Part shown: positions 1-64,000 of the stretch, one piece after another
How positions within the stretch are numbered: the first letter of the stretch is position 1
Layout of the letters: each line of letters begins with the position of its first letter
Assembly: GCF_946187725.1 (NCBI RefSeq)
Contig: NZ_CAMHSK010000005.1
Coordinates: forward strand, 1-64,000
Reading direction: 5' to 3'
Length of the DNA: 64,000 nt
Source of the DNA: an uncultured Treponema sp.
GTDB lineage: Bacteria; Spirochaetota; Spirochaetia; Treponematales; Treponemataceae
Made by a program: the position numbers and the translations under genes
Notes under the pieces: model-generated
The model's database searches: none
What the model was told of the DNA's origin: nothing
Seen by the model: the letters and a program-made list of their open reading frames with translations, nothing else

Positions 1-932
1 AACATTGCCTTGTTGTTGTCGCGGATTGCGTTCATGTGCCACTGCTGAACGATTCCACGCTCTTCGTAAGCGCGTCCGAGTGCAACGAGAACTTTTGTTT
101 TGTAAGCTTCTGCCTCACATTCTGAGATTGTCTCGCCGTTCAAAGCGCGTGCGACTACTGCATCGATGTTTGCGTCAGTGTCGATTTTGCATGGCGGGTA
201 TTCAAGTGCGTGGTCAGAAGCGCGGCATCCGTTTTCAATGAAGAAATCAAGGCGTTTGATGAGGGCTTTGATTACATCATCAGAAGTTTTGATTGCGATT
301 CCGCTGACTTCGCTCAATTTTGCGATGTAGTCTTTGTATGTTGGAAGATTGATGTTGATTGCTTTGTCCGGGCGGTAAGATGGGCGGACTTTTGTTGCGA
401 TTTTGCCGATTGGGGCTGTGCCTGCGGCGATTGCCTTGTGATATTCGAGAGAATCAATCGGGTCGTCTGTTGTGCCGACTGCGTAAACATGGAATTTTTC
501 GAAAATTCCTTTTACTGAAAGTTCATCGCTCTGGAGCATTTTATTTGCTTTTTCCCAGATTGCTGGAGCGGTTTTGACAGTGAGTGGCTCGTCGATTCCG
601 AAATATCGCTGAAGCTCAAGGTGTGTCCAGTGGTAGAGAGGGTTTCCGATAAGGTGCTCGATTGTCTCTGCCCATTTGAGGAATTTTTCGTAATCAGGTT
701 TGTCGCCAGTGATGTAGTCTTCGGTTACGCCGTAAGTGCGCATCTGTCGCCATTTGTAGTGGTCGCCGCCAAGCCAGATTTCTGTAAGATTTTTGAATTT
801 TTTGTTCTCAGCAATCTGTGCTGGAATAAGGTGGCAGTGATAGTCCCAAAGAGGCTCGTTCTTGCAGGCCTCGAACAACTTCTGAGCAGTTTTTGTCTCA
901 AGAAGGAAATCTTTGTCCATGAATTTTTTCAT
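1..932 (-). CDS. uxaC: Glucuronate (uronate) isomerase UxaC, 3' end outside window
   Basis: Reading leftward from the ATG at 932-930, the frame stays open to base 1, giving about 310 of the roughly 470 residues usual for UxaC, so the C-terminus lies outside the window. The N-terminus has the family signature WDYHCHL, with metal-binding His32 and His34, followed by the WLGGDHYKWR segment. UxaC is a cytoplasmic amidohydrolase-superfamily enzyme that converts D-glucuronate to D-fructuronate and D-galacturonate to D-tagaturonate. A GGAG ribosome binding site sits about ten bases before the start. The cell-surface pectinesterase at 55-58 kb fits a pectin/uronate diet. The identification is strong; substrate preference cannot be read from sequence. 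Confidence 0.93.
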   Translation of the reverse strand, partial: MKKFMDKDFLLETKTAQKLFEACKNEPLWDYHCHLIPAQIAENKKFKNLTEIWLGGDHYKWRQMRTYGVTEDYITGDKPDYEKFLKWAETIEHLIGNPLYHWTHLELQRYFGIDEPLTVKTAPAIWEKANKMLQSDELSVKGIFEKFHVYAVGTTDDPIDSLEYHKAIAAGTAPIGKIATKVRPSYRPDKAININLPTYKDYIAKLSEVSGIAIKTSDDVIKALIKRLDFFIENGCRASDHALEYPPCKIDTDANIDAVVARALNGETISECEAEAYKTKVLVALGRAYEERGIVQQWHMNAIRDNNKAM

Positions 933-960
933 CGTTTGTTCTCCAGTACTACAATAGAAG

Positions 961-987
961 TGTTCGGAGAAGTGCAGTTTCCGAACA
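961..987. promoter_or_regulatory. Perfect inverted repeat upstream of uxaC, candidate operator
   Basis: TGTTCGGA (961-968) and TCCGAACA (980-987) are exact reverse complements separated by 11 bases. The repeat lies 29-55 bases before the uxaC start, in the leader or promoter region. There is no T-run, so it is not a terminator. The spacing suits a dimeric repressor such as a uronate-responsive GntR or LacI protein, but the regulator is not identified here. Confidence 0.45.
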
Positions 988-1076
988 AGTCTAATTTTCT
1001 TCTATTTTATCATTCTGGATTTAAAAATCGATGTTATATTGTGTGCAATTTTTGTATAAAAAAGAAATTTGGGTGG

Positions 1077-1286
1077 TTACCCCTGAAGTTCCTCGGAAAT
1101 CCGGCCAATGAGCGAAGCAGAAGCAAACTGCGTACCGGTCTCTATAATCGAAAGATGTTTCTGAGACACGCCCAAACGCTCCGAAAGCTGTTCCTGCGTA
1201 AGCCCCGCCAGTTTGCGATATTTTTTAACATTCCGCCCAAAAAGCTGCGAAATGTATTCTTTTTGTAATTCTTCCTTCTCGTCCAT
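1077..1286 (-). CDS. Small XRE-family helix-turn-helix regulator
   Basis: This 69-residue protein is essentially one Cro/C1-type DNA-binding domain. The stretch LTQEQLSERLGVSQKHLSII contains the helix-turn-helix, with the usual conserved Q and the S..ETG pattern. I chose the ATG at 1286. A TTG 45 bases further upstream is in frame but has no ribosome binding site and lies upstream of the predicted -10 box. The gene also has no Shine-Dalgarno at 1286; instead GATAAT lies six bases before the ATG, which suggests a leaderless message. Its target is unknown. It lies between uxaC and the transhydrogenase operon and could regulate itself or a neighbour. Confidence 0.75.
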   Translation of the reverse strand: MDEKEELQKEYISQLFGRNVKKYRKLAGLTQEQLSERLGVSQKHLSIIETGTQFASASLIGRISEELQG

Positions 1287-1292
1287 GCAAAA

Positions 1293-1298
1293 ATTATC
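1293..1298 (-). promoter_or_regulatory. -10 box of the XRE gene, six bases before ATG
   Basis: GATAAT on the minus strand is followed by six bases and then the ATG. A weak -35 (TTTCAG) lies 17 bases upstream. Transcription would start at or next to the start codon, giving a leaderless message. Confidence 0.45.
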
Positions 1299-1454
1299 AA
1301 ATGCCTGCCGATTTTCTGAAACTTGTATCAAAGTTATAAATATACCTAAGGAGAATTTTTAAGGCAAAATGCGGATTTAAACAATTAGCTGTCTCCATAC
1401 GCACAAATTTTACAAAAAACCGATAAAATTGATGTAAAACTTTTCTTTTTTCTA

Positions 1455-1460
1455 TATAAT
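1455..1460 (+). promoter_or_regulatory. Probable -10 box of the pnt operon
   Basis: A consensus TATAAT lies in a very AT-rich stretch 58 bases before pntAA. TTGATG at 1429-1434 is the best -35 but is 20 bases away, longer than ideal, so the exact promoter is uncertain. Confidence 0.45.
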
Positions 1461-1517
1461 GGAAGCGATTTTTTTAGCTTATGTTTAGCTATTTCACAAA
1501 ATAGGAGGCTTTCAAAA

Positions 1518-2651
1518 ATGAAGAAAGTTTTGGTCTGCAAGGAAAAGGACGAGCGCGAGACACGCGTTGCCCTCATTCCTGATGACATCAAAAAACTTGT
1601 TTCTATGGGCTTTGAATTCAAAGTCGTTTCTGGAGCAGGTTTGAAGAGCGGGTTCAGCGATGAGGCTTACAAAACAGCAGGCGCTTCTATCGTTGCAAAA
1701 GAAGAAGATGCTTACAACGATTCAGAAATCATTGTCCGCATTATGAAGCCAGAGTCAATTGACGGAATCAAAGAAGGCACATTGCATTTGAGCTATATGG
1801 ATCCGTTCAACGAAAAAGATCTTTTGAATAATTTCGCTTCTAAAGGAATTCAGGCTGTATCTTTGGAGATGATTCCTCGAAGCACACTCGCTCAGAAGAT
1901 GGATGTTCAGTCATCACAGACTTCTTTGGCAGGTTACGTTGCTGTCGTAAATGCAGCTGCTAAACTTCCTAAAATCCTTCCTATGATGGTTACTCCGGCA
2001 GGTACAATCAACCCGGCTCGCGTTTTCATTATTGGTGTCGGTGTTGCCGGTCTTCAGGCAATCGCTACTGCAAAACGTTTGGGCGCACGTGTTGACGCTT
2101 TCGATACTCGTCCGGTCGTTGAAGAGCAGGTTAAATCACTTGGTGCTTCATTCGTTAAGATTGACCTCGGTGAAATGGGTCAGACTGCACAGGGATACGC
2201 AAAAGAGCTTACTCCTGAGCAGATTGCAAAACAGAAGGAAGCACAGGCTAAAGTTTGTGAAAAAGCAAACATCGTCATTACAACTGCAAAAGTATTCGGT
2301 CGCAAGGCTCCACGTCTCATCGAAAAGAACGTTCTTGACCGCATGATGCCAGGCTCAATCGTAGTCGATATGGCTTGTTCAACAGGCGGAAACGTTGAGG
2401 GTTCAAAGCTCTTTGAAAACGTTGTTACAGAGAACGGCGTTACAATCATGTCAGGCGACTTGCTCGAGCGACAGGTTCCGTATGATGCTTCAAAGATGTT
2501 CTCTGGAAACATCACGGCCTTCCTCACACATGCCGGCTTCTACAACAAAGAAGCAAAAGAATTCAATGTCAACATGGAAGATGACATCATGAAGGGCTGC
2601 TTGCTCACACAGGGCGGACAGATTATTCATGAACGCTTCAAGAATAACTAA
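1518..2651 (+). CDS. pntAA: NAD(P) transhydrogenase alpha subunit, part 1 (domain I, NAD-binding)
   Basis: This 377-residue protein matches the soluble NAD(H)-binding domain I of proton-translocating transhydrogenase. It starts with the alanine dehydrogenase/PNT N-terminal fold (KEKDERETRVALIP) and carries a Rossmann glycine motif GVGVAGLQA near residues 175-183, followed by DTRPVVEEQVKSLGA. The alpha chain is split: the membrane part is encoded by the next gene, as in Rhodospirillum and many anaerobes. AGGAGG lies upstream at good spacing. With pntAB and pntB it transfers hydride between NADH and NADP+ using the proton gradient, supplying NADPH to a fermentative cell. Confidence 0.95.
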   Translation: MKKVLVCKEKDERETRVALIPDDIKKLVSMGFEFKVVSGAGLKSGFSDEAYKTAGASIVAKEEDAYNDSEIIVRIMKPESIDGIKEGTLHLSYMDPFNEKDLLNNFASKGIQAVSLEMIPRSTLAQKMDVQSSQTSLAGYVAVVNAAAKLPKILPMMVTPAGTINPARVFIIGVGVAGLQAIATAKRLGARVDAFDTRPVVEEQVKSLGASFVKIDLGEMGQTAQGYAKELTPEQIAKQKEAQAKVCEKANIVITTAKVFGRKAPRLIEKNVLDRMMPGSIVVDMACSTGGNVEGSKLFENVVTENGVTIMSGDLLERQVPYDASKMFSGNITAFLTHAGFYNKEAKEFNVNMEDDIMKGCLLTQGGQIIHERFKNN

Positions 2652-2680
2652 AAAGTCGATTTCATAAGGAGTTAATTTTT

Positions 2681-2974
2681 ATGGATATTATGCTTATTTT
2701 CGTATTTGTAATCGCTGCTTTCCTTGGATTGGAGTTGATTGCAAAAGTTCCTTCACAGCTTCATACACCGTTGATGTCAGGAACTAACGCTATTTCTGGT
2801 ATCACTGTTGTTGGTGCTATTTCTATCACAGCAGCAGCCGTTAAAATCGGTGGAAAGGTCGGAGCTGTTCTCGGCTTCCTCGCTATTGTTTTTGCTACTA
2901 TCAACGTAATCGGTGGTTACATGGTAACAGACCGAATGCTTGGTATGTTCAAGAAAAAGGACTCTAAGAAATAA
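2681..2974 (+). CDS. pntAB: NAD(P) transhydrogenase alpha subunit, part 2 (membrane)
   Basis: This 97-residue protein has about three transmembrane segments and the characteristic SQLHTPLMSGTNAISGI sequence of the C-terminal membrane part of the alpha chain (part of domain II). The ATG follows an AAGGAG site. It lies 29 bases after pntAA and 13 bases before pntB, in one operon. It forms the proton channel together with the membrane part of PntB. The basic tail KKKDSKK is expected to face the cytoplasm. The identity is firm. Confidence 0.94.
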   Translation: MDIMLIFVFVIAAFLGLELIAKVPSQLHTPLMSGTNAISGITVVGAISITAAAVKIGGKVGAVLGFLAIVFATINVIGGYMVTDRMLGMFKKKDSKK

Positions 2975-2987
2975 GAGGTGCTGAGAA

Positions 2988-4439
2988 ATGTCTGATATAG
3001 CTATTAAAATTCTTTACATGGTTTCTTGTATCTTCTTCATCCGTGGTATCAAATTGCTCGGAAAGACAGATACAGCCCGCAAGGGTAACGCATATTCAGC
3101 AGTCGGTATGTTGATTGCTTGTGTAACAGTTCTTGTTCAGAAAGATGTTATGAGCGCATTTGCTTCTGACGCTGCTGCCTGGGGCGGAAACCCACTTTTG
3201 GCAAACGGCTATTGCTGGATTATCGTAGCTGTTTTGATTGGTACAATCATCGGTGCTATCTGGTCTAAGAAAGTTCAGATGACTGGTATGCCTGAGCTCG
3301 TTGCTTTGTTCAACGGTTTCGGTGGTCTTTCTTCACTTCTCGTTGCTTTGACACAGTACATCGCAGCAGAAAAAGGTGACTATTTCACAGCTGTTTCACT
3401 CGGCCTTACAATCGCAATCGGTGCTGTTGCATTCACAGGTTCTTTGGTTGCATGGGGCAAATTGAGCGGAAAAATGACTTTCAAGGGCTGGGTAATTCCT
3501 GCTAAGAACGCTGTAAACGGCGTTTTGTGCGTACTCGGACTTATTTCAATCATCGCTTACTCATTCTTCACTTCTGACAATCCATTTGGATTCCAAGAAA
3601 TCGAAAAATGCGGCGTAATCGCTTCTACGGCAATCTTCCTCCTTTTGGGCTTCACAATGGTTATCCCAATCGGTGGTGGTGATATGCCGGTTATCATTTC
3701 ATTCTTGAATGCTTTGTCTGGTTTGGCTGCTGCTTTTGCTGGTTTCGCAATCAACAACACTGTACTTGTAGTTTCTGGATGTCTCGTAGGTGCTTCTGGT
3801 CTTATCCTTACATTGATTATGTGTAAGGCTATGAACCGCACATTCGGTTCCCTCCTCTTCAAGAGCTTCGGTGGTTCAAAGAAGAAGGGCGCAAATGGTC
3901 CTGCAAAGGAGCCGAAGGCTATATCTGTGGAAGACGCTTACATGATTCTCGAGGCTGCAAAGAACGTTGTATTCGTTCCAGGTTACGGTATGGCTGTAGC
4001 TCAGGCTCAGCACGCCGTAAAAGAGCTTTGCGACAAGCTTGAAGAGAACGGTGCAGAAGTAAACTTCGCAATCCACCCGGTTGCAGGTCGTATGCCAGGA
4101 CACATGAACGTATTGCTTGCTGAGGCAAATGTTCCTTATGAGCAGCTCAAAACAGCTGACGAGATGAACCCACAGATGAGCAATGTTGACGTTGCAATCG
4201 TTATCGGTGCAAACGACGTTGTTAACCCGGATGCTATCAACGACGAGTCAAGCCCGCTCTACGGTATGCCAATCGTAAACGCTCACGAGGCTCGCACAGT
4301 ATTCGTACTCAAGCGTGGTAAGGGTACAGGCTTCTCTGGTGTTGAGAACCCGCTCTTTACAAACGATAATACTGTAATGATTTACGGAGACGCTAAGGCT
4401 ACGGTCTCGGCGCTTGTAAGTGAATTTAATGATCAGTAA
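2988..4439 (+). CDS. pntB: NAD(P) transhydrogenase beta subunit
   Basis: This 483-residue protein has an N-terminal half of about nine hydrophobic helices (domain II) and a C-terminal cytoplasmic NADP(H)-binding domain III. Domain III shows the GYGMAVAQAQ nucleotide motif, AIHPVAGRMPGHMNVLLAEA, and the terminal VIGANDVVNPDA segment. These are hallmark PntB sequences and the length is normal. It follows pntAB by 13 bases with AAGAGGTG as ribosome binding site. An intrinsic terminator at 4514-4548 closes the operon. Confidence 0.96.
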   Translation: MSDIAIKILYMVSCIFFIRGIKLLGKTDTARKGNAYSAVGMLIACVTVLVQKDVMSAFASDAAAWGGNPLLANGYCWIIVAVLIGTIIGAIWSKKVQMTGMPELVALFNGFGGLSSLLVALTQYIAAEKGDYFTAVSLGLTIAIGAVAFTGSLVAWGKLSGKMTFKGWVIPAKNAVNGVLCVLGLISIIAYSFFTSDNPFGFQEIEKCGVIASTAIFLLLGFTMVIPIGGGDMPVIISFLNALSGLAAAFAGFAINNTVLVVSGCLVGASGLILTLIMCKAMNRTFGSLLFKSFGGSKKKGANGPAKEPKAISVEDAYMILEAAKNVVFVPGYGMAVAQAQHAVKELCDKLEENGAEVNFAIHPVAGRMPGHMNVLLAEANVPYEQLKTADEMNPQMSNVDVAIVIGANDVVNPDAINDESSPLYGMPIVNAHEARTVFVLKRGKGTGFSGVENPLFTNDNTVMIYGDAKATVSALVSEFNDQ

Positions 4440-4513
4440 TTAGACGCAGATGCACACAGATACACGCGGATGTTTTTATACGGAAGTGTGGCTGTGTGTT
4501 GCTTGTGTTTTAC

Positions 4514-4548
4514 GCCAGTCTTCTGCATGGGGGACTGGCTTTTTTTTT
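4514..4548 (+). terminator. Intrinsic terminator after pntB
   Basis: GCCAGTC (4514-4520) pairs with GACTGGC (4533-4539), with a 12-base loop and nine T residues directly after. It closes the pnt operon. No A-run on the left, so it looks one-directional. Confidence 0.85.
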
Positions 4549-4571
4549 CGATTTTACGAAAATTTACAATT

Positions 4572-4856
4572 TTATATATATCTTTTTACAAGAGAAATAA
4601 TTTCATTTCTAGCCTTTTCTCGTTCTTCATTTGGTGTCGAAAAAAGAATTTCAGGTCTGATTTTTAAAGCATTACAAATTTTGATAAGCGTATATAGATT
4701 TGGAATATTTCGACCTGATTCAATACAGTTTACTTGATTTTGGGAAAGCCCTGCAGCAAAAGAAAGTTCAATTTGTGACATGTTTGCTTTTTGTCGTTCT
4801 TCTTTTAGTCTTGCGAGTACGAAATTGACCTGTTTTTGATATTCCTGTTCATCCAT
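4572..4856 (-). CDS. XRE-family helix-turn-helix regulator
   Basis: This 94-residue protein has a central Cro/C1-type domain: MSQIELSFAAGLSQNQVNCI followed by ESGRNIPNLYTLIKICNAL, a textbook XRE motif. The start at 4856 (MDEQEYQK) is chosen over an in-frame start 39 bases upstream, which adds hydrophobic residues and precedes the domain. No Shine-Dalgarno is visible. The gene is divergent from three small genes, and the two -35 elements overlap (4882-4888), so it very likely represses itself and the small-gene cluster. It ends just beyond the pnt terminator. Confidence 0.82.
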   Translation of the reverse strand: MDEQEYQKQVNFVLARLKEERQKANMSQIELSFAAGLSQNQVNCIESGRNIPNLYTLIKICNALKIRPEILFSTPNEEREKARNEIISLVKRYI

Positions 4857-4881
4857 CTGATACAATATGAACGGAATAACA

Positions 4882-4911
4882 TTGACAAACAACACGAAAT
4901 TTCATTATATT
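4882..4911 (+). promoter_or_regulatory. Promoter of the Sel1/small-gene cluster
   Basis: TTGACA (4882-4887), 18 bases, then TATATT (4906-4911). The reverse complement of the same -35 region gives TTGTCA, which may serve the divergent XRE gene (-10 TATTGT at 4862-4867). Confidence 0.65.
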
Positions 4912-4967
4912 GTCTAATGGTTTTTCATTGATTCTTATAACTGAAAAACATTGTTTCCAATAATGAA
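4900..4967. promoter_or_regulatory. Inverted pair TTTCATTAT / ATAATGAAA, candidate XRE operators
   Basis: TTTCATTATATTG (4900-4912) overlaps the -10 box. CAATAATGAAA (4957-4967) is its inverted copy, differing by one base in the middle. One copy on the promoter and one in the leader suit repression by the adjacent XRE protein. Inference only. Confidence 0.35.
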
Positions 4968-4986
4968 ACTTATCAAGGAGAGTTAT

Positions 4987-5163
4987 ATGGATTTGTCGGA
5001 ATTAGAACTTTCTGAAAAAGAGCAGTTTGAAGCAATTAAAAAAGCTGCAGAAAACGGAAATGTGTCTGCTATGCTAAAACTATCGGAATATTATGAAAAG
5101 GGAATTGGTACTGCCAAGAATCCTGAGCTGGCAGATTATTGGCGTAAAGAAGGACAGATTTAA
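4987..5163 (+). CDS. Small Sel1-repeat protein
   Basis: This 58-residue protein is almost entirely one Sel1-like (TPR-related) repeat: an AAENGNVSAMLKLSEYYEKG helix pair, then a GTAKNPELADYWRKEG helix. The start at 4987 follows CAAGGAGAG; the frame could be extended 36 bases upstream but would bypass that ribosome binding site. Sel1 repeats mediate protein-protein contacts. One repeat alone is unusually short, so this is either an adaptor or the remnant of a longer protein. It heads a co-directional set with the next two genes, divergent from an XRE regulator. Confidence 0.7.
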   Translation: MDLSELELSEKEQFEAIKKAAENGNVSAMLKLSEYYEKGIGTAKNPELADYWRKEGQI

Positions 5164-5186
5164 CAGAAAAAAAGGAGTGAAACAAA

Positions 5187-5534
5187 ATGGGATTTTTTAA
5201 GTCAAAACTTACACAGGAAGAATATGACGAATGGATGAGGAAGGCATCTTGTTCTTTCGATTCGATATCAGGAGCCACAGCTGAGATATCGTTTGGACCT
5301 TCGCAAATTAGTTTAGCTGATTGTGACGGTAACAGTAAGGAGTTTGAAGCAGAAGAAGTCCCAACAAGCAAGAATCATCTTGGTGGACAAATGTTCATCT
5401 ATGGGAAAGCGAAACAGGCTGTAATAAAATACATGAAAGAAAATGGTTATCGCTTTGTGAATTCTGGAGAAAAAGAAATCTTCATGAATTTTAATTATGA
5501 AGATAACAGAACTTTTTCAATCGAAAAAGAATAG
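5187..5534 (+). CDS. Unrecognised 115-residue protein
   Basis: No family is recognised. The start is well supported by AAAGGAG at proper spacing before the ATG. The protein is soluble, mildly acidic, with no signal peptide or membrane segment. It begins MGFFKSKLTQEEYDEWM and has a possible beta-rich middle and a helical KQAVIKYMKENGYRF stretch. It lies 23 bases after the Sel1 gene and ten before the next unknown gene, so the three are likely co-transcribed. A role linked to the divergent XRE regulator is a guess from position only. Confidence 0.6.
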   Translation: MGFFKSKLTQEEYDEWMRKASCSFDSISGATAEISFGPSQISLADCDGNSKEFEAEEVPTSKNHLGGQMFIYGKAKQAVIKYMKENGYRFVNSGEKEIFMNFNYEDNRTFSIEKE

Positions 5535-5544
5535 GGGAAATAAT

Positions 5545-5850
5545 ATGTCGTCTACAGTATTTAAAGCAAAATATGGAAACCACACAATTACATATGAAAT
5601 AAAATCCTATACGCTCAAATCTGAATTTGAGTTGACGATAGATGATAATTATTGTGATCATAAAATTCTTGGTATTGCTAAAAATTCAGAAATAAATGTT
5701 CGGTATGTTGATTTGCAGGGAACATTTGTAGACAATGGCAATGACTATATAGTTCTTGTTCGACTAAAGACAAGTTTTTCTGATTTAATGCAGCAAGTGC
5801 CTGTATTGTATATCAATAATTGTGAAGTTCCTCTTATCAAAACAAATTAA
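5545..5850 (+). CDS. Unrecognised 101-residue protein
   Basis: No family is recognised. The start at 5545 is preceded by AGGGGAAA. The sequence alternates short hydrophobic and polar stretches (FKAKYGNHTITYEIKSY, NEVRYVD-like strands) and looks like a small all-beta soluble domain. There is no signal peptide. It is the last gene of the cluster and is closed by a strong terminator at 5908-5938. Base composition is more AT-rich than the flanking metabolic genes, so recent acquisition is possible. Confidence 0.58.
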   Translation: MSSTVFKAKYGNHTITYEIKSYTLKSEFELTIDDNYCDHKILGIAKNSEINVRYVDLQGTFVDNGNDYIVLVRLKTSFSDLMQQVPVLYINNCEVPLIKTN

Positions 5851-5907
5851 AACTTGTGAGAAAGTAAATCTTATATTCAATGCGCCTTTAATCGCGAATG
5901 TTATACA

Positions 5908-5938
5908 GAGGCCGTAATTTTTTTACGGTCTCGTTTTT
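5908..5938 (+). terminator. Intrinsic terminator after the small-gene cluster
   Basis: GAGGCCGTAA (5908-5917) pairs with TTACGGTCTC (5923-5932) with one G-T pair, followed by GTTTTT. Confidence 0.85.
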
Positions 5939-5979
5939 ATTTATGGGAAAGTTGCTTGAAGAAAAGTACACAGAATAGT

Positions 5980-6125
5980 TTCCCCCATGCGTTAAGGATG
6001 CACAAGGCGGCGGAGCAGTTCTGGAATGAGCGTAGCGAATGGAACAATGAAGCGATTAGCGGAACCTGGAGCAGCCTGACCCGAAGGTAGCGTATGCGAC
6101 CGTAGGGGAACGCCCAATCTGTGGG
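5980..6125. repeat. GC-rich dispersed repeat, copy A
   Basis: Bases 5851-6192 hold no gene. After the terminator comes a GC-rich, palindrome-bearing stretch with modules such as GAGCGTAGCGAATGG and GGGAACGCCCA (6106-6116). The last module recurs inverted in copy D (35779-35789). It resembles small non-coding repeats, not a gene. Confidence 0.55.
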
Positions 6126-6192
6126 CCTGGCATTTTTTAATACTCTGCAAAAATCCCTGAAATGCACTACAATATTCCTAAAGAGAACTTTT

Positions 6193-6555
6193 ATGGAATT
6201 GATTAGAAAAGCTTGCGTGAAAACATTGCGCAATCCTGGCGTGGAGTCAGCTCAGCTCTTGAATCCTGAAAACAGCAAAAGCGAGCGGATTACGATTACA
6301 CGGGTGCGGGTTGAAAGCGGGGCAGAACAAGGTCGTCACTGTCACGATTCTTCGGAACAAATATGGATTGCTTTGAAAGGCAAGGGGAAACTGCTGCTCG
6401 CAGACGGCAAAGAAGAGGATTTTTCTGAAGGCGATACTGTCCGCTTCGCAGACGGCGATATTCATGGGCTAAAAAACGACAGCGGCGAACTTTTTGAATA
6501 TATTTCGGTAACTTCGCCTCCTATAAACTTTTCCTATGCATATAAGAATAAATAG
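6193..6555 (+). CDS. Small cupin-domain protein
   Basis: This 120-residue protein is a single cupin barrel. Residues about 45-100 carry GAEQGRHCHDSSEQIWIALKG (cupin motif 1, metal-type histidines and a glutamate further on) and then EGDTVRFADGDIHGLKN (motif 2). The start at 6193 follows AAGAGA; a longer in-frame start upstream would run through the GC-rich repeat and is rejected. Single-domain cupins of this size bind metals and act on small molecules or sense them; the substrate here is unknown. It appears to be transcribed alone. Confidence 0.82.
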   Translation: MELIRKACVKTLRNPGVESAQLLNPENSKSERITITRVRVESGAEQGRHCHDSSEQIWIALKGKGKLLLADGKEEDFSEGDTVRFADGDIHGLKNDSGELFEYISVTSPPINFSYAYKNK

Positions 6556-6611
6556 TCCCAGAATTTTTGTGATTTGAAACGCTTATTCTCTCCATACAGA
6601 ATCTTTTTTCC

Positions 6612-6641
6612 TTGTACGGGCTGCATTTCTCGTGTTAGTAT
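6612..6641 (+). promoter_or_regulatory. Probable promoter of the hydroxy-acid oxidase gene
   Basis: TTGTAC (6612-6617), 18 bases, TAGTAT (6636-6641) with an upstream TG dinucleotide at 6633-6634. The -10 ends 17 bases before the ATG at 6659. Confidence 0.45.
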
Positions 6642-6658
6642 TACTCAGAGGTAAAAAA

Positions 6659-7678
6659 ATGACTTACACTGATGTACTTGAAGAAGCTCGAAAATTTATT
6701 GGGGATAAGTGCAAGGCTTGTCCTGTTTGTAATGGTGTGGCTTGTAAAAATTCAATTCCGGGTCCTGGAGCAAAGGGGAGTGGAACGGTTGCCATCCGTA
6801 ATTTTAATGCCTGGCAGAATATTTGTGTGAATATGGACACAATTTATGAGCACGGAACCGTAGATACTTCTATCGAATTCTTTGGAAAGCATTTTGCACT
6901 TCCAGTTTTTGCAGGTCCTGTTGGAAGCGTTAATTTCCATTACGGTGATAAGTTTGATGATTTGTCCTACAATCATACTTTGCTTACGGCGTGTGCCGCA
7001 AATGGTATTGTGGGCTTTACTGGTGATGGCGTTAATATCAAGGTTATGGAAGGGGCTGCAAAATCAATCGCCGCGAACAACGGAATTGGAATTCCTACCA
7101 TTAAACCATGGGATTTAGATACTATCAAAGAAAAGATGGAACTTGTCCGTACAGGCAATCCTTTTGCGATGGCAATGGACATTGATGCGGCTGGTCTTCC
7201 ATTCTTAAAGAACAGAAATCCACCGGCTGGAAGCAAATCTGTGGCCGAGCTTAAGCAGATTGTTGAGATGGCAAATCTTCCATTCATCATTAAGGGCGTA
7301 ATGACTGTTCGTGGTGCGCTCAAAGCAATGGAAGCCGGAGCAAGCGCAATCGTAGTTTCAAATCATGGCGGACGAGTTTTGGACGGTTGCCCGGCAACAG
7401 CCGAAGTCTTGCCAGAAATTGCAGAGGCCGTAAAAGGTAAGATGAAGATTATCGTTGACGGCGGAATCCGTAGCGGAACTGATGTGTTTAAGGCTATCGC
7501 GCTCGGTGCAGATGCGGTAATCATTACCCGCCCATTCGTTACTGCCGTTTTCGGTGGCGGCGAAGAAGGCGTAAAAGCATATGTCGAAAAAATCAAAGGC
7601 GAGCTTGAAGACACAATGGCAATGACCGGCACGCTTAAAATCTCCGACATCACGAAGGAAAAGATTACACGCTATTAA
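6659..7678 (+). CDS. FMN-dependent alpha-hydroxy-acid oxidizing protein
   Basis: This 339-residue TIM-barrel protein belongs to the lactate oxidase / L-lactate dehydrogenase / glycolate oxidase family. It shows the hallmark SNHGGRVLDGCPAT with catalytic His, then KIIVDGGIRSGTDVFKAIALGAD with the FMN phosphate site. The N-terminus differs from classical LldD: a cysteine cluster CKACPVCNGVACKNS occupies residues about 21-35, as in a clostridial-type subgroup, and may bind metal or an Fe-S cluster. The ATG at 6659 follows CAGAGG. Likely cytoplasmic oxidation of lactate or a related 2-hydroxy acid; the electron acceptor is unknown. Confidence 0.82.
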   Translation: MTYTDVLEEARKFIGDKCKACPVCNGVACKNSIPGPGAKGSGTVAIRNFNAWQNICVNMDTIYEHGTVDTSIEFFGKHFALPVFAGPVGSVNFHYGDKFDDLSYNHTLLTACAANGIVGFTGDGVNIKVMEGAAKSIAANNGIGIPTIKPWDLDTIKEKMELVRTGNPFAMAMDIDAAGLPFLKNRNPPAGSKSVAELKQIVEMANLPFIIKGVMTVRGALKAMEAGASAIVVSNHGGRVLDGCPATAEVLPEIAEAVKGKMKIIVDGGIRSGTDVFKAIALGADAVIITRPFVTAVFGGGEEGVKAYVEKIKGELEDTMAMTGTLKISDITKEKITRY

Positions 7679-7684
7679 TTTGCG

Positions 7685-7746
7685 ACTCATTCTCATATTG
7701 ACATTTTTGTTAGTTTAGTGTAATTTGACACTCGTTCTCAAATTGA
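7685..7746 (+). promoter_or_regulatory. Promoter with two direct-repeat operators, probably Zur/Fur-type
   Basis: TTGACA (7698-7703), 17 bases, TAATTT (7721-7726) forms a promoter. A 17-base word, ACTCATTCTCATATTGA (7685-7701), recurs at 7730-7746 with two changes. The first copy overlaps the -35 and the second overlaps the expected start site. The TGAGAAtGAGT core on the opposite strand resembles Fur-family boxes. Because a zinc-binding protein gene lies downstream, a Zur-like repressor is the best guess. Confidence 0.6.
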
Positions 7747-7776
7747 TGCGTGCATCAGTTTCTGAGCGGAGATTTA

Positions 7777-8082
7777 ATGAGACATATTTACAAGGGACAG
7801 AAAGGAAAGGTTTCGTTTTTGCTTGCGGTAATGCTTGCGGCGTCACTTTGTCTTTCTGTCTTTTTTGTTTCTCAGCACATCGAGCACAATCATGAGGAAG
7901 AAGATTGCCAGGTTTGCGCCATTTTGCAAATCGCCAAGGCAAATTTCCAGAACCTCAATCTAGGTGTTTCTCTCTCCGTTCAAGTTCAGAACTTATCTTT
8001 AATTCCGTTCTCTTTTGTACTGGTTCTATCTTTCATTGTTTTTGCAACTCCAGTAACAGAAAAAATCAAACTCAACAACTGA
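7777..8082 (+). CDS. Small membrane protein with HxH...CxxC metal-type motif
   Basis: This 101-residue protein has an N-terminal transmembrane segment or uncleaved signal (KVSFLLAVMLAASLCLSVFF), a short polar loop HIEHNHEEEDCQVC whose His and Cys residues could bind zinc, and a second hydrophobic helix near the C-terminus. The start at 7777 follows GCGGAG. No named family is assigned. It lies directly behind the presumed metal-controlled promoter and 137 bases before the histidine-rich ZnuA, so a role in zinc handling at the membrane is inferred. A repeat element separates the two genes. Confidence 0.65.
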   Translation: MRHIYKGQKGKVSFLLAVMLAASLCLSVFFVSQHIEHNHEEEDCQVCAILQIAKANFQNLNLGVSLSVQVQNLSLIPFSFVLVLSFIVFATPVTEKIKLNN

Positions 8083-8104
8083 ATTCCTTTTTTACAGAAG
8101 ATGC

Positions 8105-8195
8105 TGCGCCCGCCGTGTAGCAGTGGCGAAGCCAGTCGAAAGCGAAAGTTTTCGACCGAGGGCTACTGAGCTGCGGAAGGGCGTAGGAAGTAAAA
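8105..8195. repeat. GC-rich dispersed repeat, copy B
   Basis: A GC-rich block starting GCGCCCGCCGTGTAGC and ending near GGAAGGGCG lies between the small membrane protein and znuA. It contains inverted words (GTAGC / GCTAC) and CGAAAGCGAAAG runs. It shares the CCGTGTAGC word with copy E (42170-42262). Confidence 0.55.
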
Positions 8196-8219
8196 TTGCG
8201 CTAAAAAAAGGAAAATAAA

Positions 8220-9284
8220 ATGAAAAAAATACTTACATTAATGACGGTATTGCTTGCTCTTTCAAGTTTCGCATTTGCAGGCAAAAAAAGTGAATCAAAA
8301 TCTGAAAAACTCAAAGTTGTTACTACGATTTTCCCGGAATATGACTGGGCAAAAGAAATCATAGATGAGAAGGTTGACAATGTGGAGCTTACTCTTCTTT
8401 TGAATAACGGCGTTGACCTGCACAGCTATTCGCCAAGCGTAAAGGACATCGCGAAGATTTCTGAGGCGGACATTTTCATTTATGTCGGCGGCGAGAGCGA
8501 TGAATGGGTTGATGATGTAATCAAGAATGCCAAGAATCCGAACATGAAAGTGATTAATCTTGTCGAGGTTTTGGGGGATCGCGTAAAGAACGAGGAAATT
8601 GTTGAGGGAATGCAGCATGGGCACCATCATCACGATGAGCACGGACACGACGACCATGACGATGATGACGAGCATGATCATCATGATGCGCATGAACATC
8701 ACCATGATGAACATGACGAGCACGCGCATCACCATCACGAAGAAGATGAAAAAGATGAGCATGTCTGGCTTTCTTTGAGATTCGCAAAAACTTTGTGTGG
8801 TGCAATTGCCGATGCTCTCTGCGAAAAAGATTCTGCAAATGCCACTGTATATAAGAAAAATCTTGCTTCTTACACAGCAAAACTTGATACCTTGGATGCA
8901 AAATATGTTGAGGCTGTTGAAAGTGCCCGAATCAAGACGGTGCTTTTTGGCGACCGCTTTCCGTTCCGATATCTTGTTGATGATTACAATTTGAAATACT
9001 ACGCTGCCTTTGCCGGATGTTCAGCAGAAAGCGAGGCAAGCTTCAAAACAATCGTTTTCCTTTCTGAAAAAGTGAATGAGCTTGACTTACAGGCTGTTTG
9101 CCAGATTGAAAGCGGAAACGGCAAAATTGCAAAGACAATCATTTCAAACAGCAAGAACAAAAAAGCTAAGGTTCTTACCTTTGATTCGCTGCAGTCAACA
9201 ACTGCAAAACAGATTAAAAAAGGCACGACATATCTTGGTGCAATGGAAAAGAATCTTGAAGTTTTGAAAGCGGCTTTGAAATAA
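8220..9284 (+). CDS. znuA: Zinc ABC transporter substrate-binding protein, His-rich
   Basis: This 354-residue protein has a signal peptide (MKKILTLMTVLLALSSFAFA), then the cluster A-I metal-binding fold: VVTTIFPEYDWAKEII, DLHSYSPSVKDI with a metal-ligand His, and HVWLSLRFAKTL with another. Residues about 132-180 form an acidic histidine-rich loop characteristic of ZnuA, which captures periplasmic Zn2+ for the permease. AAAGGA precedes the ATG. No znuB or znuC lies in this neighbourhood, so the partner permease must be elsewhere. It shares the presumed metal-regulated promoter at 7698 unless the repeat block carries its own. Confidence 0.9.
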   Translation: MKKILTLMTVLLALSSFAFAGKKSESKSEKLKVVTTIFPEYDWAKEIIDEKVDNVELTLLLNNGVDLHSYSPSVKDIAKISEADIFIYVGGESDEWVDDVIKNAKNPNMKVINLVEVLGDRVKNEEIVEGMQHGHHHHDEHGHDDHDDDDEHDHHDAHEHHHDEHDEHAHHHHEEDEKDEHVWLSLRFAKTLCGAIADALCEKDSANATVYKKNLASYTAKLDTLDAKYVEAVESARIKTVLFGDRFPFRYLVDDYNLKYYAAFAGCSAESEASFKTIVFLSEKVNELDLQAVCQIESGNGKIAKTIISNSKNKKAKVLTFDSLQSTTAKQIKKGTTYLGAMEKNLEVLKAALK

Positions 9285-9295
9285 TCGAATCAGAT

Positions 9296-9337
9296 AAAAA
9301 AAGTCATTGCCCCGTCTGTGGTTGCAATGACTTTTTT
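9296..9337. terminator. Bidirectional terminator between znuA and lipoprotein gene
   Basis: AGTCATTGC (9302-9310) pairs with GCAATGACT (9324-9332). An A-run precedes and a T-run follows, so it can serve both converging genes. Confidence 0.88.
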
Positions 9338-9372
9338 CATAAGAAAACAGCGTATTTTTGGACAGTTAATTT

Positions 9373-10275
9373 TTATTTAAACGGATCTTTCGACTGGTCA
9401 ACTGTCATCAGTTCATCAACATTTACACCGAAAGACATTCTTTGCATTGATTTCAGAACTTCCTGATAATTGTACGTCTTTTTTTCAACTTTTTGCTCGT
9501 TCAGTGCGGCCAGAACTTTTTTACACGGTTTATACTTTGCGGCTTTAGCAAAAAGCTCATTTCGGGGAACGGCCCTTGTCGTTGTTTTAAGAGATTCAAC
9601 AATCTGACACACAACCTGGTCGTCTTTTCTAGTGCTTACTGAATCAGCAGAAACAAACGCCTCCTGAACAGATTTTATCCCCGTATCATAATAGAAGATT
9701 TTAACAGATTTAGAATTTACTGCATCAGCTTCATCTTTTGCTTTAGAAACAATAGCGGCAAATTTCAATGGATTTTGCGGACTGTCAAGTTTTTGAGTCA
9801 AATCAGCATCGGAATACATATATGTTCGTTCGACAACAACGGCATTCTCACAATTAAAAGCAAGAACAGACTTATCAAGCCAGAAATCAATATTGTCATA
9901 GACGACATGATAATATACGGTTCCTTTAAAAGCGAGTTCATCAAGGGCTTCTGTTTTATCTGAATCTGTTTCTGCAGCAGAAGGTTTTGATTCAACATCC
10001 GGAATCATTTTTGTGTCAATTACGCCGTCAAGTTCAAGAACAGGAATATCCGTTCCGGCAGCAAGTTTAATCACCGGATGCATGGCAGAATCACGCCCAA
10101 CAAGGCAAAGTTCGGCATTCTTTCGCAATATTTTTCCTTCGATAAAGGTTTCCTGAATCACAGGCTCTTCAACTTCAACTGGCTCTACAAATTCTTCTTC
10201 AGTCTTATTCTTTAAGCAAGCAATATTTATGAACGCAAATACAATCAAAATAAAAACAGATACTTTAAATTTCAT
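9373..10275 (-). CDS. Lipoprotein of unknown function
   Basis: This is a 300-residue secreted protein. The N-terminus MKFKVSVFILIVFAFINIAC ends in a lipobox, so it is lipid-anchored. A glutamate/proline-rich stalk follows (EEEFVEPVEVEEP). The rest shows two regions resembling bacterial SH3-like barrels (around EGKILRKNAELCLVGRDS and ENAVVVERTYMYSDADL), a pattern common in spirochaetal surface lipoproteins. The start at 10275 gives a clean signal; an ATG six codons upstream is also in frame and neither has a good ribosome binding site. No function is assigned. Confidence 0.72.
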   Translation of the reverse strand: MKFKVSVFILIVFAFINIACLKNKTEEEFVEPVEVEEPVIQETFIEGKILRKNAELCLVGRDSAMHPVIKLAAGTDIPVLELDGVIDTKMIPDVESKPSAAETDSDKTEALDELAFKGTVYYHVVYDNIDFWLDKSVLAFNCENAVVVERTYMYSDADLTQKLDSPQNPLKFAAIVSKAKDEADAVNSKSVKIFYYDTGIKSVQEAFVSADSVSTRKDDQVVCQIVESLKTTTRAVPRNELFAKAAKYKPCKKVLAALNEQKVEKKTYNYQEVLKSMQRMSFGVNVDELMTVDQSKDPFK

Positions 10276-10377
10276 ACTATTTATTTTCGGCATTTAGAGA
10301 ATAAAATTTGAATCCAAGCGATTTTTAATGAATCCGGTCAGGCTCTTCAATCTCGCTAAACAAAAATCTTGGTTTTA

Positions 10378-10386
10378 TGCTATAAT
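10378..10386 (+). promoter_or_regulatory. Extended -10 promoter of the ABC-F gene
   Basis: TGCTATAAT is a perfect extended -10. The message would start near 10393. The palindrome TGTTCGAACA (10403-10412) lies in the short leader and is a possible operator. Confidence 0.6.
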
Positions 10387-10421
10387 TCGCAACAAATAAA
10401 GGTGTTCGAACAGGTCTAATT

Positions 10422-12392
10422 ATGAATATTTTGTCTATTTCAGGACTTTCCAAAATGGGGCGTGAAGCTCCACTTTTTAAGAATGTCACTTTTGGTCTCA
10501 ATGAAGGCGAAAAAGCTGCGATTATCGGCCGCAATGGAACCGGAAAATCTACGCTTCTCAATGTTATTGCAGGTGTTTTGAATGCCGATGAAGGACAAGT
10601 TATTATAAATAAACTATCGGGAGTTAGTTATCTTCCGCAAAATCCCGATTTTGATACAGAAAACACAATCCGCGAGCATATATTCAAATCAAAAAGCCCG
10701 AAACTTGAAATAATCAACGAATACGAAGACCTCTGCGATAAAATGAGTGCAGGTCTCAGCAACGCTCAGCAAAAACGCTTCGATGAACTTACGCTTGAAA
10801 TGGACCAGGGCAATCTATGGAACTACGAAAGTCAGATTCGCTCAATCCTCGGCACACTTGGAATCAATGACCTTTCCCGCAAAATGGGAACTCTTTCAGG
10901 AGGAATGGTCAAAAAAGTTGCGCTTGCACAGGTTCTTGTAGAAGATACAAAGCTCCTTCTCCTTGACGAGCCGACCAACCACCTCGACATACAGACGATT
11001 TACTGGCTGCAAAATTATCTTCATGACACACAGCGTACGGTTCTCATGGTCACACACGACCGCTACTTTCTCGATGCAGTCTGCACAAATATCTATGAAC
11101 TGTTTCGCACGACAATCAAGCTTTATCAGGGCAATTATTCGACCTATCTCGAAAAGAAAGAAATTGAAGCCGAAATCGAAGAAAACACCGAACGGCGAAT
11201 TGAAAGCGTGCTTCGTTTTGAGCGTGACTGGCTGCGGCGAGGTCCTTGTGCGCGCGGAACAAAGGCAAAGGCACGAATCCAGCGCGACATGCAGCTGATT
11301 AACCGCGAAAAATTTGCAAAGGACAAGGGCTTTCAGTTTGAAGTTGCAGGCCGTCGTCTTGGCGGAAAAATTCTTGAATTGCATGGGATTTCAAAAAATT
11401 TTATAAAGACTAACGAAACCTCGCCGGTTCTCCGTGATTTTTCTTACACCTTCAGCAAGGGTGAAAAAATCGGAATTTTCGGCGGGAACGGCTCTGGAAA
11501 ATCGACGCTATTGAATATCATCACCGGGCTTATTCCGCCTGATTCGGGCGAGATTGTCAAAGGCGAAAACACATTTTTTGGCTACTACCAGCAGAATCCA
11601 GTCTTCAAGGATTTGAGTCTGACCGTGCTCGAATACATCAAAGAAGCCGCGGATGTCGTTGAGATGAATGACGGCCGTACTTTGAGCGCAAGTCTTTTCC
11701 TTAAACAGTTCGGTTTTGAGGGCAAAATTCAACATTCAATGCTTTCAACTTTGAGTGGCGGTGAGCGCAAGCGTGTTTTCCTCGTGCGCCTTTTAATTTC
11801 CAACCCGAACTTCCTGATTCTCGACGAGCCGACCAACGACTTTGACATTTTTACGATGAATATCCTTGAAGATTTCCTGCTCGATTACAAAGGGTGCCTA
11901 CTCATCGTTAGCCATGACCGTTACTTCATGGATAAAATTGCCGACACAATGTTCATCATGGAAGAAGATGGCTCTGTTTCCGGCTTTGTTGGCAAGTGCT
12001 CTGAATATATCGAATACCTTGAAGAAACGGAAAGCGGAAAGTTAAAAGCGGAAAATGGAACCCAGAAAGATAAAAATTCAGGAAAACTTGCTAATAACAG
12101 TTCAAATAATCTAAAGGGGAAAGCCGTTTCAGGCACAGCCTTCAACGAGACTCTCTCAAATCAGCCCGCAACGCCCCCGAAAGCTCGCAAAAAGACTTTT
12201 AAGGAACAGCGGGAATTTGAATCACTCGAAGCAGAAATCATGGAGCTGGAAGAAAAAAAATCTGAACTTGAACAGCTTATGATTTCTTCGGATTACGCCA
12301 TTGTTCAGAAAGCCGGTGAAGAATATAAATCTGTCGAAGAAAAACTCAATGCTGATTACGCGCGCTGGGAAGAACTGGCAGAGTTGGGCTAG
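10422..12392 (+). CDS. ABC-F family ATPase (ribosome-associated, Uup/EttA type)
   Basis: The 656 residues hold two ABC ATPase domains and no membrane segments. Domain 1: Walker A GRNGTGKST (36-44), LSGGM about 156, DEPTNHLD about 182. Domain 2: Walker A GGNGSGKST about 353, LSGGERKR about 443, DEPTNDFD about 468. The C-terminus ends in a charged coiled coil, as in Uup. ABC-F proteins act on the ribosome rather than in transport. Between domain 2 and the coiled coil lies a low-complexity linker (residues about 535-590) whose DNA has GGAAAG-type near-repeats, suggesting inserted simple sequence. It is transcribed alone and converges with hrpB. Confidence 0.9.
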   Translation: MNILSISGLSKMGREAPLFKNVTFGLNEGEKAAIIGRNGTGKSTLLNVIAGVLNADEGQVIINKLSGVSYLPQNPDFDTENTIREHIFKSKSPKLEIINEYEDLCDKMSAGLSNAQQKRFDELTLEMDQGNLWNYESQIRSILGTLGINDLSRKMGTLSGGMVKKVALAQVLVEDTKLLLLDEPTNHLDIQTIYWLQNYLHDTQRTVLMVTHDRYFLDAVCTNIYELFRTTIKLYQGNYSTYLEKKEIEAEIEENTERRIESVLRFERDWLRRGPCARGTKAKARIQRDMQLINREKFAKDKGFQFEVAGRRLGGKILELHGISKNFIKTNETSPVLRDFSYTFSKGEKIGIFGGNGSGKSTLLNIITGLIPPDSGEIVKGENTFFGYYQQNPVFKDLSLTVLEYIKEAADVVEMNDGRTLSASLFLKQFGFEGKIQHSMLSTLSGGERKRVFLVRLLISNPNFLILDEPTNDFDIFTMNILEDFLLDYKGCLLIVSHDRYFMDKIADTMFIMEEDGSVSGFVGKCSEYIEYLEETESGKLKAENGTQKDKNSGKLANNSSNNLKGKAVSGTAFNETLSNQPATPPKARKKTFKEQREFESLEAEIMELEEKKSELEQLMISSDYAIVQKAGEEYKSVEEKLNADYARWEELAELG

Positions 12393-12433
12393 TTCATAAA
12401 AGCCAATTTACGGCAAGTGTTAATCAACATTTC

Positions 12434-14902
12434 CTAGTCGCGCTCACTTACCCGATAATCCCAATTGTGCTTTGGGTAGCGTCCTTTCATCTCTTTGCAG
12501 ATTTCAGTCCAGGCACCGCTCCAAAAATGCTCCAAATCATCCGTAATTTGAAGCGGGCGACTGGCCGGGGAAAGCAACTTTAACAGAACGGGCTTACCCA
12601 AAATCTTTGGTGTTTCAAAACAGCCAAAAATCTGCTGAATTATAATTTCAAGTGTCGGCTGAATTTCTCCATCAGCTTTCTTTTCATACTTGATTTTACG
12701 CTTTCTTCCGTTGGGCAAAGTAATCTGCAACGGAACTTTTGAATCAATATCCGCTCCATCTAAATACCAGTAAAGTGCATCAAAAATATCCTGCGCGTTG
12801 ATTTTTTGTGACTTAACGAACGGTCGTAACCATTTTTCAGCATTTTGAGAGAGAGAAGCATATTTTTCACCAAGTTCATCGGCCTTTTTTTCAGCATATT
12901 TAATATAAAACTCTGCTCTAAGCAAAAACTCTTCTATTCGGCCATCAAGAGGCAGAGAAGTTAAACCTCTTTTTCTCACCAGGTCACAAAGTGCCAACGC
13001 AAAATCACCAGAATCCGCAGGCATTTTCTTTTCTTTCAGGACAAGCTCTCCGTAAACCGTAATTTCTTTTTTCTGAATCGAAAGATTCTTAAAATCATTT
13101 CCATTCGATTGCCCGACAAACTCAATTCTAATCTCTGTCTTCGCATGATTCTTTAAGAAATTTTCTGCCTGTTCATCAGATACACACTCAAACGAATAGA
13201 TTTTTCCTGTCCGCTCACCAGCATCAACTTCTGGAGCAACAATCCATTTCGGAAAACCAGATGAAATTGCTGTATTACGAAATTTTGTCTGTGAAACAAG
13301 ATTTTCCCGCGTTAGCCAGGCTGTCCGGCCAGAAGGAAAGTGATATTCGGCACGCTCTGCATTCAACGGCGTTTGTAATGAAAGCATTGCAAGACGATCC
13401 GGAAATCCCGACAAAACAGGAACCGTCATCTTCTCTGATTGAGCAAAATCCTGTCGTTCTTGTGAAAGCCTCTTTTTTAAGTCATTAAGAAAAATCTGCT
13501 GTCGTTCAACACTTGCTTCCGCATATTCACTAAATGGAAGAGCAGATTCAGCACCGCCCGCCAATGCTACACAAGCCAAACGCGGGTGAAGGCCAAGCTT
13601 CAAAATAGCCTTTCCTTTCGTCGTAATTTTATAAAAATCAGTGCCTGCCGAATTTCGTTTTACTTCAAGACAGTCAAGCATTTCAAGAAGCATACAGGCC
13701 GCTTTCCATGCAGAAGCATTCGGCACCGTAAGCCAGGACAGTTTTTCAATTTCACAAGAGCCCCATTGCGCACATTCGAGGACAAGCTGAGTCAAATCAG
13801 CACGAAGAATTTCCGGCACATTCTGTTCAATTAGCGGGTCATTTTTATCCCAAAGACGGATACATTTTCCTGCAGCAAGACGACCTGCACGACCCGCACG
13901 CTGCTCTGCACTAAAACGACTTTCTTTTTCCGTAACAAGATGTTCCATTCCAAGTGCGACATTCATTTTGTTCATGCGGCAAAGTCCAGAATCAATTACA
14001 ACCCTGACACCAGGAACAGTCAGCGAAGTTTCGGCAATCGCAGAAGAAAGAATCACACGCTGGCAAGAATCTTTTGCAAGCGGTGAAAGAACCTTCCGCT
14101 GTTCAGAAACTGGAACCGACGAATGAAGAATCAGAATTTCAGTATTTAGATTTTGATTTGACAGCAGAAGTTCAAGTTCCGATTTGGTCTTTCGGATTTC
14201 ATAAATGCCTGGCAGGAAAGCCAGCAAAGTTTCTCCATATCCGCGCATTGCATTTTTGTTCACTTCATCAAAAATTGCTTCAGCTACGCTTACATTCGGC
14301 TTATATTCAATCTCAACTGGAAACTGCCGCCCCGGAATTTGCATCACAGGTGCCGGTTTTTCTTTATTTCCCAAATATTCAGACAGCGAACGAGAATTTA
14401 TAGTCGCGCTCATAACGATTACAAACAAATCGTCACGAAGCAGCATTGTTTCTTTTAAAAAAGCAAGTGCCAAATCAGAATGAATAGAGCGTTCATGAAA
14501 TTCATCCAAAACAATCACGCTCACATCTTCAAGAAGTGGATCGGCCTGCAAACGACGAGTCAAAATGGCCTCAGTGATTACTTCAAGGCGCGTCGCTGAA
14601 GAGGTTTTTGAATCGAGATGAAGCCTGTAGCCCACAGATTTTCCAGTCTCTTCTCCAAGCAAATCAGAAAGCCTGTCGGCAATCGCTCTGGCTGCAAGTC
14701 GGCGTGGTTCAAGCATGAGAATCTTGCCTTCAAAATGTTCAAGAAGAGCAATTGGAACAGCGGTCGATTTTCCTGCTGCAGTCTCGGCCGTAAGCACCAA
14801 AAACCGAGATTCAGAAGACTTCAGCGTATCACAAATCTCATTAAGAAACGGAACAACCGGAAGAGAAGAAAGCAAATCGTGAGCACGAGAAAAATCAGGC
14901 AT
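12434..14902 (-). CDS. hrpB: ATP-dependent helicase HrpB
   Basis: This 822-residue DEAH-type helicase has Walker A AETAAGKST (39-47), DEFH (133-136), the SAT motif MSATI, and QRAGRAGR (motif VI). It is followed by the helicase-associated domain and the HrpB-specific C-terminal region ending near WRPHNWDY-like sequence (KGRYPKHNWDYRVSERD). Length and order match HrpB. The cellular role of HrpB is poorly defined; an RNA-linked function is expected. No Shine-Dalgarno is seen before the ATG at 14902 and TATTAT lies nine bases upstream, so the message may be nearly leaderless. It converges with the ABC-F gene. Confidence 0.93.
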   Translation of the reverse strand: MPDFSRAHDLLSSLPVVPFLNEICDTLKSSESRFLVLTAETAAGKSTAVPIALLEHFEGKILMLEPRRLAARAIADRLSDLLGEETGKSVGYRLHLDSKTSSATRLEVITEAILTRRLQADPLLEDVSVIVLDEFHERSIHSDLALAFLKETMLLRDDLFVIVMSATINSRSLSEYLGNKEKPAPVMQIPGRQFPVEIEYKPNVSVAEAIFDEVNKNAMRGYGETLLAFLPGIYEIRKTKSELELLLSNQNLNTEILILHSSVPVSEQRKVLSPLAKDSCQRVILSSAIAETSLTVPGVRVVIDSGLCRMNKMNVALGMEHLVTEKESRFSAEQRAGRAGRLAAGKCIRLWDKNDPLIEQNVPEILRADLTQLVLECAQWGSCEIEKLSWLTVPNASAWKAACMLLEMLDCLEVKRNSAGTDFYKITTKGKAILKLGLHPRLACVALAGGAESALPFSEYAEASVERQQIFLNDLKKRLSQERQDFAQSEKMTVPVLSGFPDRLAMLSLQTPLNAERAEYHFPSGRTAWLTRENLVSQTKFRNTAISSGFPKWIVAPEVDAGERTGKIYSFECVSDEQAENFLKNHAKTEIRIEFVGQSNGNDFKNLSIQKKEITVYGELVLKEKKMPADSGDFALALCDLVRKRGLTSLPLDGRIEEFLLRAEFYIKYAEKKADELGEKYASLSQNAEKWLRPFVKSQKINAQDIFDALYWYLDGADIDSKVPLQITLPNGRKRKIKYEKKADGEIQPTLEIIIQQIFGCFETPKILGKPVLLKLLSPASRPLQITDDLEHFWSGAWTEICKEMKGRYPKHNWDYRVSERD

Positions 14903-14945
14903 ATAAAAGAAATAATAAAACTATCGTTAGTTTTTTAAATCAGAT

Positions 14946-15527
14946 TTATCGAATGAAATTCGTCCAGACTTTCTTTTCAGATTCTGGTTGTGCGACACCA
15001 GCACTCTTTCCGGCTTCAATGCTCTTTAAAATCCATGCCATGTTTCGGCCGATTGTGTGCATAATCTGGATTCCTTCTTCGTCTTTCATAACATCATCGC
15101 CATTTGAACCGTGAACCATGTTCCAGTAACGTGAAGTAATGACAGGCTGCTGAGCATAAGTGATGTATTTGTTCAGAACATCGAGACAAGCTGTTGTGCC
15201 TGCACGGCGGGCAACAGTAACCGCTGCGGCTGGCTTAAAGCGAAGATATTTTTCTCCTTTCCAATAGAGCCTGTCTAGGAATGCAACCATTTCACCACTC
15301 GGAGAAGCATAATAGACAGGCGAACCGAGTACGATTCCGTCTGCGCTTTGCAACTTTTCAACCGCTTCATCAACAAGAGCGTCAATCTCGCCAGTGAGGG
15401 CTTTTCCACCGACCCAAAAAATCTCTGTGTCGATGCCATTTTCTTTGAGTGAATCAGCGACAAGATTCAATGCCGTGTAAGTGCTGCCTTTTTCGTTTCG
15501 GCTTCCATTAAAAAGAATTACTTTCAT
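14946..15527 (-). CDS. Flavodoxin-like NAD(P)H-dependent FMN oxidoreductase
   Basis: These 193 residues start with the flavodoxin fold: VILFNGSRNEKGSTYTALNL binds the FMN phosphate, and GIVLGSPVYYASPSGEMVAFLDR is the conserved second flavin loop of the flavodoxin_5/NADPH-dependent FMN reductase group. It reduces quinones or other electrophiles, or supplies electrons to Fe-S proteins. AGGAGAAAAGC precedes the ATG. The gene is divergent from a Crp/Fnr regulator with only 44 bases between the start codons, so common redox control is plausible. Confidence 0.86.
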   Translation of the reverse strand: MKVILFNGSRNEKGSTYTALNLVADSLKENGIDTEIFWVGGKALTGEIDALVDEAVEKLQSADGIVLGSPVYYASPSGEMVAFLDRLYWKGEKYLRFKPAAAVTVARRAGTTACLDVLNKYITYAQQPVITSRYWNMVHGSNGDDVMKDEEGIQIMHTIGRNMAWILKSIEAGKSAGVAQPESEKKVWTNFIR

Positions 15528-15555
15528 GCTTTTCTCCTCTTTTGTTGGTTTCCTA

Positions 15556-15564
15556 TGTTATAAT
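15556..15564 (+). promoter_or_regulatory. Extended -10 promoter of the Crp/Fnr gene, leaderless
   Basis: TGTTATAAT is a perfect extended -10, seven bases before the ATG at 15572. There is no room for a leader or Shine-Dalgarno. Confidence 0.7.
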
Positions 15565-15571
15565 CAGATTT

Positions 15572-16204
15572 ATGGAAAATCAAGCATCACTTTTTTCTTT
15601 CTGGGAAAATCTTACGACTGAACAAAAGAACTTTCTCGCAAATTCCGCACGAACGGAGATTTTTCCCCAGAACAAACTGATTCACCGCACGGACGGAGAA
15701 TGCCGTGGAATCATGGCAGTTATCTGTGGAGCACTGCGTGTCTATTGCGTTTCCGACGAAGGCCGTGAAGTCACGCTTTACCGGGTAGAAAGCGGCGATG
15801 TATGCATTCTTTCGGCTTCCTGCCTGATGGATTCGATTGTTTTTGATGTTCTGATTGAAGCAATTGGCGAAACAAAAGTCTGCCTGATTCCGTCACAGGC
15901 ACTCCACAAAGTTGAAAAAGAAAATCCTCTCGTTGAGCTTTACATCTATAAAAATGCGACCGAAAAATTTTCCGAAGTGCTATGGACACTCCAGCAGCTT
16001 CTTTTTATGAAAATTGACCAGAGGATAACCGCTTTCCTGCACGATGAATCCTTGCGTCAGAAAAGCACGGTTCTGTCGATTAAGCATGAAGATATTGCCA
16101 AAGAAATCGGCAGCGTGCGAGAAGTCGTCTCCAAAACGCTCAAATATCTGGAAGAAGAAGGACTCGTCCGGCTCGGTCGCGGAAAGATTGAAATTCTTAA
16201 GTAA
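15572..16204 (+). CDS. Crp/Fnr-family transcriptional regulator
   Basis: This 210-residue protein has an N-terminal cyclic-nucleotide-binding-like beta barrel (about 20-120), a dimerisation helix, and a C-terminal winged helix-turn-helix. The recognition helix is GSVREVVSKTLKYLEEEG. It keeps the R-E and the following S-K, a blend of CRP (R-E-x-x-G-R) and FNR (E-x-x-S-R) contacts, so a TGTGA or TTGA-like half-site is expected. Several cysteines sit in the barrel, but not the FNR N-terminal cluster. The start at 15572 is set by the promoter; no ribosome binding site exists. Its neighbours are Fe-S and redox proteins, and TGTGA-N5-TCACA at 17276 is a plausible target. Confidence 0.88.
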   Translation: MENQASLFSFWENLTTEQKNFLANSARTEIFPQNKLIHRTDGECRGIMAVICGALRVYCVSDEGREVTLYRVESGDVCILSASCLMDSIVFDVLIEAIGETKVCLIPSQALHKVEKENPLVELYIYKNATEKFSEVLWTLQQLLFMKIDQRITAFLHDESLRQKSTVLSIKHEDIAKEIGSVREVVSKTLKYLEEEGLVRLGRGKIEILK

Positions 16205-16258
16205 CTTTGTCACATACGATTTTTGATTTCCCGGTTATCTTTACGCTAAGAGGTAGCT

Positions 16259-16465
16259 ATGAAATCAAAAAAATATGCTTCTGTTGACGAAAAAAGATGT
16301 GTCGCTTGCGGAGCTTGTGCGAATGTGTGTCCGCGCGGGGCAATTTCTGTCTTTCACGGTTGTTTTGCCCGCGTTGATTCAGAGATTTGCGTTGGCTGCG
16401 GCTTGTGCGGAAAAACCTGTCCGGTCGGTTGCATTGCGCCAGTTTTGCGGGAGGTAGAAGCATGA
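16259..16465 (+). CDS. Small 2[4Fe-4S]-type ferredoxin
   Basis: This 68-residue protein carries two ferredoxin motifs: Cys14, 17, 20, 24 (CVACGACANVCPRG) and Cys44, 47, 50, 54 (CVGCGLCGKTCP), plus extra Cys35 and Cys58. TAAGAGG precedes the ATG. It overlaps the next gene by ATGA. It probably hands electrons to or from the adjoining membrane Fe-S protein. Upstream, the half-site TCACA at 16210-16214 lies about 40 bases before a predicted start, where a class II Crp/Fnr activator would bind; its partner half is degenerate. Confidence 0.88.
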   Translation: MKSKKYASVDEKRCVACGACANVCPRGAISVFHGCFARVDSEICVGCGLCGKTCPVGCIAPVLREVEA

Positions 16466-17052
16466 GCTATTTGAAACGAAAACCTTGGTATCAGTATCTT
16501 TGGATTTGGTCAATTCTTTATTTTTCACTAGGATTTTTTAACATTCTTTTTGCATGGCTTGGAATGATTGATTTTATACTTCCGCTGATTTTTGCAATTG
16601 TTGGTGGAAACAAGTGGTTCTGCAACAATATGTGCGGGCGCGGTCAGCTTTTCAATTTACTCGGCTCATCACTCAAACTTTCACGGAATAAAACGACTCC
16701 GCGTGCAATCAGCTCAAAATGGTTCCGATATGGATTCCTAGTCTTCTTTTTGACGATGTTCGGCAACATGGTTTTCCAGACATGGCTTGTAGCAAGCGGA
16801 GCAAAAAATCTGCGTCAGGTGGTCAAACTCTTCTGGACTTTCCGCGTGCCCTGGAAATGGGCATATACGCCAGGATTGCTGCCCGAAAGCCTTAATTGGA
16901 TGGTTCAATTCAGTTATGGATTTTACAGTCTCATGCTGACTTCAACGCTCATCGGTTTGATTGTGATGGTTTTGTATAAGCCGCGAAGCTGGTGCACTTT
17001 CTGCCCGATGGGATGTATGACACAGAGTATTTGCAAACTCAAGCAGAAATAA
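16462..17052 (+). CDS. NapH-like 4Fe-4S membrane protein
   Basis: This 196-residue protein has four hydrophobic helices. Cys54 and Cys58 (CNNMCGRGQ) follow the second helix, and CTFCPMGCMTQ (Cys178, 181, 185) ends the last one, as in the NapH/RdxA/CcoG-type polyferredoxin membrane family. The start at 16462 follows GGGAGG and overlaps the ferredoxin stop codon (ATGA), implying coupled translation. An in-frame start 75 bases upstream lies inside the ferredoxin gene and is rejected. It likely passes electrons between a membrane donor and the small ferredoxin. The true substrate is unknown. Confidence 0.84.
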   Translation: MSYLKRKPWYQYLWIWSILYFSLGFFNILFAWLGMIDFILPLIFAIVGGNKWFCNNMCGRGQLFNLLGSSLKLSRNKTTPRAISSKWFRYGFLVFFLTMFGNMVFQTWLVASGAKNLRQVVKLFWTFRVPWKWAYTPGLLPESLNWMVQFSYGFYSLMLTSTLIGLIVMVLYKPRSWCTFCPMGCMTQSICKLKQK

Positions 17053-17054
17053 CG

Positions 17055-17153
17055 AACTCCGATTGCTTTGGCGTATTCGATGATGTCGTGGCGGTCGTGA
17101 AGATTCAATTTCTGGTAGATGGTGGTGAGCGAAAATTGTTTGCAACTGTGCAA
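17055..17153 (-). pseudogene. Relic of a LuxR-type regulator C-terminus
   Basis: On the minus strand this stretch reads SLTTIYQKLNLHDRHDIIEY then AKAIGVR. That matches the end of a LuxR/FixJ-type DNA-binding domain (IYQKL..xDRxxAIxYAxxxG). The upstream helix-turn-helix and receiver parts are missing and no start codon fits. Bases 17154-17270 show only short open stretches on both strands, so the whole gap appears to be decayed DNA. Confidence 0.6.
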
Positions 17154-17275
17154 GGAACAGCTCCGTTTGGAGATTCTACTAGTGCAAATATTGAGAACTC
17201 AAGTTTGAACTACAAATTTGAATGGCTATACCGTGCCGCAAAAAATCTATCTGCGCTCAACATATCCTAAGGTTG

Positions 17276-17317
17276 TGTGACAAAATCACATTACTTTCAG
17301 GATTCTTGTATTATAAT
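17276..17317 (+). promoter_or_regulatory. Crp/Fnr-type site and promoter of the C_GCAxxG_C_C gene
   Basis: TGTGA-N5-TCACA (17276-17290) is centred at 17283. TATAAT lies at 17312-17317, so transcription should start near 17324. The palindrome is then at about -41, the classical class II activator position. The spacer is 5, not the 6 of E. coli CRP. Confidence 0.6.
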
Positions 17318-17336
17318 ACGGACTTGAGGTATAAAC

Positions 17337-17726
17337 ATGACAATTGAAGAAAAGGCAGAAACAGCCGCTCAGTTTAAGCTTTCTGGTCAGTGCAACTGCT
17401 GTCAGGCGGTCGCAAAAGTGTTCGCTGATACCGTAAATGTCAGCGAAGAGAACTTGCATCAACTGGCTTCAGGATTTGCGGCAGGAATGGGCTGTATGGA
17501 AGCAACTTGCGGAGCACTCGTTGGCGCAAACATGATTCTGGGCTTGCGAACTGAAGGAAACGGCACAGTAAAGCAGAGCCGTGAACTTCTTTCAAAATTT
17601 CGTCAGAAATGCGGTGCCGTCACCTGCAAGGACTTAAAAGGTGCTTCTACAGGTAAAGTACTCTGCGAATGTGACGACTGCGTAAGAAATGCAGTGCGTT
17701 CACTTGGCGAAATCCTCGGAGAATAA
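17337..17726 (+). CDS. C_GCAxxG_C_C family (probable redox) protein
   Basis: This 129-residue protein has the conserved cysteine pattern of the family: Cys19, 21, 22 (GQCNCCQAV), then GCMEATCGALVGAN (Cys53, 58), then further cysteines in the KCGAVTCKDLKG and CECDDCV segments. Members are thought to bind a metal or Fe-S cluster and often sit with redox genes. TTGAGG precedes the ATG. The promoter has a well-placed Crp/Fnr-type site, and the regulator gene is 1.1 kb upstream, so these genes may form a small redox regulon. Confidence 0.85.
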   Translation: MTIEEKAETAAQFKLSGQCNCCQAVAKVFADTVNVSEENLHQLASGFAAGMGCMEATCGALVGANMILGLRTEGNGTVKQSRELLSKFRQKCGAVTCKDLKGASTGKVLCECDDCVRNAVRSLGEILGE

Positions 17727-17753
17727 GACTTTCAAATTCTTAATTTTCTCTTA

Positions 17754-18178
17754 AACCCATACTACGGCCTTGCAAAATGGAATGACTATGTATACAGCAC
17801 CAATCCAGAATTCGGAAACCACGGCTGGACAGAAGTTCAGGTTAACGGTCAAAAAATTCTCCTAGATGTGACATGGTCAAAAATGGATTCAAAATCAACA
17901 AAATGGAATTTTCTGACCAGATTGTTGTTGGCGAAACCTGTAAGTTCAATTTCTCTATTCCATCAGGAATTCTTTGGGCAACCTTCAACGGAACTGATCT
18001 TGGTGATGTTACCAACGGACAAGATTTTGAGATTTCTTGTCTCGAACCGGGCACCGTCACTTTCTACTACGCGCTTCCAGGTCAGAATCAGGGCTGGTCA
18101 CTTATTTCTTATAAAGTTACCAGTTCTCGTTCAGCACCACAGGAAAACGCGGCAAGAGCAGCTTTTGCAAGCTACTAA
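17754..18178 (+). pseudogene. Truncated, frameshifted transglutaminase-like protein fragment
   Basis: From 17754 one frame reads NPYYGLAKWNDYVYSTNPEF and then HGWTEVQVNGQKILLDVTWS, the His/Asp region of a transglutaminase-like domain. There is no start codon and the catalytic Cys part is missing. At the A-run 17879-17883 the coherent reading moves to another frame (NGFKINKMEFSDQIVVGETC onwards) and continues to a stop at 18178. One additional A would join both parts. The remnant overlaps the end of the next convergent gene by four bases. Confidence 0.72.
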
Positions 18179-19221
18179 AATCCTGCTTTGATTTCTTCAA
18201 GCACTTTCAAATCAGCAGTTGCATCTTCTAGCGGCGAGACAAGTTCGCTCTTTCCGTCCAGAAAATCAACTGCGTTTTGAATCATACCGCTGAAATAACC
18301 TGTCTTTTTCGGGAACTTGATTTTCTGCTTCGTGAGTGAGTAAAATCCTGTATAAAGTTTTGACTCCTCACGCTTGTAGAATTCGGCAATTCCGTTTCCA
18401 ATAACGATTTTACCGAGAGTTCCCAAAATCTCAATTCTGAATTCAAAAAATTTACTTCTTCCGCTCATTTTTACCGTGACTTCTGGAATTACGCCAAAAG
18501 AGCTGGCAACCCCCTGATAATGAGCAGAAAAATTCCTGACAATCCCTTTTTCGTCCTTATGAACACCCGTAACAATCGGCTTCTCCAGTCTGGCATCAAG
18601 CAAAAACTGAACTATGTCCACAAGATGCGTTCCATCATGAAGCAAAGAATAGGCGCCATCTTTTTCAAATTCTTCACCATAAATCCGAAGTCCTGAATCC
18701 AATTCTCCGCTTACAGACTGAATCTCGCCTATTTCTTTTATCAAATTAACTACCGATAGATAGTCTTTTGCAAACCTGCGCTCATGATTCACCATAACGG
18801 GAACACCACATTCTACTGCCTTAGCACGAATTATTTCAGCTTCATCCGAATTGAGTGCAACAGGCTTTTCAAGAATCACTAACCGAGGTTTATATTCAAT
18901 CGCTTTAAGGCATTCCTCAAGATGATGGTCTTCGTTTACAGCCACCGTAATTATATCAAGGCATGTCACATTTTCATAAAGTTCTTCGCTGGTAGGAAAA
19001 ACAAGCGTAAATTCATTTTTGCGGTGATGTTTTTTCACATATTTTCGCCATGATTCAAGATTTTCTTCATCAGTGTCAGCAGCGGCAATCAGGCTGATTC
19101 GTTTGTTATTCAAAAGTGCCATAGTATGACTAGCCGGCTGCTCCCGTTTTTTATCAAAACCAAGCGTAAAACCGATTCTTCCAGTTCCAACAATCGCGGC
19201 ATAATATCGTTTTTCTTCCAT
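18175..19221 (-). CDS. Gfo/Idh/MocA-family oxidoreductase
   Basis: The 348 residues have an N-terminal Rossmann domain (AAIVGTGRIGFTLG) and the family's EKPVALNSDEA motif, followed by the C-terminal alpha/beta domain with a conserved LLHDGTHLVDIVQFLL segment holding the likely catalytic His. Members are NAD(P)-dependent dehydrogenases of sugars, inositols or related compounds. The substrate cannot be deduced. No Shine-Dalgarno is clear before the ATG at 19221. The gene is divergent from mrp and is transcribed alone. Confidence 0.85.
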   Translation of the reverse strand: MEEKRYYAAIVGTGRIGFTLGFDKKREQPASHTMALLNNKRISLIAAADTDEENLESWRKYVKKHHRKNEFTLVFPTSEELYENVTCLDIITVAVNEDHHLEECLKAIEYKPRLVILEKPVALNSDEAEIIRAKAVECGVPVMVNHERRFAKDYLSVVNLIKEIGEIQSVSGELDSGLRIYGEEFEKDGAYSLLHDGTHLVDIVQFLLDARLEKPIVTGVHKDEKGIVRNFSAHYQGVASSFGVIPEVTVKMSGRSKFFEFRIEILGTLGKIVIGNGIAEFYKREESKLYTGFYSLTKQKIKFPKKTGYFSGMIQNAVDFLDGKSELVSPLEDATADLKVLEEIKAGF

Positions 19222-19244
19222 ATAATATTTATCGGCGAATTACT

Positions 19245-19273
19245 TTGACTTATGGCAAAAATTTTATTATCTT
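19245..19273 (+). promoter_or_regulatory. Promoter of mrp
   Basis: TTGACT (19245-19250), 17 bases, TATCTT (19268-19273). It lies 28 bases before the ATG at 19302, which has an AGAGG ribosome binding site. Confidence 0.6.
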
Positions 19274-19301
19274 TATTGCATCACTATTTAGAGGTACTTA
19301 A

Positions 19302-20123
19302 ATGTCTGAAGAATGTACTCATGATTGTTCAAGCTGTGGTTCAAACTGTAAATCAAAAGATTTGCGAGCCACTCTCCGTGAAGGCAGTTGTGTTAAAAAA
19401 GTTATAGGTGTTGTTTCAGGAAAGGGCGGGGTTGGAAAATCGCTCGTCACAGCTTTGCTTGCTTCAAAAATGCGAAAAGCCGGATTCAAATCGGCAGTTC
19501 TGGATGCTGACATCACTGGCCCGTCAATTCCAACAAGTTTTGGTGTAACAGGTGACAGAGCCGAAGGTGACAAATCAGGTGCAATTTATCCAATCAAAAC
19601 AAAATCAGGAATCCAGCTGATGAGCATGAATTTTCTTCTCGAAAAAGAAACTGATCCTGTTTTGTGGCGCGGTCCTGTAATTGCTGGCGCAGTAAGGCAA
19701 TTTTGGACGGATGTCGTCTGGAGCGATGTTGATTTTATGTTCGTTGACATGCCTCCTGGAACAGGCGATGTTCCACTCACGGTTTTCCAGTCGCTTCCAG
19801 TCGATGGAATCATCGTTGTTTCATCTCCTCAGCAACTCGTCCGCGTAATTGTCGAAAAGGCAGTCCGAATGGCCGAAATGATGAAAGTTCCAATCATCGG
19901 TCTTGTAGAAAACATGAGCTATGTCAAATGCCCCAACTGCAACGAAGAAATTCAGGTATTTGGTGAAAGCAACATAAACGGAATCGCAAAAGATTACGGT
20001 ATTCCTGTTCTTGCCCGAATCCCAATGAGTGCGGATATTTCAACAGCCATCGATGAAGGTGATGTTGAAAGGCTAGATGCAGAATTCCTGGACGCAGCAG
20101 AGGCGTTAATTAAAAATTTGTAA
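19302..20123 (+). CDS. mrp: Mrp/ApbC-type P-loop Fe-S cluster carrier
   Basis: This 273-residue protein starts with a cysteine-rich tail (ECTHDCSSCGSNCKSKD), as in NBP35-like members. It has the deviant Walker A GKGGVGKS (40-47), the DxDITGPS switch, and VDMPPGTGD. The CPNC motif (about 209-212) is the bridging Fe-S cluster ligand site. It carries 4Fe-4S clusters to target enzymes in the cytoplasm. Fermentative Fe-S enzymes and the ferredoxins nearby are reasonable clients. The gene is single, with its own promoter, and is followed by repeat copy C. Confidence 0.93.
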   Translation: MSEECTHDCSSCGSNCKSKDLRATLREGSCVKKVIGVVSGKGGVGKSLVTALLASKMRKAGFKSAVLDADITGPSIPTSFGVTGDRAEGDKSGAIYPIKTKSGIQLMSMNFLLEKETDPVLWRGPVIAGAVRQFWTDVVWSDVDFMFVDMPPGTGDVPLTVFQSLPVDGIIVVSSPQQLVRVIVEKAVRMAEMMKVPIIGLVENMSYVKCPNCNEEIQVFGESNINGIAKDYGIPVLARIPMSADISTAIDEGDVERLDAEFLDAAEALIKNL

Positions 20124-20139
20124 TTAGCAAAGAGCGATT

Positions 20140-20300
20140 ATGTGGGGGGAAGTCTCCCCCTCGCTCCAAAGCAGAGCTTTTCCGCTACCCCTTCTCCTAA
20201 GGTAGGGAGCCGTTCGCGAAAGCGAAAAAACTCGTGAGACGAGTTTTTAGGCGAGTCTTGGTGAAGGCTGTGCCTGAACCCAAGCCCCTTAAAATCCCCA
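20140..20300. repeat. GC-rich dispersed repeat, copy C, with terminator-like hairpin
   Basis: The stretch 20124-20313 holds no gene. It contains GGGGGA/TCCCCC inverted arms, a TTCGCGAAAGCGAA palindromic word, and a ten-pair hairpin AAAAACTCGT-GAG-ACGAGTTTTT (20226-20248) that could terminate mrp transcription. Confidence 0.55.
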
Positions 20301-20313
20301 ATTTGGATAATCT

Positions 20314-21330
20314 ATGAAATTACTTCTTGCTCCAATGGATGCGATTACGCACCAGGCTTTTAGAAATCTTGTCGGCCGTTTCGGTGGCTGTGACGAGTAT
20401 TTCAATGAAATGATTAATGCTTCCTCGCTTCTTAGTTTTGGTGCCTGGGAAAAATACTATCTGCTTGACGGTCCTGAACCAGAAAAGCTTGTCTGGCAGC
20501 TTACAGACAAAAACGGCTCAAAAATGGCAGAGGCAGCAGCTTTTCTCGCACAGAAAAACGGCATCGGAATCGACCTGAACATGGGCTGTTCTGCCCCCCA
20601 AATCGCAAAAACTGGAGCAGGAATCGCCTGGATGACAAAGCCTGTCGAAGAAACCGCAGACATGGTTCGTAAAGTCAAATCCGTAATTGAGAATGCCGCA
20701 AAAGACGGCTCCAAGGCAAAAAGACTTTCTGTAAAACTCCGTCTGGGCGATGAATCCTACACCGAAGAAAAACTTCATGATTTTTGCGGCATGTTAATCA
20801 GCGAAGGCGTTCAAATGATTACGCTGCATGCACGCACGCAAAAGCAAAAACACTCAAGGCCTTCAAACTGGCATGCCGTTGAAAATCTCGCACTTCGATT
20901 TCCTGAAATTCCCGTGATTCTCAATGGAGATGTAAAAGACAGGGCAAGTTTTGAAGCTGCAAAAAATACGGCTCCTCACGCGCAGGGAATCATGATTGCA
21001 ACAGCTGCCGTACAGAAACCATGGATTTTCGCTCAACTTTCAAAGCTTTCTGATTCAGAAAATTCTCCCTCATCACAAACAGAACAAAACAAAACCATCA
21101 ATTGCAAGGAACTGGCTCTTCAGTTCATTGATGATGTAGAAAAATACCAGCCTAAAGAATTCTGGAAAACCCGACTCCAGAGATTTTTTGCATACTACTG
21201 CCTGAATTTTAGCTTCGGACATTATTTCCAGACATCTATGCTCAACGCAAAAGACAACGATGACGCAAGGGTCAGAATTCACGAATACTTCGAGAAATGC
21301 AAAAACGATAGTACCGCTATCATTTTCTAA
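20314..21330 (+). CDS. dus: tRNA-dihydrouridine synthase (Dus family)
   Basis: These 338 residues form an FMN-binding TIM barrel with APMDAITHQAFR near the start, the Dus signature DLNMGCSAP with catalytic Cys92, and the later ITLHARTQKQKHSRPSNW and PVILNGDVKD motifs. The enzyme reduces specific uridines of tRNA to dihydrouridine. The subgroup (DusA, B or C) is not clear; length and the NMGCSAP word suit a DusB-like member. No good ribosome binding site precedes the ATG, and repeat copy C lies immediately upstream. Confidence 0.92.
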   Translation: MKLLLAPMDAITHQAFRNLVGRFGGCDEYFNEMINASSLLSFGAWEKYYLLDGPEPEKLVWQLTDKNGSKMAEAAAFLAQKNGIGIDLNMGCSAPQIAKTGAGIAWMTKPVEETADMVRKVKSVIENAAKDGSKAKRLSVKLRLGDESYTEEKLHDFCGMLISEGVQMITLHARTQKQKHSRPSNWHAVENLALRFPEIPVILNGDVKDRASFEAAKNTAPHAQGIMIATAAVQKPWIFAQLSKLSDSENSPSSQTEQNKTINCKELALQFIDDVEKYQPKEFWKTRLQRFFAYYCLNFSFGHYFQTSMLNAKDNDDARVRIHEYFEKCKNDSTAIIF

Positions 21331-21371
21331 ATTTTTATATTGAAATATTTTCTATTTATGTTAAAATACTA

Positions 21372-21380
21372 TGTTATAAT
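21372..21380 (+). promoter_or_regulatory. Extended -10 promoter
   Basis: TGTTATAAT, 24 bases before the ATG at 21405, with AGGGAG as ribosome binding site in a normal leader. Confidence 0.65.
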
Positions 21381-21404
21381 CAAATAAATAATAGGGAGTA
21401 TCTC

Positions 21405-22229
21405 ATGAAAGTAAAGATTCTTTTCGCTTTTTCACTTTTTCTTGCAACTTTTGGCCTTTCCGCACAAACAGCAAAAGAGATTGCTACAATTTTCTGTGAT
21501 TTGGACCGTGTTCCTGATTACAACTATTCCAGCCTAAGCCTGGAAAATATTGAGCCAAACGGCAAATCAGAAACAATTGAAATTTTGCAATATGGTGGCG
21601 GCGACAATGGCCTCAAGAATGTTGCTTTTGATTTTAGGGCTCCTGCCAGTGTAAAAGGTATGCGAGTTCTCCAGCTCGAAAAAGTCAAAAAAGCTGATGA
21701 CCGCTGGGTTTTCCTTCCAAAATTGCGTCAGGCTCGCCGAATTCCAATGACCGAGCGAACAAAATCTTTCGGCGGCACAGAATTAACTTACAACGACATG
21801 ACTGTCCGAAACGAAGACGAAGATGATAATGTCATCCTCGATGCCAATGCCAAAATCACTGTAAACGGTACGACATACAACTGCTGGAAAATGAAGTCAA
21901 CCCCGTACAAACGAAGCGAAGTTGAATATCATTACAGAGTTTCATGGTTCGACAAAAAAAGTTATGTTCCTGTCCGAATCGAATATTTCGACTCTAAAGA
22001 CAAAATGATTAAGACCTACGAGTGCACCAAACTCGAAATGGTCAAAGGCGTTACCGGCATTGAATACCCGCTCCGCCGCTCAAATATCATCACAAATCTT
22101 GTTACCGGCCGCAAAACAATTGCTACAGTAAAAGATTTTGTTTTTGACGAGCAGATTTCTTCCGCTTACTTTACACAGCACTGGCTCACAACAGGAAAAG
22201 CTCCAAAAGTCAAGGGAATTAAGCAGTAA
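21405..22229 (+). CDS. Outer-membrane lipoprotein-sorting (LolA/LolB-fold) protein
   Basis: This 274-residue protein has a cleavable signal peptide (MKVKILFAFSLFLATFGLSA). The body matches the outer membrane lipoprotein-sorting family found in spirochaetes and deltaproteobacteria: VKGMRVLQLEKVKKADDRW, FLPKLRQARRIP, SFGGTELTYNDM and the closing ISSAYFTQHWL. These fold as half-barrels that bind lipid or lipoprotein. It is periplasmic; its cargo is unknown. It is monocistronic, with a good promoter. Confidence 0.84.
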   Translation: MKVKILFAFSLFLATFGLSAQTAKEIATIFCDLDRVPDYNYSSLSLENIEPNGKSETIEILQYGGGDNGLKNVAFDFRAPASVKGMRVLQLEKVKKADDRWVFLPKLRQARRIPMTERTKSFGGTELTYNDMTVRNEDEDDNVILDANAKITVNGTTYNCWKMKSTPYKRSEVEYHYRVSWFDKKSYVPVRIEYFDSKDKMIKTYECTKLEMVKGVTGIEYPLRRSNIITNLVTGRKTIATVKDFVFDEQISSAYFTQHWLTTGKAPKVKGIKQ

Positions 22230-22258
22230 ATTTGTACGATTAAGACAAATTTAACAAC

Positions 22259-22287
22259 TTGCAAATAAAATTTTTTTTTGATATATT
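22259..22287 (+). promoter_or_regulatory. Promoter of the CBM48 gene
   Basis: TTGCAA (22259-22264), 17 bases, TATATT (22282-22287), then a leader with AAAGGGGC before the ATG at 22321. Confidence 0.65.
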
Positions 22288-22320
22288 ATAAACATCTATT
22301 CAAAAAAAAGGGGCTTTATC

Positions 22321-22629
22321 ATGGCTTTGAAAAAATCTTACTCTAAAGACAAGAAAACTTGCAATGTAACTTTTACTGTATCTCCTGAGGCAGCACAGGG
22401 AGCTAAAACAGTAACTATCGCCGGAGATTTCAATAGCTGGAGCAGCACAGAAACTCCTCTCAAAAAGGGCAAAGACGGTTCTTTCTCTGTCAAACTTGCA
22501 CTCGAGTCAGGAAAAGAATATCAGTTCCGATACCTTCTTGACGGAACCCGTTGGGAAAATGACTGGGCTGCTGACAAATATATTCCAGCACCATTCAGTT
22601 CAACAGACAATTCTGTAGTTCTTTGCTAG
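22321..22629 (+). CDS. Stand-alone CBM48 / glycogen-binding-like domain protein
   Basis: This 102-residue protein is a single immunoglobulin-like domain: VTIAGDFNSWSSTETPLKK, then a FSVKLALESGKEYQFRYLLDG strand pair and WENDWAADKYIP. These are the hallmarks of CBM48/AMPK1-type alpha-glucan-binding modules, normally fused to branching enzymes. Here it stands alone, with no signal peptide and with its own promoter and terminator. A cytoplasmic glycogen-binding or adaptor role is possible. Similar single-domain proteins occur in treponemes. Confidence 0.85.
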   Translation: MALKKSYSKDKKTCNVTFTVSPEAAQGAKTVTIAGDFNSWSSTETPLKKGKDGSFSVKLALESGKEYQFRYLLDGTRWENDWAADKYIPAPFSSTDNSVVLC

Positions 22630-22643
22630 TTTCTATTTTATAT

Positions 22644-22678
22644 TAAAAAAAGGCACTCACAATCGAGTGCCTTTTTTT
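22644..22678. terminator. Bidirectional terminator between CBM48 gene and ftsK
   Basis: GGCACTC (22652-22658) pairs with GAGTGCC (22665-22671), with an A-run before and a T-run after. It can end both the CBM48 gene and the converging ftsK. Confidence 0.9.
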
Positions 22679-22700
22679 GTTTTATCATGGGATGTGTTTA

Positions 22701-25700
22701 TCATGGAATGTGAATTACTTCGCGGGGTTTGCTTCCATTTGAAGGACCTACAATTCCACGAGCTTCCATATCTTCAACCAGACGAGCCGCGCGGTTATAA
22801 CCGATTTTCAGACGGCGCTGAATATAACTTGCACTTGCTTTGCCAGCCTGAACAACAATTTGTAATGCCTGATCATAAAGCGGATCTTCGCCATCACTGA
22901 ACAAGCCCGGCTCATCATCAACATCTTCATCATCATCTACGAAAATCTCATCATCGATATAGTCAGGGCCGCCAAATGTTTTAACATAGTTTACAACATT
23001 TTCAACTTCATTATCACTGACGAGAGTTCCCTGAATTCGTGTCGGTATCGGATTGACTGCCGAAGTATACAGCATATCGCCTTTTCCAAGCAATTTTTCT
23101 GCTCCAACACTATCAATAATGATATTCGAGTCTGTACGGCTTGCAACCATGAATGCAATTCGGCTCGGAATATTTGCCTTAATCAGACCCGTAATGACAT
23201 TTACTGACGGACGCTGTGTTGCAAGAACAAGATGAATACCAACAGCACGACTCATTGCGGTAAGACGGGCAACATTTGTTTCAAGCTCTTTTCCACTTGT
23301 TGCCATCAAATCCGCAAACTCATCTATAATTACAACGATATACGGTAATTTTTCTGTCGCAATATTTCTTTCACGAATTCTCGTGTTGTAATTAACGATA
23401 TCACGGACTCCCATTCCATCAAGAAGGGCATAGCGTCTTTCCATTTCACAGATACAATACTGCAAAACCTGCAAAGCCCGTTTCGGTTCTGTAACAACCG
23501 GAGTAAGAAGATGAGGAATGTCATTATAGAGTTTCAGCTCAACAACTTTCGGGTCGACCATTATCAATTTGACATCGTTCGGAGAGCGATTGTACAAAAT
23601 CGAAAGAATGATAGAGTTTACGCAGACAGATTTTCCTGCACCAGTCGCACCAGCAATCAAAAGGTGAGGGGTTTTTGCAATATCGATAATCTGTGACTGA
23701 CCAGAAATGTCTTTTCCCAAAATGACCGGAATCGACATCTTTTTGAATTCCGGCAAGTCCTGCTCAATAATCTCACGGAACGATACAACAGCACGCTCTT
23801 TGTTCGGAATTTCAATACCGACCGCATGACGACCTGGAATCGGAGCAACAATACGAACTGATTTAGCCGCAAGTGCAAGGGCAATATTATCCTGCAGGTT
23901 TACGATTTTGCTCAATTTTACGCCAGGAGCTGGCAGAAGCTCAAACATCGTAACGACAGGGCCCTTTCGAATACCAGTAACTTCGGCTTCAATACCGAAT
24001 TCATTCAAAGTGCGCTTGAGGTTTTCTCCGGCCATTTTTGTCTCATCATCAATGCGCCAATACTCTTCATTTTCAAATTTTTCGAGCAAATCTGTAGGGA
24101 TTTTATAATTTGCCAACTTACGGTAGTTAGGTTTTTCAGTCTCTACAGCTTTTTTCTCTTCTTCCTGTGCTTTCTGAGTCTCTTCAACTTCTGCTTCCGA
24201 AATTACATCCGGTGCTTCGATTTCATCATCAAAATCAATGTCATTTATTTCGTCTATCTGACCGAGAATTTCTTCATCGTTTTCATCCGAACTCTCTAAA
24301 TCATTTTCATCAAGAGTTTCGTCTTCCTCAAACTCAGAAGTTTCATCAAATTCTTCAGCGACAGTTTCTTCATCATCCTCATCTTCATAAGGATTTCCAT
24401 CGGCATCAACTACAGGCTTTGCTGTCGGATCAAATTCGTAATCTTCAAAAGTAGTCTCTGCATCATCTTCAAGAATAGGCTCCGGCTGATACAGTGAATC
24501 TTTGGCAACCGGTGCAGCCTGATTCTTAATCACTGGATTTGCGGCGGCATCCGCTTCCATTTGAGAAAAAATATCTTCTACACCGAGAGGATTTCCGCTT
24601 CCATCTGATTCCGCAGTTTCATCAGGATTTTTTTCGGCAATGTCTTCGATGTTAATGTATTCTGCAGGATTTTCTTCTATTTTCGATTCAATTTCTGCAT
24701 TTTCAAACTGAGGTTCTTCGTTTGGAATCGGCTCAAAATCCGGCTCGTCAGAAAATTCATCAAAATCTTCAAAACTTACAGGCTGAGCGTCACTCATTTC
24801 ATCGTATTCGCTCTGGAAATCTTCTGCATTGACTGGAAGTTCTTCTTCTTCAATAGGATTAAATTCTGTTTCTTCCTCAGAAAGTTCCGGTTCGGCATTT
24901 CCAGCAACTTCTTCCTCTGGTTCAGAAATTTCAGATTCGAAAAATTCTGTCTCCATAATTTCAGGAACGCTTGGAGCAGAAGAATCTTCAGTCTCTTCAT
25001 GAGCTTCTTCAGATTCAGGAACTACCTCTGGCTCATCAAAATCTTCTGGCTCAGAAGCAACTTCCGGTTCCGTAAATTCTTCGCTTTCGCCTGGAACCTC
25101 TTCACCTTGAGGAATTGCTTCAGGTTCAACAAGTTCATCTGTGCCTTCTTCAATCTTTTCTGATTCTGGTTCAAAGGCTTCTTTCGAAACGACCGGCTCT
25201 TCTTCAATAAGTGTCGAATCTTCAACCAAAGTATCTTCATCATCAGAGTTTTTCAGTTCGGCTTCCTGAGACTTTTCCTGCTCATCAAAAATATGCTCAA
25301 AAGGTGATGGTTCTTCCGGCACTTTAGGCTCCGCAAAATCGTCATCCCCAAGCAAATCTTCTTCATTCACAGTTTCTGGCAGAACGGCATTTTCATCAAA
25401 ATCTTCATGCTCAATAATTGTCGGATCTTCGCTAACCGTCGCTTCTTCCGAATTAGATTCCGCAGGTTTTCCGTCATTAATCAAATCTTTTAGAAGTTCT
25501 TTCTGCTGAAGGAAAATTTTGTCATTTGAAAGATCAAGTGTTTCTTCTTCGTCAGAATAATCTTCATCATCTTCGTCACTGCCATCATCAAAGATTCGCT
25601 CTTCCTCGTCTTCAACAGCAGTTTCGGGAAGCTCATTGAATTCCTTTCCCTCAGAGAAAGAATTTTCGAGCACATCACCCAAGATAGACAGCAAAAGGTA

Positions 25701-26099
25701 TTCAGCGGCAAGAATCAATGAGCCGATTAAAAGAGTTGACGCGAGTTTGACAATCATCACGCTGTCAGAATCAGAGGAAATAATCATGCGGCAAATGTGT
25801 TCAATCGCATCAAGCGTAAAAAATGGAATTATCGAACCAAGAAGCAGAACTCCGTTTCTAAGCCGCCATTTCGACATAAAACATTGAATTCCAGCGGCAA
25901 TAAGGAAAATCGGAATACAAATTGAACTCAATCCGTAAACACCGGTAAACATTTTTCCAAGTGAGTAGAAAATCGAATTTTTAGCAGGATTGAGGCCGCC
26001 AAAATCTATGGCAACTAAAAGCAAAGAAATAGAAAACAAAGCCGCAAGAACAAAAAGCACGATTCCTGCAGCTGCCGAATATTTAAAATTCTTTTTCAT
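22701..26099 (-). CDS. ftsK: DNA translocase FtsK/SpoIIIE with long acidic linker
   Basis: The 1132 residues begin with about four transmembrane helices (1-165). A linker of roughly 480 residues, extremely rich in Glu, Asp, Ser and Pro, follows (about 165-645). The motor starts near [14 protein letters not shown]. Walker [10 protein letters not shown] is near residue 815, and [12 protein letters not shown] is Walker B. The C-terminal winged-helix gamma domain (about 1065-1132) reads DNA orientation signals. FtsK moves chromosome termini through the closing septum. GGAG precedes the ATG at 26099. The linker is the longest-looking part and may be repeat-expanded. Confidence 0.95.
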
Positions 26100-26213
26100 C
26101 AGTTCTCCATGTGCAGGAGGCAGAATACTTTCCGAACTCCTACTTTATGATTATCGGTTTTTTGAAAAAAAGGTTAAGAGCGGAATTTGGGGAACATTGA
26201 ATTGAATTTTTTT

Positions 26214-26885
26214 TTACTTTTTACCAAGCAATGTAAAATCGCTCACAGGAGAACTGTACACAATTCCCATGCCAGGTTCTTTGAGGCATTTAAGTTCGCC
26301 AATCGCACCAAGAACGGCTTCTTTTTTTTCATGCTCCACAATGATAATCAACATGTCTTTTTCTGGAACAATATGCACGCCAAAGAATTTTTCATCGTCC
26401 TCGCGGGCAGTGCCTCGTGCATTCAGGACTGTACCACCGCTCGCACCAGCTTTTCGGGCCGCAAACATCACATCGTCAGCGTAGCCTTTGTTCACAATGA
26501 CAGTAATCATGTCGCGGTCTTTTGTATTTGATTCACTCATATTTTCTCCTTTTGATTCTACGGCGGAATTTGAACCGAAAACAGAACCTGCTTTCATCAG
26601 ATTGTCAACATCAAGCGCAAAAAGCTCTCCAAATCCTGATTTTTCATTTTTTGCAGATTCGACGATTGCATTTATAATTGAAGATTTTTTCTCGGATTCG
26701 ATGACCATGTAAATCAAATCTTTCGTCGTTTCGCCCATGCCAAGAATGGCACCGAAATTTGATTTTGCCAAAGCCCGCCCCATAAGAACAGAACCGCCAC
26801 CACAACCAGAATCAACAGCGGCCTTTGTAAGCTTTTCGCCTTTGTCGTGAGGGACGATGCTTACAATCAATTTGAACATACTCAT
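26214..26885 (-). CDS. Tandem PII-like regulator (two fused PII domains)
   Basis: These 223 residues hold two PII-type domains. Domain 1 (about 4-100) has FKLIVSIVPHDKGEKLTKAA and GGSVLMGRA. Domain 2 (about 123-215) has MITVIVNKGYADDVMFAARK and GGTVLNARG. Both keep the glycine-rich nucleotide loop but have a short, unusual T-loop without the classical tyrosine. PII proteins sense ATP/ADP and 2-oxoglutarate and gate transporters. The start overlaps the DUF1538 stop (ATGA), so it probably controls that transporter. A linker with its own ribosome binding site separates the domains. Confidence 0.86.
   Translation of the reverse strand: MSMFKLIVSIVPHDKGEKLTKAAVDSGCGGGSVLMGRALAKSNFGAILGMGETTKDLIYMVIESEKKSSIINAIVESAKNEKSGFGELFALDVDNLMKAGSVFGSNSAVESKGENMSESNTKDRDMITVIVNKGYADDVMFAARKAGASGGTVLNARGTAREDDEKFFGVHIVPEKDMLIIIVEHEKKEAVLGAIGELKCLKEPGMGIVYSSPVSDFTLLGKK
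26538..26553 (-). promoter_or_regulatory. Internal ribosome binding site and ATG within the tandem PII gene
   Basis: AAAAGGAG (26546-26553) is followed by five bases and ATG (26540-26538), in frame at codon 116, exactly before the second PII domain. It could yield a separate second-domain protein. Confidence 0.65.
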
Positions 26886-28417
26886 TTTTCTGCCTCCGAC
26901 CCGATTTTTGCCTTTTCAGAACGATTTGTTTTAATTCTGAAGATAATGCCAAGAATTTGAATCGCTATCAGCGGAGTCATCGCTACAAGAGCAATCACAC
27001 CAAATGCGTCCACCGCAGGATTTCCACCACTTGCAGAAGATGCTCCAAGAGTGAAAGAAAGGACAAAAGTGCTTGTCATTGGACCTGAAGCAACGCCGCC
27101 GGAATCAAAAGCAATTCCAGTAAAAAGTTTTGGACTAATGAACGAGAGGAGAAGGGCAAGAGCGTAACCCGGAATCAGAATATACCAGAGGGAGAAAGCA
27201 AAAAGCACCCTTAACATGGAAATTCCGATTGAGAGCGCAACACCAGAACTCAAAGCCACAAGCATCACTTTTCGCTTGATTGTACCGCCGGAGATTGACT
27301 CAACCTGATCCGTCAAAACCCAGACAGCCGGTTCTGCACAAACAACAATAGCCCCGAAAACAAAGCCCACCGCAACAAGAAGAACTGTCCAAAAAGCGCC
27401 CGTTCTGCTTGCCACACCCAAAACTTCGCCCAAAGCCTCTCCAGCCGGCATAAAACCGCCCTGTGCTCCAGTCAGAAACAGAATCAAACCGACAAAGCTC
27501 AGGACAAATCCCCGAATCATTCGTACGACTTGCATCGGAGGCATTTTTAAGAGAAAAAGCTGAAAAACTGCCGCCATTGCAACAAGCGGAGCAAGAGCTG
27601 CCGAAACTTCTTTTAAAATTGAGGGCAGAAGATTCAGGAACACGAAAATTCCCTGGCCGAGAGAATGTGCCGACTCAGCAGAAAGACTTTCTGAATCAGA
27701 AGCATTGCCGCCGTTCAGCACAATTCCGTAAATGATTACCGCAAGCACTGGTCCGACAGAAGCAATTCCCGTAAGACCGAAAGAATCATCGCTCGAAGAA
27801 GAAAGCTTGCCGTTTTTTGCAGATTTTGAACGAACAGCCGCCACACCGACACCCAATGCCATGATGAACGGAACGGTCATAGGTCCAGTGGTGGCACCAC
27901 CCGAATCAAACGCAACTCCCTGAAATGTAGCTGGAGCCAGAAAAGCCAGCGCGAATACAGCAATGTATGAAATCGTAAGAAGAATATTGAGCGGAATCGA
28001 AAGAACAGTACGCAGGATGCCGAGTGCAACAAAAAGCCCGACACCCACGCCAATCATCAGAATCAAGCCCCATTTGCTTACTTGTGGCGCAATTCCTTTT
28101 ACCTGGTCGGCAAGCACCTGAACATCCGGTTCCGCGACAGTAACAATGAAACCAATCAAAAAAGCCGCAGCAAGCAAGAGAGGAAGGCTCCTCTTTGCAG
28201 TAAGGGCAGCTCCACTCCGTTCGCCAATCGGCAGGATTCCGATGTCAACGCCCAGAAGAAAGATTGTAAGGCCGACAATTACGAGAATTCCGCCGAGCAC
28301 GAATCGTGTTAGCACGAAAAACGGCATGGGAGCAACCGTAAGCCCAAGCAAAATAACCATGAGCATAATCGGTAGCACAGAGGAAACGGTTTCTTTGAAT
28401 TTCTGAAATATATCCAT
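26882..28417 (-). CDS. DUF1538 membrane protein, internally duplicated
   Basis: This 511-residue protein is very hydrophobic, with about 12-14 helices in two homologous halves. The first half has FQGVAFDSGGATTGPMTVPF and the second FTGIAFDSGGVASGPMTSTF at equivalent places; TVAEPDVQVL and VCAEPAVWVL repeat likewise. It is the DUF1538 family, thought to be transporters and often adjacent to PII proteins. The ATGA overlap with the tandem PII gene supports one operon. The substrate is unknown. No clear Shine-Dalgarno or promoter is seen before the ATG at 28417. Confidence 0.85.
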   Translation of the reverse strand: MDIFQKFKETVSSVLPIMLMVILLGLTVAPMPFFVLTRFVLGGILVIVGLTIFLLGVDIGILPIGERSGAALTAKRSLPLLLAAAFLIGFIVTVAEPDVQVLADQVKGIAPQVSKWGLILMIGVGVGLFVALGILRTVLSIPLNILLTISYIAVFALAFLAPATFQGVAFDSGGATTGPMTVPFIMALGVGVAAVRSKSAKNGKLSSSSDDSFGLTGIASVGPVLAVIIYGIVLNGGNASDSESLSAESAHSLGQGIFVFLNLLPSILKEVSAALAPLVAMAAVFQLFLLKMPPMQVVRMIRGFVLSFVGLILFLTGAQGGFMPAGEALGEVLGVASRTGAFWTVLLVAVGFVFGAIVVCAEPAVWVLTDQVESISGGTIKRKVMLVALSSGVALSIGISMLRVLFAFSLWYILIPGYALALLLSFISPKLFTGIAFDSGGVASGPMTSTFVLSFTLGASSASGGNPAVDAFGVIALVAMTPLIAIQILGIIFRIKTNRSEKAKIGSEAEK

Positions 28418-28454
28418 TTAATTTGAAAAAAAACTAAACTGTTCGAAAACGCGA

Positions 28455-29792
28455 TTAGTTGCTTTCTGCAGCTCCAGGCAATCCGATGTCTTTGCGGTAG
28501 AACATTCCGTCAAATTTTACACCTTTCATTGCTTCGTAAGCCTTTTTCCAGGCTTCATCAAAGGTTTCGCCATGAGCAGAGCAAGCAAGAACCCGACCGC
28601 CATTCGTAACAAGAGTCTTCTCTTTTGTTCTTCTGTCATCAATTGCACCAGCAATAAAGATTTTTGCTCCTGCGCCTTCAATCACAGAATTGTCAAAAGC
28701 AATTTCCCTGCCCTTTGCATATTTGACTGGATAACCGCCACTTACAGCAACAGGTGCAACCTGAAAACCGCTCTTCCATTTCATTTCAAAAGAATCAAGC
28801 GAACCGTCAGTAATTGCCTGACAAAGATCTGCAAAATCAAAATCCATCATTGGAAGAACAGCCTGTGTTTCAGGATCACCCAGACGAACATTATATTCAA
28901 GAGCTTTTGGACCAGATTTTGTAATCATGAGGCCAAAGAAAATAAATCCCCTGTAGTCCATTTTTTCTGCAATAAGACCTTTGAGCGTCGGCTGAAGAAT
29001 ATTTTTTTCAAAAGCAGCCATTGTTTCAGCAGTGACATCTTCAAGCGGGCAGACAGCACCCATTCCGCCAGTATTTGGACCTTGTGCTCCGTCAAGAAGA
29101 CGCTTATGGTCACGAGCAGGCAGGAACGCTTTGATGCATGCCTTTCCGTTCGCAGCAGATTCTTCTGTTACGCTAACTGCAGCAAGAACAGAAATTTCAA
29201 CCCCCTGCAAGTATTCTTCGATTACGAGTTTTTTTGCCGCATCGCCCAGGCCGTTCATCAAATCCTCAACGGCTTTTTCGGCTTCTTCGAGAGTTTTTGC
29301 AACGACAACGCCTTTACCAGCCGCAAGACCGTCAGCCTTTACGACGATTGGCGCACCCTTTTCACGGATATAAGCAATTGCCGAATCTTTATCAGTGAAT
29401 GTCTGTGAATCAGCACAGGCAACACCATATTTCTGCATAAAGACTTTTGATAAATCCTTTGACGCTTCAAGTGCCGCACCTTTTGCCTTTGGACCAACCG
29501 TAGGAATTCCCGCATTCCAAAGTGCATCAGCAATTCCATCTGCGAGAGGGTCTTCTGGACCGACTACAGCGAATTTGACATTCTCTGACTTGGCAATAGA
29601 GCAAGCAGCCTCATTGAAAGAAATGTTTTCTGTGGCAGGATTTGCCTGTGGGTCAACATTCCGGCATTTTGCTTCATGAGCAGTACCGCCGTTTCCAGGA
29701 ACACAAATCACTTCATCAACCAGCTTTGACTGGGCAAGTCTCCAGGCGATTGTATGTTCTCTTCCGCCACTTCCAATTACCAGAACTTTCAT
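28455..29792 (-). CDS. purD: Phosphoribosylamine-glycine ligase PurD
   Basis: The 445 residues match the PurD ATP-grasp enzyme. VLVIGSGGREHTIAWRLAQS opens the N-domain; YGVACADSQTF, KADGLAAGKGVVVAKT and GPNTGGMGAVCP mark the ATP-grasp core; and LEYNVRLGDPETQAVLP the metal-binding end. It performs the second step of purine synthesis. ATGAGG lies upstream of the ATG at 29792. The other pur genes are absent in this window. The gene is between the GGDEF and DUF1538 genes, all on the minus strand; the 37-base gaps allow co-transcription. Confidence 0.96.
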   Translation of the reverse strand: MKVLVIGSGGREHTIAWRLAQSKLVDEVICVPGNGGTAHEAKCRNVDPQANPATENISFNEAACSIAKSENVKFAVVGPEDPLADGIADALWNAGIPTVGPKAKGAALEASKDLSKVFMQKYGVACADSQTFTDKDSAIAYIREKGAPIVVKADGLAAGKGVVVAKTLEEAEKAVEDLMNGLGDAAKKLVIEEYLQGVEISVLAAVSVTEESAANGKACIKAFLPARDHKRLLDGAQGPNTGGMGAVCPLEDVTAETMAAFEKNILQPTLKGLIAEKMDYRGFIFFGLMITKSGPKALEYNVRLGDPETQAVLPMMDFDFADLCQAITDGSLDSFEMKWKSGFQVAPVAVSGGYPVKYAKGREIAFDNSVIEGAGAKIFIAGAIDDRRTKEKTLVTNGGRVLACSAHGETFDEAWKKAYEAMKGVKFDGMFYRKDIGLPGAAESN

Positions 29793-29828
29793 TTTTTACC
29801 TCATATTTTTATTTGCTTTGCAAAGGAT

Positions 29829-31553
29829 TTACAGAATTTGGGCAAGTTTTTTTGCCATAAGAAGCGCGAATATGATTTTGTCTTTTTTGAAAGTGCGTGC
29901 CGGCCTGTATAAGTCGTAGCAGACAAAAAGCTGATTCGCTCCAGCTTCATCTTTAACCAAGTATTCAATCGTAGAAGAAATATCGGCTGCATGATAAAGC
30001 TCATACCGTTCCTCATCAATCGAACTTAATACATTTGTGTTATCAAGATGCAGGAAATCATATTTATTCAGCAGTTTGAAGTAATGCTTATCCTGAGCCA
30101 TAAAAGCACTTCGGACATCATCATCGTCTTCACCGACGACATAAAGCAACTTCAAATCTTTGTTGTAAACCGTGATTTTTGAAATTTGAAGATACTTTCG
30201 GATTAATTCAAGCACCCTTGTAACAGTCTGGCCTTTAGTCGTGTCGATTTCACCCATCTGATGGCAAATTTCGAGTTCGGCCTCAACGCACTCATTAAAA
30301 TACTGACCAGAAGCATCACGGCCATCAGCCTGCTTATTTTCGATTAGGATTTTGCTGTGTGCTTCGGGCTTATAAAGAATGTAGCAGTTTCGGCCACGAT
30401 ATTTCGCAATGTAAAGAGATTTATCCGCAATCTCAAAAAGTTCTTCATAAGATTTAGCATTTAGCGGGAAACGGGCAATTCCCATAGAACAGGTGACAAC
30501 ACTCTCTGGCTCAACATTCGTGATGTTCCATTGGATTTCGGTCCGTATGTTCCTTGCGATGGTCCTTATGTCGTCTTCTTCAGTTACATCCAGGAGAACA
30601 AGGAATTCGTCTCCACCAATTCGGCCTGCAATTCCACGACCTTTGATTGCATCGTTTATGCAGCTTGAAATTGTAACAAGAACCTTGTCGCCAAAAATAT
30701 GCCCAAAAGAATCATTACATTCCTTGAACTTGTCAGCATCCAAAATGATGAGCGAACACGGCATTTTATCTTCATTGATTTTTTTGATTGCCAGTTCCGT
30801 GATTGCCTTTTTGTTGTAAAGCCCAGTGAGACCGTCCCGACTTTCGGAATAGGCGTTCATGAGCGGCACATTGTTTTTGGTGAAATTGATTGAAGCAACG
30901 ATGCTTGATTTTCTTCGGGTACTGGTTTTGATTGTATGAACTGTAAGGATTTTTTTATCGACTTGAAGCAACGAATAATACTTGTTTGATACAAACGCTT
31001 CGATATTATCAAACATTGAGTGAAGCTGGTCTGCCGTATCCTCGTTATGAAGATTTAACTGGAATGTCTTTGAAAAATAATCCTTGAACACATCTTTTGA
31101 GCCTTCAAAAATCGTTGTTAAATCTTTTGTGTTTTTAAGGATGAATTGTTTGCCGTCGAAAGTGAAATAGTAGGCATCAAAATTCTGCATGAGAGCAGAA
31201 TACTCGCGCCTTTCAAGCAGTGCCTTGTCTAAAAGTTCCCGCGAATACGAAAGCTCTTCGATTATGACCCGGAAATATTCATCTTCTTTTGTGATTGTAA
31301 AAATAGTCGAAATGTAATTTTCTAAGGATTTTATATTTGCAAGAAAACTTCGTCGTGGGGTTTCATCACCGAAATTTTCAAGGAAGTAGCGAAGATTTTT
31401 TGCATCAGAATCTTCAAGAATGTTTGAGATATTTACATTGAAATCAGTTTTTTGTACAAGCTTGAGAAAAGAGCGGTTTCCATCTTTGACATTTAATTCT
31501 TTGTCAATGACGAAACTTATATCACTAAGCCTTCGATGATTCATTGATTTCAA
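29829..31553 (-). CDS. GGDEF protein, predicted diguanylate cyclase without I-site
   Basis: This 574-residue soluble protein has PAS-like sensory regions (about 10-75 and 120-225), then a GGDEF domain (about 235-390) with GRIGGDEF at 311-318 and the KFKECNDSFGHIFGDKVL metal/GTP segment. The inhibitory RxxD site upstream of GGDEF is absent (IKGRG there), so product feedback may be lacking. The last about 180 residues form a GAF-like domain. A TTG at 31553, eight bases after GGAGGTGGGG, is the best start. It would make c-di-GMP under control of an unknown signal. Confidence 0.87.
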   Translation of the reverse strand: MKSMNHRRLSDISFVIDKELNVKDGNRSFLKLVQKTDFNVNISNILEDSDAKNLRYFLENFGDETPRRSFLANIKSLENYISTIFTITKEDEYFRVIIEELSYSRELLDKALLERREYSALMQNFDAYYFTFDGKQFILKNTKDLTTIFEGSKDVFKDYFSKTFQLNLHNEDTADQLHSMFDNIEAFVSNKYYSLLQVDKKILTVHTIKTSTRRKSSIVASINFTKNNVPLMNAYSESRDGLTGLYNKKAITELAIKKINEDKMPCSLIILDADKFKECNDSFGHIFGDKVLVTISSCINDAIKGRGIAGRIGGDEFLVLLDVTEEDDIRTIARNIRTEIQWNITNVEPESVVTCSMGIARFPLNAKSYEELFEIADKSLYIAKYRGRNCYILYKPEAHSKILIENKQADGRDASGQYFNECVEAELEICHQMGEIDTTKGQTVTRVLELIRKYLQISKITVYNKDLKLLYVVGEDDDDVRSAFMAQDKHYFKLLNKYDFLHLDNTNVLSSIDEERYELYHAADISSTIEYLVKDEAGANQLFVCYDLYRPARTFKKDKIIFALLMAKKLAQIL

Positions 31554-31593
31554 AATGTTTTCCCCACCTCCATTTTGAATGCAAAATCATCTG

Positions 31594-31602
31594 ATTATAG
31601 CA
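31594..31602 (-). promoter_or_regulatory. Extended -10 promoter of the GGDEF gene
   Basis: TGCTATAAT on the minus strand, with TTCATT 18 bases upstream as -35. The leader holds GGAGGTGGGG before the TTG start. Confidence 0.62.
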
Positions 31603-31653
31603 TATTTTAATAGAAAAAATGAACCGTTTTTCAAGCATTTTTTAAAACTTGCA

Positions 31654-33102
31654 TCATTTTTTCCAATAATCAGGAAGGAGGAATATAATCAGGTTGTAAA
31701 GCTCAAGACGACCGGCAATCATTGCAAAACAATACCAGTACTTTAAGAAAGGACAGAGGAACCCGCAGTTTGCCGAAGGATTCAATGCACCAAAGGCAGG
31801 TCCGACATTTCCGACCATTGAAAGGCCTGCCGTAAGACTCGTAAAAATGTCCAGCCCGCAGAAAGTGCTGACCATCATCGTAATAAAAACAAGGGCAAAA
31901 TAGACAAATGTAAAGGCCGCAACATTGAAGACCAAATCTTTCCGACCAGCTTTTTTGTTAATGCTGATGCTGAAAATTCCGTGGGGATGCAACATCCGAA
32001 GCATTTCGTTCTGTGCCTGTTTTTTTAGAACAACCCATCGGATAATCTTGAATCCACCCGAAGTTGAACCAGAAGAACCACCAGTAAAAAAAAGAAGAAA
32101 GATGAAAAACTGTGCGGCGTGCGGCCAATTCGTAAAATCTGCGGTACCGTAACCAGTTGTAGTCATTACAGAAGCTACCTGAAAACTTGAATAACGGAGA
32201 GCCTTTGCAAAAGAACCGTAATGCGGAACCAAAACCAATGCAATTACTATCACGCAAATCAAAAAGAGTGAAATGTACGCTTTGAGTTCGGAATTCTTTT
32301 TTACTTCGTCAAATTTTCCTGTGATGATATAGAAGTAAAGGCTGAAATTCACGCCAGCGAGGAACATGAACACCGTGCAGACTATTTCGACCGCAAGTGA
32401 ATTATATGCACCAATGCTCGCGTTCCGTGTAGCAAAACCGCCAGTGCCAAGCGTAGAAAATGCGTAGGAAAGCGAATCAATTACATCGAGACCGCATATT
32501 TTGAGCGCAATAAAATGAGCCACCGTGAAACCAAAATACAAAAGCCAGAGAGTTTTTGCGGTGCTTGCGATTTTAGGTGTAATTTTGCCCTTGTCAGGAC
32601 CAGTGCTTTCCGCCTTGATAAGCTGAAAACCGCCCACTCCAAGAAGCGGCAGAAGTGCTACGGTAAGAGCGATGATTCCCATTCCGCCGAGCCAGTGCAT
32701 CTGACATCGCCACAAATTTATTGAACGGGGAAGTGATTCAACATCACTTAAAATTGTCGCACCGGTAGTAGAAAATGCGGAAACGCTTTCAAAAAGCGCA
32801 TCATGAAAGACAGAAATTGAACCAGAAAGCAAAAGCGGAACGCTTCCAAATACACTGATTGAAATCCATGCAAGCGCAACGAAAGCAAATACGCTCCTGA
32901 TTGAAAACTTGACTGCTGTTTTTTTGCCCGCAAAGTAAAAAATCGCACCAACAACAAGCGAAACAGCCAGCGGAAGCGCAAAGCTCGAAATCACGCCAAA
33001 TTCACCGCAAGCAAGGGCCGTCGCAATCGGAATAACAAGGCTTACCCCCACAATCGAGAGAACAATAAAAATCAAACGGGCGAATACGAATATTTGTGTC
33101 AT
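31654..33102 (-). CDS. trkH: Trk potassium uptake membrane subunit TrkH
   Basis: The 482-residue membrane protein has the SKT-family four-fold M1-P-M2 repeat: pore loops SAFSTTGATILSD, YAFSTLGTGGFATRN, VASVMTTTGYGTADF and AGLSMVGNVGPAFG, each with its selectivity Gly. The start at 33102 follows a weak GGAAAG; a TTG two codons upstream is also in frame. It takes up K+ together with cytoplasmic TrkA, whose gene lies 49 bases upstream in the same operon. Near-complete length and four pore loops make this firm. Confidence 0.95.
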   Translation of the reverse strand: MTQIFVFARLIFIVLSIVGVSLVIPIATALACGEFGVISSFALPLAVSLVVGAIFYFAGKKTAVKFSIRSVFAFVALAWISISVFGSVPLLLSGSISVFHDALFESVSAFSTTGATILSDVESLPRSINLWRCQMHWLGGMGIIALTVALLPLLGVGGFQLIKAESTGPDKGKITPKIASTAKTLWLLYFGFTVAHFIALKICGLDVIDSLSYAFSTLGTGGFATRNASIGAYNSLAVEIVCTVFMFLAGVNFSLYFYIITGKFDEVKKNSELKAYISLFLICVIVIALVLVPHYGSFAKALRYSSFQVASVMTTTGYGTADFTNWPHAAQFFIFLLFFTGGSSGSTSGGFKIIRWVVLKKQAQNEMLRMLHPHGIFSISINKKAGRKDLVFNVAAFTFVYFALVFITMMVSTFCGLDIFTSLTAGLSMVGNVGPAFGALNPSANCGFLCPFLKYWYCFAMIAGRLELYNLIIFLLPDYWKK

Positions 33103-33151
33103 TATCAACTTTCCATCTTTAGATTTCTATAGATTTTTATCTTTCAATTTT

Positions 33152-34591
33152 TTACAGTTCTGTGCCGAATTTACGCATTACATGGTCATTTTCGGCGGCA
33201 TTGATAATCAGAATGATTTTATCACCTGATTCGAGCACAGAATTTCCGCCCGGAATAGAAAATTTCTCTTCACCAGTTTTTTGAACCTGAAGAACGAGGA
33301 ATTTACCGTTTTCAGCAATGTCTTTAAGAGCCTTTCCTTTTACTTCACTTTCTTCAGGAACAATTATTTCTGCAATTTCAAGCGAACCACCGTTCACCGA
33401 ATGAATTCCTGTAACACTGTCACCACGAAGATGACTCATAATACTGTCGATTACAGAATCACGGATTGGAACAGCAACTTCGATTCCGATTTTACGGGCA
33501 ACTTCACCAAAAGCAGAATTTGAAACCAGAGCAATACTGTTTTCAACTCCCAAAGATTCGATATAAGCTGCCATGACCATGTTAAGCTCATAATTCGGAG
33601 TGGCACAAATCACAAGGTCAAATTTATCAATTCCCTCTTCTTCAACAAAGCCTTCTTCTGTGACATCTGAACAGAAAACCCTTGTCGTCGGAAACTTTTC
33701 GCTCGCAGCCTTTGCATTTGCCTCATTCGAATCAACAATCACAAAATCCTGACTTATTCGCGACTTAAAGCCAAGAATCTTCTTGAAACGGCTCCGACTT
33801 TCTCGTTTTATCAGCCTTTCCGCAACAATCATTCCGATTCGGCTTGCACCCACAAGAGCGACTTTTTTTACATCCTTGACCTTTGAACCGCACAAAGCAA
33901 GCATCTCAGGCAAATTTTCCCTCTGCATCAGAATTCCAATGCAATCACCGCCATGTAAAATTGTGCCGCCACTCGGAAGCGAAGTCTCGCCGTCACATTC
34001 AACATAGGCAACCAAAAAATGTTTTTCGGTCAGTTTACGCATATTCTGCAGGGCAATTCCGTCAAGACGACTGCCTTTTTCGACCGTAACCCTAATCAAC
34101 TCATAGGGCGAATTATCAAACTGAAGAGAGTCCGTGATTGCACCATGCTCAACAGCCGCAACAATCGCTTCGGCCGCCTCAACATCAGGATGAATCATGT
34201 AATCAATTCCGTAAAGATGACGGTTTTCGCTCGAAAGTTTGCTTGCATGTTTTTGACTTGCAGTGCTTGTATTAACATAATAAGCGTAATTTCGTACACG
34301 CGCGATTTTAAGGATTTTAGGATAAACGGAATCAACGAGAGAGCAGGTAATCATATTCACTTCATCGTTCGAGGTTACGCACACAAGAGCATCAGCGTCT
34401 TCGATTCCAGCCTCTTCAAGCGTATCAAGATTATTTCCGTCAGCCTGGATTACATTACAGTCCAAACGATTTGAAGCATGACGCACTACATCCTCATCAT
34501 TGTCGATAAGAACGACATCATTTTTTCCATTGATAAGGCGTTTTGCAAGCTGAGTTCCAGTGAACCCGGCTCCCACAATTACGATTTTCAT
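33152..34591 (-). CDS. trkA: Trk potassium transporter regulatory subunit TrkA
   Basis: The 479 residues contain two RCK modules. The first starts with MKIVIVGAGFTGTQLAKRLI (nucleotide-binding glycine motif at 7-12), the second with KVALVGASRIGMIVAERLIK near residue 250; each is followed by an RCK_C domain. TrkA binds NAD(H)/ATP and gates TrkH. No Shine-Dalgarno precedes the ATG at 34591. Instead TGATAGAAT ends six bases before it, suggesting a leaderless trkA-trkH message. Confidence 0.95.
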   Translation of the reverse strand: MKIVIVGAGFTGTQLAKRLINGKNDVVLIDNDEDVVRHASNRLDCNVIQADGNNLDTLEEAGIEDADALVCVTSNDEVNMITCSLVDSVYPKILKIARVRNYAYYVNTSTASQKHASKLSSENRHLYGIDYMIHPDVEAAEAIVAAVEHGAITDSLQFDNSPYELIRVTVEKGSRLDGIALQNMRKLTEKHFLVAYVECDGETSLPSGGTILHGGDCIGILMQRENLPEMLALCGSKVKDVKKVALVGASRIGMIVAERLIKRESRSRFKKILGFKSRISQDFVIVDSNEANAKAASEKFPTTRVFCSDVTEEGFVEEEGIDKFDLVICATPNYELNMVMAAYIESLGVENSIALVSNSAFGEVARKIGIEVAVPIRDSVIDSIMSHLRGDSVTGIHSVNGGSLEIAEIIVPEESEVKGKALKDIAENGKFLVLQVQKTGEEKFSIPGGNSVLESGDKIILIINAAENDHVMRKFGTEL

Positions 34592-34597
34592 TCTTTC

Positions 34598-34606
34598 ATT
34601 CTATCA
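34598..34606 (-). promoter_or_regulatory. Extended -10 promoter of trkA-trkH, leaderless
   Basis: TGATAGAAT on the minus strand ends six bases before the trkA ATG. TGGAGA 17 bases upstream is a partial -35. Confidence 0.5.
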
Positions 34607-34652
34607 ACTTACAAAAAAATTCTCCACATCCCGAAACCACGCTCCAAAATAC

Positions 34653-34681
34653 TTGCACAAAAACATATTTCACACTAGATT
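34653..34681 (+). promoter_or_regulatory. Promoter of the ABC importer operon
   Basis: TTGCAC (34653-34658), 17 bases, TAGATT (34676-34681). The binding-protein ATG at 34717 follows a good AGGAG. Confidence 0.6.
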
Positions 34682-34716
34682 ACTAGGTAATATCAAAAAT
34701 ACAGGAGATTCAGCAA

Positions 34717-35742
34717 ATGAAAAAAGTTTCTTCCATTCTAAAAGCATTTTCTTACATCTCTTTGGCAGGTGTTCTTGCACTTTCGCTTTCTGCCTGCACA
34801 AAGTCTAAGTCTCAACCCCTGGAACTTCGTGTTTACTCAATCATTCACGATGAAGAAACCGAAGCGCTCACAAAACTTTTTACCGAAAAAACAGGAATCC
34901 CTGTCAGTTATCTTAGGGCCACAACAGGTGAACTTGTAAACCGTGTTATCACCGAAAAAAACGATCCGCTCGCAGACATTTTGCTTGGCGGTGCATCAAG
35001 CTATCACATTCAGGCAGACAATGAAGGCGCATTGGAAAGCTATGCTTCTCCACTCGCAAAAAATCTTCCGTCCTATGCCGTCGCTCCAGACAACACATGG
35101 ACAGGATTCTGCGTCCTCACGCTTGGAATCGGCGTGAATGAAAAACGCTTTGCCGAAAAATTCCCAGGCAAGGCTCTTCCAAAAACATGGGAAGATTTGC
35201 TCGATCCTGCATTCAAAGGCGAAATCGTCATGACAAATCCAGCAGCTTCAAGTACGGGCTATCTTTTTGTTCAGAATCAACTTCAGCGACTTGGAAGTGA
35301 AAAGGGCTGGGATTACCTCGTCTCGCTCACAAAAAATGTCGGTCAGTTCCCGGACTCAGGAAGCGCACCAGCAAAATTGCTCGGCACAGGAGAATATGCC
35401 CTCGGAGTTTCATATCTTCATGCACTCGCAAAATACAATGCACAGGGCTTCAATGTAAAACCAATCGCACCTCCTCAGTCAGTTGGTGATGTCGATTGCG
35501 TCTCAATCCTTAAAAACACAAAAAATCTCTCGGCTGCCAAAAAATTCATCGATTTTATGCTTTCAGTTGAAGCACAGGAACTTATGAGCCAGTATACTTT
35601 CACAACTCCTGTAAATCCCGAAGCAAAGGCTGTCAAAGGCAGCATTCCGATTGCGGACATTGACTTAATCGACTATGATGTACAGAAAGCTTCCGCAGAA
35701 AAAAACGATGTTCTTGATAAATGGGTAAAAACTGTTAAATAG
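34717..35742 (+). CDS. ABC transporter substrate-binding lipoprotein (iron/AfuA-like family)
   Basis: This 341-residue protein has a lipoprotein signal (ISLAGVLALSLSAC) and a type II periplasmic binding fold of the ferric-iron/AfuA/PotD-like group: LRVYSIIHDEETEALTKLF, PLADILLGGASSYHIQADNE, PKTWEDLLDPAFKGEIVMTNP and FPDSGSAPAKLLGTGEYALG. Relatives bind Fe3+, sugar phosphates or phosphonates; the FbpA tyrosine ligands are not evident, so iron is not certain. The permease gene follows 13 bases later and the ATPase gene about 3.2 kb later. Confidence 0.83.
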   Translation: MKKVSSILKAFSYISLAGVLALSLSACTKSKSQPLELRVYSIIHDEETEALTKLFTEKTGIPVSYLRATTGELVNRVITEKNDPLADILLGGASSYHIQADNEGALESYASPLAKNLPSYAVAPDNTWTGFCVLTLGIGVNEKRFAEKFPGKALPKTWEDLLDPAFKGEIVMTNPAASSTGYLFVQNQLQRLGSEKGWDYLVSLTKNVGQFPDSGSAPAKLLGTGEYALGVSYLHALAKYNAQGFNVKPIAPPQSVGDVDCVSILKNTKNLSAAKKFIDFMLSVEAQELMSQYTFTTPVNPEAKAVKGSIPIADIDLIDYDVQKASAEKNDVLDKWVKTVK

Positions 35743-35755
35743 TAAGGAGTTCGAA

Positions 35756-37474
35756 GTGAGGAGTGAGGAGTTAGAACCTGGGCGTTCCCAGCCTTGCGGC
35801 AGGTCGGGTGTTTCGCCGTTCCGTGCTAACCGCACTCCATTCGCTTCGCGAACGGCTAACGCCGCGGCTACACCCCCTAACGCGTGGTTTTCCAAAACAA
35901 ATTTGCTCTATCTTGCCGTAAATTTACTGCTCACGGCATTTGTTGTTTTTCCGCTGGCATGCGTTCTGCTCACACCAAAAGCAAAAGACATTGCCGAAGT
36001 CTTTACTTCTTCCGTGTGGCGTGATGCAATGCTCAATACGCTGCTTGAATGTGTCTGTTCAACAACGCTTTCCGTTATTGTCGGCTATCTTTTTGCCTAT
36101 GCTGTCGTAAAGGCAGACATTCCTTTTAAAAAAATCTTTTCTTTTGTTCCAATTCTTCATTTGATGACACCGCCGTTTGTTGGCGGCCTTTCGTTCATTC
36201 TGCTCTTCGGCCGGCAGGGATTTTTTACACACACAGTTTTGGGTCTCGATGTAAGCCTTTATGGATTCTGGGGGCTTTTAATTGCACAGGTTCTTTGCTT
36301 CTTTCCGATTGCCTATCTCATGTGCGCACAGGTTTTACAGAGAATCAATCCTTCGCTGGAGCAAGCCGCCCGTGCGATGGGTGCTTCAAAAGCCAGAATT
36401 GCACTCACAATAACGCTTCCGCTTTCCCTCAACGGAATTATTTCGGCGGCACTCTTTATCGCGGTATCCGTTCTCAGTGATTTCGGCAATCCGATGATTG
36501 TCGCGGGCAGATTCCGCGTTCTGGCAGTCGAAGTATACACGCAGCTGACAGGCTGGGTCAGTGCCGGAAAAAGTGCCGTCCTCGGCTTGATTCTGCTTTT
36601 GCCTTCAGTTGTGCTTTTTCTTCTTCAAAACCGCATGATGAAAAAGGAAGGAGCAAAACTTGCAACAGTCGGTTCAAAAGGCGCTCCTCTTCCCGAAAAA
36701 AAGTCTTCACCCATCACACGAATTTTGCTCTTCATTTTCTGTGCCGTAATCTCGCTTTTAATTTTATCGCAGTTCGCTTCGATTGTCGCAGGTGCATTTC
36801 AAAAAATCTGGGGAATCAACACAGCCTTCACAACATTGCACTTCAAATCAATCAGCCGATTCGCAAATGAGTTGCGAAATTCAATTTTCTTCGCCTTTAT
36901 TGCCGCAATTTTCAGCACAATTATTGCGCTTCTCTCAACATTCTTCGTCACAAGAACAAGTCTGCCAGCTAAAAAATATCTTGATGTAGTTTGCCAGCTC
37001 CCAGCAGCCATTCCCGGCTCACTTTTTGGTCTCGCGCTCTCACTTTCAGCAAACAAGCTTCACATTCACGCCTCTGCAGCTTTGATTATCATCGCAATGA
37101 CCATCGCTTTCATGCCGTTCTCATACAGAATCATCTCAACAGTCTTTTCTCAGCTCAAAACCTCACTCGATGACGGTTCTCGTTCGCTCGGCGCCACAAA
37201 AATGCAGGTACTTACAACCGTGCTGGCCCCATTGAGCACAGGCGGAATTTTTTCTTCTTTTATATATGATTTTGTCCGTGGAGTAGGAACAATCAGCTCA
37301 GTAATTTTCCTTGTTTCATTCAAAACACCGCTCGCATCAATCAGAATCTTAAACCTCGCCGAGCAGGGAGAATGGGGAAAAGCCGCAGCCCTTGCAACAA
37401 TCCTCACAGCACTCACATTCGGCGTGCTCGCATTCGGGAAGGGCGTGTTGAAGTTGAAGGATAGAAAAGGGTAA
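35756..37474 (+). CDS. ABC transporter permease (FbpB-like, two fused permease domains)
   Basis: The 572-residue protein has about 12 helices in two homologous BPD_transp_1 halves, each with the EAA loop (EQAARAMGASKARIALTITL and DDGSRSLGATKMQVLTTVLA). The GTG start at 35756 follows AAGGAG at six bases. Codons 5-42 then run through GC-rich repeat copy D, giving an odd, basic, Arg/Pro/Ala-rich leader before FSKTNLLYLAVNLLL. So the mature N-terminus is partly repeat-derived, or a later start is used. It forms the channel for the neighbouring binding protein. Confidence 0.85.
   Translation: MRSEELEPGRSQPCGRSGVSPFRANRTPFASRTANAAATPPNAWFSKTNLLYLAVNLLLTAFVVFPLACVLLTPKAKDIAEVFTSSVWRDAMLNTLLECVCSTTLSVIVGYLFAYAVVKADIPFKKIFSFVPILHLMTPPFVGGLSFILLFGRQGFFTHTVLGLDVSLYGFWGLLIAQVLCFFPIAYLMCAQVLQRINPSLEQAARAMGASKARIALTITLPLSLNGIISAALFIAVSVLSDFGNPMIVAGRFRVLAVEVYTQLTGWVSAGKSAVLGLILLLPSVVLFLLQNRMMKKEGAKLATVGSKGAPLPEKKSSPITRILLFIFCAVISLLILSQFASIVAGAFQKIWGINTAFTTLHFKSISRFANELRNSIFFAFIAAIFSTIIALLSTFFVTRTSLPAKKYLDVVCQLPAAIPGSLFGLALSLSANKLHIHASAALIIIAMTIAFMPFSYRIISTVFSQLKTSLDDGSRSLGATKMQVLTTVLAPLSTGGIFSSFIYDFVRGVGTISSVIFLVSFKTPLASIRILNLAEQGEWGKAAALATILTALTFGVLAFGKGVLKLKDRKG
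35767..35882. repeat. GC-rich dispersed repeat, copy D, inside the permease 5' end
   Basis: Contains TGGGCGTTCCC (35779-35789, inverted copy of the module in copy A), TTCGCTTCGCGAACGG and GCCGCGGCTACACCCC. It is read through in frame by the permease gene. Confidence 0.6.
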
Positions 37475-37511
37475 TAAGATAGGAATCTCGAAAGGTTAAA
37501 TATAGGTCTTG

Positions 37512-37775
37512 TTATTTATCACTATAATGGTTTTTGCACTGATAAATCCGCACGCAATCACCGTCAATTTTATAAATCAGTCGATTTTTTTCATCAATTT
37601 CACGACTCCACAAACCTGAAAGATTGTCTTTAAGCGGTTCAGGATGCCCGATTCCGTTGTTACCATTGCGGTCAATATCTTCAAGAAGTTTATTCAGTTT
37701 CTTTAGAGTTCGCTTGTCTTGAGTCTGCCAATACAAATATTGTTCCCAAGCTTCATCTGTCCAAACTTTATTCAT
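37512..37775 (-). CDS. yoeB: YoeB/Txe-family toxin (ribosome-dependent mRNA interferase)
   Basis: These 87 residues align along their whole length with YoeB. WEQYLYWQTQDKRTLKKLN opens the fold, GIGHPEPLKDNLSGLWSREI is the core, and the catalytic residues Glu46, Arg65 and His83-Tyr84 fall at the classical positions. It cleaves mRNA at the ribosome when not bound by its antitoxin. The antitoxin gene is two bases upstream. The pair lies between permease and ATPase genes of one importer, on the opposite strand, which suggests insertion. Confidence 0.93.
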   Translation of the reverse strand: MNKVWTDEAWEQYLYWQTQDKRTLKKLNKLLEDIDRNGNNGIGHPEPLKDNLSGLWSREIDEKNRLIYKIDGDCVRIYQCKNHYSDK

Positions 37776-37777
37776 GC

Positions 37778-37993
37778 TTACACCTCAATCAAGTCATGTT
37801 TTGTGAATTTCAACTTACCTTCATCATCAAGGCGTTTCAATTCTTCGAGGTGGCGAATATTTTCTTCGTTGTAAAAGTCATCTTTCGCCGTTTTTTTGAT
37901 TGAAAGATGAGCAGACGGAGAAAGTTTGACTAAACTTTTGATTGCATCGATGAGAGTTTTGTTTGCATTCTGAATTGTTACTGTCGCTGTCAT
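37778..37993 (-). CDS. Antitoxin partner of YoeB-like toxin
   Basis: The 71 residues look like a RelB/YefM-type antitoxin. The N-terminus (TATVTIQNANKTLIDAIKSL) is a DNA-binding segment, and the C-terminus (EENIRHLEELKRLDDEGKLK) a charged toxin-wrapping tail. AAGGAGAAATT precedes the ATG. It should autoregulate the operon and neutralise the toxin two bases downstream. The exact antitoxin subfamily is uncertain; it is shorter than typical YefM. Confidence 0.85.
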   Translation of the reverse strand: MTATVTIQNANKTLIDAIKSLVKLSPSAHLSIKKTAKDDFYNEENIRHLEELKRLDDEGKLKFTKHDLIEV

Positions 37994-38083
37994 AATTTCT
38001 CCTTGATTCTCAGGAATCTTCCCTCAATATAACACGAATGATTTAATCTGTAAACTTTTCTGCTATAAACAAACCTACTTTTC

Positions 38084-38092
38084 TGATATACT
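38084..38092 (+). promoter_or_regulatory. Extended -10 promoter of the patatin gene, leaderless
   Basis: TGATATACT ends seven bases before the ATG at 38100, leaving no leader. Confidence 0.6.
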
Positions 38093-38099
38093 TTTCCGC

Positions 38100-38942
38100 A
38101 TGAATGGTCTTGTAATGGAAGGCGGCGCAATGCGTGGAATGTTCACGGCGGGCGTTTGCGATGTTTTGTTGGAAAATGGAATCTCTTTTGACGGTGCTAT
38201 CGGTGTTTCAGCAGGGGCTACTTTTGGATGCAACTTCAAGTCAAAGCAGATTGGCCGTGCTATCCGATACAACAAAAAATTCTCGCACAACTGGCGTTAC
38301 TGCTCTTTCCGCTCTCTTATCCTGACTGGTGATTTGTATGGGGCCGAATTTTGTTACGATATTCTTCCAAACCGGCTCGACCTTTTTGACTACGAAACTT
38401 ACCGTTCAAATCCTCTCAAATTTTATGCTGTTGCCTCGGATTGCAAGACAGGCAAACCTGTTTATAAAGAACTTCCAACCTGTGATAAAACTGATTTGAC
38501 CTGGATGCGCGCCAGTGCAAGCATGCCTCTTGTGTCTCGTGTTGTCAAAGTTGACGGCTATGAACTTTTAGACGGCGGCATGACTGATTCAATTCCTCTC
38601 AAGGCTTTTGAAGACATGGGCTACGAAAAGAATCTTGTCATTCTCACCCAGCCGCGTGAATTCGTAAAAGAGGCAAGTCCTTCCTTAAAATACATGAAAT
38701 TCTCGCTCCGAAAGTATCCTAAGCTCTATGAAGCAATGCTTCACCGTCACGAAGTTTACAATCAGGAAAAAGCCTATGTTTTCGAGCAGGAGCGGAATGC
38801 AAAATGCTTTGTCTTATGCCCGCCAGAACCGCTCGGAATCAGTCGCACTGAAAAGAATCCAAATGAACTTCAACGGGTTTATGATTTGGGTCGGCTTGCT
38901 GCACAGGAAAATCTTACAAAGCTCATGGAGTTTTTCAAATGA
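38100..38942 (+). CDS. Patatin-like phospholipase
   Basis: The 280 residues start at once with the patatin oxyanion motif (MEGGAMRGMF). Ser37 in GVSAG is the nucleophile, and Asp about 159 in the DGG motif completes the catalytic dyad. The N-terminal position of these motifs supports the ATG at 38100. The family (RssA/YjjU-like) hydrolyses acyl lipids. No signal peptide is seen, so it acts in the cytoplasm or on the inner membrane. Its TGA overlaps the ATG of the ABC ATPase (ATGA), tying the two in one operon. Confidence 0.9.
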   Translation: MNGLVMEGGAMRGMFTAGVCDVLLENGISFDGAIGVSAGATFGCNFKSKQIGRAIRYNKKFSHNWRYCSFRSLILTGDLYGAEFCYDILPNRLDLFDYETYRSNPLKFYAVASDCKTGKPVYKELPTCDKTDLTWMRASASMPLVSRVVKVDGYELLDGGMTDSIPLKAFEDMGYEKNLVILTQPREFVKEASPSLKYMKFSLRKYPKLYEAMLHRHEVYNQEKAYVFEQERNAKCFVLCPPEPLGISRTEKNPNELQRVYDLGRLAAQENLTKLMEFFK

Positions 38943-39943
38943 ACGCAAAACTTGAACTAAAAGACCTTTCTTTCTCATTTGGAAACACTGTCGCAGTAGA
39001 TAAAATCTCTCTTAAAGTTGAAGAAGGCAGTTTCACCACGCTTTTAGGGCCTAGTGGCTGCGGAAAAACCACGCTTCTTCGCTTGATTTCGGGATTTTTG
39101 CAGCCGCAGTCCGGCGAAATCCTCATTGACGGCATCAATCAGGCAGGAATCGAAGTAAACGAGCGAAAAGTCGGAATGGTCTTTCAGGATTATGCCCTTT
39201 TTCCACACCTTTCGGTCGAACAGAACATCGCTTACGGCCTAAAAATTCAAAAATCGTATTCAAAGAGCGAGATTCAGGATTTCGTTTCAGAGACCGCATA
39301 TTCACTGGGAATAGAATCCCTGCTTGAACGCTTTCCAAACGAACTTTCCGGCGGACAGCAGCAGCGGGTTGCTCTTGCACGCGCCCTTGTCTTGAAGCCA
39401 AAACTCCTTCTGATGGATGAGCCGCTTTCTTCACTAGACACAAAGCTCCGCACAAAAGTCCGTGAAGAGCTTAAAGAAATCCAGCAAAAGCTTAAAATCA
39501 CCACGATTTATGTCACGCACGATCAAGAAGAAGCCCTCTCTCTTTCAACAAAAATTGCAGTCCTAAACGAAGGAAAACTTCTTCAGGAAGGCAGTCCGCG
39601 AGAAATCTACTTTGAGCCTAAAAATCAATTTGTCGCAGATTTTGTCGGCAAGGCAAATTTCATAACTAAAGGCGAACAAAAACTGATGATTCGACCTGAA
39701 TGGTTTAAAATTGCCCAGGATGCAGTAAAATCAGATCAAAGCCTGATTCCTGCCGATAAAATCTTCATAAACGGCACAATTCTTTCTGAACAGTTTTTGG
39801 GCAGCAAAACACGATTCATAATTCAAACGAATTCGACTGAAAGCAAGGAAATCGTCACCGCTGATTTCGACACAATCAGTTCTGAAAACCTGCGTGTCGG
39901 AAGCCGAATTTCACTCGAAGTAAACAGATTCTGGGAGTTTTAA
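38939..39943 (+). CDS. ABC transporter ATP-binding protein (FbpC/PotA-like)
   Basis: The 334 residues hold an ABC ATPase (Walker A GPSGCGKTT at 37-45, Q-loop VFQDYALFPH, signature LSGGQQQR about 135, DEPLSSLD about 160) and a C-terminal TOBE-like domain typical of the FbpC/PotA/MalK group. It energises import, presumably with the permease and binding protein at 34.7-37.5 kb. That set is interrupted by a toxin-antitoxin pair and the patatin gene. No other permease lies nearby, so pairing is by proximity and family match. Confidence 0.88.
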   Translation: MNAKLELKDLSFSFGNTVAVDKISLKVEEGSFTTLLGPSGCGKTTLLRLISGFLQPQSGEILIDGINQAGIEVNERKVGMVFQDYALFPHLSVEQNIAYGLKIQKSYSKSEIQDFVSETAYSLGIESLLERFPNELSGGQQQRVALARALVLKPKLLLMDEPLSSLDTKLRTKVREELKEIQQKLKITTIYVTHDQEEALSLSTKIAVLNEGKLLQEGSPREIYFEPKNQFVADFVGKANFITKGEQKLMIRPEWFKIAQDAVKSDQSLIPADKIFINGTILSEQFLGSKTRFIIQTNSTESKEIVTADFDTISSENLRVGSRISLEVNRFWEF

Positions 39944-39957
39944 GGGAGGCAATAAGA

Positions 39958-42168
39958 ATGAATGTTCTGATTCTGCAACCGCCAATCGCCCAGCTCAACA
40001 CGGCTTACCCAAGCGGCGCATATCTCTCTGCATTTTTCAAATCTCTTGGCCATAAAACGACATGGCTCGATTTAAACATTTCCCTTTTCTATAAAATTTT
40101 TTCACGGCAAGGACTGACCAAGCTTTTTTCACTTTGCTCAGAAAATGCCCTAAATCTTGCTGATAAAGCTGAAAAAACCGGAGACACTGCGACTGCCTTC
40201 AATTTGCGGCGTTATATCAGTCAAAAAGATTTGTGGATTCAATGGATAGATTTCATTACCGCGATTTTGCGCCCCGGAAAAAATCACGACCTTTCTTCTG
40301 GTTACGAAAATGCACACAGATTCGTTTTCGGTGCCCATGTTCCGCGTGGCTCACGAATGGAATCTTACCTTGAGAATTTAAATCACGATTTGACGACAGA
40401 TGATGCCCGTTCGCTTGCAAGTTATGCCCTCGCAGATTTGGCAGATTTTATTTCAATCGCCTTCGACAAGAATTTTTCGCTCGTCCGCTATGCCGAAAGC
40501 CTTACTGTGAGTGAATCAAGTTTTGCCGAAGTTGCAAAGGGTGCGGATTCCCCGATTATAAAAGAATTTTACGAACCACTGCTACAACAATTAACAATCA
40601 GGAATGAGAAATTAGAAATTATTAGTGAGCAAGTAGCAGTAAGCAGTGAGCAGTTAAAATCCCCAGCAAAAACTCTCGTACTTATTTCAATTCCTTTTGC
40701 GGGAACTTTTGCGGCGGCTCTTGCAACAGGGCGATTTTTCAAGAAACACTTCGGCGATTCGGTTTATGTCTGTTTTGGCGGCGGATTCGTGAACACGGAA
40801 CTACGCGACACACAAGAACTCTTGCTGGCCAATTACTGCGATGCAATCAGCTACGACAGGGGATATGCAAGCTATAATAAACTATTGAGTCTGCAAGATG
40901 CGGAGCACAAGCACGCACTTCCTATTTTCAAGTTGCGGCAATTCACTCGAAATGAGGTTATTCCGCCGCTTTCTGACGAAAACTCTCCTGAATACCAGGA
41001 AGCTCTTCTTGATGAAAAAGATGTTACTTCCTCTTTAATCCCTGATTTTTCAGACATTGATTTTTCGCTTTATCCGCGTCTTATTGATGACACGAACCCG
41101 ATGCACAGGCTCTGGTCTGACGGTGCATGGATAAAGGCTTACATGGCACACGGATGTTACTGGCACAAATGCGCTTTCTGCGATGTTACGCTGGATTATG
41201 TTAAAGGCTACTGTCCGACTAACATCCACGCTCTATATGAAGGCCTGCTTTCTCAGTGCAAGGCAAAAGGCATCTACGGAATCCACTTTGTAGACGAAGC
41301 AATGCCGCCCGCCATGATGATTCAGTTTGCCCGCGAGAATATTGCTCACGGCTCGCCGATTACCTGGTGGGGAAATGTACGCTTTGAAAAATCATTTACC
41401 CGCGATGTTGCAGATTTTTTGGCTTACGGCGGTTTAATAGGTGTTTCTGCGGGTCTTGAATCAGCAACGGGGAACGGCCTTTCTGCAATCCACAAGGGCA
41501 CGGACTTGGAATCAATTGTGGCCGCATGCTGTGCTTTCAAGGAAGCCGGTATTCTCGTTCATGCCTACATGATTTACGGCTATTGGTGGGAAAAAGAACA
41601 GGATTTAATCAATTCAATGGAAACCCTGCGTCAGTTTTACGCCAACGGACTCTTGGATTCCTGCTTCTGGCACAAATTCGTGCTCACACGACATTCAAGG
41701 GTTTACAAGGAATGGAAAGAAGGCAAAATAACTGACCTTAAACCAATTGATCCGCAGGAAAAACAGAACGCACCTCTTTTTGCCAAAAACGGACTTCACT
41801 TTGAAGGTGAAAAAAAATCCGAAAAATACGGTAATGCCCTGGACTTCTCTTTGAATCAATGGATGCACGGATGTGACCTGGAAAAGAATGTTCAGAAATG
41901 GTTCGATTTTCCTGTTGCAAAACCAAGCGTCAGCAGAGATTTTATCGCCAAACAGATTGAAAAATACGAAGCAAAACGAGACGAAGAATTTAAAAAACCA
42001 GTGGTTTCGACAAGCTCAAACAACTCAAAAATTTTCTGGCTCGGCGGAGAAAAAATCCCGCTCGCAAACGGCAAAATCGGCTGGTTTTATATGGGCGAAT
42101 TTTACACGGCGAAAAAAAATGCCCCGGAATCTGTGTTCCGAGGCAAAGGATTGTGTATTTTACCGTAA
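39958..42168 (+). CDS. B12-binding-type radical SAM protein with repeat inserts
   Basis: The 736-residue protein starts with a cobalamin-binding-like fold (VLILQPPIAQLNTAYPSGAY), then has a radical SAM core with GCYWHKCAFC (Cys about 399, 404, 407; spacing x4-x2) as Fe-S ligands, HFVDEAMPP and WWGNVRFEKSFT. Such proteins modify unknown substrates. Two stretches look inserted: QLTIRNEKLEIISEQVAVSS (near codons 210-235) and PVVSTSSNNSK (near 680-695), both encoded by repeat-like DNA. GGGAGG precedes the ATG, 14 bases after the ATPase gene. The function is open. Confidence 0.8.
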   Translation: MNVLILQPPIAQLNTAYPSGAYLSAFFKSLGHKTTWLDLNISLFYKIFSRQGLTKLFSLCSENALNLADKAEKTGDTATAFNLRRYISQKDLWIQWIDFITAILRPGKNHDLSSGYENAHRFVFGAHVPRGSRMESYLENLNHDLTTDDARSLASYALADLADFISIAFDKNFSLVRYAESLTVSESSFAEVAKGADSPIIKEFYEPLLQQLTIRNEKLEIISEQVAVSSEQLKSPAKTLVLISIPFAGTFAAALATGRFFKKHFGDSVYVCFGGGFVNTELRDTQELLLANYCDAISYDRGYASYNKLLSLQDAEHKHALPIFKLRQFTRNEVIPPLSDENSPEYQEALLDEKDVTSSLIPDFSDIDFSLYPRLIDDTNPMHRLWSDGAWIKAYMAHGCYWHKCAFCDVTLDYVKGYCPTNIHALYEGLLSQCKAKGIYGIHFVDEAMPPAMMIQFARENIAHGSPITWWGNVRFEKSFTRDVADFLAYGGLIGVSAGLESATGNGLSAIHKGTDLESIVAACCAFKEAGILVHAYMIYGYWWEKEQDLINSMETLRQFYANGLLDSCFWHKFVLTRHSRVYKEWKEGKITDLKPIDPQEKQNAPLFAKNGLHFEGEKKSEKYGNALDFSLNQWMHGCDLEKNVQKWFDFPVAKPSVSRDFIAKQIEKYEAKRDEEFKKPVVSTSSNNSKIFWLGGEKIPLANGKIGWFYMGEFYTAKKNAPESVFRGKGLCILP
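40585..40658. repeat. Simple-sequence repeat inserted in radical SAM gene
   Basis: Short near-repeats of the AGTGAGCAAGTAGCAGTAAGCAG kind (AAATTAGAAATT, AGCAGTGAGCAG) interrupt the gene in frame, adding about 25 residues between the two domains. Similar decayed words lie at 35752-35775. Confidence 0.55.
42001..42026. repeat. GTGGTTTCGACAAGCTCAA repeat in radical SAM gene
   Basis: A word of the 'GGTTTCGACAAGCTCAAC' kind, widespread as a short genomic repeat in several bacteria, lies in frame in the C-terminal coding part. Confidence 0.55.
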
Positions 42169-42169
42169 A

Positions 42170-42262
42170 AGTGGCGCCAGCCGTGTAGCCCCGAAGTTGC
42201 TTAGTGAGCAAAGCGAACGGTGCAATGAGCGCTAGCGAAGGGCGAAAGGGCGCCAGACAGTT
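42170..42262. repeat. GC-rich dispersed repeat, copy E
   Basis: Bounded by GGCGCCA words (GTGGCGCCAG ... GGGCGCCAG) with CCGTGTAGC, AAAGCGAACGG and GCGCTAGCGAAGGGCG inside. It fills the gap between two convergent genes. It shares the CCGTGTAGC word with copy B. Confidence 0.6.
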
Positions 42263-42271
42263 GATTACGCC

Positions 42272-43180
42272 CTAAAAAATCTTCTCGCCAAGAAGCCTTG
42301 CTACAAGTTCAACCGCGAATGCTGCCGTCTGATTCCGTACATCAAGGACAGGATTGACTTCAACAATTTCAGCAGAACGAACCAAGCCTAAATCATACAT
42401 TTCTTCCATTAAAAGGAGTGCTTCTCGGTTCGACATGCCCGCAGGAAGATGATAGCCTGTTCCAGGTGCATACATCGGATCAAGACAGTCCATATCAAAG
42501 CTGACATGAACCGCATCAACTTTTCGCTTGAAGAAACGAAGCACATGACGGACAACCTCGTTGAATCCATGGCGGTCGATATCAGTCATTGTGTAAACCG
42601 TAACACCAGCCTCTTTCATCAACTTCCGCTCGCCTTCATCAATGCTTCTAAGACCAACATAGCAGACATTGCGCGGGTCAACTTTTCGTCCTTCAAAGTA
42701 CAAATTCGTCAAATCAGGAAGACCATAGCCGCAGTTTGCCGACATACATTCACCGTGAATGTTTCCGCTTGGAGAAGTTTCATCGGTATTAAAATCGCCG
42801 TGAGCATCAACATAAAGAACACCAAAACGAAGTCCTTTTTTTTGATATGCGGCAGAGAGGCCCGCAACCGAACCTAAAGCAATCGAGTGGTCACCTCCCA
42901 AAATAAGCGGGAAATCACCTTCCAGCGCAGCCTTTTCTACTTCTTCAGCAAGCTGAGTGTTTGCCCGTACAATTGGCCCAAGGTACTTTGCCTTTGGATT
43001 GCCGACAGACTCGTACTCCTGAGGATTAATTTGCATTGGCGAAAAATAACGCACGGTCTTATGACCAAGACTTTCAAGCCGCTCTTTGATTCCTGCAAGA
43101 CGAATTGCCGACGGGCCCATATCTGAACCGTGACGGCTTGCACCAAAATCAAGAGGCATTTCAAGAATCCGGATATTCAT
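42272..43180 (-). CDS. rocF: Arginase
   Basis: The 302 residues carry all arginase manganese motifs: GGDHSIALGS (His98), VDAHGDFNTDETSPSGNIHG (Asp125, His127, Asp129) and SFDMDCLDPMYAPGTG. The SPSGNIHG loop is typical of true arginase rather than agmatinase. It converts L-arginine to ornithine and urea in the cytoplasm. The gene lies 12 bases after malic enzyme in one operon; the weak ribosome binding site overlaps the preceding stop. A urea-type binding protein sits at 61 kb, but no urease is seen. Confidence 0.92.
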   Translation of the reverse strand: MNIRILEMPLDFGASRHGSDMGPSAIRLAGIKERLESLGHKTVRYFSPMQINPQEYESVGNPKAKYLGPIVRANTQLAEEVEKAALEGDFPLILGGDHSIALGSVAGLSAAYQKKGLRFGVLYVDAHGDFNTDETSPSGNIHGECMSANCGYGLPDLTNLYFEGRKVDPRNVCYVGLRSIDEGERKLMKEAGVTVYTMTDIDRHGFNEVVRHVLRFFKRKVDAVHVSFDMDCLDPMYAPGTGYHLPAGMSNREALLLMEEMYDLGLVRSAEIVEVNPVLDVRNQTAAFAVELVARLLGEKIF

Positions 43181-43192
43181 TTTCTAAAAATC

Positions 43193-44371
43193 CTATATTC
43201 TTGCCAGACCAGCTTTTCTGGCTTCTTCGGCAACAGCTTTTGCTACAGTTGGAGCAACACGCTCATCAAATGCACTTGGAATAACAAGGTCTGGAGAAAG
43301 TTCTTCATCACTAATCAATGATGCAAGTCCGCGTGCTGCGGCAATCTTCATTTCTTCGGTGATTTTTCGTGCACGGCAGTCAAGCGCACCGCGGAAAAGC
43401 CCTGGGAAAGCAAGAACATTATTGATTTGATTTGGATAGTCGCTTCGACCTGTACCAACGATGTAAGCACCGGCAGCCTTTGCCTTTTCGTAAGTGATTT
43501 CTGGCTCAGGATTTGCCATTGGAAGAACGATTGATTTTGGAGCCATTGATTTGACCATTTCTTCGGTGACAACACCAGGAACAGAAACACCGACGAAAAT
43601 ATCTGCACCGACCATAGCTTCTGCAAGAGTCAAGCGCTTGTTTTCAGGATTTGTAAATTCTGTGATTTCTTTTTTGAGGAAGTCGTATTTATCGTAATCT
43701 TCTTTGAGGATGATTCCCTTACTTCCGAAAGCGTAGATTTTTTTAATGCCTAATTTGTACAACATCCGCATAATTGATGAACCTGCAGCCCCAACACCTG
43801 AAACTACGAGTTTACAATCTTCAGCTTTTTTGCCAGTGAGTTTGAGCGCATTCATGATAGCTGCAGTAACGACAATTGCAGTTCCATGCTGGTCATCGTG
43901 GAAAACAGGAATGTCCAAATCACGAATCAAAGCACGCTCGATTTCAACACAGCGAGGAGCAGAAATGTCCTCAAGGTTGATTCCGCCGAAAGTTGGTGCA
44001 ATCTGCTTGCAGAATTTGATGATTTCCTGAGGGTCTTTTGTATCGATACAGAGAGGAACCGCATCAACTCCACCAAATTTCTTGAAAAGAACACATTTTC
44101 CTTCCATTACAGGCAATCCGCCGGCAGGACCAATGTCGCCCAAGCCAAGAACAGCTGTTCCATCCGAAACAACAGCGATAGTGTTTCCCTTCCAGGTGTA
44201 TTTATATGCGTCATCTGGGTTTTTATGAATCTGACGGCACGGTTCCGCAACGCCAGGAGTATATGCCACGGAGAGGTCATCCCGATTTTCCAAAGGCATC
44301 TTCAATTCAGTTGAAATTTTGCCTTTCCATTCTACATGTTTTTCAAGTGCTTTGTCGTATATTGTACTCAT
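43193..44371 (-). CDS. NAD(P)-dependent malic enzyme
   Basis: The 392-residue protein is a short-form bacterial malic enzyme. LSVAYTPGVAEPCRQI carries the catalytic Tyr, KGNTIAVVSDGTAVLGLGDIG and VFHDDQHGTAIV the metal site, and VVSGVGAAGSSIMRML the NAD(P)-binding fold. It decarboxylates malate to pyruvate. I set the start at 44371; an ATG three codons upstream overlaps the predicted -10 box and could not be transcribed. No Shine-Dalgarno precedes 44371, so the message is probably leaderless. The transhydrogenase at 1.5 kb and this enzyme both touch NAD(P)H balance. Confidence 0.92.
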   Translation of the reverse strand: MSTIYDKALEKHVEWKGKISTELKMPLENRDDLSVAYTPGVAEPCRQIHKNPDDAYKYTWKGNTIAVVSDGTAVLGLGDIGPAGGLPVMEGKCVLFKKFGGVDAVPLCIDTKDPQEIIKFCKQIAPTFGGINLEDISAPRCVEIERALIRDLDIPVFHDDQHGTAIVVTAAIMNALKLTGKKAEDCKLVVSGVGAAGSSIMRMLYKLGIKKIYAFGSKGIILKEDYDKYDFLKKEITEFTNPENKRLTLAEAMVGADIFVGVSVPGVVTEEMVKSMAPKSIVLPMANPEPEITYEKAKAAGAYIVGTGRSDYPNQINNVLAFPGLFRGALDCRARKITEEMKIAAARGLASLISDEELSPDLVIPSAFDERVAPTVAKAVAEEARKAGLARI

Positions 44372-44378
44372 AGTGGTC

Positions 44379-44384
44379 ATTATA
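44379..44384 (-). promoter_or_regulatory. -10 box of the malic enzyme-arginase operon, leaderless
   Basis: TATAAT on the minus strand, followed by seven bases and ATG at 44371. A partial -35 (TTTATC) lies 17 bases upstream. Confidence 0.62.
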
Positions 44385-44399
44385 GTACAAAAACTTTGA

Positions 44400-44427
44400 T
44401 TGATAAATGGTTAAAATCGGATATAAT
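44400..44427 (+). promoter_or_regulatory. Promoter of the lipoprotein operon
   Basis: TTGATA (44400-44405), 16 bases, TATAAT (44422-44427). It faces away from the malic enzyme promoter only 16 bases from it. Confidence 0.62.
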
Positions 44428-44471
44428 TATCAATCATATTGATTTCTTGCAAAAGGGGGCATGTTAATACA

Positions 44472-45095
44472 ATGCAATATTTAGACAAATTGAAGAAAGA
44501 GCGCTCTATTGACCGCAAAATTTTCCTTGCCGGTATGGCTCTTGCTTTCATCGGATTCATGATTCCAACAGTTTATGTTAAGGATGAAATCCCTGCCGAT
44601 AAAGAGCAGGCTGTTACTGCAACTACAAGCTATGACAACTATGAACACGAAGAAATTGATTTTCTGAGCGACAACGAAAGCGATGATTCTGACGACTTGG
44701 ACTTCGATGATGAAGTTGAGACCAAAACTTACCTCAAAAACATTTTTGGTGCTGCTTCTTACTTAAACCGTGCACCAACTGCCTATAATGCAACTTTCCT
44801 TGTAACAGTTTGGCTCTGTACAATTGCAGGAATCGCATTATTTTTCATTACAAAAAGTATCATTGGTGATATAATTGTTACATTGATTGCCCTTGCATTC
44901 GGCATTGCTTCTGCAATCGGAACTGCACCGGCTCTCAGTGATGAATTCGGAGCTTACGCTGGTTATTACGAAGAAGCAGTTACTCCTTTCTTCGGATATG
45001 CTTCAATCGGAAGCTATCTCGTAGTTATTGGTTTGATTGCCGCTCTCGTTGGCTCAGTACTCGGTGCTGCTCATATCCAGCCAACAAAAAAATAA
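44472..45095 (+). CDS. Membrane protein with acidic extracytoplasmic loop
   Basis: The 207-residue protein has one helix near residues 15-35 (IFLAGMALAFIGFMIPTVYV), an acidic loop (EIDFLSDNESDDSDDLDFDD), then three helices. No family is recognised. The start at 44472 is chosen because AGGGGG lies 11 bases before it. It heads the set of lipoprotein genes downstream, which suggests an envelope function, but a hairpin over the next ribosome binding site may uncouple expression. Confidence 0.68.
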   Translation: MQYLDKLKKERSIDRKIFLAGMALAFIGFMIPTVYVKDEIPADKEQAVTATTSYDNYEHEEIDFLSDNESDDSDDLDFDDEVETKTYLKNIFGAASYLNRAPTAYNATFLVTVWLCTIAGIALFFITKSIIGDIIVTLIALAFGIASAIGTAPALSDEFGAYAGYYEEAVTPFFGYASIGSYLVVIGLIAALVGSVLGAAHIQPTKK

Positions 45096-45102
45096 TTTTG
45101 TG

Positions 45103-45131
45103 TATGCCTCCGAAATAATTCAGGAGGCATA
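45103..45131 (+). promoter_or_regulatory. Hairpin sequestering the ribosome binding site of the LpoB-like gene
   Basis: TATGCCTCC (45103-45111) is an exact reverse complement of GGAGGCATA (45123-45131), with an 11-base loop. The AGGAGG ribosome binding site is in the right arm, directly before the ATG at 45132. No T-run follows, so it is a translational, not a terminating, structure. Confidence 0.65.
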
Positions 45132-45734
45132 ATGAAAAAATTCGCTTTAATCATTTCCACATTCGCCCTTGTATCTTTGATTTCATGCGGTTCCACTTCA
45201 AGAATTGAACGCTACGAATCAGGGGCGGATGTAAAAGACATTTCCGGTTATTGGAACGAAAATGACATCAAAATGGTGTGCGAAGAGCTGATTTCAAGCT
45301 GCATCGCTTCACCACGGGTTCAGGCATTCAAAACAACAAAAAACCGAGCCCCAGTCGCAATCGTAGGAAAAATCTCCAACAAAAGCAGTGAACATATCGA
45401 TACGGCGATGGTCGCCAAACGCTTCCAGACAGCAATAATCAACAGTGATGTAATGGACTTTGTTGCTGACAGCGAGCAGCGGCTTGAACTTCGTGCAGAA
45501 AAGGTTGATCAGGCCGAAAATGCCTACGAAACCGCAAAATCAATCGGAAATGAACTTGCCGCTGATTTCATGCTGCAGGGCACAGTTTATTCTCATGTTG
45601 ATGAATCAGGAACAGAAGCAGTCCGAACCTATCAGGTTGATGCACAGTTAATCGACATTGAATCAAACAAAATCTTGTGGCAGGGCGAAAAATACCTCAG
45701 CAAGTACATCAGAAAGGCTTCACGAAAACTCTAA
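45132..45734 (+). CDS. LpoB-like lipoprotein (penicillin-binding protein activator family)
   Basis: The 200 residues start with a lipoprotein signal (MKKFALIISTFALVSLISC, Cys19). The body, with DVKDISGYWNENDIKMVCEE, RAPVAIVGKISNKSSEHID and AADFMLQGTVYSHVD, matches the LpoB/COG3417 family, which activates peptidoglycan synthases in gammaproteobacteria. Function in a spirochaete is inferred. It lies with COG3014 and LPP20 genes, an association known from other bacteria. Translation may be controlled by the hairpin over its ribosome binding site. Confidence 0.85.
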   Translation: MKKFALIISTFALVSLISCGSTSRIERYESGADVKDISGYWNENDIKMVCEELISSCIASPRVQAFKTTKNRAPVAIVGKISNKSSEHIDTAMVAKRFQTAIINSDVMDFVADSEQRLELRAEKVDQAENAYETAKSIGNELAADFMLQGTVYSHVDESGTEAVRTYQVDAQLIDIESNKILWQGEKYLSKYIRKASRKL

Positions 45735-45740
45735 TCATCT

Positions 45741-47309
45741 ATGGGCCTTTCTGCCACAAAACGCCATTCAGAATCGGGCAAAACAAACAATCTGTCTGTG
45801 TTCCGAATGGCCTTTTTCGTATTCGTAACATCCTCTTTTTTTATATCATGTGCGTCAACAAAGATGTCCACGAACGATTATCTCTCACATCTGGACGCAG
45901 GTGATTACAATCAATGTATTTCTACCCTCGAACGAAAAAATTCAAAAAAAGGAAACTCTGATAAAATCCGCGACAATTTTGACCTCGCGATGATACGGCA
46001 TTATCAAAAAGACTATAATTCTTCACTTTCAATCTTAAACGAAACAGACCGACTGATGGACGATGCGGTCACAAAAAGCATCACAAGAGGATTTGCCGCA
46101 GCTGTCGTAAACGAAAATGCTGAAGAATATCAGGGCACTCCTTACGAGTACATTTACATCAACATATTCAACGCACTCAACTATTATAACATCGGAAACA
46201 TTGAAGAAGCCGCCGTCGAAGTTCGAAGACTCAATGAAAAGCAGCGAAAATATCTTATAGAATACGGCGAATGGATTAAAAATGATGACAGTCCTATCGA
46301 AATAGCAGATACATATCAAAAACTTAATCTCGACACTTCTAAAGTCATCCAGAACACTCCCAAAAAGCCTGATGATTCCGACATTTTCCGGGATTCTGCA
46401 ACGGCACGCTATCTGAGCATTGTTTTTGGAATGATGGATGACAGCGTAAATAACAGCTGGAATATTGAATCAGATTCGCGGGTTTTGCAAAATCTGAATC
46501 CGAATTTCGATACCGCCTCAGAATACCAAATTTCAGACGGAAAAGGCCGTCTTGATATCCTCGCTTTTTCAGGGCTTATCGGCCGAAGAGGGGAAAGAAG
46601 ACTTGTAATCGGACCATTCCCTGGAATTCAATTCCCGACAAGAAAACATTTTGTTTATGTTCCGCCTTTTGATTTGGAATTCGTCTATCCTGAATTTCCT
46701 GCACCACAAACGGTTCTAAAGCCTTTTGTCGCTCCAGTCATTGGCTACGGTCCTTCATTCATGATTTACCCAGGCAAAAACGAAATCATTCAGATGCCAC
46801 AAAATTCAATCGATTCCGTTCGCATTGTTTTTACAAACGGCAATGCAGGCTCATCAAAAAGCAAAAATCTTACCCTTCTTGAAGATTTTAATTATGCCGT
46901 CCGACAGGATGTTAACTCAAAAGCCAGAAAAGCATATTCCCGAAGCGTAAAACGAAGCATTGTAAAGAAATTTGCCGCTATCGCAGGGGGAACAGCCACA
47001 CTCCTTTTTGCAGAAGATGCCGTAAAAAATGATGAGAATATTCTGACTATTGCGGCCTATGCGACAACCTATCTGACTGCTGCCAAAGCAATCGACCAGA
47101 TTGATAAAACAGAAACGGCTGATATTCGGCAGGTATACGCGCTTCCCGCACAATCTTATGCCGGTGGAATCGAACTGGATCCAGGAATTTATTCATTTAA
47201 AGTACAATATCTTTCAAAAAGTGGTACAATCATAGCAGAAGAAGAATTCAATAATATCGAAGTCAAAAAAGATAAAACTGTATTAGTGGAGTCGTCATGT
47301 CAAAAGTAA
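45741..47309 (+). CDS. COG3014-type lipoprotein with TPR-like N-terminus
   Basis: The 522-residue protein has a lipobox (SSFFISC, Cys about 37), TPR-like helices (DYLSHLDAGDYNQCISTLER; ALNYYNIGNIEEAAVEVRRL) and a C-terminal beta-rich part ending FKVQYLSKSGTIIAEEEF. It belongs to the COG3014 family that neighbours LpoB and LPP20 proteins. The start is uncertain: ATG at 45741 lacks a ribosome binding site, and a later ATG at 45807 gives a very short signal. A hairpin with T-run lies within this early region. It overlaps the next gene by 13 bases. Confidence 0.78.
   Translation: MGLSATKRHSESGKTNNLSVFRMAFFVFVTSSFFISCASTKMSTNDYLSHLDAGDYNQCISTLERKNSKKGNSDKIRDNFDLAMIRHYQKDYNSSLSILNETDRLMDDAVTKSITRGFAAAVVNENAEEYQGTPYEYIYINIFNALNYYNIGNIEEAAVEVRRLNEKQRKYLIEYGEWIKNDDSPIEIADTYQKLNLDTSKVIQNTPKKPDDSDIFRDSATARYLSIVFGMMDDSVNNSWNIESDSRVLQNLNPNFDTASEYQISDGKGRLDILAFSGLIGRRGERRLVIGPFPGIQFPTRKHFVYVPPFDLEFVYPEFPAPQTVLKPFVAPVIGYGPSFMIYPGKNEIIQMPQNSIDSVRIVFTNGNAGSSKSKNLTLLEDFNYAVRQDVNSKARKAYSRSVKRSIVKKFAAIAGGTATLLFAEDAVKNDENILTIAAYATTYLTAAKAIDQIDKTETADIRQVYALPAQSYAGGIELDPGIYSFKVQYLSKSGTIIAEEEFNNIEVKKDKTVLVESSCQK
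45763..45817 (+). terminator. Attenuator-like hairpin at the start of the COG3014 gene
   Basis: GCCATTC (45763-45769) pairs with GAATGGC (45805-45811); the stem continues after one mismatch with three more pairs. CTTTTT follows. The loop is large (about 27 bases), so strength is uncertain. Confidence 0.4.
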
Positions 47310-48442
47310 CTTTTTACCCAAAAAACAAGATTAATGCCATTCACTCGTTGCTTTGCAAAAAATTTGTCCGTTCCATGCTGATTTTATGCTCTTCGCTTTC
47401 AATGATTTCATGCGCATCAACCGCCAATTCTGAAAAATCCGCAAAATCAGCTCCAGACTGGGTGATTACCGGAAGCTCCGCTTCTTATCCAAAGTCAGCT
47501 TACCTCATAGGAATTGGTACCGCAGCTCAAAAGCGTTCCGCACAAATCGATGCTATCAATGAACTGGTCTCCATGTTCGGCCAGAATATTTCTTCCGCAA
47601 CAAACGCTTCGCATCGTATGGAAATGGCTCAGAGTGCCGGCCTGGTCGCACATTCAGAAGCAGCTGCCCTTGAACAAGACTTGCTCCGAGAAGTCAACCA
47701 GAATGATGTGATTGCCGTTGAAATTCCGGAATTCTTTGAATCAAAATCAGAAGGCAAATTCTACGCGCTCGCCGTAATGAGCCGTGAAAAAGGCACTCAA
47801 ATCTATTCCGGCATGATTGAAAAAAATCAAAATGAAATTTCTTCTATTATAAAGCAGATTTCCAGCGAAAAAGAACCAAACACGCTCTTAAATTTTTCAC
47901 GCCTTGATTTTGCAGAAGAAGTCGCACAAATAAATGAAGGATACCTCAAAAGACTCGTCGTTCTAAATCCTTCCGCTGCAAAAAAATTTGATTCAATATC
48001 AACACCCGTGCAGATTCATAAAATGAAAACCGAAATGGCAGAAAAAATCCCTATCTGCGTAAAATTAAGCAATGAGAGCGAAGATTCAGACGGAAGAGTG
48101 ACAAAAGCTTTTCAGGAAGTAATGTCATCCTTCGGATTTAACACGACAAACGGCTCAAACGAAAGATATGTAATCGACTGCAAAATACATTTCAATCAAA
48201 GTGCAAGCTCAAATGCCCAAACTCAATTCTGCGAATATGCGCTCGAAGCAAGCTTAAACGATACATTTTCCGGCGAAACATTGATTCCTTTGAGCATAAC
48301 TGGCAGGGAAGGCTCACCAACCTACCAGAATGCCCAGATTCGTGCAAAACAAAAAATCATCGCCCGGATTAAAAGCGATTTTTCGGCAAACTTTCAAAAA
48401 AATTTTTTGCAAGATTTTGATTTTGGGTTTACAATAGAATAG
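47297..48442 (+). CDS. LPP20-family lipoprotein
   Basis: The 381 residues have a long N-terminus with lipobox (LSMISC, Cys about 39), then the LPP20 domain: APDWVITGSSASYPKSAYLI and GIGTAAQKRSAQIDAINELV, typical for this family of outer-membrane lipoproteins. The second half is a less conserved beta-rich domain. It overlaps the COG3014 gene and completes the LpoB-COG3014-LPP20 set. The exact role is unknown; an envelope assembly function is likely. Confidence 0.83.
   Translation: MSKVTFYPKNKINAIHSLLCKKFVRSMLILCSSLSMISCASTANSEKSAKSAPDWVITGSSASYPKSAYLIGIGTAAQKRSAQIDAINELVSMFGQNISSATNASHRMEMAQSAGLVAHSEAAALEQDLLREVNQNDVIAVEIPEFFESKSEGKFYALAVMSREKGTQIYSGMIEKNQNEISSIIKQISSEKEPNTLLNFSRLDFAEEVAQINEGYLKRLVVLNPSAAKKFDSISTPVQIHKMKTEMAEKIPICVKLSNESEDSDGRVTKAFQEVMSSFGFNTTNGSNERYVIDCKIHFNQSASSNAQTQFCEYALEASLNDTFSGETLIPLSITGREGSPTYQNAQIRAKQKIIARIKSDFSANFQKNFLQDFDFGFTIE
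48407..48435 (+). promoter_or_regulatory. Promoter of the NAD(P)HX repair gene, inside the LPP20 coding end
   Basis: TTGCAA (48407-48412), 17 bases, TACAAT (48430-48435), then eight bases to the ATG at 48444. It lies in the last codons of the preceding gene and leaves virtually no leader. Confidence 0.6.
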
Positions 48443-48443
48443 T

Positions 48444-49925
48444 ATGCAGAAATTGTACTTGGAAACTCAAAAACTGGACGCGTCTTGCCGTGTTGCTTAT
48501 GGCATTACTGAAGAAATCATGATGGAAAATGCCGCAATGGCTCTTGAAAATGCCGTGCGTCATCCATATCCTCTTAGCGGCGACCGTAGACAACCGCAAA
48601 AAATTCTCATACTTTGCGGTGGAGGCAATAATGGTGCAGACGGTTACACGCTCTCCAGAAAGCTTCGTTTTGACTACGATGTCAGCATAGTTCAATTCCG
48701 CGAACCCAAAAGTCCTCTTTGTAAACTCCAGGCAGAACGAGCCGAAAAATGTGGCGTCCGATTCGTCAAGCGCGAAGATTTGTCTTTTTATGATTTAAGA
48801 TTCACTGATATTATCGTAGACTGCGTTTTCGGAAGCGGTTTCCATGACGACCTTGATGAAAAAACTCAGGGAACACTTGGAGACATGAATGCATGCAAAT
48901 GTTTCAGAATCGCTTGTGATGTTCCTACAGGTCTGCGTGAAGATGGTACTGTCGCTGACGGTGCTTTCATCGCTGATTTAACAGTCACAATGGGTGCATT
49001 AAAAACTTGTCTCTACAGTGACGCAGCAAAAGATTTCGTTGGCGAAATTCAGTGCGCTGAACTTGGCGTAAACCGCCGCCTGTATGAAAACTCAAACAAT
49101 TCAAATCTCGTCAAAGGAATGCTGCTCGAAGAAAGTGACCTGTTCCTTCCGCATCGTCCATTCTGCAATGTAAACAAAGGCTCATTCGGGCATGTAGCTA
49201 TTGCCTCTGGTGAAAAACAGGGAGCCGCTGCAATCGCAGGAAGTGCTGCGCTCCGTTTTGGTGCAGGCCTTGTTACTCTCGTTCACAGGCATACATCTAA
49301 AAAGGGCCTTGATATTTTCCCGGAACTCATGGTTTCATCCGAAATTCCCGAAAAAACAACGGCAATTGCATTCGGTATGGGGTTAGGTCTAAATGATGAA
49401 GCAGCACAGCATTACTTCGACTATATCCTTGAGCACTCAAATATCAAATGCGTAATTGATGCCGATGCCTGCTATGCAAGCGGATTAAAGACTTTCCTCG
49501 AAAAGAAAGAAAAAGGCGTTGTCCTCACTCCGCATCCAAAAGAATTTCAGGCAATCCTCAAAAACTGTGATTTGGGTGATTTTACAATCGAAGAATGCAT
49601 CGTAAACCGCTTAGATTTGCTTGAAAAGTTCTGCCGTAAATTCCCCAAAAAGACAGTCATCCTCAAAGGTGCAAATTCTGTAATCGCACATTTCGATGGA
49701 TTCAAATACAAGATGTTCATAAATCCGTTTGGAATGCCTTGCCTTGCAAAAGGTGGCAGCGGGGATGTTTTGAGCGGAATGGTTGCAGCGCTGCTTGCTC
49801 AGCACAGAAAAACCGTCGATTCTGCAATCACGGCATCACTGGCACATGCACTCGCTTCACACAAAATTAAGTGCGATTTTGCCATGACACCTTATGATTT
49901 GATGCTTGCCGTAGCAGAATTATAA
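48444..49925 (+). CDS. nnr: Bifunctional NAD(P)HX epimerase / ADP-dependent dehydratase
   Basis: The 493 residues fuse the YjeF_N epimerase (about 1-215; ILILCGGGNNGADGYTLSRK) and the carbohydrate-kinase-like dehydratase (about 225-493; VLTPHPKEFQAIL, and AKGGSGDVLSGMVAALLAQ near 434-452). The enzyme repairs hydrated NADH and NADPH. It has no ribosome binding site; its promoter's -10 is eight bases before the ATG. It is tail-to-tail with the RluA gene, one base apart. Confidence 0.94.
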   Translation: MQKLYLETQKLDASCRVAYGITEEIMMENAAMALENAVRHPYPLSGDRRQPQKILILCGGGNNGADGYTLSRKLRFDYDVSIVQFREPKSPLCKLQAERAEKCGVRFVKREDLSFYDLRFTDIIVDCVFGSGFHDDLDEKTQGTLGDMNACKCFRIACDVPTGLREDGTVADGAFIADLTVTMGALKTCLYSDAAKDFVGEIQCAELGVNRRLYENSNNSNLVKGMLLEESDLFLPHRPFCNVNKGSFGHVAIASGEKQGAAAIAGSAALRFGAGLVTLVHRHTSKKGLDIFPELMVSSEIPEKTTAIAFGMGLGLNDEAAQHYFDYILEHSNIKCVIDADACYASGLKTFLEKKEKGVVLTPHPKEFQAILKNCDLGDFTIEECIVNRLDLLEKFCRKFPKKTVILKGANSVIAHFDGFKYKMFINPFGMPCLAKGGSGDVLSGMVAALLAQHRKTVDSAITASLAHALASHKIKCDFAMTPYDLMLAVAEL

Positions 49926-49926
49926 A

Positions 49927-50814
49927 CTAACGCCGTTTGCCCTGAGCAATAAAATCCATATGGGCTTTTTCTTTTGCACTAAGCCGCCTTTTTGCCGGTA
50001 CGACAGTTTTGGCTTTGTTTATGTCAGACTGTCGTACTGAAATCCAGGCTGGAAGGGCAGGGTGCAAATCACCTTTTTCAACATAAGATTTCCATTCAGC
50101 TGGCTCCGGAACCTCAAAGCATCTCTTTTGATTTGTGAATGGGTCCGTAAATTCGAGCGTGCGTGCATGCAGACAAAGACGATGAAAATTATCGGTTTTA
50201 GCACGGAAATTTTTGTCTCCGGCGAGAGGATATCCTTTTGAAGCAAGATGTGCACGAATCTGGTTTTTCTTTCCTGTATCCAATGAAAGTTCAAAAAGCG
50301 TATGTGTCGGTCCGCAAAGAATAGTAGTAAAATGCGTGCGGGCAGGAACAGTTTTCTGTGATTTTTTGCCGTCGTTTAAATCAGATTTGCCAGATTTTTT
50401 TTCTGGAACATAACCTACATTATTCGCATTGAAAGCCAAATCATCATCAATCAAACCTGAAACTGGAAGTCTCTTCTTTGGATTTTTGGGATTTTCTGCC
50501 ACCGCACGATAAAGTCTCTCTGTCACCATGCTGTGCCAGGAATCCATGATTATCTTTTGAGCATTTTCGTTCATTGCAAACATCATGACTCCGCTGGTTT
50601 CGCGGTCAAGCCTGTGAACTGCAAAGGGACGGTGTTTTGAAGAATAAGAACCCTTTTTACGCATGATTTCTTCAAGGACACCAAGTACAGATTTTTCGTT
50701 TCCATAACTTGGTACGCTGAGAATTCCGACTGGCTTATTGATTACACAAATATTTTCGTCTTCATAGAGAATTTGAATTTTTTCATGCCGTGAATGAGAT
50801 TCCTGTTTTTTCAT
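49927..50814 (-). CDS. RluA-family pseudouridine synthase
   Basis: The 295 residues show the RluA core: ICVINKPVGILSVP, then FAVHRLDRETSGVMMFA with catalytic Asp70, and KKNQIRAHLASKGYPLAGD. It isomerises uridines in rRNA or tRNA; the target is unknown. The start is at 50814. A TTG in frame 36 bases upstream is really the -35 box of the promoter. With TTGACA-N17-TATCAT and seven bases to ATG, this is the clearest leaderless gene here. Confidence 0.92.
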   Translation of the reverse strand: MKKQESHSRHEKIQILYEDENICVINKPVGILSVPSYGNEKSVLGVLEEIMRKKGSYSSKHRPFAVHRLDRETSGVMMFAMNENAQKIIMDSWHSMVTERLYRAVAENPKNPKKRLPVSGLIDDDLAFNANNVGYVPEKKSGKSDLNDGKKSQKTVPARTHFTTILCGPTHTLFELSLDTGKKNQIRAHLASKGYPLAGDKNFRAKTDNFHRLCLHARTLEFTDPFTNQKRCFEVPEPAEWKSYVEKGDLHPALPAWISVRQSDINKAKTVVPAKRRLSAKEKAHMDFIAQGKRR

Positions 50815-50821
50815 GCAGAAA

Positions 50822-50850
50822 ATGATATTGAATATACGGCCGATTGTCAA
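50822..50850 (-). promoter_or_regulatory. Consensus promoter of the RluA gene, leaderless
   Basis: On the minus strand TTGACA (50850-50845), 17 bases, TATCAT (50827-50822), seven bases, ATG. No Shine-Dalgarno fits. Confidence 0.75.
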
Positions 50851-50961
50851 AACTCCTTTACGCGTGTGCCATCATTTGCTGTCAACAAATTGAGCACATT
50901 CATTTAATTGAGAAATCTTCCGAAATATGCTATTCTCGTGCGCGTGGGAACTTTTTTTAAC

Positions 50962-53280
50962 ATGAACAAAAAATCTTTTTCGGAGCTAATCCTCCGTTTG
51001 TTGCCGGTTTTTCTTCTAACGGCGTTTTTTTTAGCACCTGTCAGTATTGCGCCTCTTAATCTTTACGAAAGTTCTTTTGAAATCATTCTTATTTTTACAT
51101 TCTGGCTGCCTTTTGATCCAAATTTAACGCTCGACTTTCCTTTCATCAAATATTTTCTTTGGCTTATTTATCTGCTTCCATTCACGGCGATTTTTATAAT
51201 CATCTCGCTTATCCTCAAAAAGAAAACCCGCATAAATCTCAAAAAATTTTGTTTTCCGCTCACCCTGGCAAGCCTTTCTATCTTCTTATTTTGTGGTGCA
51301 ATCTGCGTTGCTGCAAATGCCAACTGTTTAGAGTGGTTTTTGAATCTTCCTTTCTATATATATGTTACTTTTGCAATTGCTTTTCTCACACAACTTTCTT
51401 TCGTCATTTACGGAATTTACTCTCACCGCCACTCAAATTCTGAATACGAAGAATTTCTCAAAATGCGGGAAAAGGATGCTGAGAAAAATCCTGTTTCCAA
51501 AATCTCAATTCTTTTTACAAAAAAAGGCTTTTCCGCTTTTCATAAGCACTTTAAGAACCGAGTACGACGGCTTTCAATCAAAACGAAATTCACATTTGTA
51601 ATCATTGGCACGATTATCGTAATCTTGCTTGCCTTCATGTTCCTGATTCTCGGAAGCTATAAAAAAATGTTCACTGAAGCGGTAAGTGATGTCGGAAGAA
51701 CTCAGGCGGAACAGACTGCCGCAGTTTATGATTCTGCTGACGGAGAAAACGAAAAAATCGCGGCCTTTTTTGCCGAACAAAGCGAAACAAACAAATACGC
51801 TGAAACACCTTTTGAACGAATTGACATAATCATAACAAGAGACAAAGAAGCGAGCGTTTATCTTGAAAACTGGGAAAATACCACTGAGCTGCCCGAATTC
51901 ACTATTCTTGCTTACACAACAACAAGTCCAAAAAAAATAGACGAATCTGAAAAATCTCTTTCAACAGAACAGGTTGTTGATTATCTGAAAAGATACAAAA
52001 CCGGCGCATATAGAACGAGCTATGTCTTCAATAAGGCAAACAAAACCTGTAAGTACATTTATCCTGTCTCATTCGCTAGAAAAGAGGGGCGAAAACTGGT
52101 GGGCTTCTCAATCGTCACTTATAAGCAGCAGGTTCTCATGCGGCAATATTTCCGCACCAAAATTTTCGTATTCACAATTATTTCGGCATTCCTCTATCTT
52201 TCGATAATTTTTTCAATTTTGCTTGCCGATTTCATATTCAATCCTTTGCTTTTCCTGCGAAAGAATGTTCGGAAAACTTCCCGTTCAATAGAAAAAATCA
52301 TGGGCGGCTCGGCAAAAAACGCTTCCAACGCACTCGTATTTTCTGACACAATCAAAACAAATGATGAAATCAAGGATTTATCGCTCGAAATCCGTGAAAT
52401 GGTCGACCTAATCCGTGGAATCATGCCATACATCTCATTTTCTACGCTTCAACATGCTGAAAAAGTTGGCAGCGGAGACGAAAGGGGTTCTATTTCACGC
52501 GATTTGTGTTTCCTTTTCACAGACATCCGTGGTTTTACTTCACTATGCGAAGGTTTGGAGCCAAAACAGGTAGTTGAAATCCTTAACCGTTATCTCGAAA
52601 TCGAAACAAAGATTATCCTTGATAACGGCGGTGATGTAGACAAATTTGTCGGCGATGAAATGATGGCTTTTTTCTCTGGTCCAAGAAAAGAAATCAATGC
52701 CTGCAAAGCAGCGATGGAAATTCGTTCTGCAATGCGGGAAGAACAAAAAAGAGCCATGGAAAACGGCACAGCTTATGTCACAATCGGAATTGGAATCAAC
52801 ACAGGAAAAGTAACCTTCGGACCTGTTGGAGCAAGCACTCGCAGAGACTTTACTTCAATCGGCGATGTCGTAAATCTGGCAGCACGGCTTGAAAGTGCAA
52901 ACAAAGCTTACGGCTCAAAATCTATCATCTCGGATGCGGTTTACCAAAAATTGCGAAACCAGTTCATCTGCCGGGAGCTGGATTTCATCACGGTAAAAGG
53001 AAAAACTGAACCTGTCAGAATTTATGAAATTCTTCAGCAAAAGTCTCGCGCTTCCAAAAACAAGGCAGATCAAAAATTGCTTGAAATTAAGGAACTGTTT
53101 GAAAACGGGCTTCAAGCCTACAGAGAGCAAAAATGGACAGAAAGTGAAAAATTCTTCGGTGAATGTGCAGGAAAATATAATGATTTGCCGTCAATTGTGT
53201 TCCTGGACAGAATAAACCATTTTAAAAGCAATCCGCCACAGAAAAACTGGGACGGAGTGTTTAAAATGAGTGTCAAATAG
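50962..53280 (+). CDS. Membrane-bound class III adenylate cyclase
   Basis: The 772-residue protein has about five N-terminal helices, a membrane helix near residue 215 (FVIIGTIIVILLAFMFLILG), an extracytoplasmic sensor, another helix, a HAMP-like stretch and a class III cyclase domain. Catalytic signs: LFTDIRGFTSLCEG (metal Asp), DVDKFVGDEMMAFF (second Asp; Lys for adenine) and RRDFTSIGDVVNLAARLES (Thr), the set typical of bacterial adenylate cyclases. A TPR-like helix pair ends the chain. Start uncertain: ATG 50962 has no ribosome binding site, and a GTG at 50944 lies seven bases after TGCTATTCT. Confidence 0.88.
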   Translation: MNKKSFSELILRLLPVFLLTAFFLAPVSIAPLNLYESSFEIILIFTFWLPFDPNLTLDFPFIKYFLWLIYLLPFTAIFIIISLILKKKTRINLKKFCFPLTLASLSIFLFCGAICVAANANCLEWFLNLPFYIYVTFAIAFLTQLSFVIYGIYSHRHSNSEYEEFLKMREKDAEKNPVSKISILFTKKGFSAFHKHFKNRVRRLSIKTKFTFVIIGTIIVILLAFMFLILGSYKKMFTEAVSDVGRTQAEQTAAVYDSADGENEKIAAFFAEQSETNKYAETPFERIDIIITRDKEASVYLENWENTTELPEFTILAYTTTSPKKIDESEKSLSTEQVVDYLKRYKTGAYRTSYVFNKANKTCKYIYPVSFARKEGRKLVGFSIVTYKQQVLMRQYFRTKIFVFTIISAFLYLSIIFSILLADFIFNPLLFLRKNVRKTSRSIEKIMGGSAKNASNALVFSDTIKTNDEIKDLSLEIREMVDLIRGIMPYISFSTLQHAEKVGSGDERGSISRDLCFLFTDIRGFTSLCEGLEPKQVVEILNRYLEIETKIILDNGGDVDKFVGDEMMAFFSGPRKEINACKAAMEIRSAMREEQKRAMENGTAYVTIGIGINTGKVTFGPVGASTRRDFTSIGDVVNLAARLESANKAYGSKSIISDAVYQKLRNQFICRELDFITVKGKTEPVRIYEILQQKSRASKNKADQKLLEIKELFENGLQAYREQKWTESEKFFGECAGKYNDLPSIVFLDRINHFKSNPPQKNWDGVFKMSVK

Positions 53281-53304
53281 AATCAGGAAGATTGCTTTCT
53301 TCGG

Positions 53305-53958
53305 TTAAAAATCAATCTTCCAGCTGTATTCTTTTTCAGCGGTAAGAAGTTCGCCAAGCGTGACCGTTTCTTTTAGTTTCCGTTTTCCGTCTGGGCTTGA
53401 AAGGTTTATGGTAAGTTTCCCTTCGACAATTTCATCAGCAAAAGTCGGACCGTACATTGATGCAAGCAATTCCCTGTATTCTGCAGCAGTCATTTTTTCA
53501 CCAAGAAGAGCAGGAATCATCATCAAATCAAGGTAAGATTTTGCATCCTCGCTCAAAAAATCATAAAAGGTTGTAATTTGCTTCGGACCAATCGTAACCG
53601 TAAGCGATTTTTCTGTCTTTGTGACCAAGCCGGCCATAGAAATCTGATGCTCCGAAAGCGAAGGGAGCAAACCTGTTGCCGCGATTTCCGTGGGCTTGGG
53701 CAGAGAAGCACTTGTATTTTTTGCGCCAGCCGAATTTAAAACAGCAATTACATCATCCTTGTTAAAAAGAGGTGCGTTAGGGTCTGCACCTGTCAAAGTT
53801 TGAAGTGTTTTTGCAGTTAAATCAGAAAAACCTGTAGAAAAAAAAATTGTTGCTTCATCGCCATTGCCTGCCTTTACAGAAATTTGAGGCAAGCACGAGG
53901 TAAACAGCAATGAAAGCGAAAACAAGGCAATTGGGAGTGATTTTCTTATCATTTTCAT
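53305..53958 (-). CDS. Lipoprotein of unknown function
   Basis: This 217-residue protein has a lipoprotein signal (IRKSLPIALFSLSLLFTSC) and no recognised domain. It is likely periplasmic-facing, with helical and beta segments. I chose the ATG at 53958, one base after the TAA of the NlpC/P60 gene, because translation can be coupled by termination-reinitiation. ATGs at 53970 and 53952 are also in frame. A TATAAT at 53964-53959 overlaps the upstream stop and could also provide an internal promoter for the 53952 start. Confidence 0.68.
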   Translation of the reverse strand: MKMIRKSLPIALFSLSLLFTSCLPQISVKAGNGDEATIFFSTGFSDLTAKTLQTLTGADPNAPLFNKDDVIAVLNSAGAKNTSASLPKPTEIAATGLLPSLSEHQISMAGLVTKTEKSLTVTIGPKQITTFYDFLSEDAKSYLDLMMIPALLGEKMTAAEYRELLASMYGPTFADEIVEGKLTINLSSPDGKRKLKETVTLGELLTAEKEYSWKIDF

Positions 53959-53959
53959 A

Positions 53960-55081
53960 TTATAAAACATTTTTGAGCGGAAGAGTTACACGAATTCCAG
54001 AGGCAAAGGTTAAACCGGCAGGTATTGATTTTGAAAAAGTGAGCGCACTTCCATCAGTGTCATTGAAGACCGTGTAATGAATATCCTGAACCAAAGACAA
54101 AGATGTTTTTCCGACCTTCAAATCCGGCGTACTGAAACAAGCACCGATGATTCCAGGAAAGAATGAATTCTTAATTTTGTAGGTAGATTTTCCAGGAAGA
54201 GTAGGGGAGCCAAAAGAGACTACCGGACCTGCAAAAACCCTGAAAAATTCATTCAAAGTCAAAGAAAGCACCATCGGAATCTGAAAATTTTTCGTGCCGT
54301 AATCATAGCGGAAATATGTTCCAAATCCAGGCTGAATTGTCTGCCCCGCATATCTTGCATGAACCATAAAATCAAATCCACGGCTGTTAAGACGGAAATA
54401 CTCAGGCGTAAAAAAGCTCCAGTCCAAAGAAACAGATGTATCAACAACAAGGGATTTCAGGAATGAATCATTTGAAGAACGGACATATTTCGTTCCTGAA
54501 TTCGTTGTAGAATTGGTATTATTTTTTGCAATTACGCGTTCAGGATAGCTTTTTGGGTCTGAATCTGCAAGCAAATCAGACTTTGAAGCCGGAAGATAAC
54601 GGCGCGTACAGAAATAATGAGATTTCCAGTATGATTCTTTTAAAGAAGAAATTATGACACCTGTATTCGGGCCATCGCTCACCGCATGAATAAACTGAGA
54701 ATTCCCGATATAAAGTCCGACATGAGAAATATCACCGCTGGTCGTTGTTTTAAAAAAGACTAAATCGCCTGCTTCCCGCGTATTTGCGTCTATTTCCTTA
54801 CAATAATTGTAAATAGCTTTCGTTGTACGCGGCAACTGATGTCCGATTGCTTCCCTCGAAACAGTAAAAATCAAACCCGAACAGTCAAAAGAATTCGGTC
54901 CGATTCCCCCGGAAACATAAGGCTTACCGATGAACTTCTTTGAATATTCAACAAGTTTTTGCCGTGCAATTGCGGCTTCACTTGGCGACATGGAAACTTC
55001 ATTCTGTGCACACAACTGGGGAACAATCAAAACGAATAAAAAAAATGCAAAAGTGTAAAATATGGCTTTTCTTGTGCTCAT
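53960..55081 (-). CDS. NlpC/P60 cell-wall peptidase with C-terminal beta domain
   Basis: The 373 residues start with a signal peptide (MSTRKAIFYTFAFFLFVLIVPQLCAQ). The NlpC/P60 domain (about 45-170) has the catalytic Cys in NSFDCSGLIF, His in GDISHVGLYIG, and a third polar His in QFIHAV. It cleaves peptide stems of peptidoglycan in the periplasm. The C-terminal half is beta-rich and may be an outer-membrane or surface domain. The start is 55081; GATAAT lies six bases before and no ribosome binding site exists. The lipoprotein follows with one base between stop and start. Confidence 0.88.
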   Translation of the reverse strand: MSTRKAIFYTFAFFLFVLIVPQLCAQNEVSMSPSEAAIARQKLVEYSKKFIGKPYVSGGIGPNSFDCSGLIFTVSREAIGHQLPRTTKAIYNYCKEIDANTREAGDLVFFKTTTSGDISHVGLYIGNSQFIHAVSDGPNTGVIISSLKESYWKSHYFCTRRYLPASKSDLLADSDPKSYPERVIAKNNTNSTTNSGTKYVRSSNDSFLKSLVVDTSVSLDWSFFTPEYFRLNSRGFDFMVHARYAGQTIQPGFGTYFRYDYGTKNFQIPMVLSLTLNEFFRVFAGPVVSFGSPTLPGKSTYKIKNSFFPGIIGACFSTPDLKVGKTSLSLVQDIHYTVFNDTDGSALTFSKSIPAGLTFASGIRVTLPLKNVL

Positions 55082-55087
55082 GCTTTT

Positions 55088-55093
55088 ATTATC
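55088..55093 (-). promoter_or_regulatory. -10 box of the NlpC/P60 gene, leaderless
   Basis: GATAAT on the minus strand is six bases before the ATG at 55081; the -35 is weak (TTTTTC, 16 bases away). Confidence 0.45.
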
Positions 55094-55192
55094 GGAAGAA
55101 AAATATACGGAAAAAAGAAAAATCCCCCGCTCAACCATGATTTTGCGGATGAACGGGGGGAACTCAGCGGGAGGTAAGCACTGAGATAAAGA

Positions 55193-57799
55193 TTACAGTG
55201 GGTTAGTCAAAGAAATGGTGTAAATGTATGCTCCACCAGTAGCAGTAATTTTTACATATCCAGCAGCCACATCTTCAGCAGTTACAGTGTATGTGTCAGT
55301 ATCTGTACTTGTGTCAGCAACATTTGTATCTGAAGGTTCGCCAAAAACATATTTCGACTGACCTGAATAAGATACAGTAGTAATTACACATCCGACATTC
55401 TTTACAGGAACTTTAATGATTGTGCCATTATTGAACTGTGCATAGCCACTAGCATTGTAAGCAAGTTTTCCATTGTTACAAGTAGCATCAACAGTAAGAA
55501 CTACATCATCGATATTGCTTGCAACAGTATCTGTTTTTCCCTGAATGTTTGTTTCTGCAATCGATGCCGGAGAAGCAGTTTTGAAATCCCATACTGCGTC
55601 ATATTCAACTTTTGCGTAAACAATTGGATTAATTTCTTTTGTTGCAGCACCACGATTTACAGTCCATGTGTCGGCTTCCTCAAGACGATAAATATATGTT
55701 TTGAGTTTGTCATTTGTGCTTGTTGATGCAGCTTCTACATAATCAGAACTTTTATCCCCTTTTACTCCAGGATCAGCAGCATTGCTTGTATTGGTATCAA
55801 TAATCAATGTAAGAGTTGCAGCTTTTGTTGTACTAAAAGACATTAATCCAGAGCCATTCAATTTCAATCCATTTGATGTTTCAATTGAATCTCCTGAAAT
55901 ACTCTTAATTGAAACTTTTTCTTTTAGAGATTTATAAACTGTGCCTGAACCGAAAGCGAATGTACCGATTTCAAGGGCACCAGTTTCTTCTGCAAGAGTT
56001 TGATCCTTTGTATACCATTCAGCAACAGTCCATGTTGCTGCTGTCGGTGAACAAGAAATTGTACCAGTTACATTGCTTCCATCACGAGCTGTAGCCGTGA
56101 AAGTTACATCCCCAGCAGTAAGGAAAGTAACTTTTCCACTGTTCTCATCGACTGTAGCAACCGTTTCATTGCTTGAAGACCATTTTACATCTCTGTTTGT
56201 TGCATTTGAAGGAGTTGCAACAGCTGTAAGATTCAATGCAACACCCACAGTATATGCCTCGGTATCGCCTTTAACTTCAAGCTTAGTAACAGGAACCTGT
56301 GTGATTGAATCATCATAAGTAATTACAACTTTTGTGATGTAGCTCTGTGTTGTTGCAGTAATCACTACAGAACTTGCAGTTGAATCATAGACGATATAAT
56401 CTTTTTCAATTGCGGTATTAGTAGTACCATTATTGAAGCTATAAACTGCATCTCCCTGATTTCCAGCTTTGATTATTCCGTTTCCAGAATAATATCCGTA
56501 CACAGCAACAGTACATTTACCGGTTATAGGAATTGTAATTGTATTACCAGCGGCACCTTTATAATGAGTTTTTCCAGTTTCAAGTGCAAAACCATCACAT
56601 GTAACACCTTCAACAGACTCTGTATTGAAAGTATATGTTGTAATTTTTACTTCTTTTTCACCATCAAGAAGCTCTTTTGAAGAATCATTTGCAACAGACC
56701 ACTTGTTAGCAGAAATTACAGAAGCAATATCCCAGTTTGCTTCAACATCTTTTACGAATTTAGAATTTGCAACATCATAGTAGCGGTTCAAAATTGCCTT
56801 TCGACCAGAGTATTCATTTGCTTTTGTCGTGTCAGAAAGAACACCGATTGTTGAATCTTTTGAAGCATAAGCATTACCGATTGTAGAATCAACCTTCCAG
56901 CCAACATACTGCTGGTCAGCAAGACCGTTTGCAGAAGATTTTGCAAGTTTTTCATTCAATGTGCCGTTAATAGTTACATTTACGAAAGCTGCATTATTGT
57001 AAATCGTTGAGTTTACACTCCATGGATTGCGAAAAAGATATGCATCAACGCCATCTGCAACTTCAAGTGTTGAATCATAAACTACAAGACCTTTCCAAAC
57101 TTTATTTGTAAGATTGCATCGAGGTGCTGCAACATAGCCTTCTTGTCGTTCATCACCAACAACTTTGATTTTACAATTTTCATACAAAGCAACAAGACTT
57201 GCAGCTTCACACCACATGAAGTCAACATCACCTTCTATATAGCAGTGATAGAACCAAGACTTACTAACTGTACGAACTGTATCCTGATGAGAAAGGAATG
57301 AACAGTTATTTGCTGCTACAGTACCTGTTGAATCAAAACCAAGAACTTCACACTGAGTATTTGAAGCACCTGCTACATACTTATATGTACTCTTGAATGC
57401 AACATTTTCAAGAACAAGGTTACCAGTTCCCTGAATTTCCATCAAACAACGCTTTTTTGAATCTGACTGGTCAGCACCTTTTCCCGTAATGATTACATCA
57501 GCACCATATTCTGTAGTCGTCTCGCCAGAAATCTTGATGTTAGCAGCACCTTTATAAGAAAGCTGTGTGCCTTCTGCTACTGAATAAGTTCCTTTTGCAA
57601 GCCTGATTTCATATTTTCCAGAATCGCCAATTTTAGACCATGCGGCATTGATATCATCACCATCATTAAGTTCAATGACAATTGTGTCATCAACAACATC
57701 CTCATCATCGTCACTTGAACAAGCGACAGTATTAAACAACAAGAAAGCAGATGCCAAAACAGCAAGAGCCTTATATCCTATTCCAAAAACTTTTTTCAT
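55193..57799 (-). CDS. Cell-surface pectinesterase lipoprotein with Big-like domain
   Basis: The 868 residues begin with a lipoprotein signal (SAFLLFNTVAC, Cys27) and an acidic stretch. Residues about 40-330 match a CE8 pectin methylesterase: SHQDTVRTVSKSWFYHCYIE (catalytic Asp and the Gln before it, 172-173), DFMWC (193-197) and RNPW (257-260) replace the usual QDT, DFIFG and RPW. Further downstream are a Big_2-like domain (about 500-590) and repeated beta domains, possibly carbohydrate binding. It de-esterifies pectin outside the cell. GGAGGA precedes the ATG. It fits with uxaC. Confidence 0.88.
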   Translation of the reverse strand: MKKVFGIGYKALAVLASAFLLFNTVACSSDDDEDVVDDTIVIELNDGDDINAAWSKIGDSGKYEIRLAKGTYSVAEGTQLSYKGAANIKISGETTTEYGADVIITGKGADQSDSKKRCLMEIQGTGNLVLENVAFKSTYKYVAGASNTQCEVLGFDSTGTVAANNCSFLSHQDTVRTVSKSWFYHCYIEGDVDFMWCEAASLVALYENCKIKVVGDERQEGYVAAPRCNLTNKVWKGLVVYDSTLEVADGVDAYLFRNPWSVNSTIYNNAAFVNVTINGTLNEKLAKSSANGLADQQYVGWKVDSTIGNAYASKDSTIGVLSDTTKANEYSGRKAILNRYYDVANSKFVKDVEANWDIASVISANKWSVANDSSKELLDGEKEVKITTYTFNTESVEGVTCDGFALETGKTHYKGAAGNTITIPITGKCTVAVYGYYSGNGIIKAGNQGDAVYSFNNGTTNTAIEKDYIVYDSTASSVVITATTQSYITKVVITYDDSITQVPVTKLEVKGDTEAYTVGVALNLTAVATPSNATNRDVKWSSSNETVATVDENSGKVTFLTAGDVTFTATARDGSNVTGTISCSPTAATWTVAEWYTKDQTLAEETGALEIGTFAFGSGTVYKSLKEKVSIKSISGDSIETSNGLKLNGSGLMSFSTTKAATLTLIIDTNTSNAADPGVKGDKSSDYVEAASTSTNDKLKTYIYRLEEADTWTVNRGAATKEINPIVYAKVEYDAVWDFKTASPASIAETNIQGKTDTVASNIDDVVLTVDATCNNGKLAYNASGYAQFNNGTIIKVPVKNVGCVITTVSYSGQSKYVFGEPSDTNVADTSTDTDTYTVTAEDVAAGYVKITATGGAYIYTISLTNPL

Positions 57800-57969
57800 A
57801 GAAATCCTCCATTGTTTTTCTATAATGAATTTTCTCGTTTTGAAAATTTAAAACCTAATTTGAGTTGGCAATTAGTATTAATGGTTTCATGCAATTTTAG
57901 AAGAACGAAAACTTACGAAAATTTGCAAAATTCAGTGTAATTTGTATAAAACAGACATTAAAATTTTCA

Positions 57970-57998
57970 TTGTGAATTGTGTTTTTTGCATTTATAAT
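57970..57998 (+). promoter_or_regulatory. Promoter of the receptor cyclase operon, leaderless
   Basis: TTGTGA (57970-57975), 17 bases, TATAAT (57993-57998), six bases, ATG at 58005. The AAGGGA between them is too close to the ATG to act as ribosome binding site. Confidence 0.62.
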
Positions 57999-58004
57999 AA
58001 GGGA

Positions 58005-61000
58005 ATGAAAAAAAAGGGTTTACTGCTTTTTTTGATTCTTTTTTCGCATTTTGCATTCGCGCAGACCGATTTTCTCGATAATTATGTCTATCAGTCTTGG
58101 AATTCTTTTGACGGCTTAACAGGCACCACCACAACAGATATTGCTCAGACAAAAGACGGCTATCTTTACATAGGTACTTACGAAGGTCTCGTACGATTTG
58201 ACGGTGTTAACTTCACCACAATCCGGCGGGCACGAAACAACAATTTAAAGTTTTCTTCTGTGCGCACTATTCTCGAAGATTCAAACGGAAATCTTTGGGT
58301 CGGTTCAAATGATGAAGGCGTTCATAAAATCATGCCAGACGGCACTTCAAAATCTTTTTCTAAGCAGAACGGTCTGCCCAACAATTCTGTCCGTGCTTTG
58401 TGTGAAGACAGGGAGGGCAACATCTGGATTGGCACGGCTGCGGGTGTCGTTTATCTCACTCCACGCGGTCATTTAATCACACCACAGTTTCAGGCGGGCA
58501 CTGTTTCAAAGGGAATCATCGCTGTCACTTTCTACTGCGACACTGCTGGAAGAATCTGGTTAATCACTTCAAACGACAACGGTCTATTTGTCTTCTCGGA
58601 CGGACTTTTTCACACGATTCCGCAGATTGATAAAGAATTCGGAAACTATTTTGCCACATCAATCATTCAGGATTTAAGCGGCACTTTCTGGATTGCAATG
58701 GGTGACAGCGGATTGGTTTCAATCTCAAACGGAAATCTTCAGCGAATTAAATCAAACACAATTCTTGATTCAATTCCAACCTGCTCAATGTATGTAGCAA
58801 ATGACGGCACAATTCTTTTTGGTACTGAACGCGGTGTCGTTTCTTTCCATAAAGGAGTTTTTGCAGAAGCTCATCAGAAAGATTTAGCAAACGCAAAGAT
58901 AAACCGGATAATCCGCGATAGGGAAGGGCACATCTGGTTCGCCAGTGACCGAAACGGCATCGGAAAGCTCACGCACAGCAAATTCAATGTAACAAAGCTG
59001 AATACAACAGTAAATTCAATAGTAGAAGACAATGTTGGCCGAGTCTGGATTGGCACTGACAGAGGTGTGCGCTGTTATGTCGGTGAAAAAGAAATTACAA
59101 ACAACTTGACCGAAGAAACCAAAGACATACGAATCAGGCACATTGCAACAACCATTAGCGAGCAGATTTTAGTCTCCTGCTACACAAAACCGGCACAGCT
59201 CCTCTATAATCCGCGGACTGGTGCAATCAAGAGATGGACAACAGATGATGGTCTTGCAGGAAATAAAGTCAGGGTTTCGCTCGAAACAGCACCAAATGAA
59301 TTCTATGTCGGCACAACCACTGGTCTGAGCATAATTCACGCAGACGGTACAATCACTTCTTTTAAACAGTTTGATGGTCTTGAGAACGAATATGTCATGT
59401 GTCTCTACAAAGATTCTAATGGCATAATATGGATTGGAACTGACGGCGGCGGTATCTATTTAATGAAAAACGAGGCAATAATCGCCAACATCAATTCTGA
59501 AGAAGGCCTCATCGGAAACATAGTTTTTAAAATCAAGCAGGATAAGGACGGCTCATACTGGATTTGCACAAGTTCCGGAATCAGTCACATAAAAGCATTC
59601 GATTCTTCACATACGCTTCCAAATTCATACGAAAACATCAATTCTGATAATGGAATAGGCACAGATTCAGTATTTCAAATCATTTCGGACACTTCAAATG
59701 ATTTATGGCTCACAAGTAATTACGGCATCGTATCTGTAAAACGGGCAGAACTTCTTGAATCAGCACAAACAGGCGAACGAATCACGAGCGCAAAATATTA
59801 CACAAAAAACGGCGGTCTTGATTCAAACGGCCCAACTTCCACTTCAACAAGCATCTGCGATTCACACGGCCGTCTCTGGTTCGCAATGGTTGACGGATTC
59901 GCAGTTTATGATCCAATCAAAAATCGCGAAAATTCGGTTACTCCGCTCGTACACATTGAAAGCGTAACAATCGATAATATTGAACATCTTCATAGCGCAC
60001 AGGAATTCATATTAAAGCCTGGAACCAAGCGTGTTGTAATAAAATTCACCGGTCTGAGCTTTGATGCCCCCGAAAGAATTCAATTCCAGCATCAGCTTAC
60101 TAATTTTGAAGAATCACTCAGCTTACCGAGCACTGAACGCACAGTCTCTTATACAAATATTTCGCCAGGAAAACACACTTTTATCGTGATGGCAATCAAT
60201 GGTGAAGGAATTCCTTCCGAAGAAGCCGAAGCAATGCTGTTTGTGCAAAAGCCTTACTTCTATCAGATGCCGGTTTTCTGGGTCATTTCACTGATTATTT
60301 TGATTGATATTGTTGGAGCAATTTTTTACTTCAAACAGCGGGCTATCAAACTTGAAAATATTCGGCTTGAGGGCATGGTTCAGGCACGAACAAGAGAACT
60401 TGCCGCCGAAAAAGACAAATCCGATCAGCTTTTGCGTGCGATTCTTCCTGATAAAATTGCGGATGAACTTAAAGACGACATTCATTCTGTCGCTGAAGCA
60501 TTCCCTAATGTCACACTGCTTTTTTCTGACATTGTAAGTTTCACAAAAGTTTCGAGCAACCACACGGCGAACGAAATTGTCCACGCACTCAATGACCTTT
60601 TCACAAGATTCGATGAACGGGCAAAAAAAATGGGTGTCGAAAAAATCAAGACAATTGGTGACGCGTACATGGCAGCCTGCGGAGTTCCGACTCCAAACAA
60701 AAATCACGCTCTCATAATGGTAAAATTCGCAAAAGGAATGTACGAAGATTTAGGTGAATACAATAAAACTGCGCAAATTCAGTTCTCAATGCGAATCGGA
60801 TTAAATTCCGGCTCTGTCACGGCAGGTGTTATCGGAAAAACAAAATTCGTGTATGATGTATGGGGAAACACTGTCAATGTGGCAAGCCGAATGGAAAGTG
60901 CCTGCTCACCGGGTCAGATTCGAGTGAGTCAGACAGTCTTTGACCAGCTTCAAGGAACAGAAATAAAATTTACCGACCCTATTGAATGTGACATCAAGGG

Positions 61001-61046
61001 AAAGGGAAAAATGATAACTTATGAGGTAGTGAACAACACTAAATAG
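58005..61046 (+). CDS. Beta-propeller receptor adenylate cyclase
   Basis: The 1013-residue protein has a signal peptide (KKGLLLFLILFSHFAFAQ), about ten reg_prop repeats forming periplasmic propellers (words like NLWVGSNDEG, NIWIGTAAGV, RVWIGTDRGV, IIWIGTDGGG), a Y_Y_Y domain, one transmembrane helix (about 770), a coiled coil and a class III cyclase. LFSDIVSFTKVS and IKTIGDAYMAACG give the metal Asp residues; the Lys and the Asp in FVYDVWGNTVNVASRME specify ATP. The same sensor architecture is known from hybrid two-component regulators that sense polysaccharides. It is in operon with a UrtA-like binding protein nine bases downstream. Confidence 0.92.
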   Translation: MKKKGLLLFLILFSHFAFAQTDFLDNYVYQSWNSFDGLTGTTTTDIAQTKDGYLYIGTYEGLVRFDGVNFTTIRRARNNNLKFSSVRTILEDSNGNLWVGSNDEGVHKIMPDGTSKSFSKQNGLPNNSVRALCEDREGNIWIGTAAGVVYLTPRGHLITPQFQAGTVSKGIIAVTFYCDTAGRIWLITSNDNGLFVFSDGLFHTIPQIDKEFGNYFATSIIQDLSGTFWIAMGDSGLVSISNGNLQRIKSNTILDSIPTCSMYVANDGTILFGTERGVVSFHKGVFAEAHQKDLANAKINRIIRDREGHIWFASDRNGIGKLTHSKFNVTKLNTTVNSIVEDNVGRVWIGTDRGVRCYVGEKEITNNLTEETKDIRIRHIATTISEQILVSCYTKPAQLLYNPRTGAIKRWTTDDGLAGNKVRVSLETAPNEFYVGTTTGLSIIHADGTITSFKQFDGLENEYVMCLYKDSNGIIWIGTDGGGIYLMKNEAIIANINSEEGLIGNIVFKIKQDKDGSYWICTSSGISHIKAFDSSHTLPNSYENINSDNGIGTDSVFQIISDTSNDLWLTSNYGIVSVKRAELLESAQTGERITSAKYYTKNGGLDSNGPTSTSTSICDSHGRLWFAMVDGFAVYDPIKNRENSVTPLVHIESVTIDNIEHLHSAQEFILKPGTKRVVIKFTGLSFDAPERIQFQHQLTNFEESLSLPSTERTVSYTNISPGKHTFIVMAINGEGIPSEEAEAMLFVQKPYFYQMPVFWVISLIILIDIVGAIFYFKQRAIKLENIRLEGMVQARTRELAAEKDKSDQLLRAILPDKIADELKDDIHSVAEAFPNVTLLFSDIVSFTKVSSNHTANEIVHALNDLFTRFDERAKKMGVEKIKTIGDAYMAACGVPTPNKNHALIMVKFAKGMYEDLGEYNKTAQIQFSMRIGLNSGSVTAGVIGKTKFVYDVWGNTVNVASRMESACSPGQIRVSQTVFDQLQGTEIKFTDPIECDIKGKGKMITYEVVNNTK

Positions 61047-61055
61047 GAGCAGACT

Positions 61056-62243
61056 ATGAAAAAGACAAAGATGTTTTTAACGGCAGGATTTGCAGCTCTA
61101 TTTTTATTTTCATCTTGCAATAATAAAAAGGCCGAAACTGTTAAAGTTGGACTCCTTCACTCGCTTTCGGGCACAATGTCTATCAGTGAAACTTCTGTCC
61201 GCGATGCTGAACTACTCGCTATATCAGAGCTGAACGCAAACGGCGGTGTCCTTGGAAAGCAGATTGTTGCTGTTCAGGCAGACGGTGCAAGCGATCCGCA
61301 GATTTTTGCCGATGAAGCACGAAAATTGCTTCAGAATGAAAAAGTTGTAACGGTTTTCGGCTGCTGGACTTCACAATCAAGAAAAGCTGTTAAACCTGTT
61401 TTTGAAGAGCTTTACGGGCTTTTATGGTATCCGGTTCAATACGAAGGCATGGAAGCAAGTCCAAACATCATGTACATGGGCGCATCGCCAAATCAGCAGA
61501 TTGTTCCTGCTGTCGATTATTGTGCCGAAACCATTGGCAAACGAATGTTCCTTGTCGGAAGTGATTATGTCTTCCCAAAAACTGCAAATAGAATCATCAA
61601 GGCACAGCTCGCGCAGCTTGACGGTGAGTGTGTCGGCGAAGAGTATATCCCGATGGGCGGAACTGATTTTTCTGCAGTTATTGCGAAAATTCAGGCTACA
61701 AAACCAGATGTAATTCTGAATTCACTTAACGGTGACTCAAATGTCGCTTTCTTTGCATCTCTTGGAAACGCTGGCATCACATCAGATGTAATCCCTGTCA
61801 TGAGTTTTTCAATTGCTGAAGAAGAAGTCGCCAAAATGGATATAAAAAATCTCACTGGTCACTTGGTTTCATGGAACTATTACGAAACAACACAAACCCC
61901 GCGCAACGAGAAATTTGTCACTGACTACAAAGAAAAATATGGAGAAGATCGCATGACCGGTGACCCGATTGAAGCGGCATACATCGCGGTCTACATGTGG
62001 GCAGCGGCCTGTGAAAAAGCAGGAAGTTTCGATGTCGAAGCAGTTCGTGTCGCATCAAAAGGACTCAGCTTTACCGCTCCAGAAGGTGTCGTCACTATAG
62101 ACGGCGGAAACCAGCATCTTTATAAGCAAGTCCGAATCGGCAAAATCAACGATAAAGGCTTGATTGATGAAGTTTGGGCAACCCCATCTGCAATCAAACC
62201 TGATCCATATTTGAGTACCTATCCATGGGCCAGAGGATTGTAA
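61056..62243 (+). CDS. UrtA-like substrate-binding lipoprotein (urea/amide family)
   Basis: The 395-residue protein has a lipobox (LFLFSSC, Cys21) and a type I periplasmic binding fold like UrtA/Fmd[41 protein letters not shown] and [20 protein letters not shown] are near-signature words, with [10 protein letters not shown]. No urea permease or ATPase genes lie nearby. It follows the receptor cyclase by nine bases with AGGAG, so it may feed ligand to that sensor rather than to an importer. The ligand (urea, short amide or other) is inferred from family only. Confidence 0.87.
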
Positions 62244-62251
62244 TTTAATTA

Positions 62252-64000
62252 ATGGCAGACCTTTTCGATTCTAGTAAACCAAAGCATGAACCTCTTGCAG
62301 CACGAATGCGTCCCCGAAATCTTGATGAGTATATCGGACAGGATCATATCGTTGGAAAGGGGCGGCTTTTACGGCGGGCAATTGCAGCAGATCAGCTTTC
62401 TTCTGTTATTTTTTACGGCCCGCCTGGAACTGGAAAAACAACCCTTGCCAGAGTCATCGCAAATCACACAAAATCAAATTTCATTACGCTTAATGCCGTT
62501 CTCACAGGTGTTGCGGATATTCGTGCAGCCATCAAGACTGCCGATGATTTTTACAAGCTCTATAACCGAAGAACAATTCTTTTTGTCGATGAAGTTCACC
62601 GATGGAACAAGGCCCAGCAGGACGCGCTTTTGCCATGGGTTGAAAACGGCACGATTATTCTGATTGGAGCCACCACAGAAAATCCATTTTTTGAAGTAAA
62701 CAAAGCACTTGTAAGCCGAAGCCGAGTTTTCCAGCTCAAGGCTCTCACAAAAGAAGATTTGACAAAAGCGGCTCACATGGCACTTTCTGATGTGGAACGC
62801 GGGTACGGTCACTGGAAGGTTGAATTTGAAAAAGGTGCTTTGGAACATCTTGTTGATACAGCCAACGGAGATGCCCGAAGTTTGCTCAATGCGCTGGAAC
62901 TTGCCGTCGAAACCACTCCCGAAAAATGGAACCCCGAAGCAAGAATCCCGGAGCCTGCCTGGGGAAGCACGATTTACATTTCAAAAGAAACTGCCGAAGA
63001 GTCGATTCAGAAAAAGGTCGTGCTTTATGACCGCGACGGCGACTATCACTACGATATAATTTCAGCTTTCATAAAATCTTTGCGCGGGCGCGACCCGGAT
63101 GCGGCAATGTACTGGCTTGCCCGCATGATTCGAGCCGGGGAAGATCCGCATTTTATTTTCCGACGCATGTTGATTTCTGCCTGCGAGGACACAGGTTTGG
63201 CTGACCCTTACGCGCTCGGAGTCGTTACAAGTTGTGCTGATGCTTTTGACCGCGTAGGCTTGCCCGAAGGCCGTTATCATCTGGCACACGCCGCCCTTTA
63301 TCTTGCGACTGCCCCAAAATCAAATTCAAGCATGGCTTTCTTTGATGCGCTCGCCTCAGTCGAAAAGGAAGATGTCGAAGTTCCCAACCACCTGCGCGAT
63401 TCAAGCCGGGATGCAGAAGGATTCGGACACGGAGACGGCTACCTTTACCCCCACGCTTACCGTGACCACTGGGTCGCTCAGCAATATCTTCCGACAGAAC
63501 TTGTAGGACGCGTTTTCTACACACCGACGACACAGGGCTACGAAGCAAAAATCCGTGACGATGTACTGAGCCGAAGAGAAATGCAAATTTCTTCTATATT
63601 AGAGCACATTGAGCCGGAAAAGCCGGACACAGGTGCTAGCTGCGGAATGCATCCGCTTCCGCATTTTTCTGAGGATTACCAAAATCCGATTGGCGAATGG
63701 TGGATTAACAAAAATTTCAATCAGAACAATACGATCAAATCCGAAAATCTCACTTTTACGCCAAAAGATGAACGAAAAGAAAACGCTCTCGACCGTGCCG
63801 ACAAATCATGGAGAAGCCGCATAGATTCTAACCGTGCGGAAGTGCTGCTTTCAATCCGGGATGCTATGACGAATCTTGCCCAGCTCACACGACATACGCG
63901 CTCTCTTGTCTGGAACGCGGATGACGGACTTCTTTTGTGGGATGTCAGCAGAAAAACGCCTGAAGGAATTACATGCGGAATCTGCCGAAGCGAAAAAGGT
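62252..64000 (+). CDS. rarA: RarA/MgsA-type AAA ATPase with long C-terminal extension, 3' end outside window
   Basis: The frame stays open to 64000 (583 codons). Residues 1-440 match RarA: FYGPPGTGKTTLARVIA (Walker A), TILFVDEVHRWNKAQQDALL (Walker B), GATTENPFFEVNKALVSRSR (sensor 1), then the lid and C-terminal oligomerisation domain with AMYWLARMIRAGEDPHFIFR. RarA acts at stalled replication forks. The chain goes on beyond the normal end (LVGRVFYTPTTQGYEAKIR at about 410-430) into more than 140 residues not in RarA, including NRAEVLLSIRDAMTNLAQL. A fused domain, possibly a methyltransferase, is suspected. The start lacks a clear ribosome binding site. Confidence 0.88.
   Translation, partial: MADLFDSSKPKHEPLAARMRPRNLDEYIGQDHIVGKGRLLRRAIAADQLSSVIFYGPPGTGKTTLARVIANHTKSNFITLNAVLTGVADIRAAIKTADDFYKLYNRRTILFVDEVHRWNKAQQDALLPWVENGTIILIGATTENPFFEVNKALVSRSRVFQLKALTKEDLTKAAHMALSDVERGYGHWKVEFEKGALEHLVDTANGDARSLLNALELAVETTPEKWNPEARIPEPAWGSTIYISKETAEESIQKKVVLYDRDGDYHYDIISAFIKSLRGRDPDAAMYWLARMIRAGEDPHFIFRRMLISACEDTGLADPYALGVVTSCADAFDRVGLPEGRYHLAHAALYLATAPKSNSSMAFFDALASVEKEDVEVPNHLRDSSRDAEGFGHGDGYLYPHAYRDHWVAQQYLPTELVGRVFYTPTTQGYEAKIRDDVLSRREMQISSILEHIEPEKPDTGASCGMHPLPHFSEDYQNPIGEWWINKNFNQNNTIKSENLTFTPKDERKENALDRADKSWRSRIDSNRAEVLLSIRDAMTNLAQLTRHTRSLVWNADDGLLLWDVSRKTPEGITCGICRSEKG

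Follow-up and report, generated by a model that had tools for sequence, protein, structure and literature searches.

A tandem PII-like gene beside a DUF1538 transporter gene, with a conserved internal start predicted to yield a second, single-domain protein

The tandem gene and its neighbourhood

The window analysed here, a stretch of 64,000 nucleotides, carries a gene for a PII-like protein composed of two domains (D1 and D2) and a connecting linker (Table 1). It lies directly downstream of a DUF1538 gene, its ATG overlapping the stop codon of the latter (ATGA overlap). Two PII-type domains joined by a linker had been proposed in the initial annotation, and both halves were PII-like according to Pfam P-II and Foldseek, the gene being on the minus strand. 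The whole protein matched Pfam P-II with 52.9 bits and D2 alone with 36.4 bits (cut-off, 25 bits), while D1 alone reached 21.6 bits, under the cut-off. The AlphaFold2 model, obtained from a 64-sequence alignment, comprised two confident domains (pLDDT 87, pTM 0.83), with pLDDT <50 at linker residues 101–118. Foldseek assigned the ferredoxin-like PII fold with a probability of 1.00 to many PII/GlnK chains over ~90 residues; solved PII and GlnK chains were the well-superposed matches, and the structure of the PII-NrtBCD complex was among the fold matches. Chlorite-dismutase-like chains, which ranked as the top hits, were set aside as poor alignments extending over two domains (rmsd ~17).

The T-loop uridylylation motif of canonical GlnB/GlnK, Y-[KR]-G-[AS]-[AE]-Y, was absent from both D1 and D2 upon reading of the translation, and the canonical PII of the source genome is encoded by another gene. 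The NCBIfam model NF045581 (PG0541 family transporter-associated protein) was matched with 21.7 to 22.6 bits, below its cut-off of 45.

Table 1. Features of the tandem PII-like locus, in window coordinates
Feature	Position	Strand	Basis
DUF1538 gene, fused UmpA-like and UmpB-like halves, putative Na+/Li+/K+:H+ antiporter, 511 aa	26882..28417	-	profile matches
Shine-Dalgarno (SD) GGAGG of the tandem's own start (ATG 26885-26883)	26893..26897	-	sequence
Tandem PII-like gene, long product D1-linker-D2, 223 aa	26214..26885	-	ORF and translation, Pfam P-II, AlphaFold2, Foldseek
PII-like domain 1 (D1), residues 4-100	26586..26876	-	Pfam (alone below cut-off), AlphaFold2, Foldseek
Linker, residues 101-123	26517..26585	-	mostly disordered in the model; unconserved except SD and ATG
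Internal SD AGGAG	26546..26550	-	sequence; conserved in relatives
Internal start codon ATG, codon 116, in frame	26538..26540	-	sequence; conserved in relatives
Predicted short product, single PII-like D2, 108 aa, beginning MSESNTKDRDM	26214..26540	-	inferred from the conserved site and stand-alone D2 genes
PII-like domain 2 (D2), residues 124-222, the better conserved domain	26220..26516	-	Pfam; identity within the genus

The neighbouring gene matched Pfam DUF1538 with 427.8 bits. The DUF1538 protein UmpAB of Halomonas is a two-component Na+(Li+,K+)/H+ antiporter, and the paper describing it makes no mention of PII (PMC5484666). Counterparts of both UmpA and UmpB are present in the gene upstream of the tandem, although here they are fused in one gene and only distantly related, scoring far below the NCBIfam thresholds for the UmpA and UmpB equivalogs (194 bits where 490 are required, and 146 where 500 are). 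The suggested substrates of the putative antiporter derive from this distant relative. Further upstream on the minus strand are purD (28455–29792), a gene for a GGDEF protein (29829–31553), and TrkH-like and TrkA-like potassium uptake genes (31654–34591), so that the DUF1538-PII pair lies in a cation-transport neighbourhood.

The tandem was present in 56 of the 59 genomes of the source genus, that of the window included, being recovered as a single match in 55 and, in the remaining one, as two matches that adjoin in the same frame. It also occurs in other families of the source order and in Sphaerochaetaceae. Scanning genome contigs with a D2 profile yielded 75 further tandems, some from genomes already counted, belonging to Spirochaetota, Desulfovibrionaceae and other deltaproteobacterial bins, Planctomycetota, and Synergistaceae. 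DUF1538 adjoined 74 of these 75, the remaining one lying at a contig end, and the tandem is nearly always the gene immediately downstream; judged by gene order, the linkage of the tandem to the DUF1538 transporter gene is conserved. Mean pairwise identity within the genus was 66.5% for D2, 44.2% for D1, and 24.5% for the linker, the length of which ranged from about 11 to 63 residues across relatives.

Some loci were atypical. In G064 (L178:1479-4636) a 681-aa DUF1538 gene is directly followed by a gene for a 371-aa protein weakly similar to the tandem, of which it may be a highly diverged form, and similar weak matches occurred in G073, G092, and G096. In L273 (G168:C4:42400-44000) the reading frame of the D1 piece is not that of the D2 piece, as would be seen in a frameshifted or misassembled tandem, and AAGGAG-ATG still stands before D2.

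Conservation of the internal start

The linker carries AAAAGGAG-N5-ATG in frame at codon 116, within the motif AAAAGGAGAAAATATG at 26553–26538 of the minus strand, precisely where the initial annotation had located an internal ribosome binding site and start codon. The window contains a single copy of the strict motif, where 0.04 would be expected, and three copies of the relaxed motif AAGGAG-N4-8-ATG, where 2.8 would be expected. Since the relaxed motif is no commoner than chance, the site is weak evidence when this genome is taken by itself, and it is conservation across relatives that raises it above chance.

Conservation was assessed at 131 distinct tandem loci by scoring the pairing with the anti-SD of the last ATG before D2, a codon chosen blind to the SD, so that the site was not selected by its SD. 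The usual anti-SD sequence was assumed; the 3′ end of the source 16S rRNA was not found with the pattern used. Pairing was -5 kcal/mol or better in 129 of the 131 loci and -7 or better in 110, compared with 14.8% and 3.1%, respectively, of the in-frame ATGs of the neighbouring gene used as a control. Other in-frame ATGs within the tandem reached -5 in 29% of cases, above those of the neighbouring gene but far under the internal site. The two loci missing the -5 limit were L046, where the SD is carried by ATGs a few codons upstream, and L074, which has a weak site. The linkers of L062 and L068 lack an ATG and have a GTG with an SD instead, and that of L109 has no ATG. When the best linker start was considered in the first 68 orthologues, pairing was -5.4 kcal/mol or better in all of them. 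The orthologue comparison called for in the initial annotation thus upheld the site, and a chance motif, compatible with the count in the window, was ruled out across orthologues.

The nucleotides rather than the encoded residues appear to be maintained. The SD core was spread over all three codon frames (75/36/18), and consequently the peptide encoded there varies (KGE, RRK, KEE, and others). When synonymous codons were redrawn at local usage, the mean pairing was -5.94 (SD, 0.20) as opposed to -8.68 observed, corresponding to z = -14, a value which pools related sequences and therefore overstates their independence, although the linkers are very diverged. The codons in excess at the site were GGA for Gly, used 96 times where 43 were expected, and AGG for Arg, used 21 times where 5.7 were. 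In an earlier per-sequence version of the synonymous test, 3 of 68 sequences fell under 0.05 singly, the signal being strong only upon pooling. The internal site was also more open, i.e. less paired, than other in-frame ATGs (0.59 vs. 0.43, p = 1e-14). Selection for a linker peptide motif (KGE..M) was excluded by the occurrence of the SD in three frames and by the codon bias toward it. The SD signal resides in the RNA and not in the protein, and the comparison of orthologues shows that selection maintains the internal codon as a start of translation.

Relatives in which the second domain is encoded elsewhere

Nine Sphaerochaetaceae genomes (G098, G099, G101, G138, G155, G167, G184, G188, and G195) have a tandem without a linker ATG, G195 bearing a GTG with an SD-like stretch upstream. 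In all nine, a single-domain D2 gene stands by itself far from the operon, preceded by a strong SD; conversely, the ATG-SD site was absent from the tandem in 9/9 Sphaerochaetaceae genomes having both genes. Among the sampled genomes with a tandem and no stand-alone D2 gene, the site was present in 63 of 68 under a strict rule. The other five include G130 and G191, with a GTG preceded by a strong SD, and three discordant genomes: G103 and G140, in which the ATG has a weak SD (-3.3 and -3.5), and G102, in which the linker has no ATG and the draft genome yielded no stand-alone D2 gene. In two further drafts (G100 and G134) the stand-alone gene was present and the tandem was not found. Within the source genus (59 genomes, 56 with the tandem) there was no separate D2 gene. 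Separate-gene versions of D2, which the initial annotation had proposed to seek, exist in Sphaerochaetaceae, and tandems lacking AGGAG/ATG, sought as a refutation of the internal start, are few, most of them occurring in genomes where that short protein has its own gene.

The stand-alone genes resemble the internal open reading frame at its very beginning. Their first codon is the equivalent of the internal Met (METPHTLIT and MHTPHTLIT, as compared with MDSPHTLIT and MGSPHTLIT), and AGGAGG or GGAGG occupies the place of the internal SD. In the phylogenetic tree, stand-alone D2s branch among the D2s of site-bearing tandems; being nested inside them, those of Sphaerochaetaceae derive from tandems. 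As the stand-alone D2s and the site-less tandems each form essentially one clade, the complementarity represents one or two evolutionary events and not nine. Single PII-like ORFs of intermediate score (~62–66 bits to the D2 model) were also encountered in G117:C2, G118:C156, and G137:C66, from Planctomycetaceae and a deltaproteobacterial bin, where site-bearing tandems are found too.

A third layout was observed in seven Sphaerochaetaceae genomes (L177 and L275–L280), whose DUF1538 protein, of about 600–690 aa, has a further C-terminal PII domain. A PII-like gene lies directly beside this fusion in every case, as a complete tandem in L275–L279 and cut by the contig end in L177 and L280. None of the seven tandems inspected from this layout (L159, L259, L260, L261, L263, L264, and L271) has the internal site. 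With an internal start, a separate gene, or a transporter fusion, the outcome would thus be a tandem plus one further single domain each time.

Products of the gene and their possible assembly

The favoured interpretation is that one gene makes two proteins, the tandem D1-D2 and a single D2, with an estimated probability of about 0.87. One mRNA would be translated twice, ribosomes starting from 26885 producing D1-D2 and those binding the SD at 26550–26546 and starting at 26540 producing D2 alone, with both proteins expected to accumulate. The initial annotation had offered two readings, a recent fusion with a retained start or one gene with a tandem and a single-domain product, and the latter is strongly supported by comparative evidence, namely the conserved SD and ATG and the complementary D2 genes.

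A recent fusion is rejected, the fused gene being old and common to many genera and several phyla, with a linker that diverged around the preserved SD and ATG. In a related reading, two adjacent PII genes fused and the ribosome binding site of the second survives as a functionless remnant. The site does sit exactly where a second gene would begin, and single-domain D2 genes exist. Nevertheless, such a remnant is hardly credible: the fusion spans several phyla, the surrounding linker has diverged to 24.5% identity, the SD exceeds the synonymous expectation by 14 SD, and the known stand-alone D2 genes nest inside tandem D2s, so that in their family they derive from the tandem. SD-like motifs have also been proposed to slow elongating ribosomes, though this is disputed, and a motif in the interdomain linker might cause a pause in which D1 folds before D2, with no short protein being initiated. 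A pause, however, needs no start codon, yet ATG or GTG is kept at initiation spacing; the site is missing from the tandems of relatives that encode D2 separately, although these retain the domain boundary, and the stand-alone genes begin at the equivalent Met, all of which makes pausing very unlikely as an explanation. The short product could instead be translated from its own transcript, driven by an internal promoter, in which case the same SD would serve, as it would on either mRNA. This is unlikely, if less so than a pause, a weak point against it being that the space upstream of the site is filled by D1 coding sequence.

As for the function of the two products encoded by the single gene, members of the PII family are nucleotide-binding proteins that attach to transporters, as GlnK does to AmtB and PII to NrtBCD. 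On this basis, the gene would regulate the adjoining DUF1538 cation/proton antiporter, and the tandem and D2 probably dock on it by analogy, in a ligand-dependent manner such as that of GlnK on AmtB. Least certain is the stoichiometry. Canonical PII proteins are homotrimers (PMC3023670), and one tandem chain and one D2 chain would together supply the three domains of a PII trimer. A 2+1 trimer gating the transporter is plausible. In its full form, the proposal is a hetero-assembly of fixed make-up, in which a D1-D2 chain and a single D2 chain combine into a pseudo-trimer whose three positions all differ and which caps the DUF1538 antiporter, the third domain being provided interchangeably by the internal translation start, a separate gene, or the fusion to the transporter; it is advanced tentatively, at somewhat less than even odds. 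A comparably likely prospect is that both products are made and act apart, as tandem-only assemblies and ordinary D2 homotrimers with no 2+1 complex. The homotrimeric state of canonical PII proteins and the existence of stand-alone D2 genes far from the transporter agree with separate action, whereas the supply of a tandem and one further single domain in all three gene layouts is simply explained by the 2+1 arrangement.

By mechanism, the nearest known case is that of the Cas8/Cas11 genes, for which relatives encoding Cas11 as a separate gene also exist, as observed for D2 in the 9/9 complementary Sphaerochaetaceae genomes. There an in-frame internal start allows the C-terminal part of a gene to be made separately, Cas11 joining the same complex as the long product, and the same is proposed for the tandem PII, whose in-frame start with its SD lies at the domain boundary and is conserved under selection. 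The protein family and function are different, and the short D2 shares the fold of the first half. Internal in-frame starts yielding Cas11 are described for cas8b, cas8c, and cas10d (McBride et al., 2020, as cited in PMC11899642; Sailer et al., 2025, PMC11899642). Cas11b was proven by westerns and mutation (PMC11899642), whereas the short D2 is predicted here by comparison.

GlnK-AmtB, PII-NrtBCD, and SbtB-SbtA share with the tandem the PII fold, present in each of its halves, and a gene located beside that of a membrane transporter. Those regulators are single-domain homotrimers, while here a tandem has an embedded second start, no uridylylation-type T-loop motif was read, and the partner would be a DUF1538 antiporter. 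Internal initiation has precedents, as does the regulation of transporters by PII. What seems new is that the two meet in a conserved tandem PII gene for which stand-alone genes can compensate: no earlier report of a tandem PII with DUF1538, or of internal initiation in PII, was found in the open-access literature searched.

Few signal proteins are as widespread as those of the PII family, which are usually portrayed as homotrimers of single domains. If the proposed reading holds, production of a tandem and a single domain from one message would fix the composition of a PII assembly by a novel route. The DUF1538 antiporters, which have received little study, would gain a candidate regulator, and the few internal starts with evolutionary support would be joined by a clear example; annotation as one P-II protein would then miss a product in many bacteria. 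The source genome itself has another PII-transporter fusion, a single 565-aa ORF (G000:C14:50697-52394; L181:3698-5395, minus) in which a canonical GlnK-like PII is fused to the C-terminus of an AmtB-like ammonium transporter.
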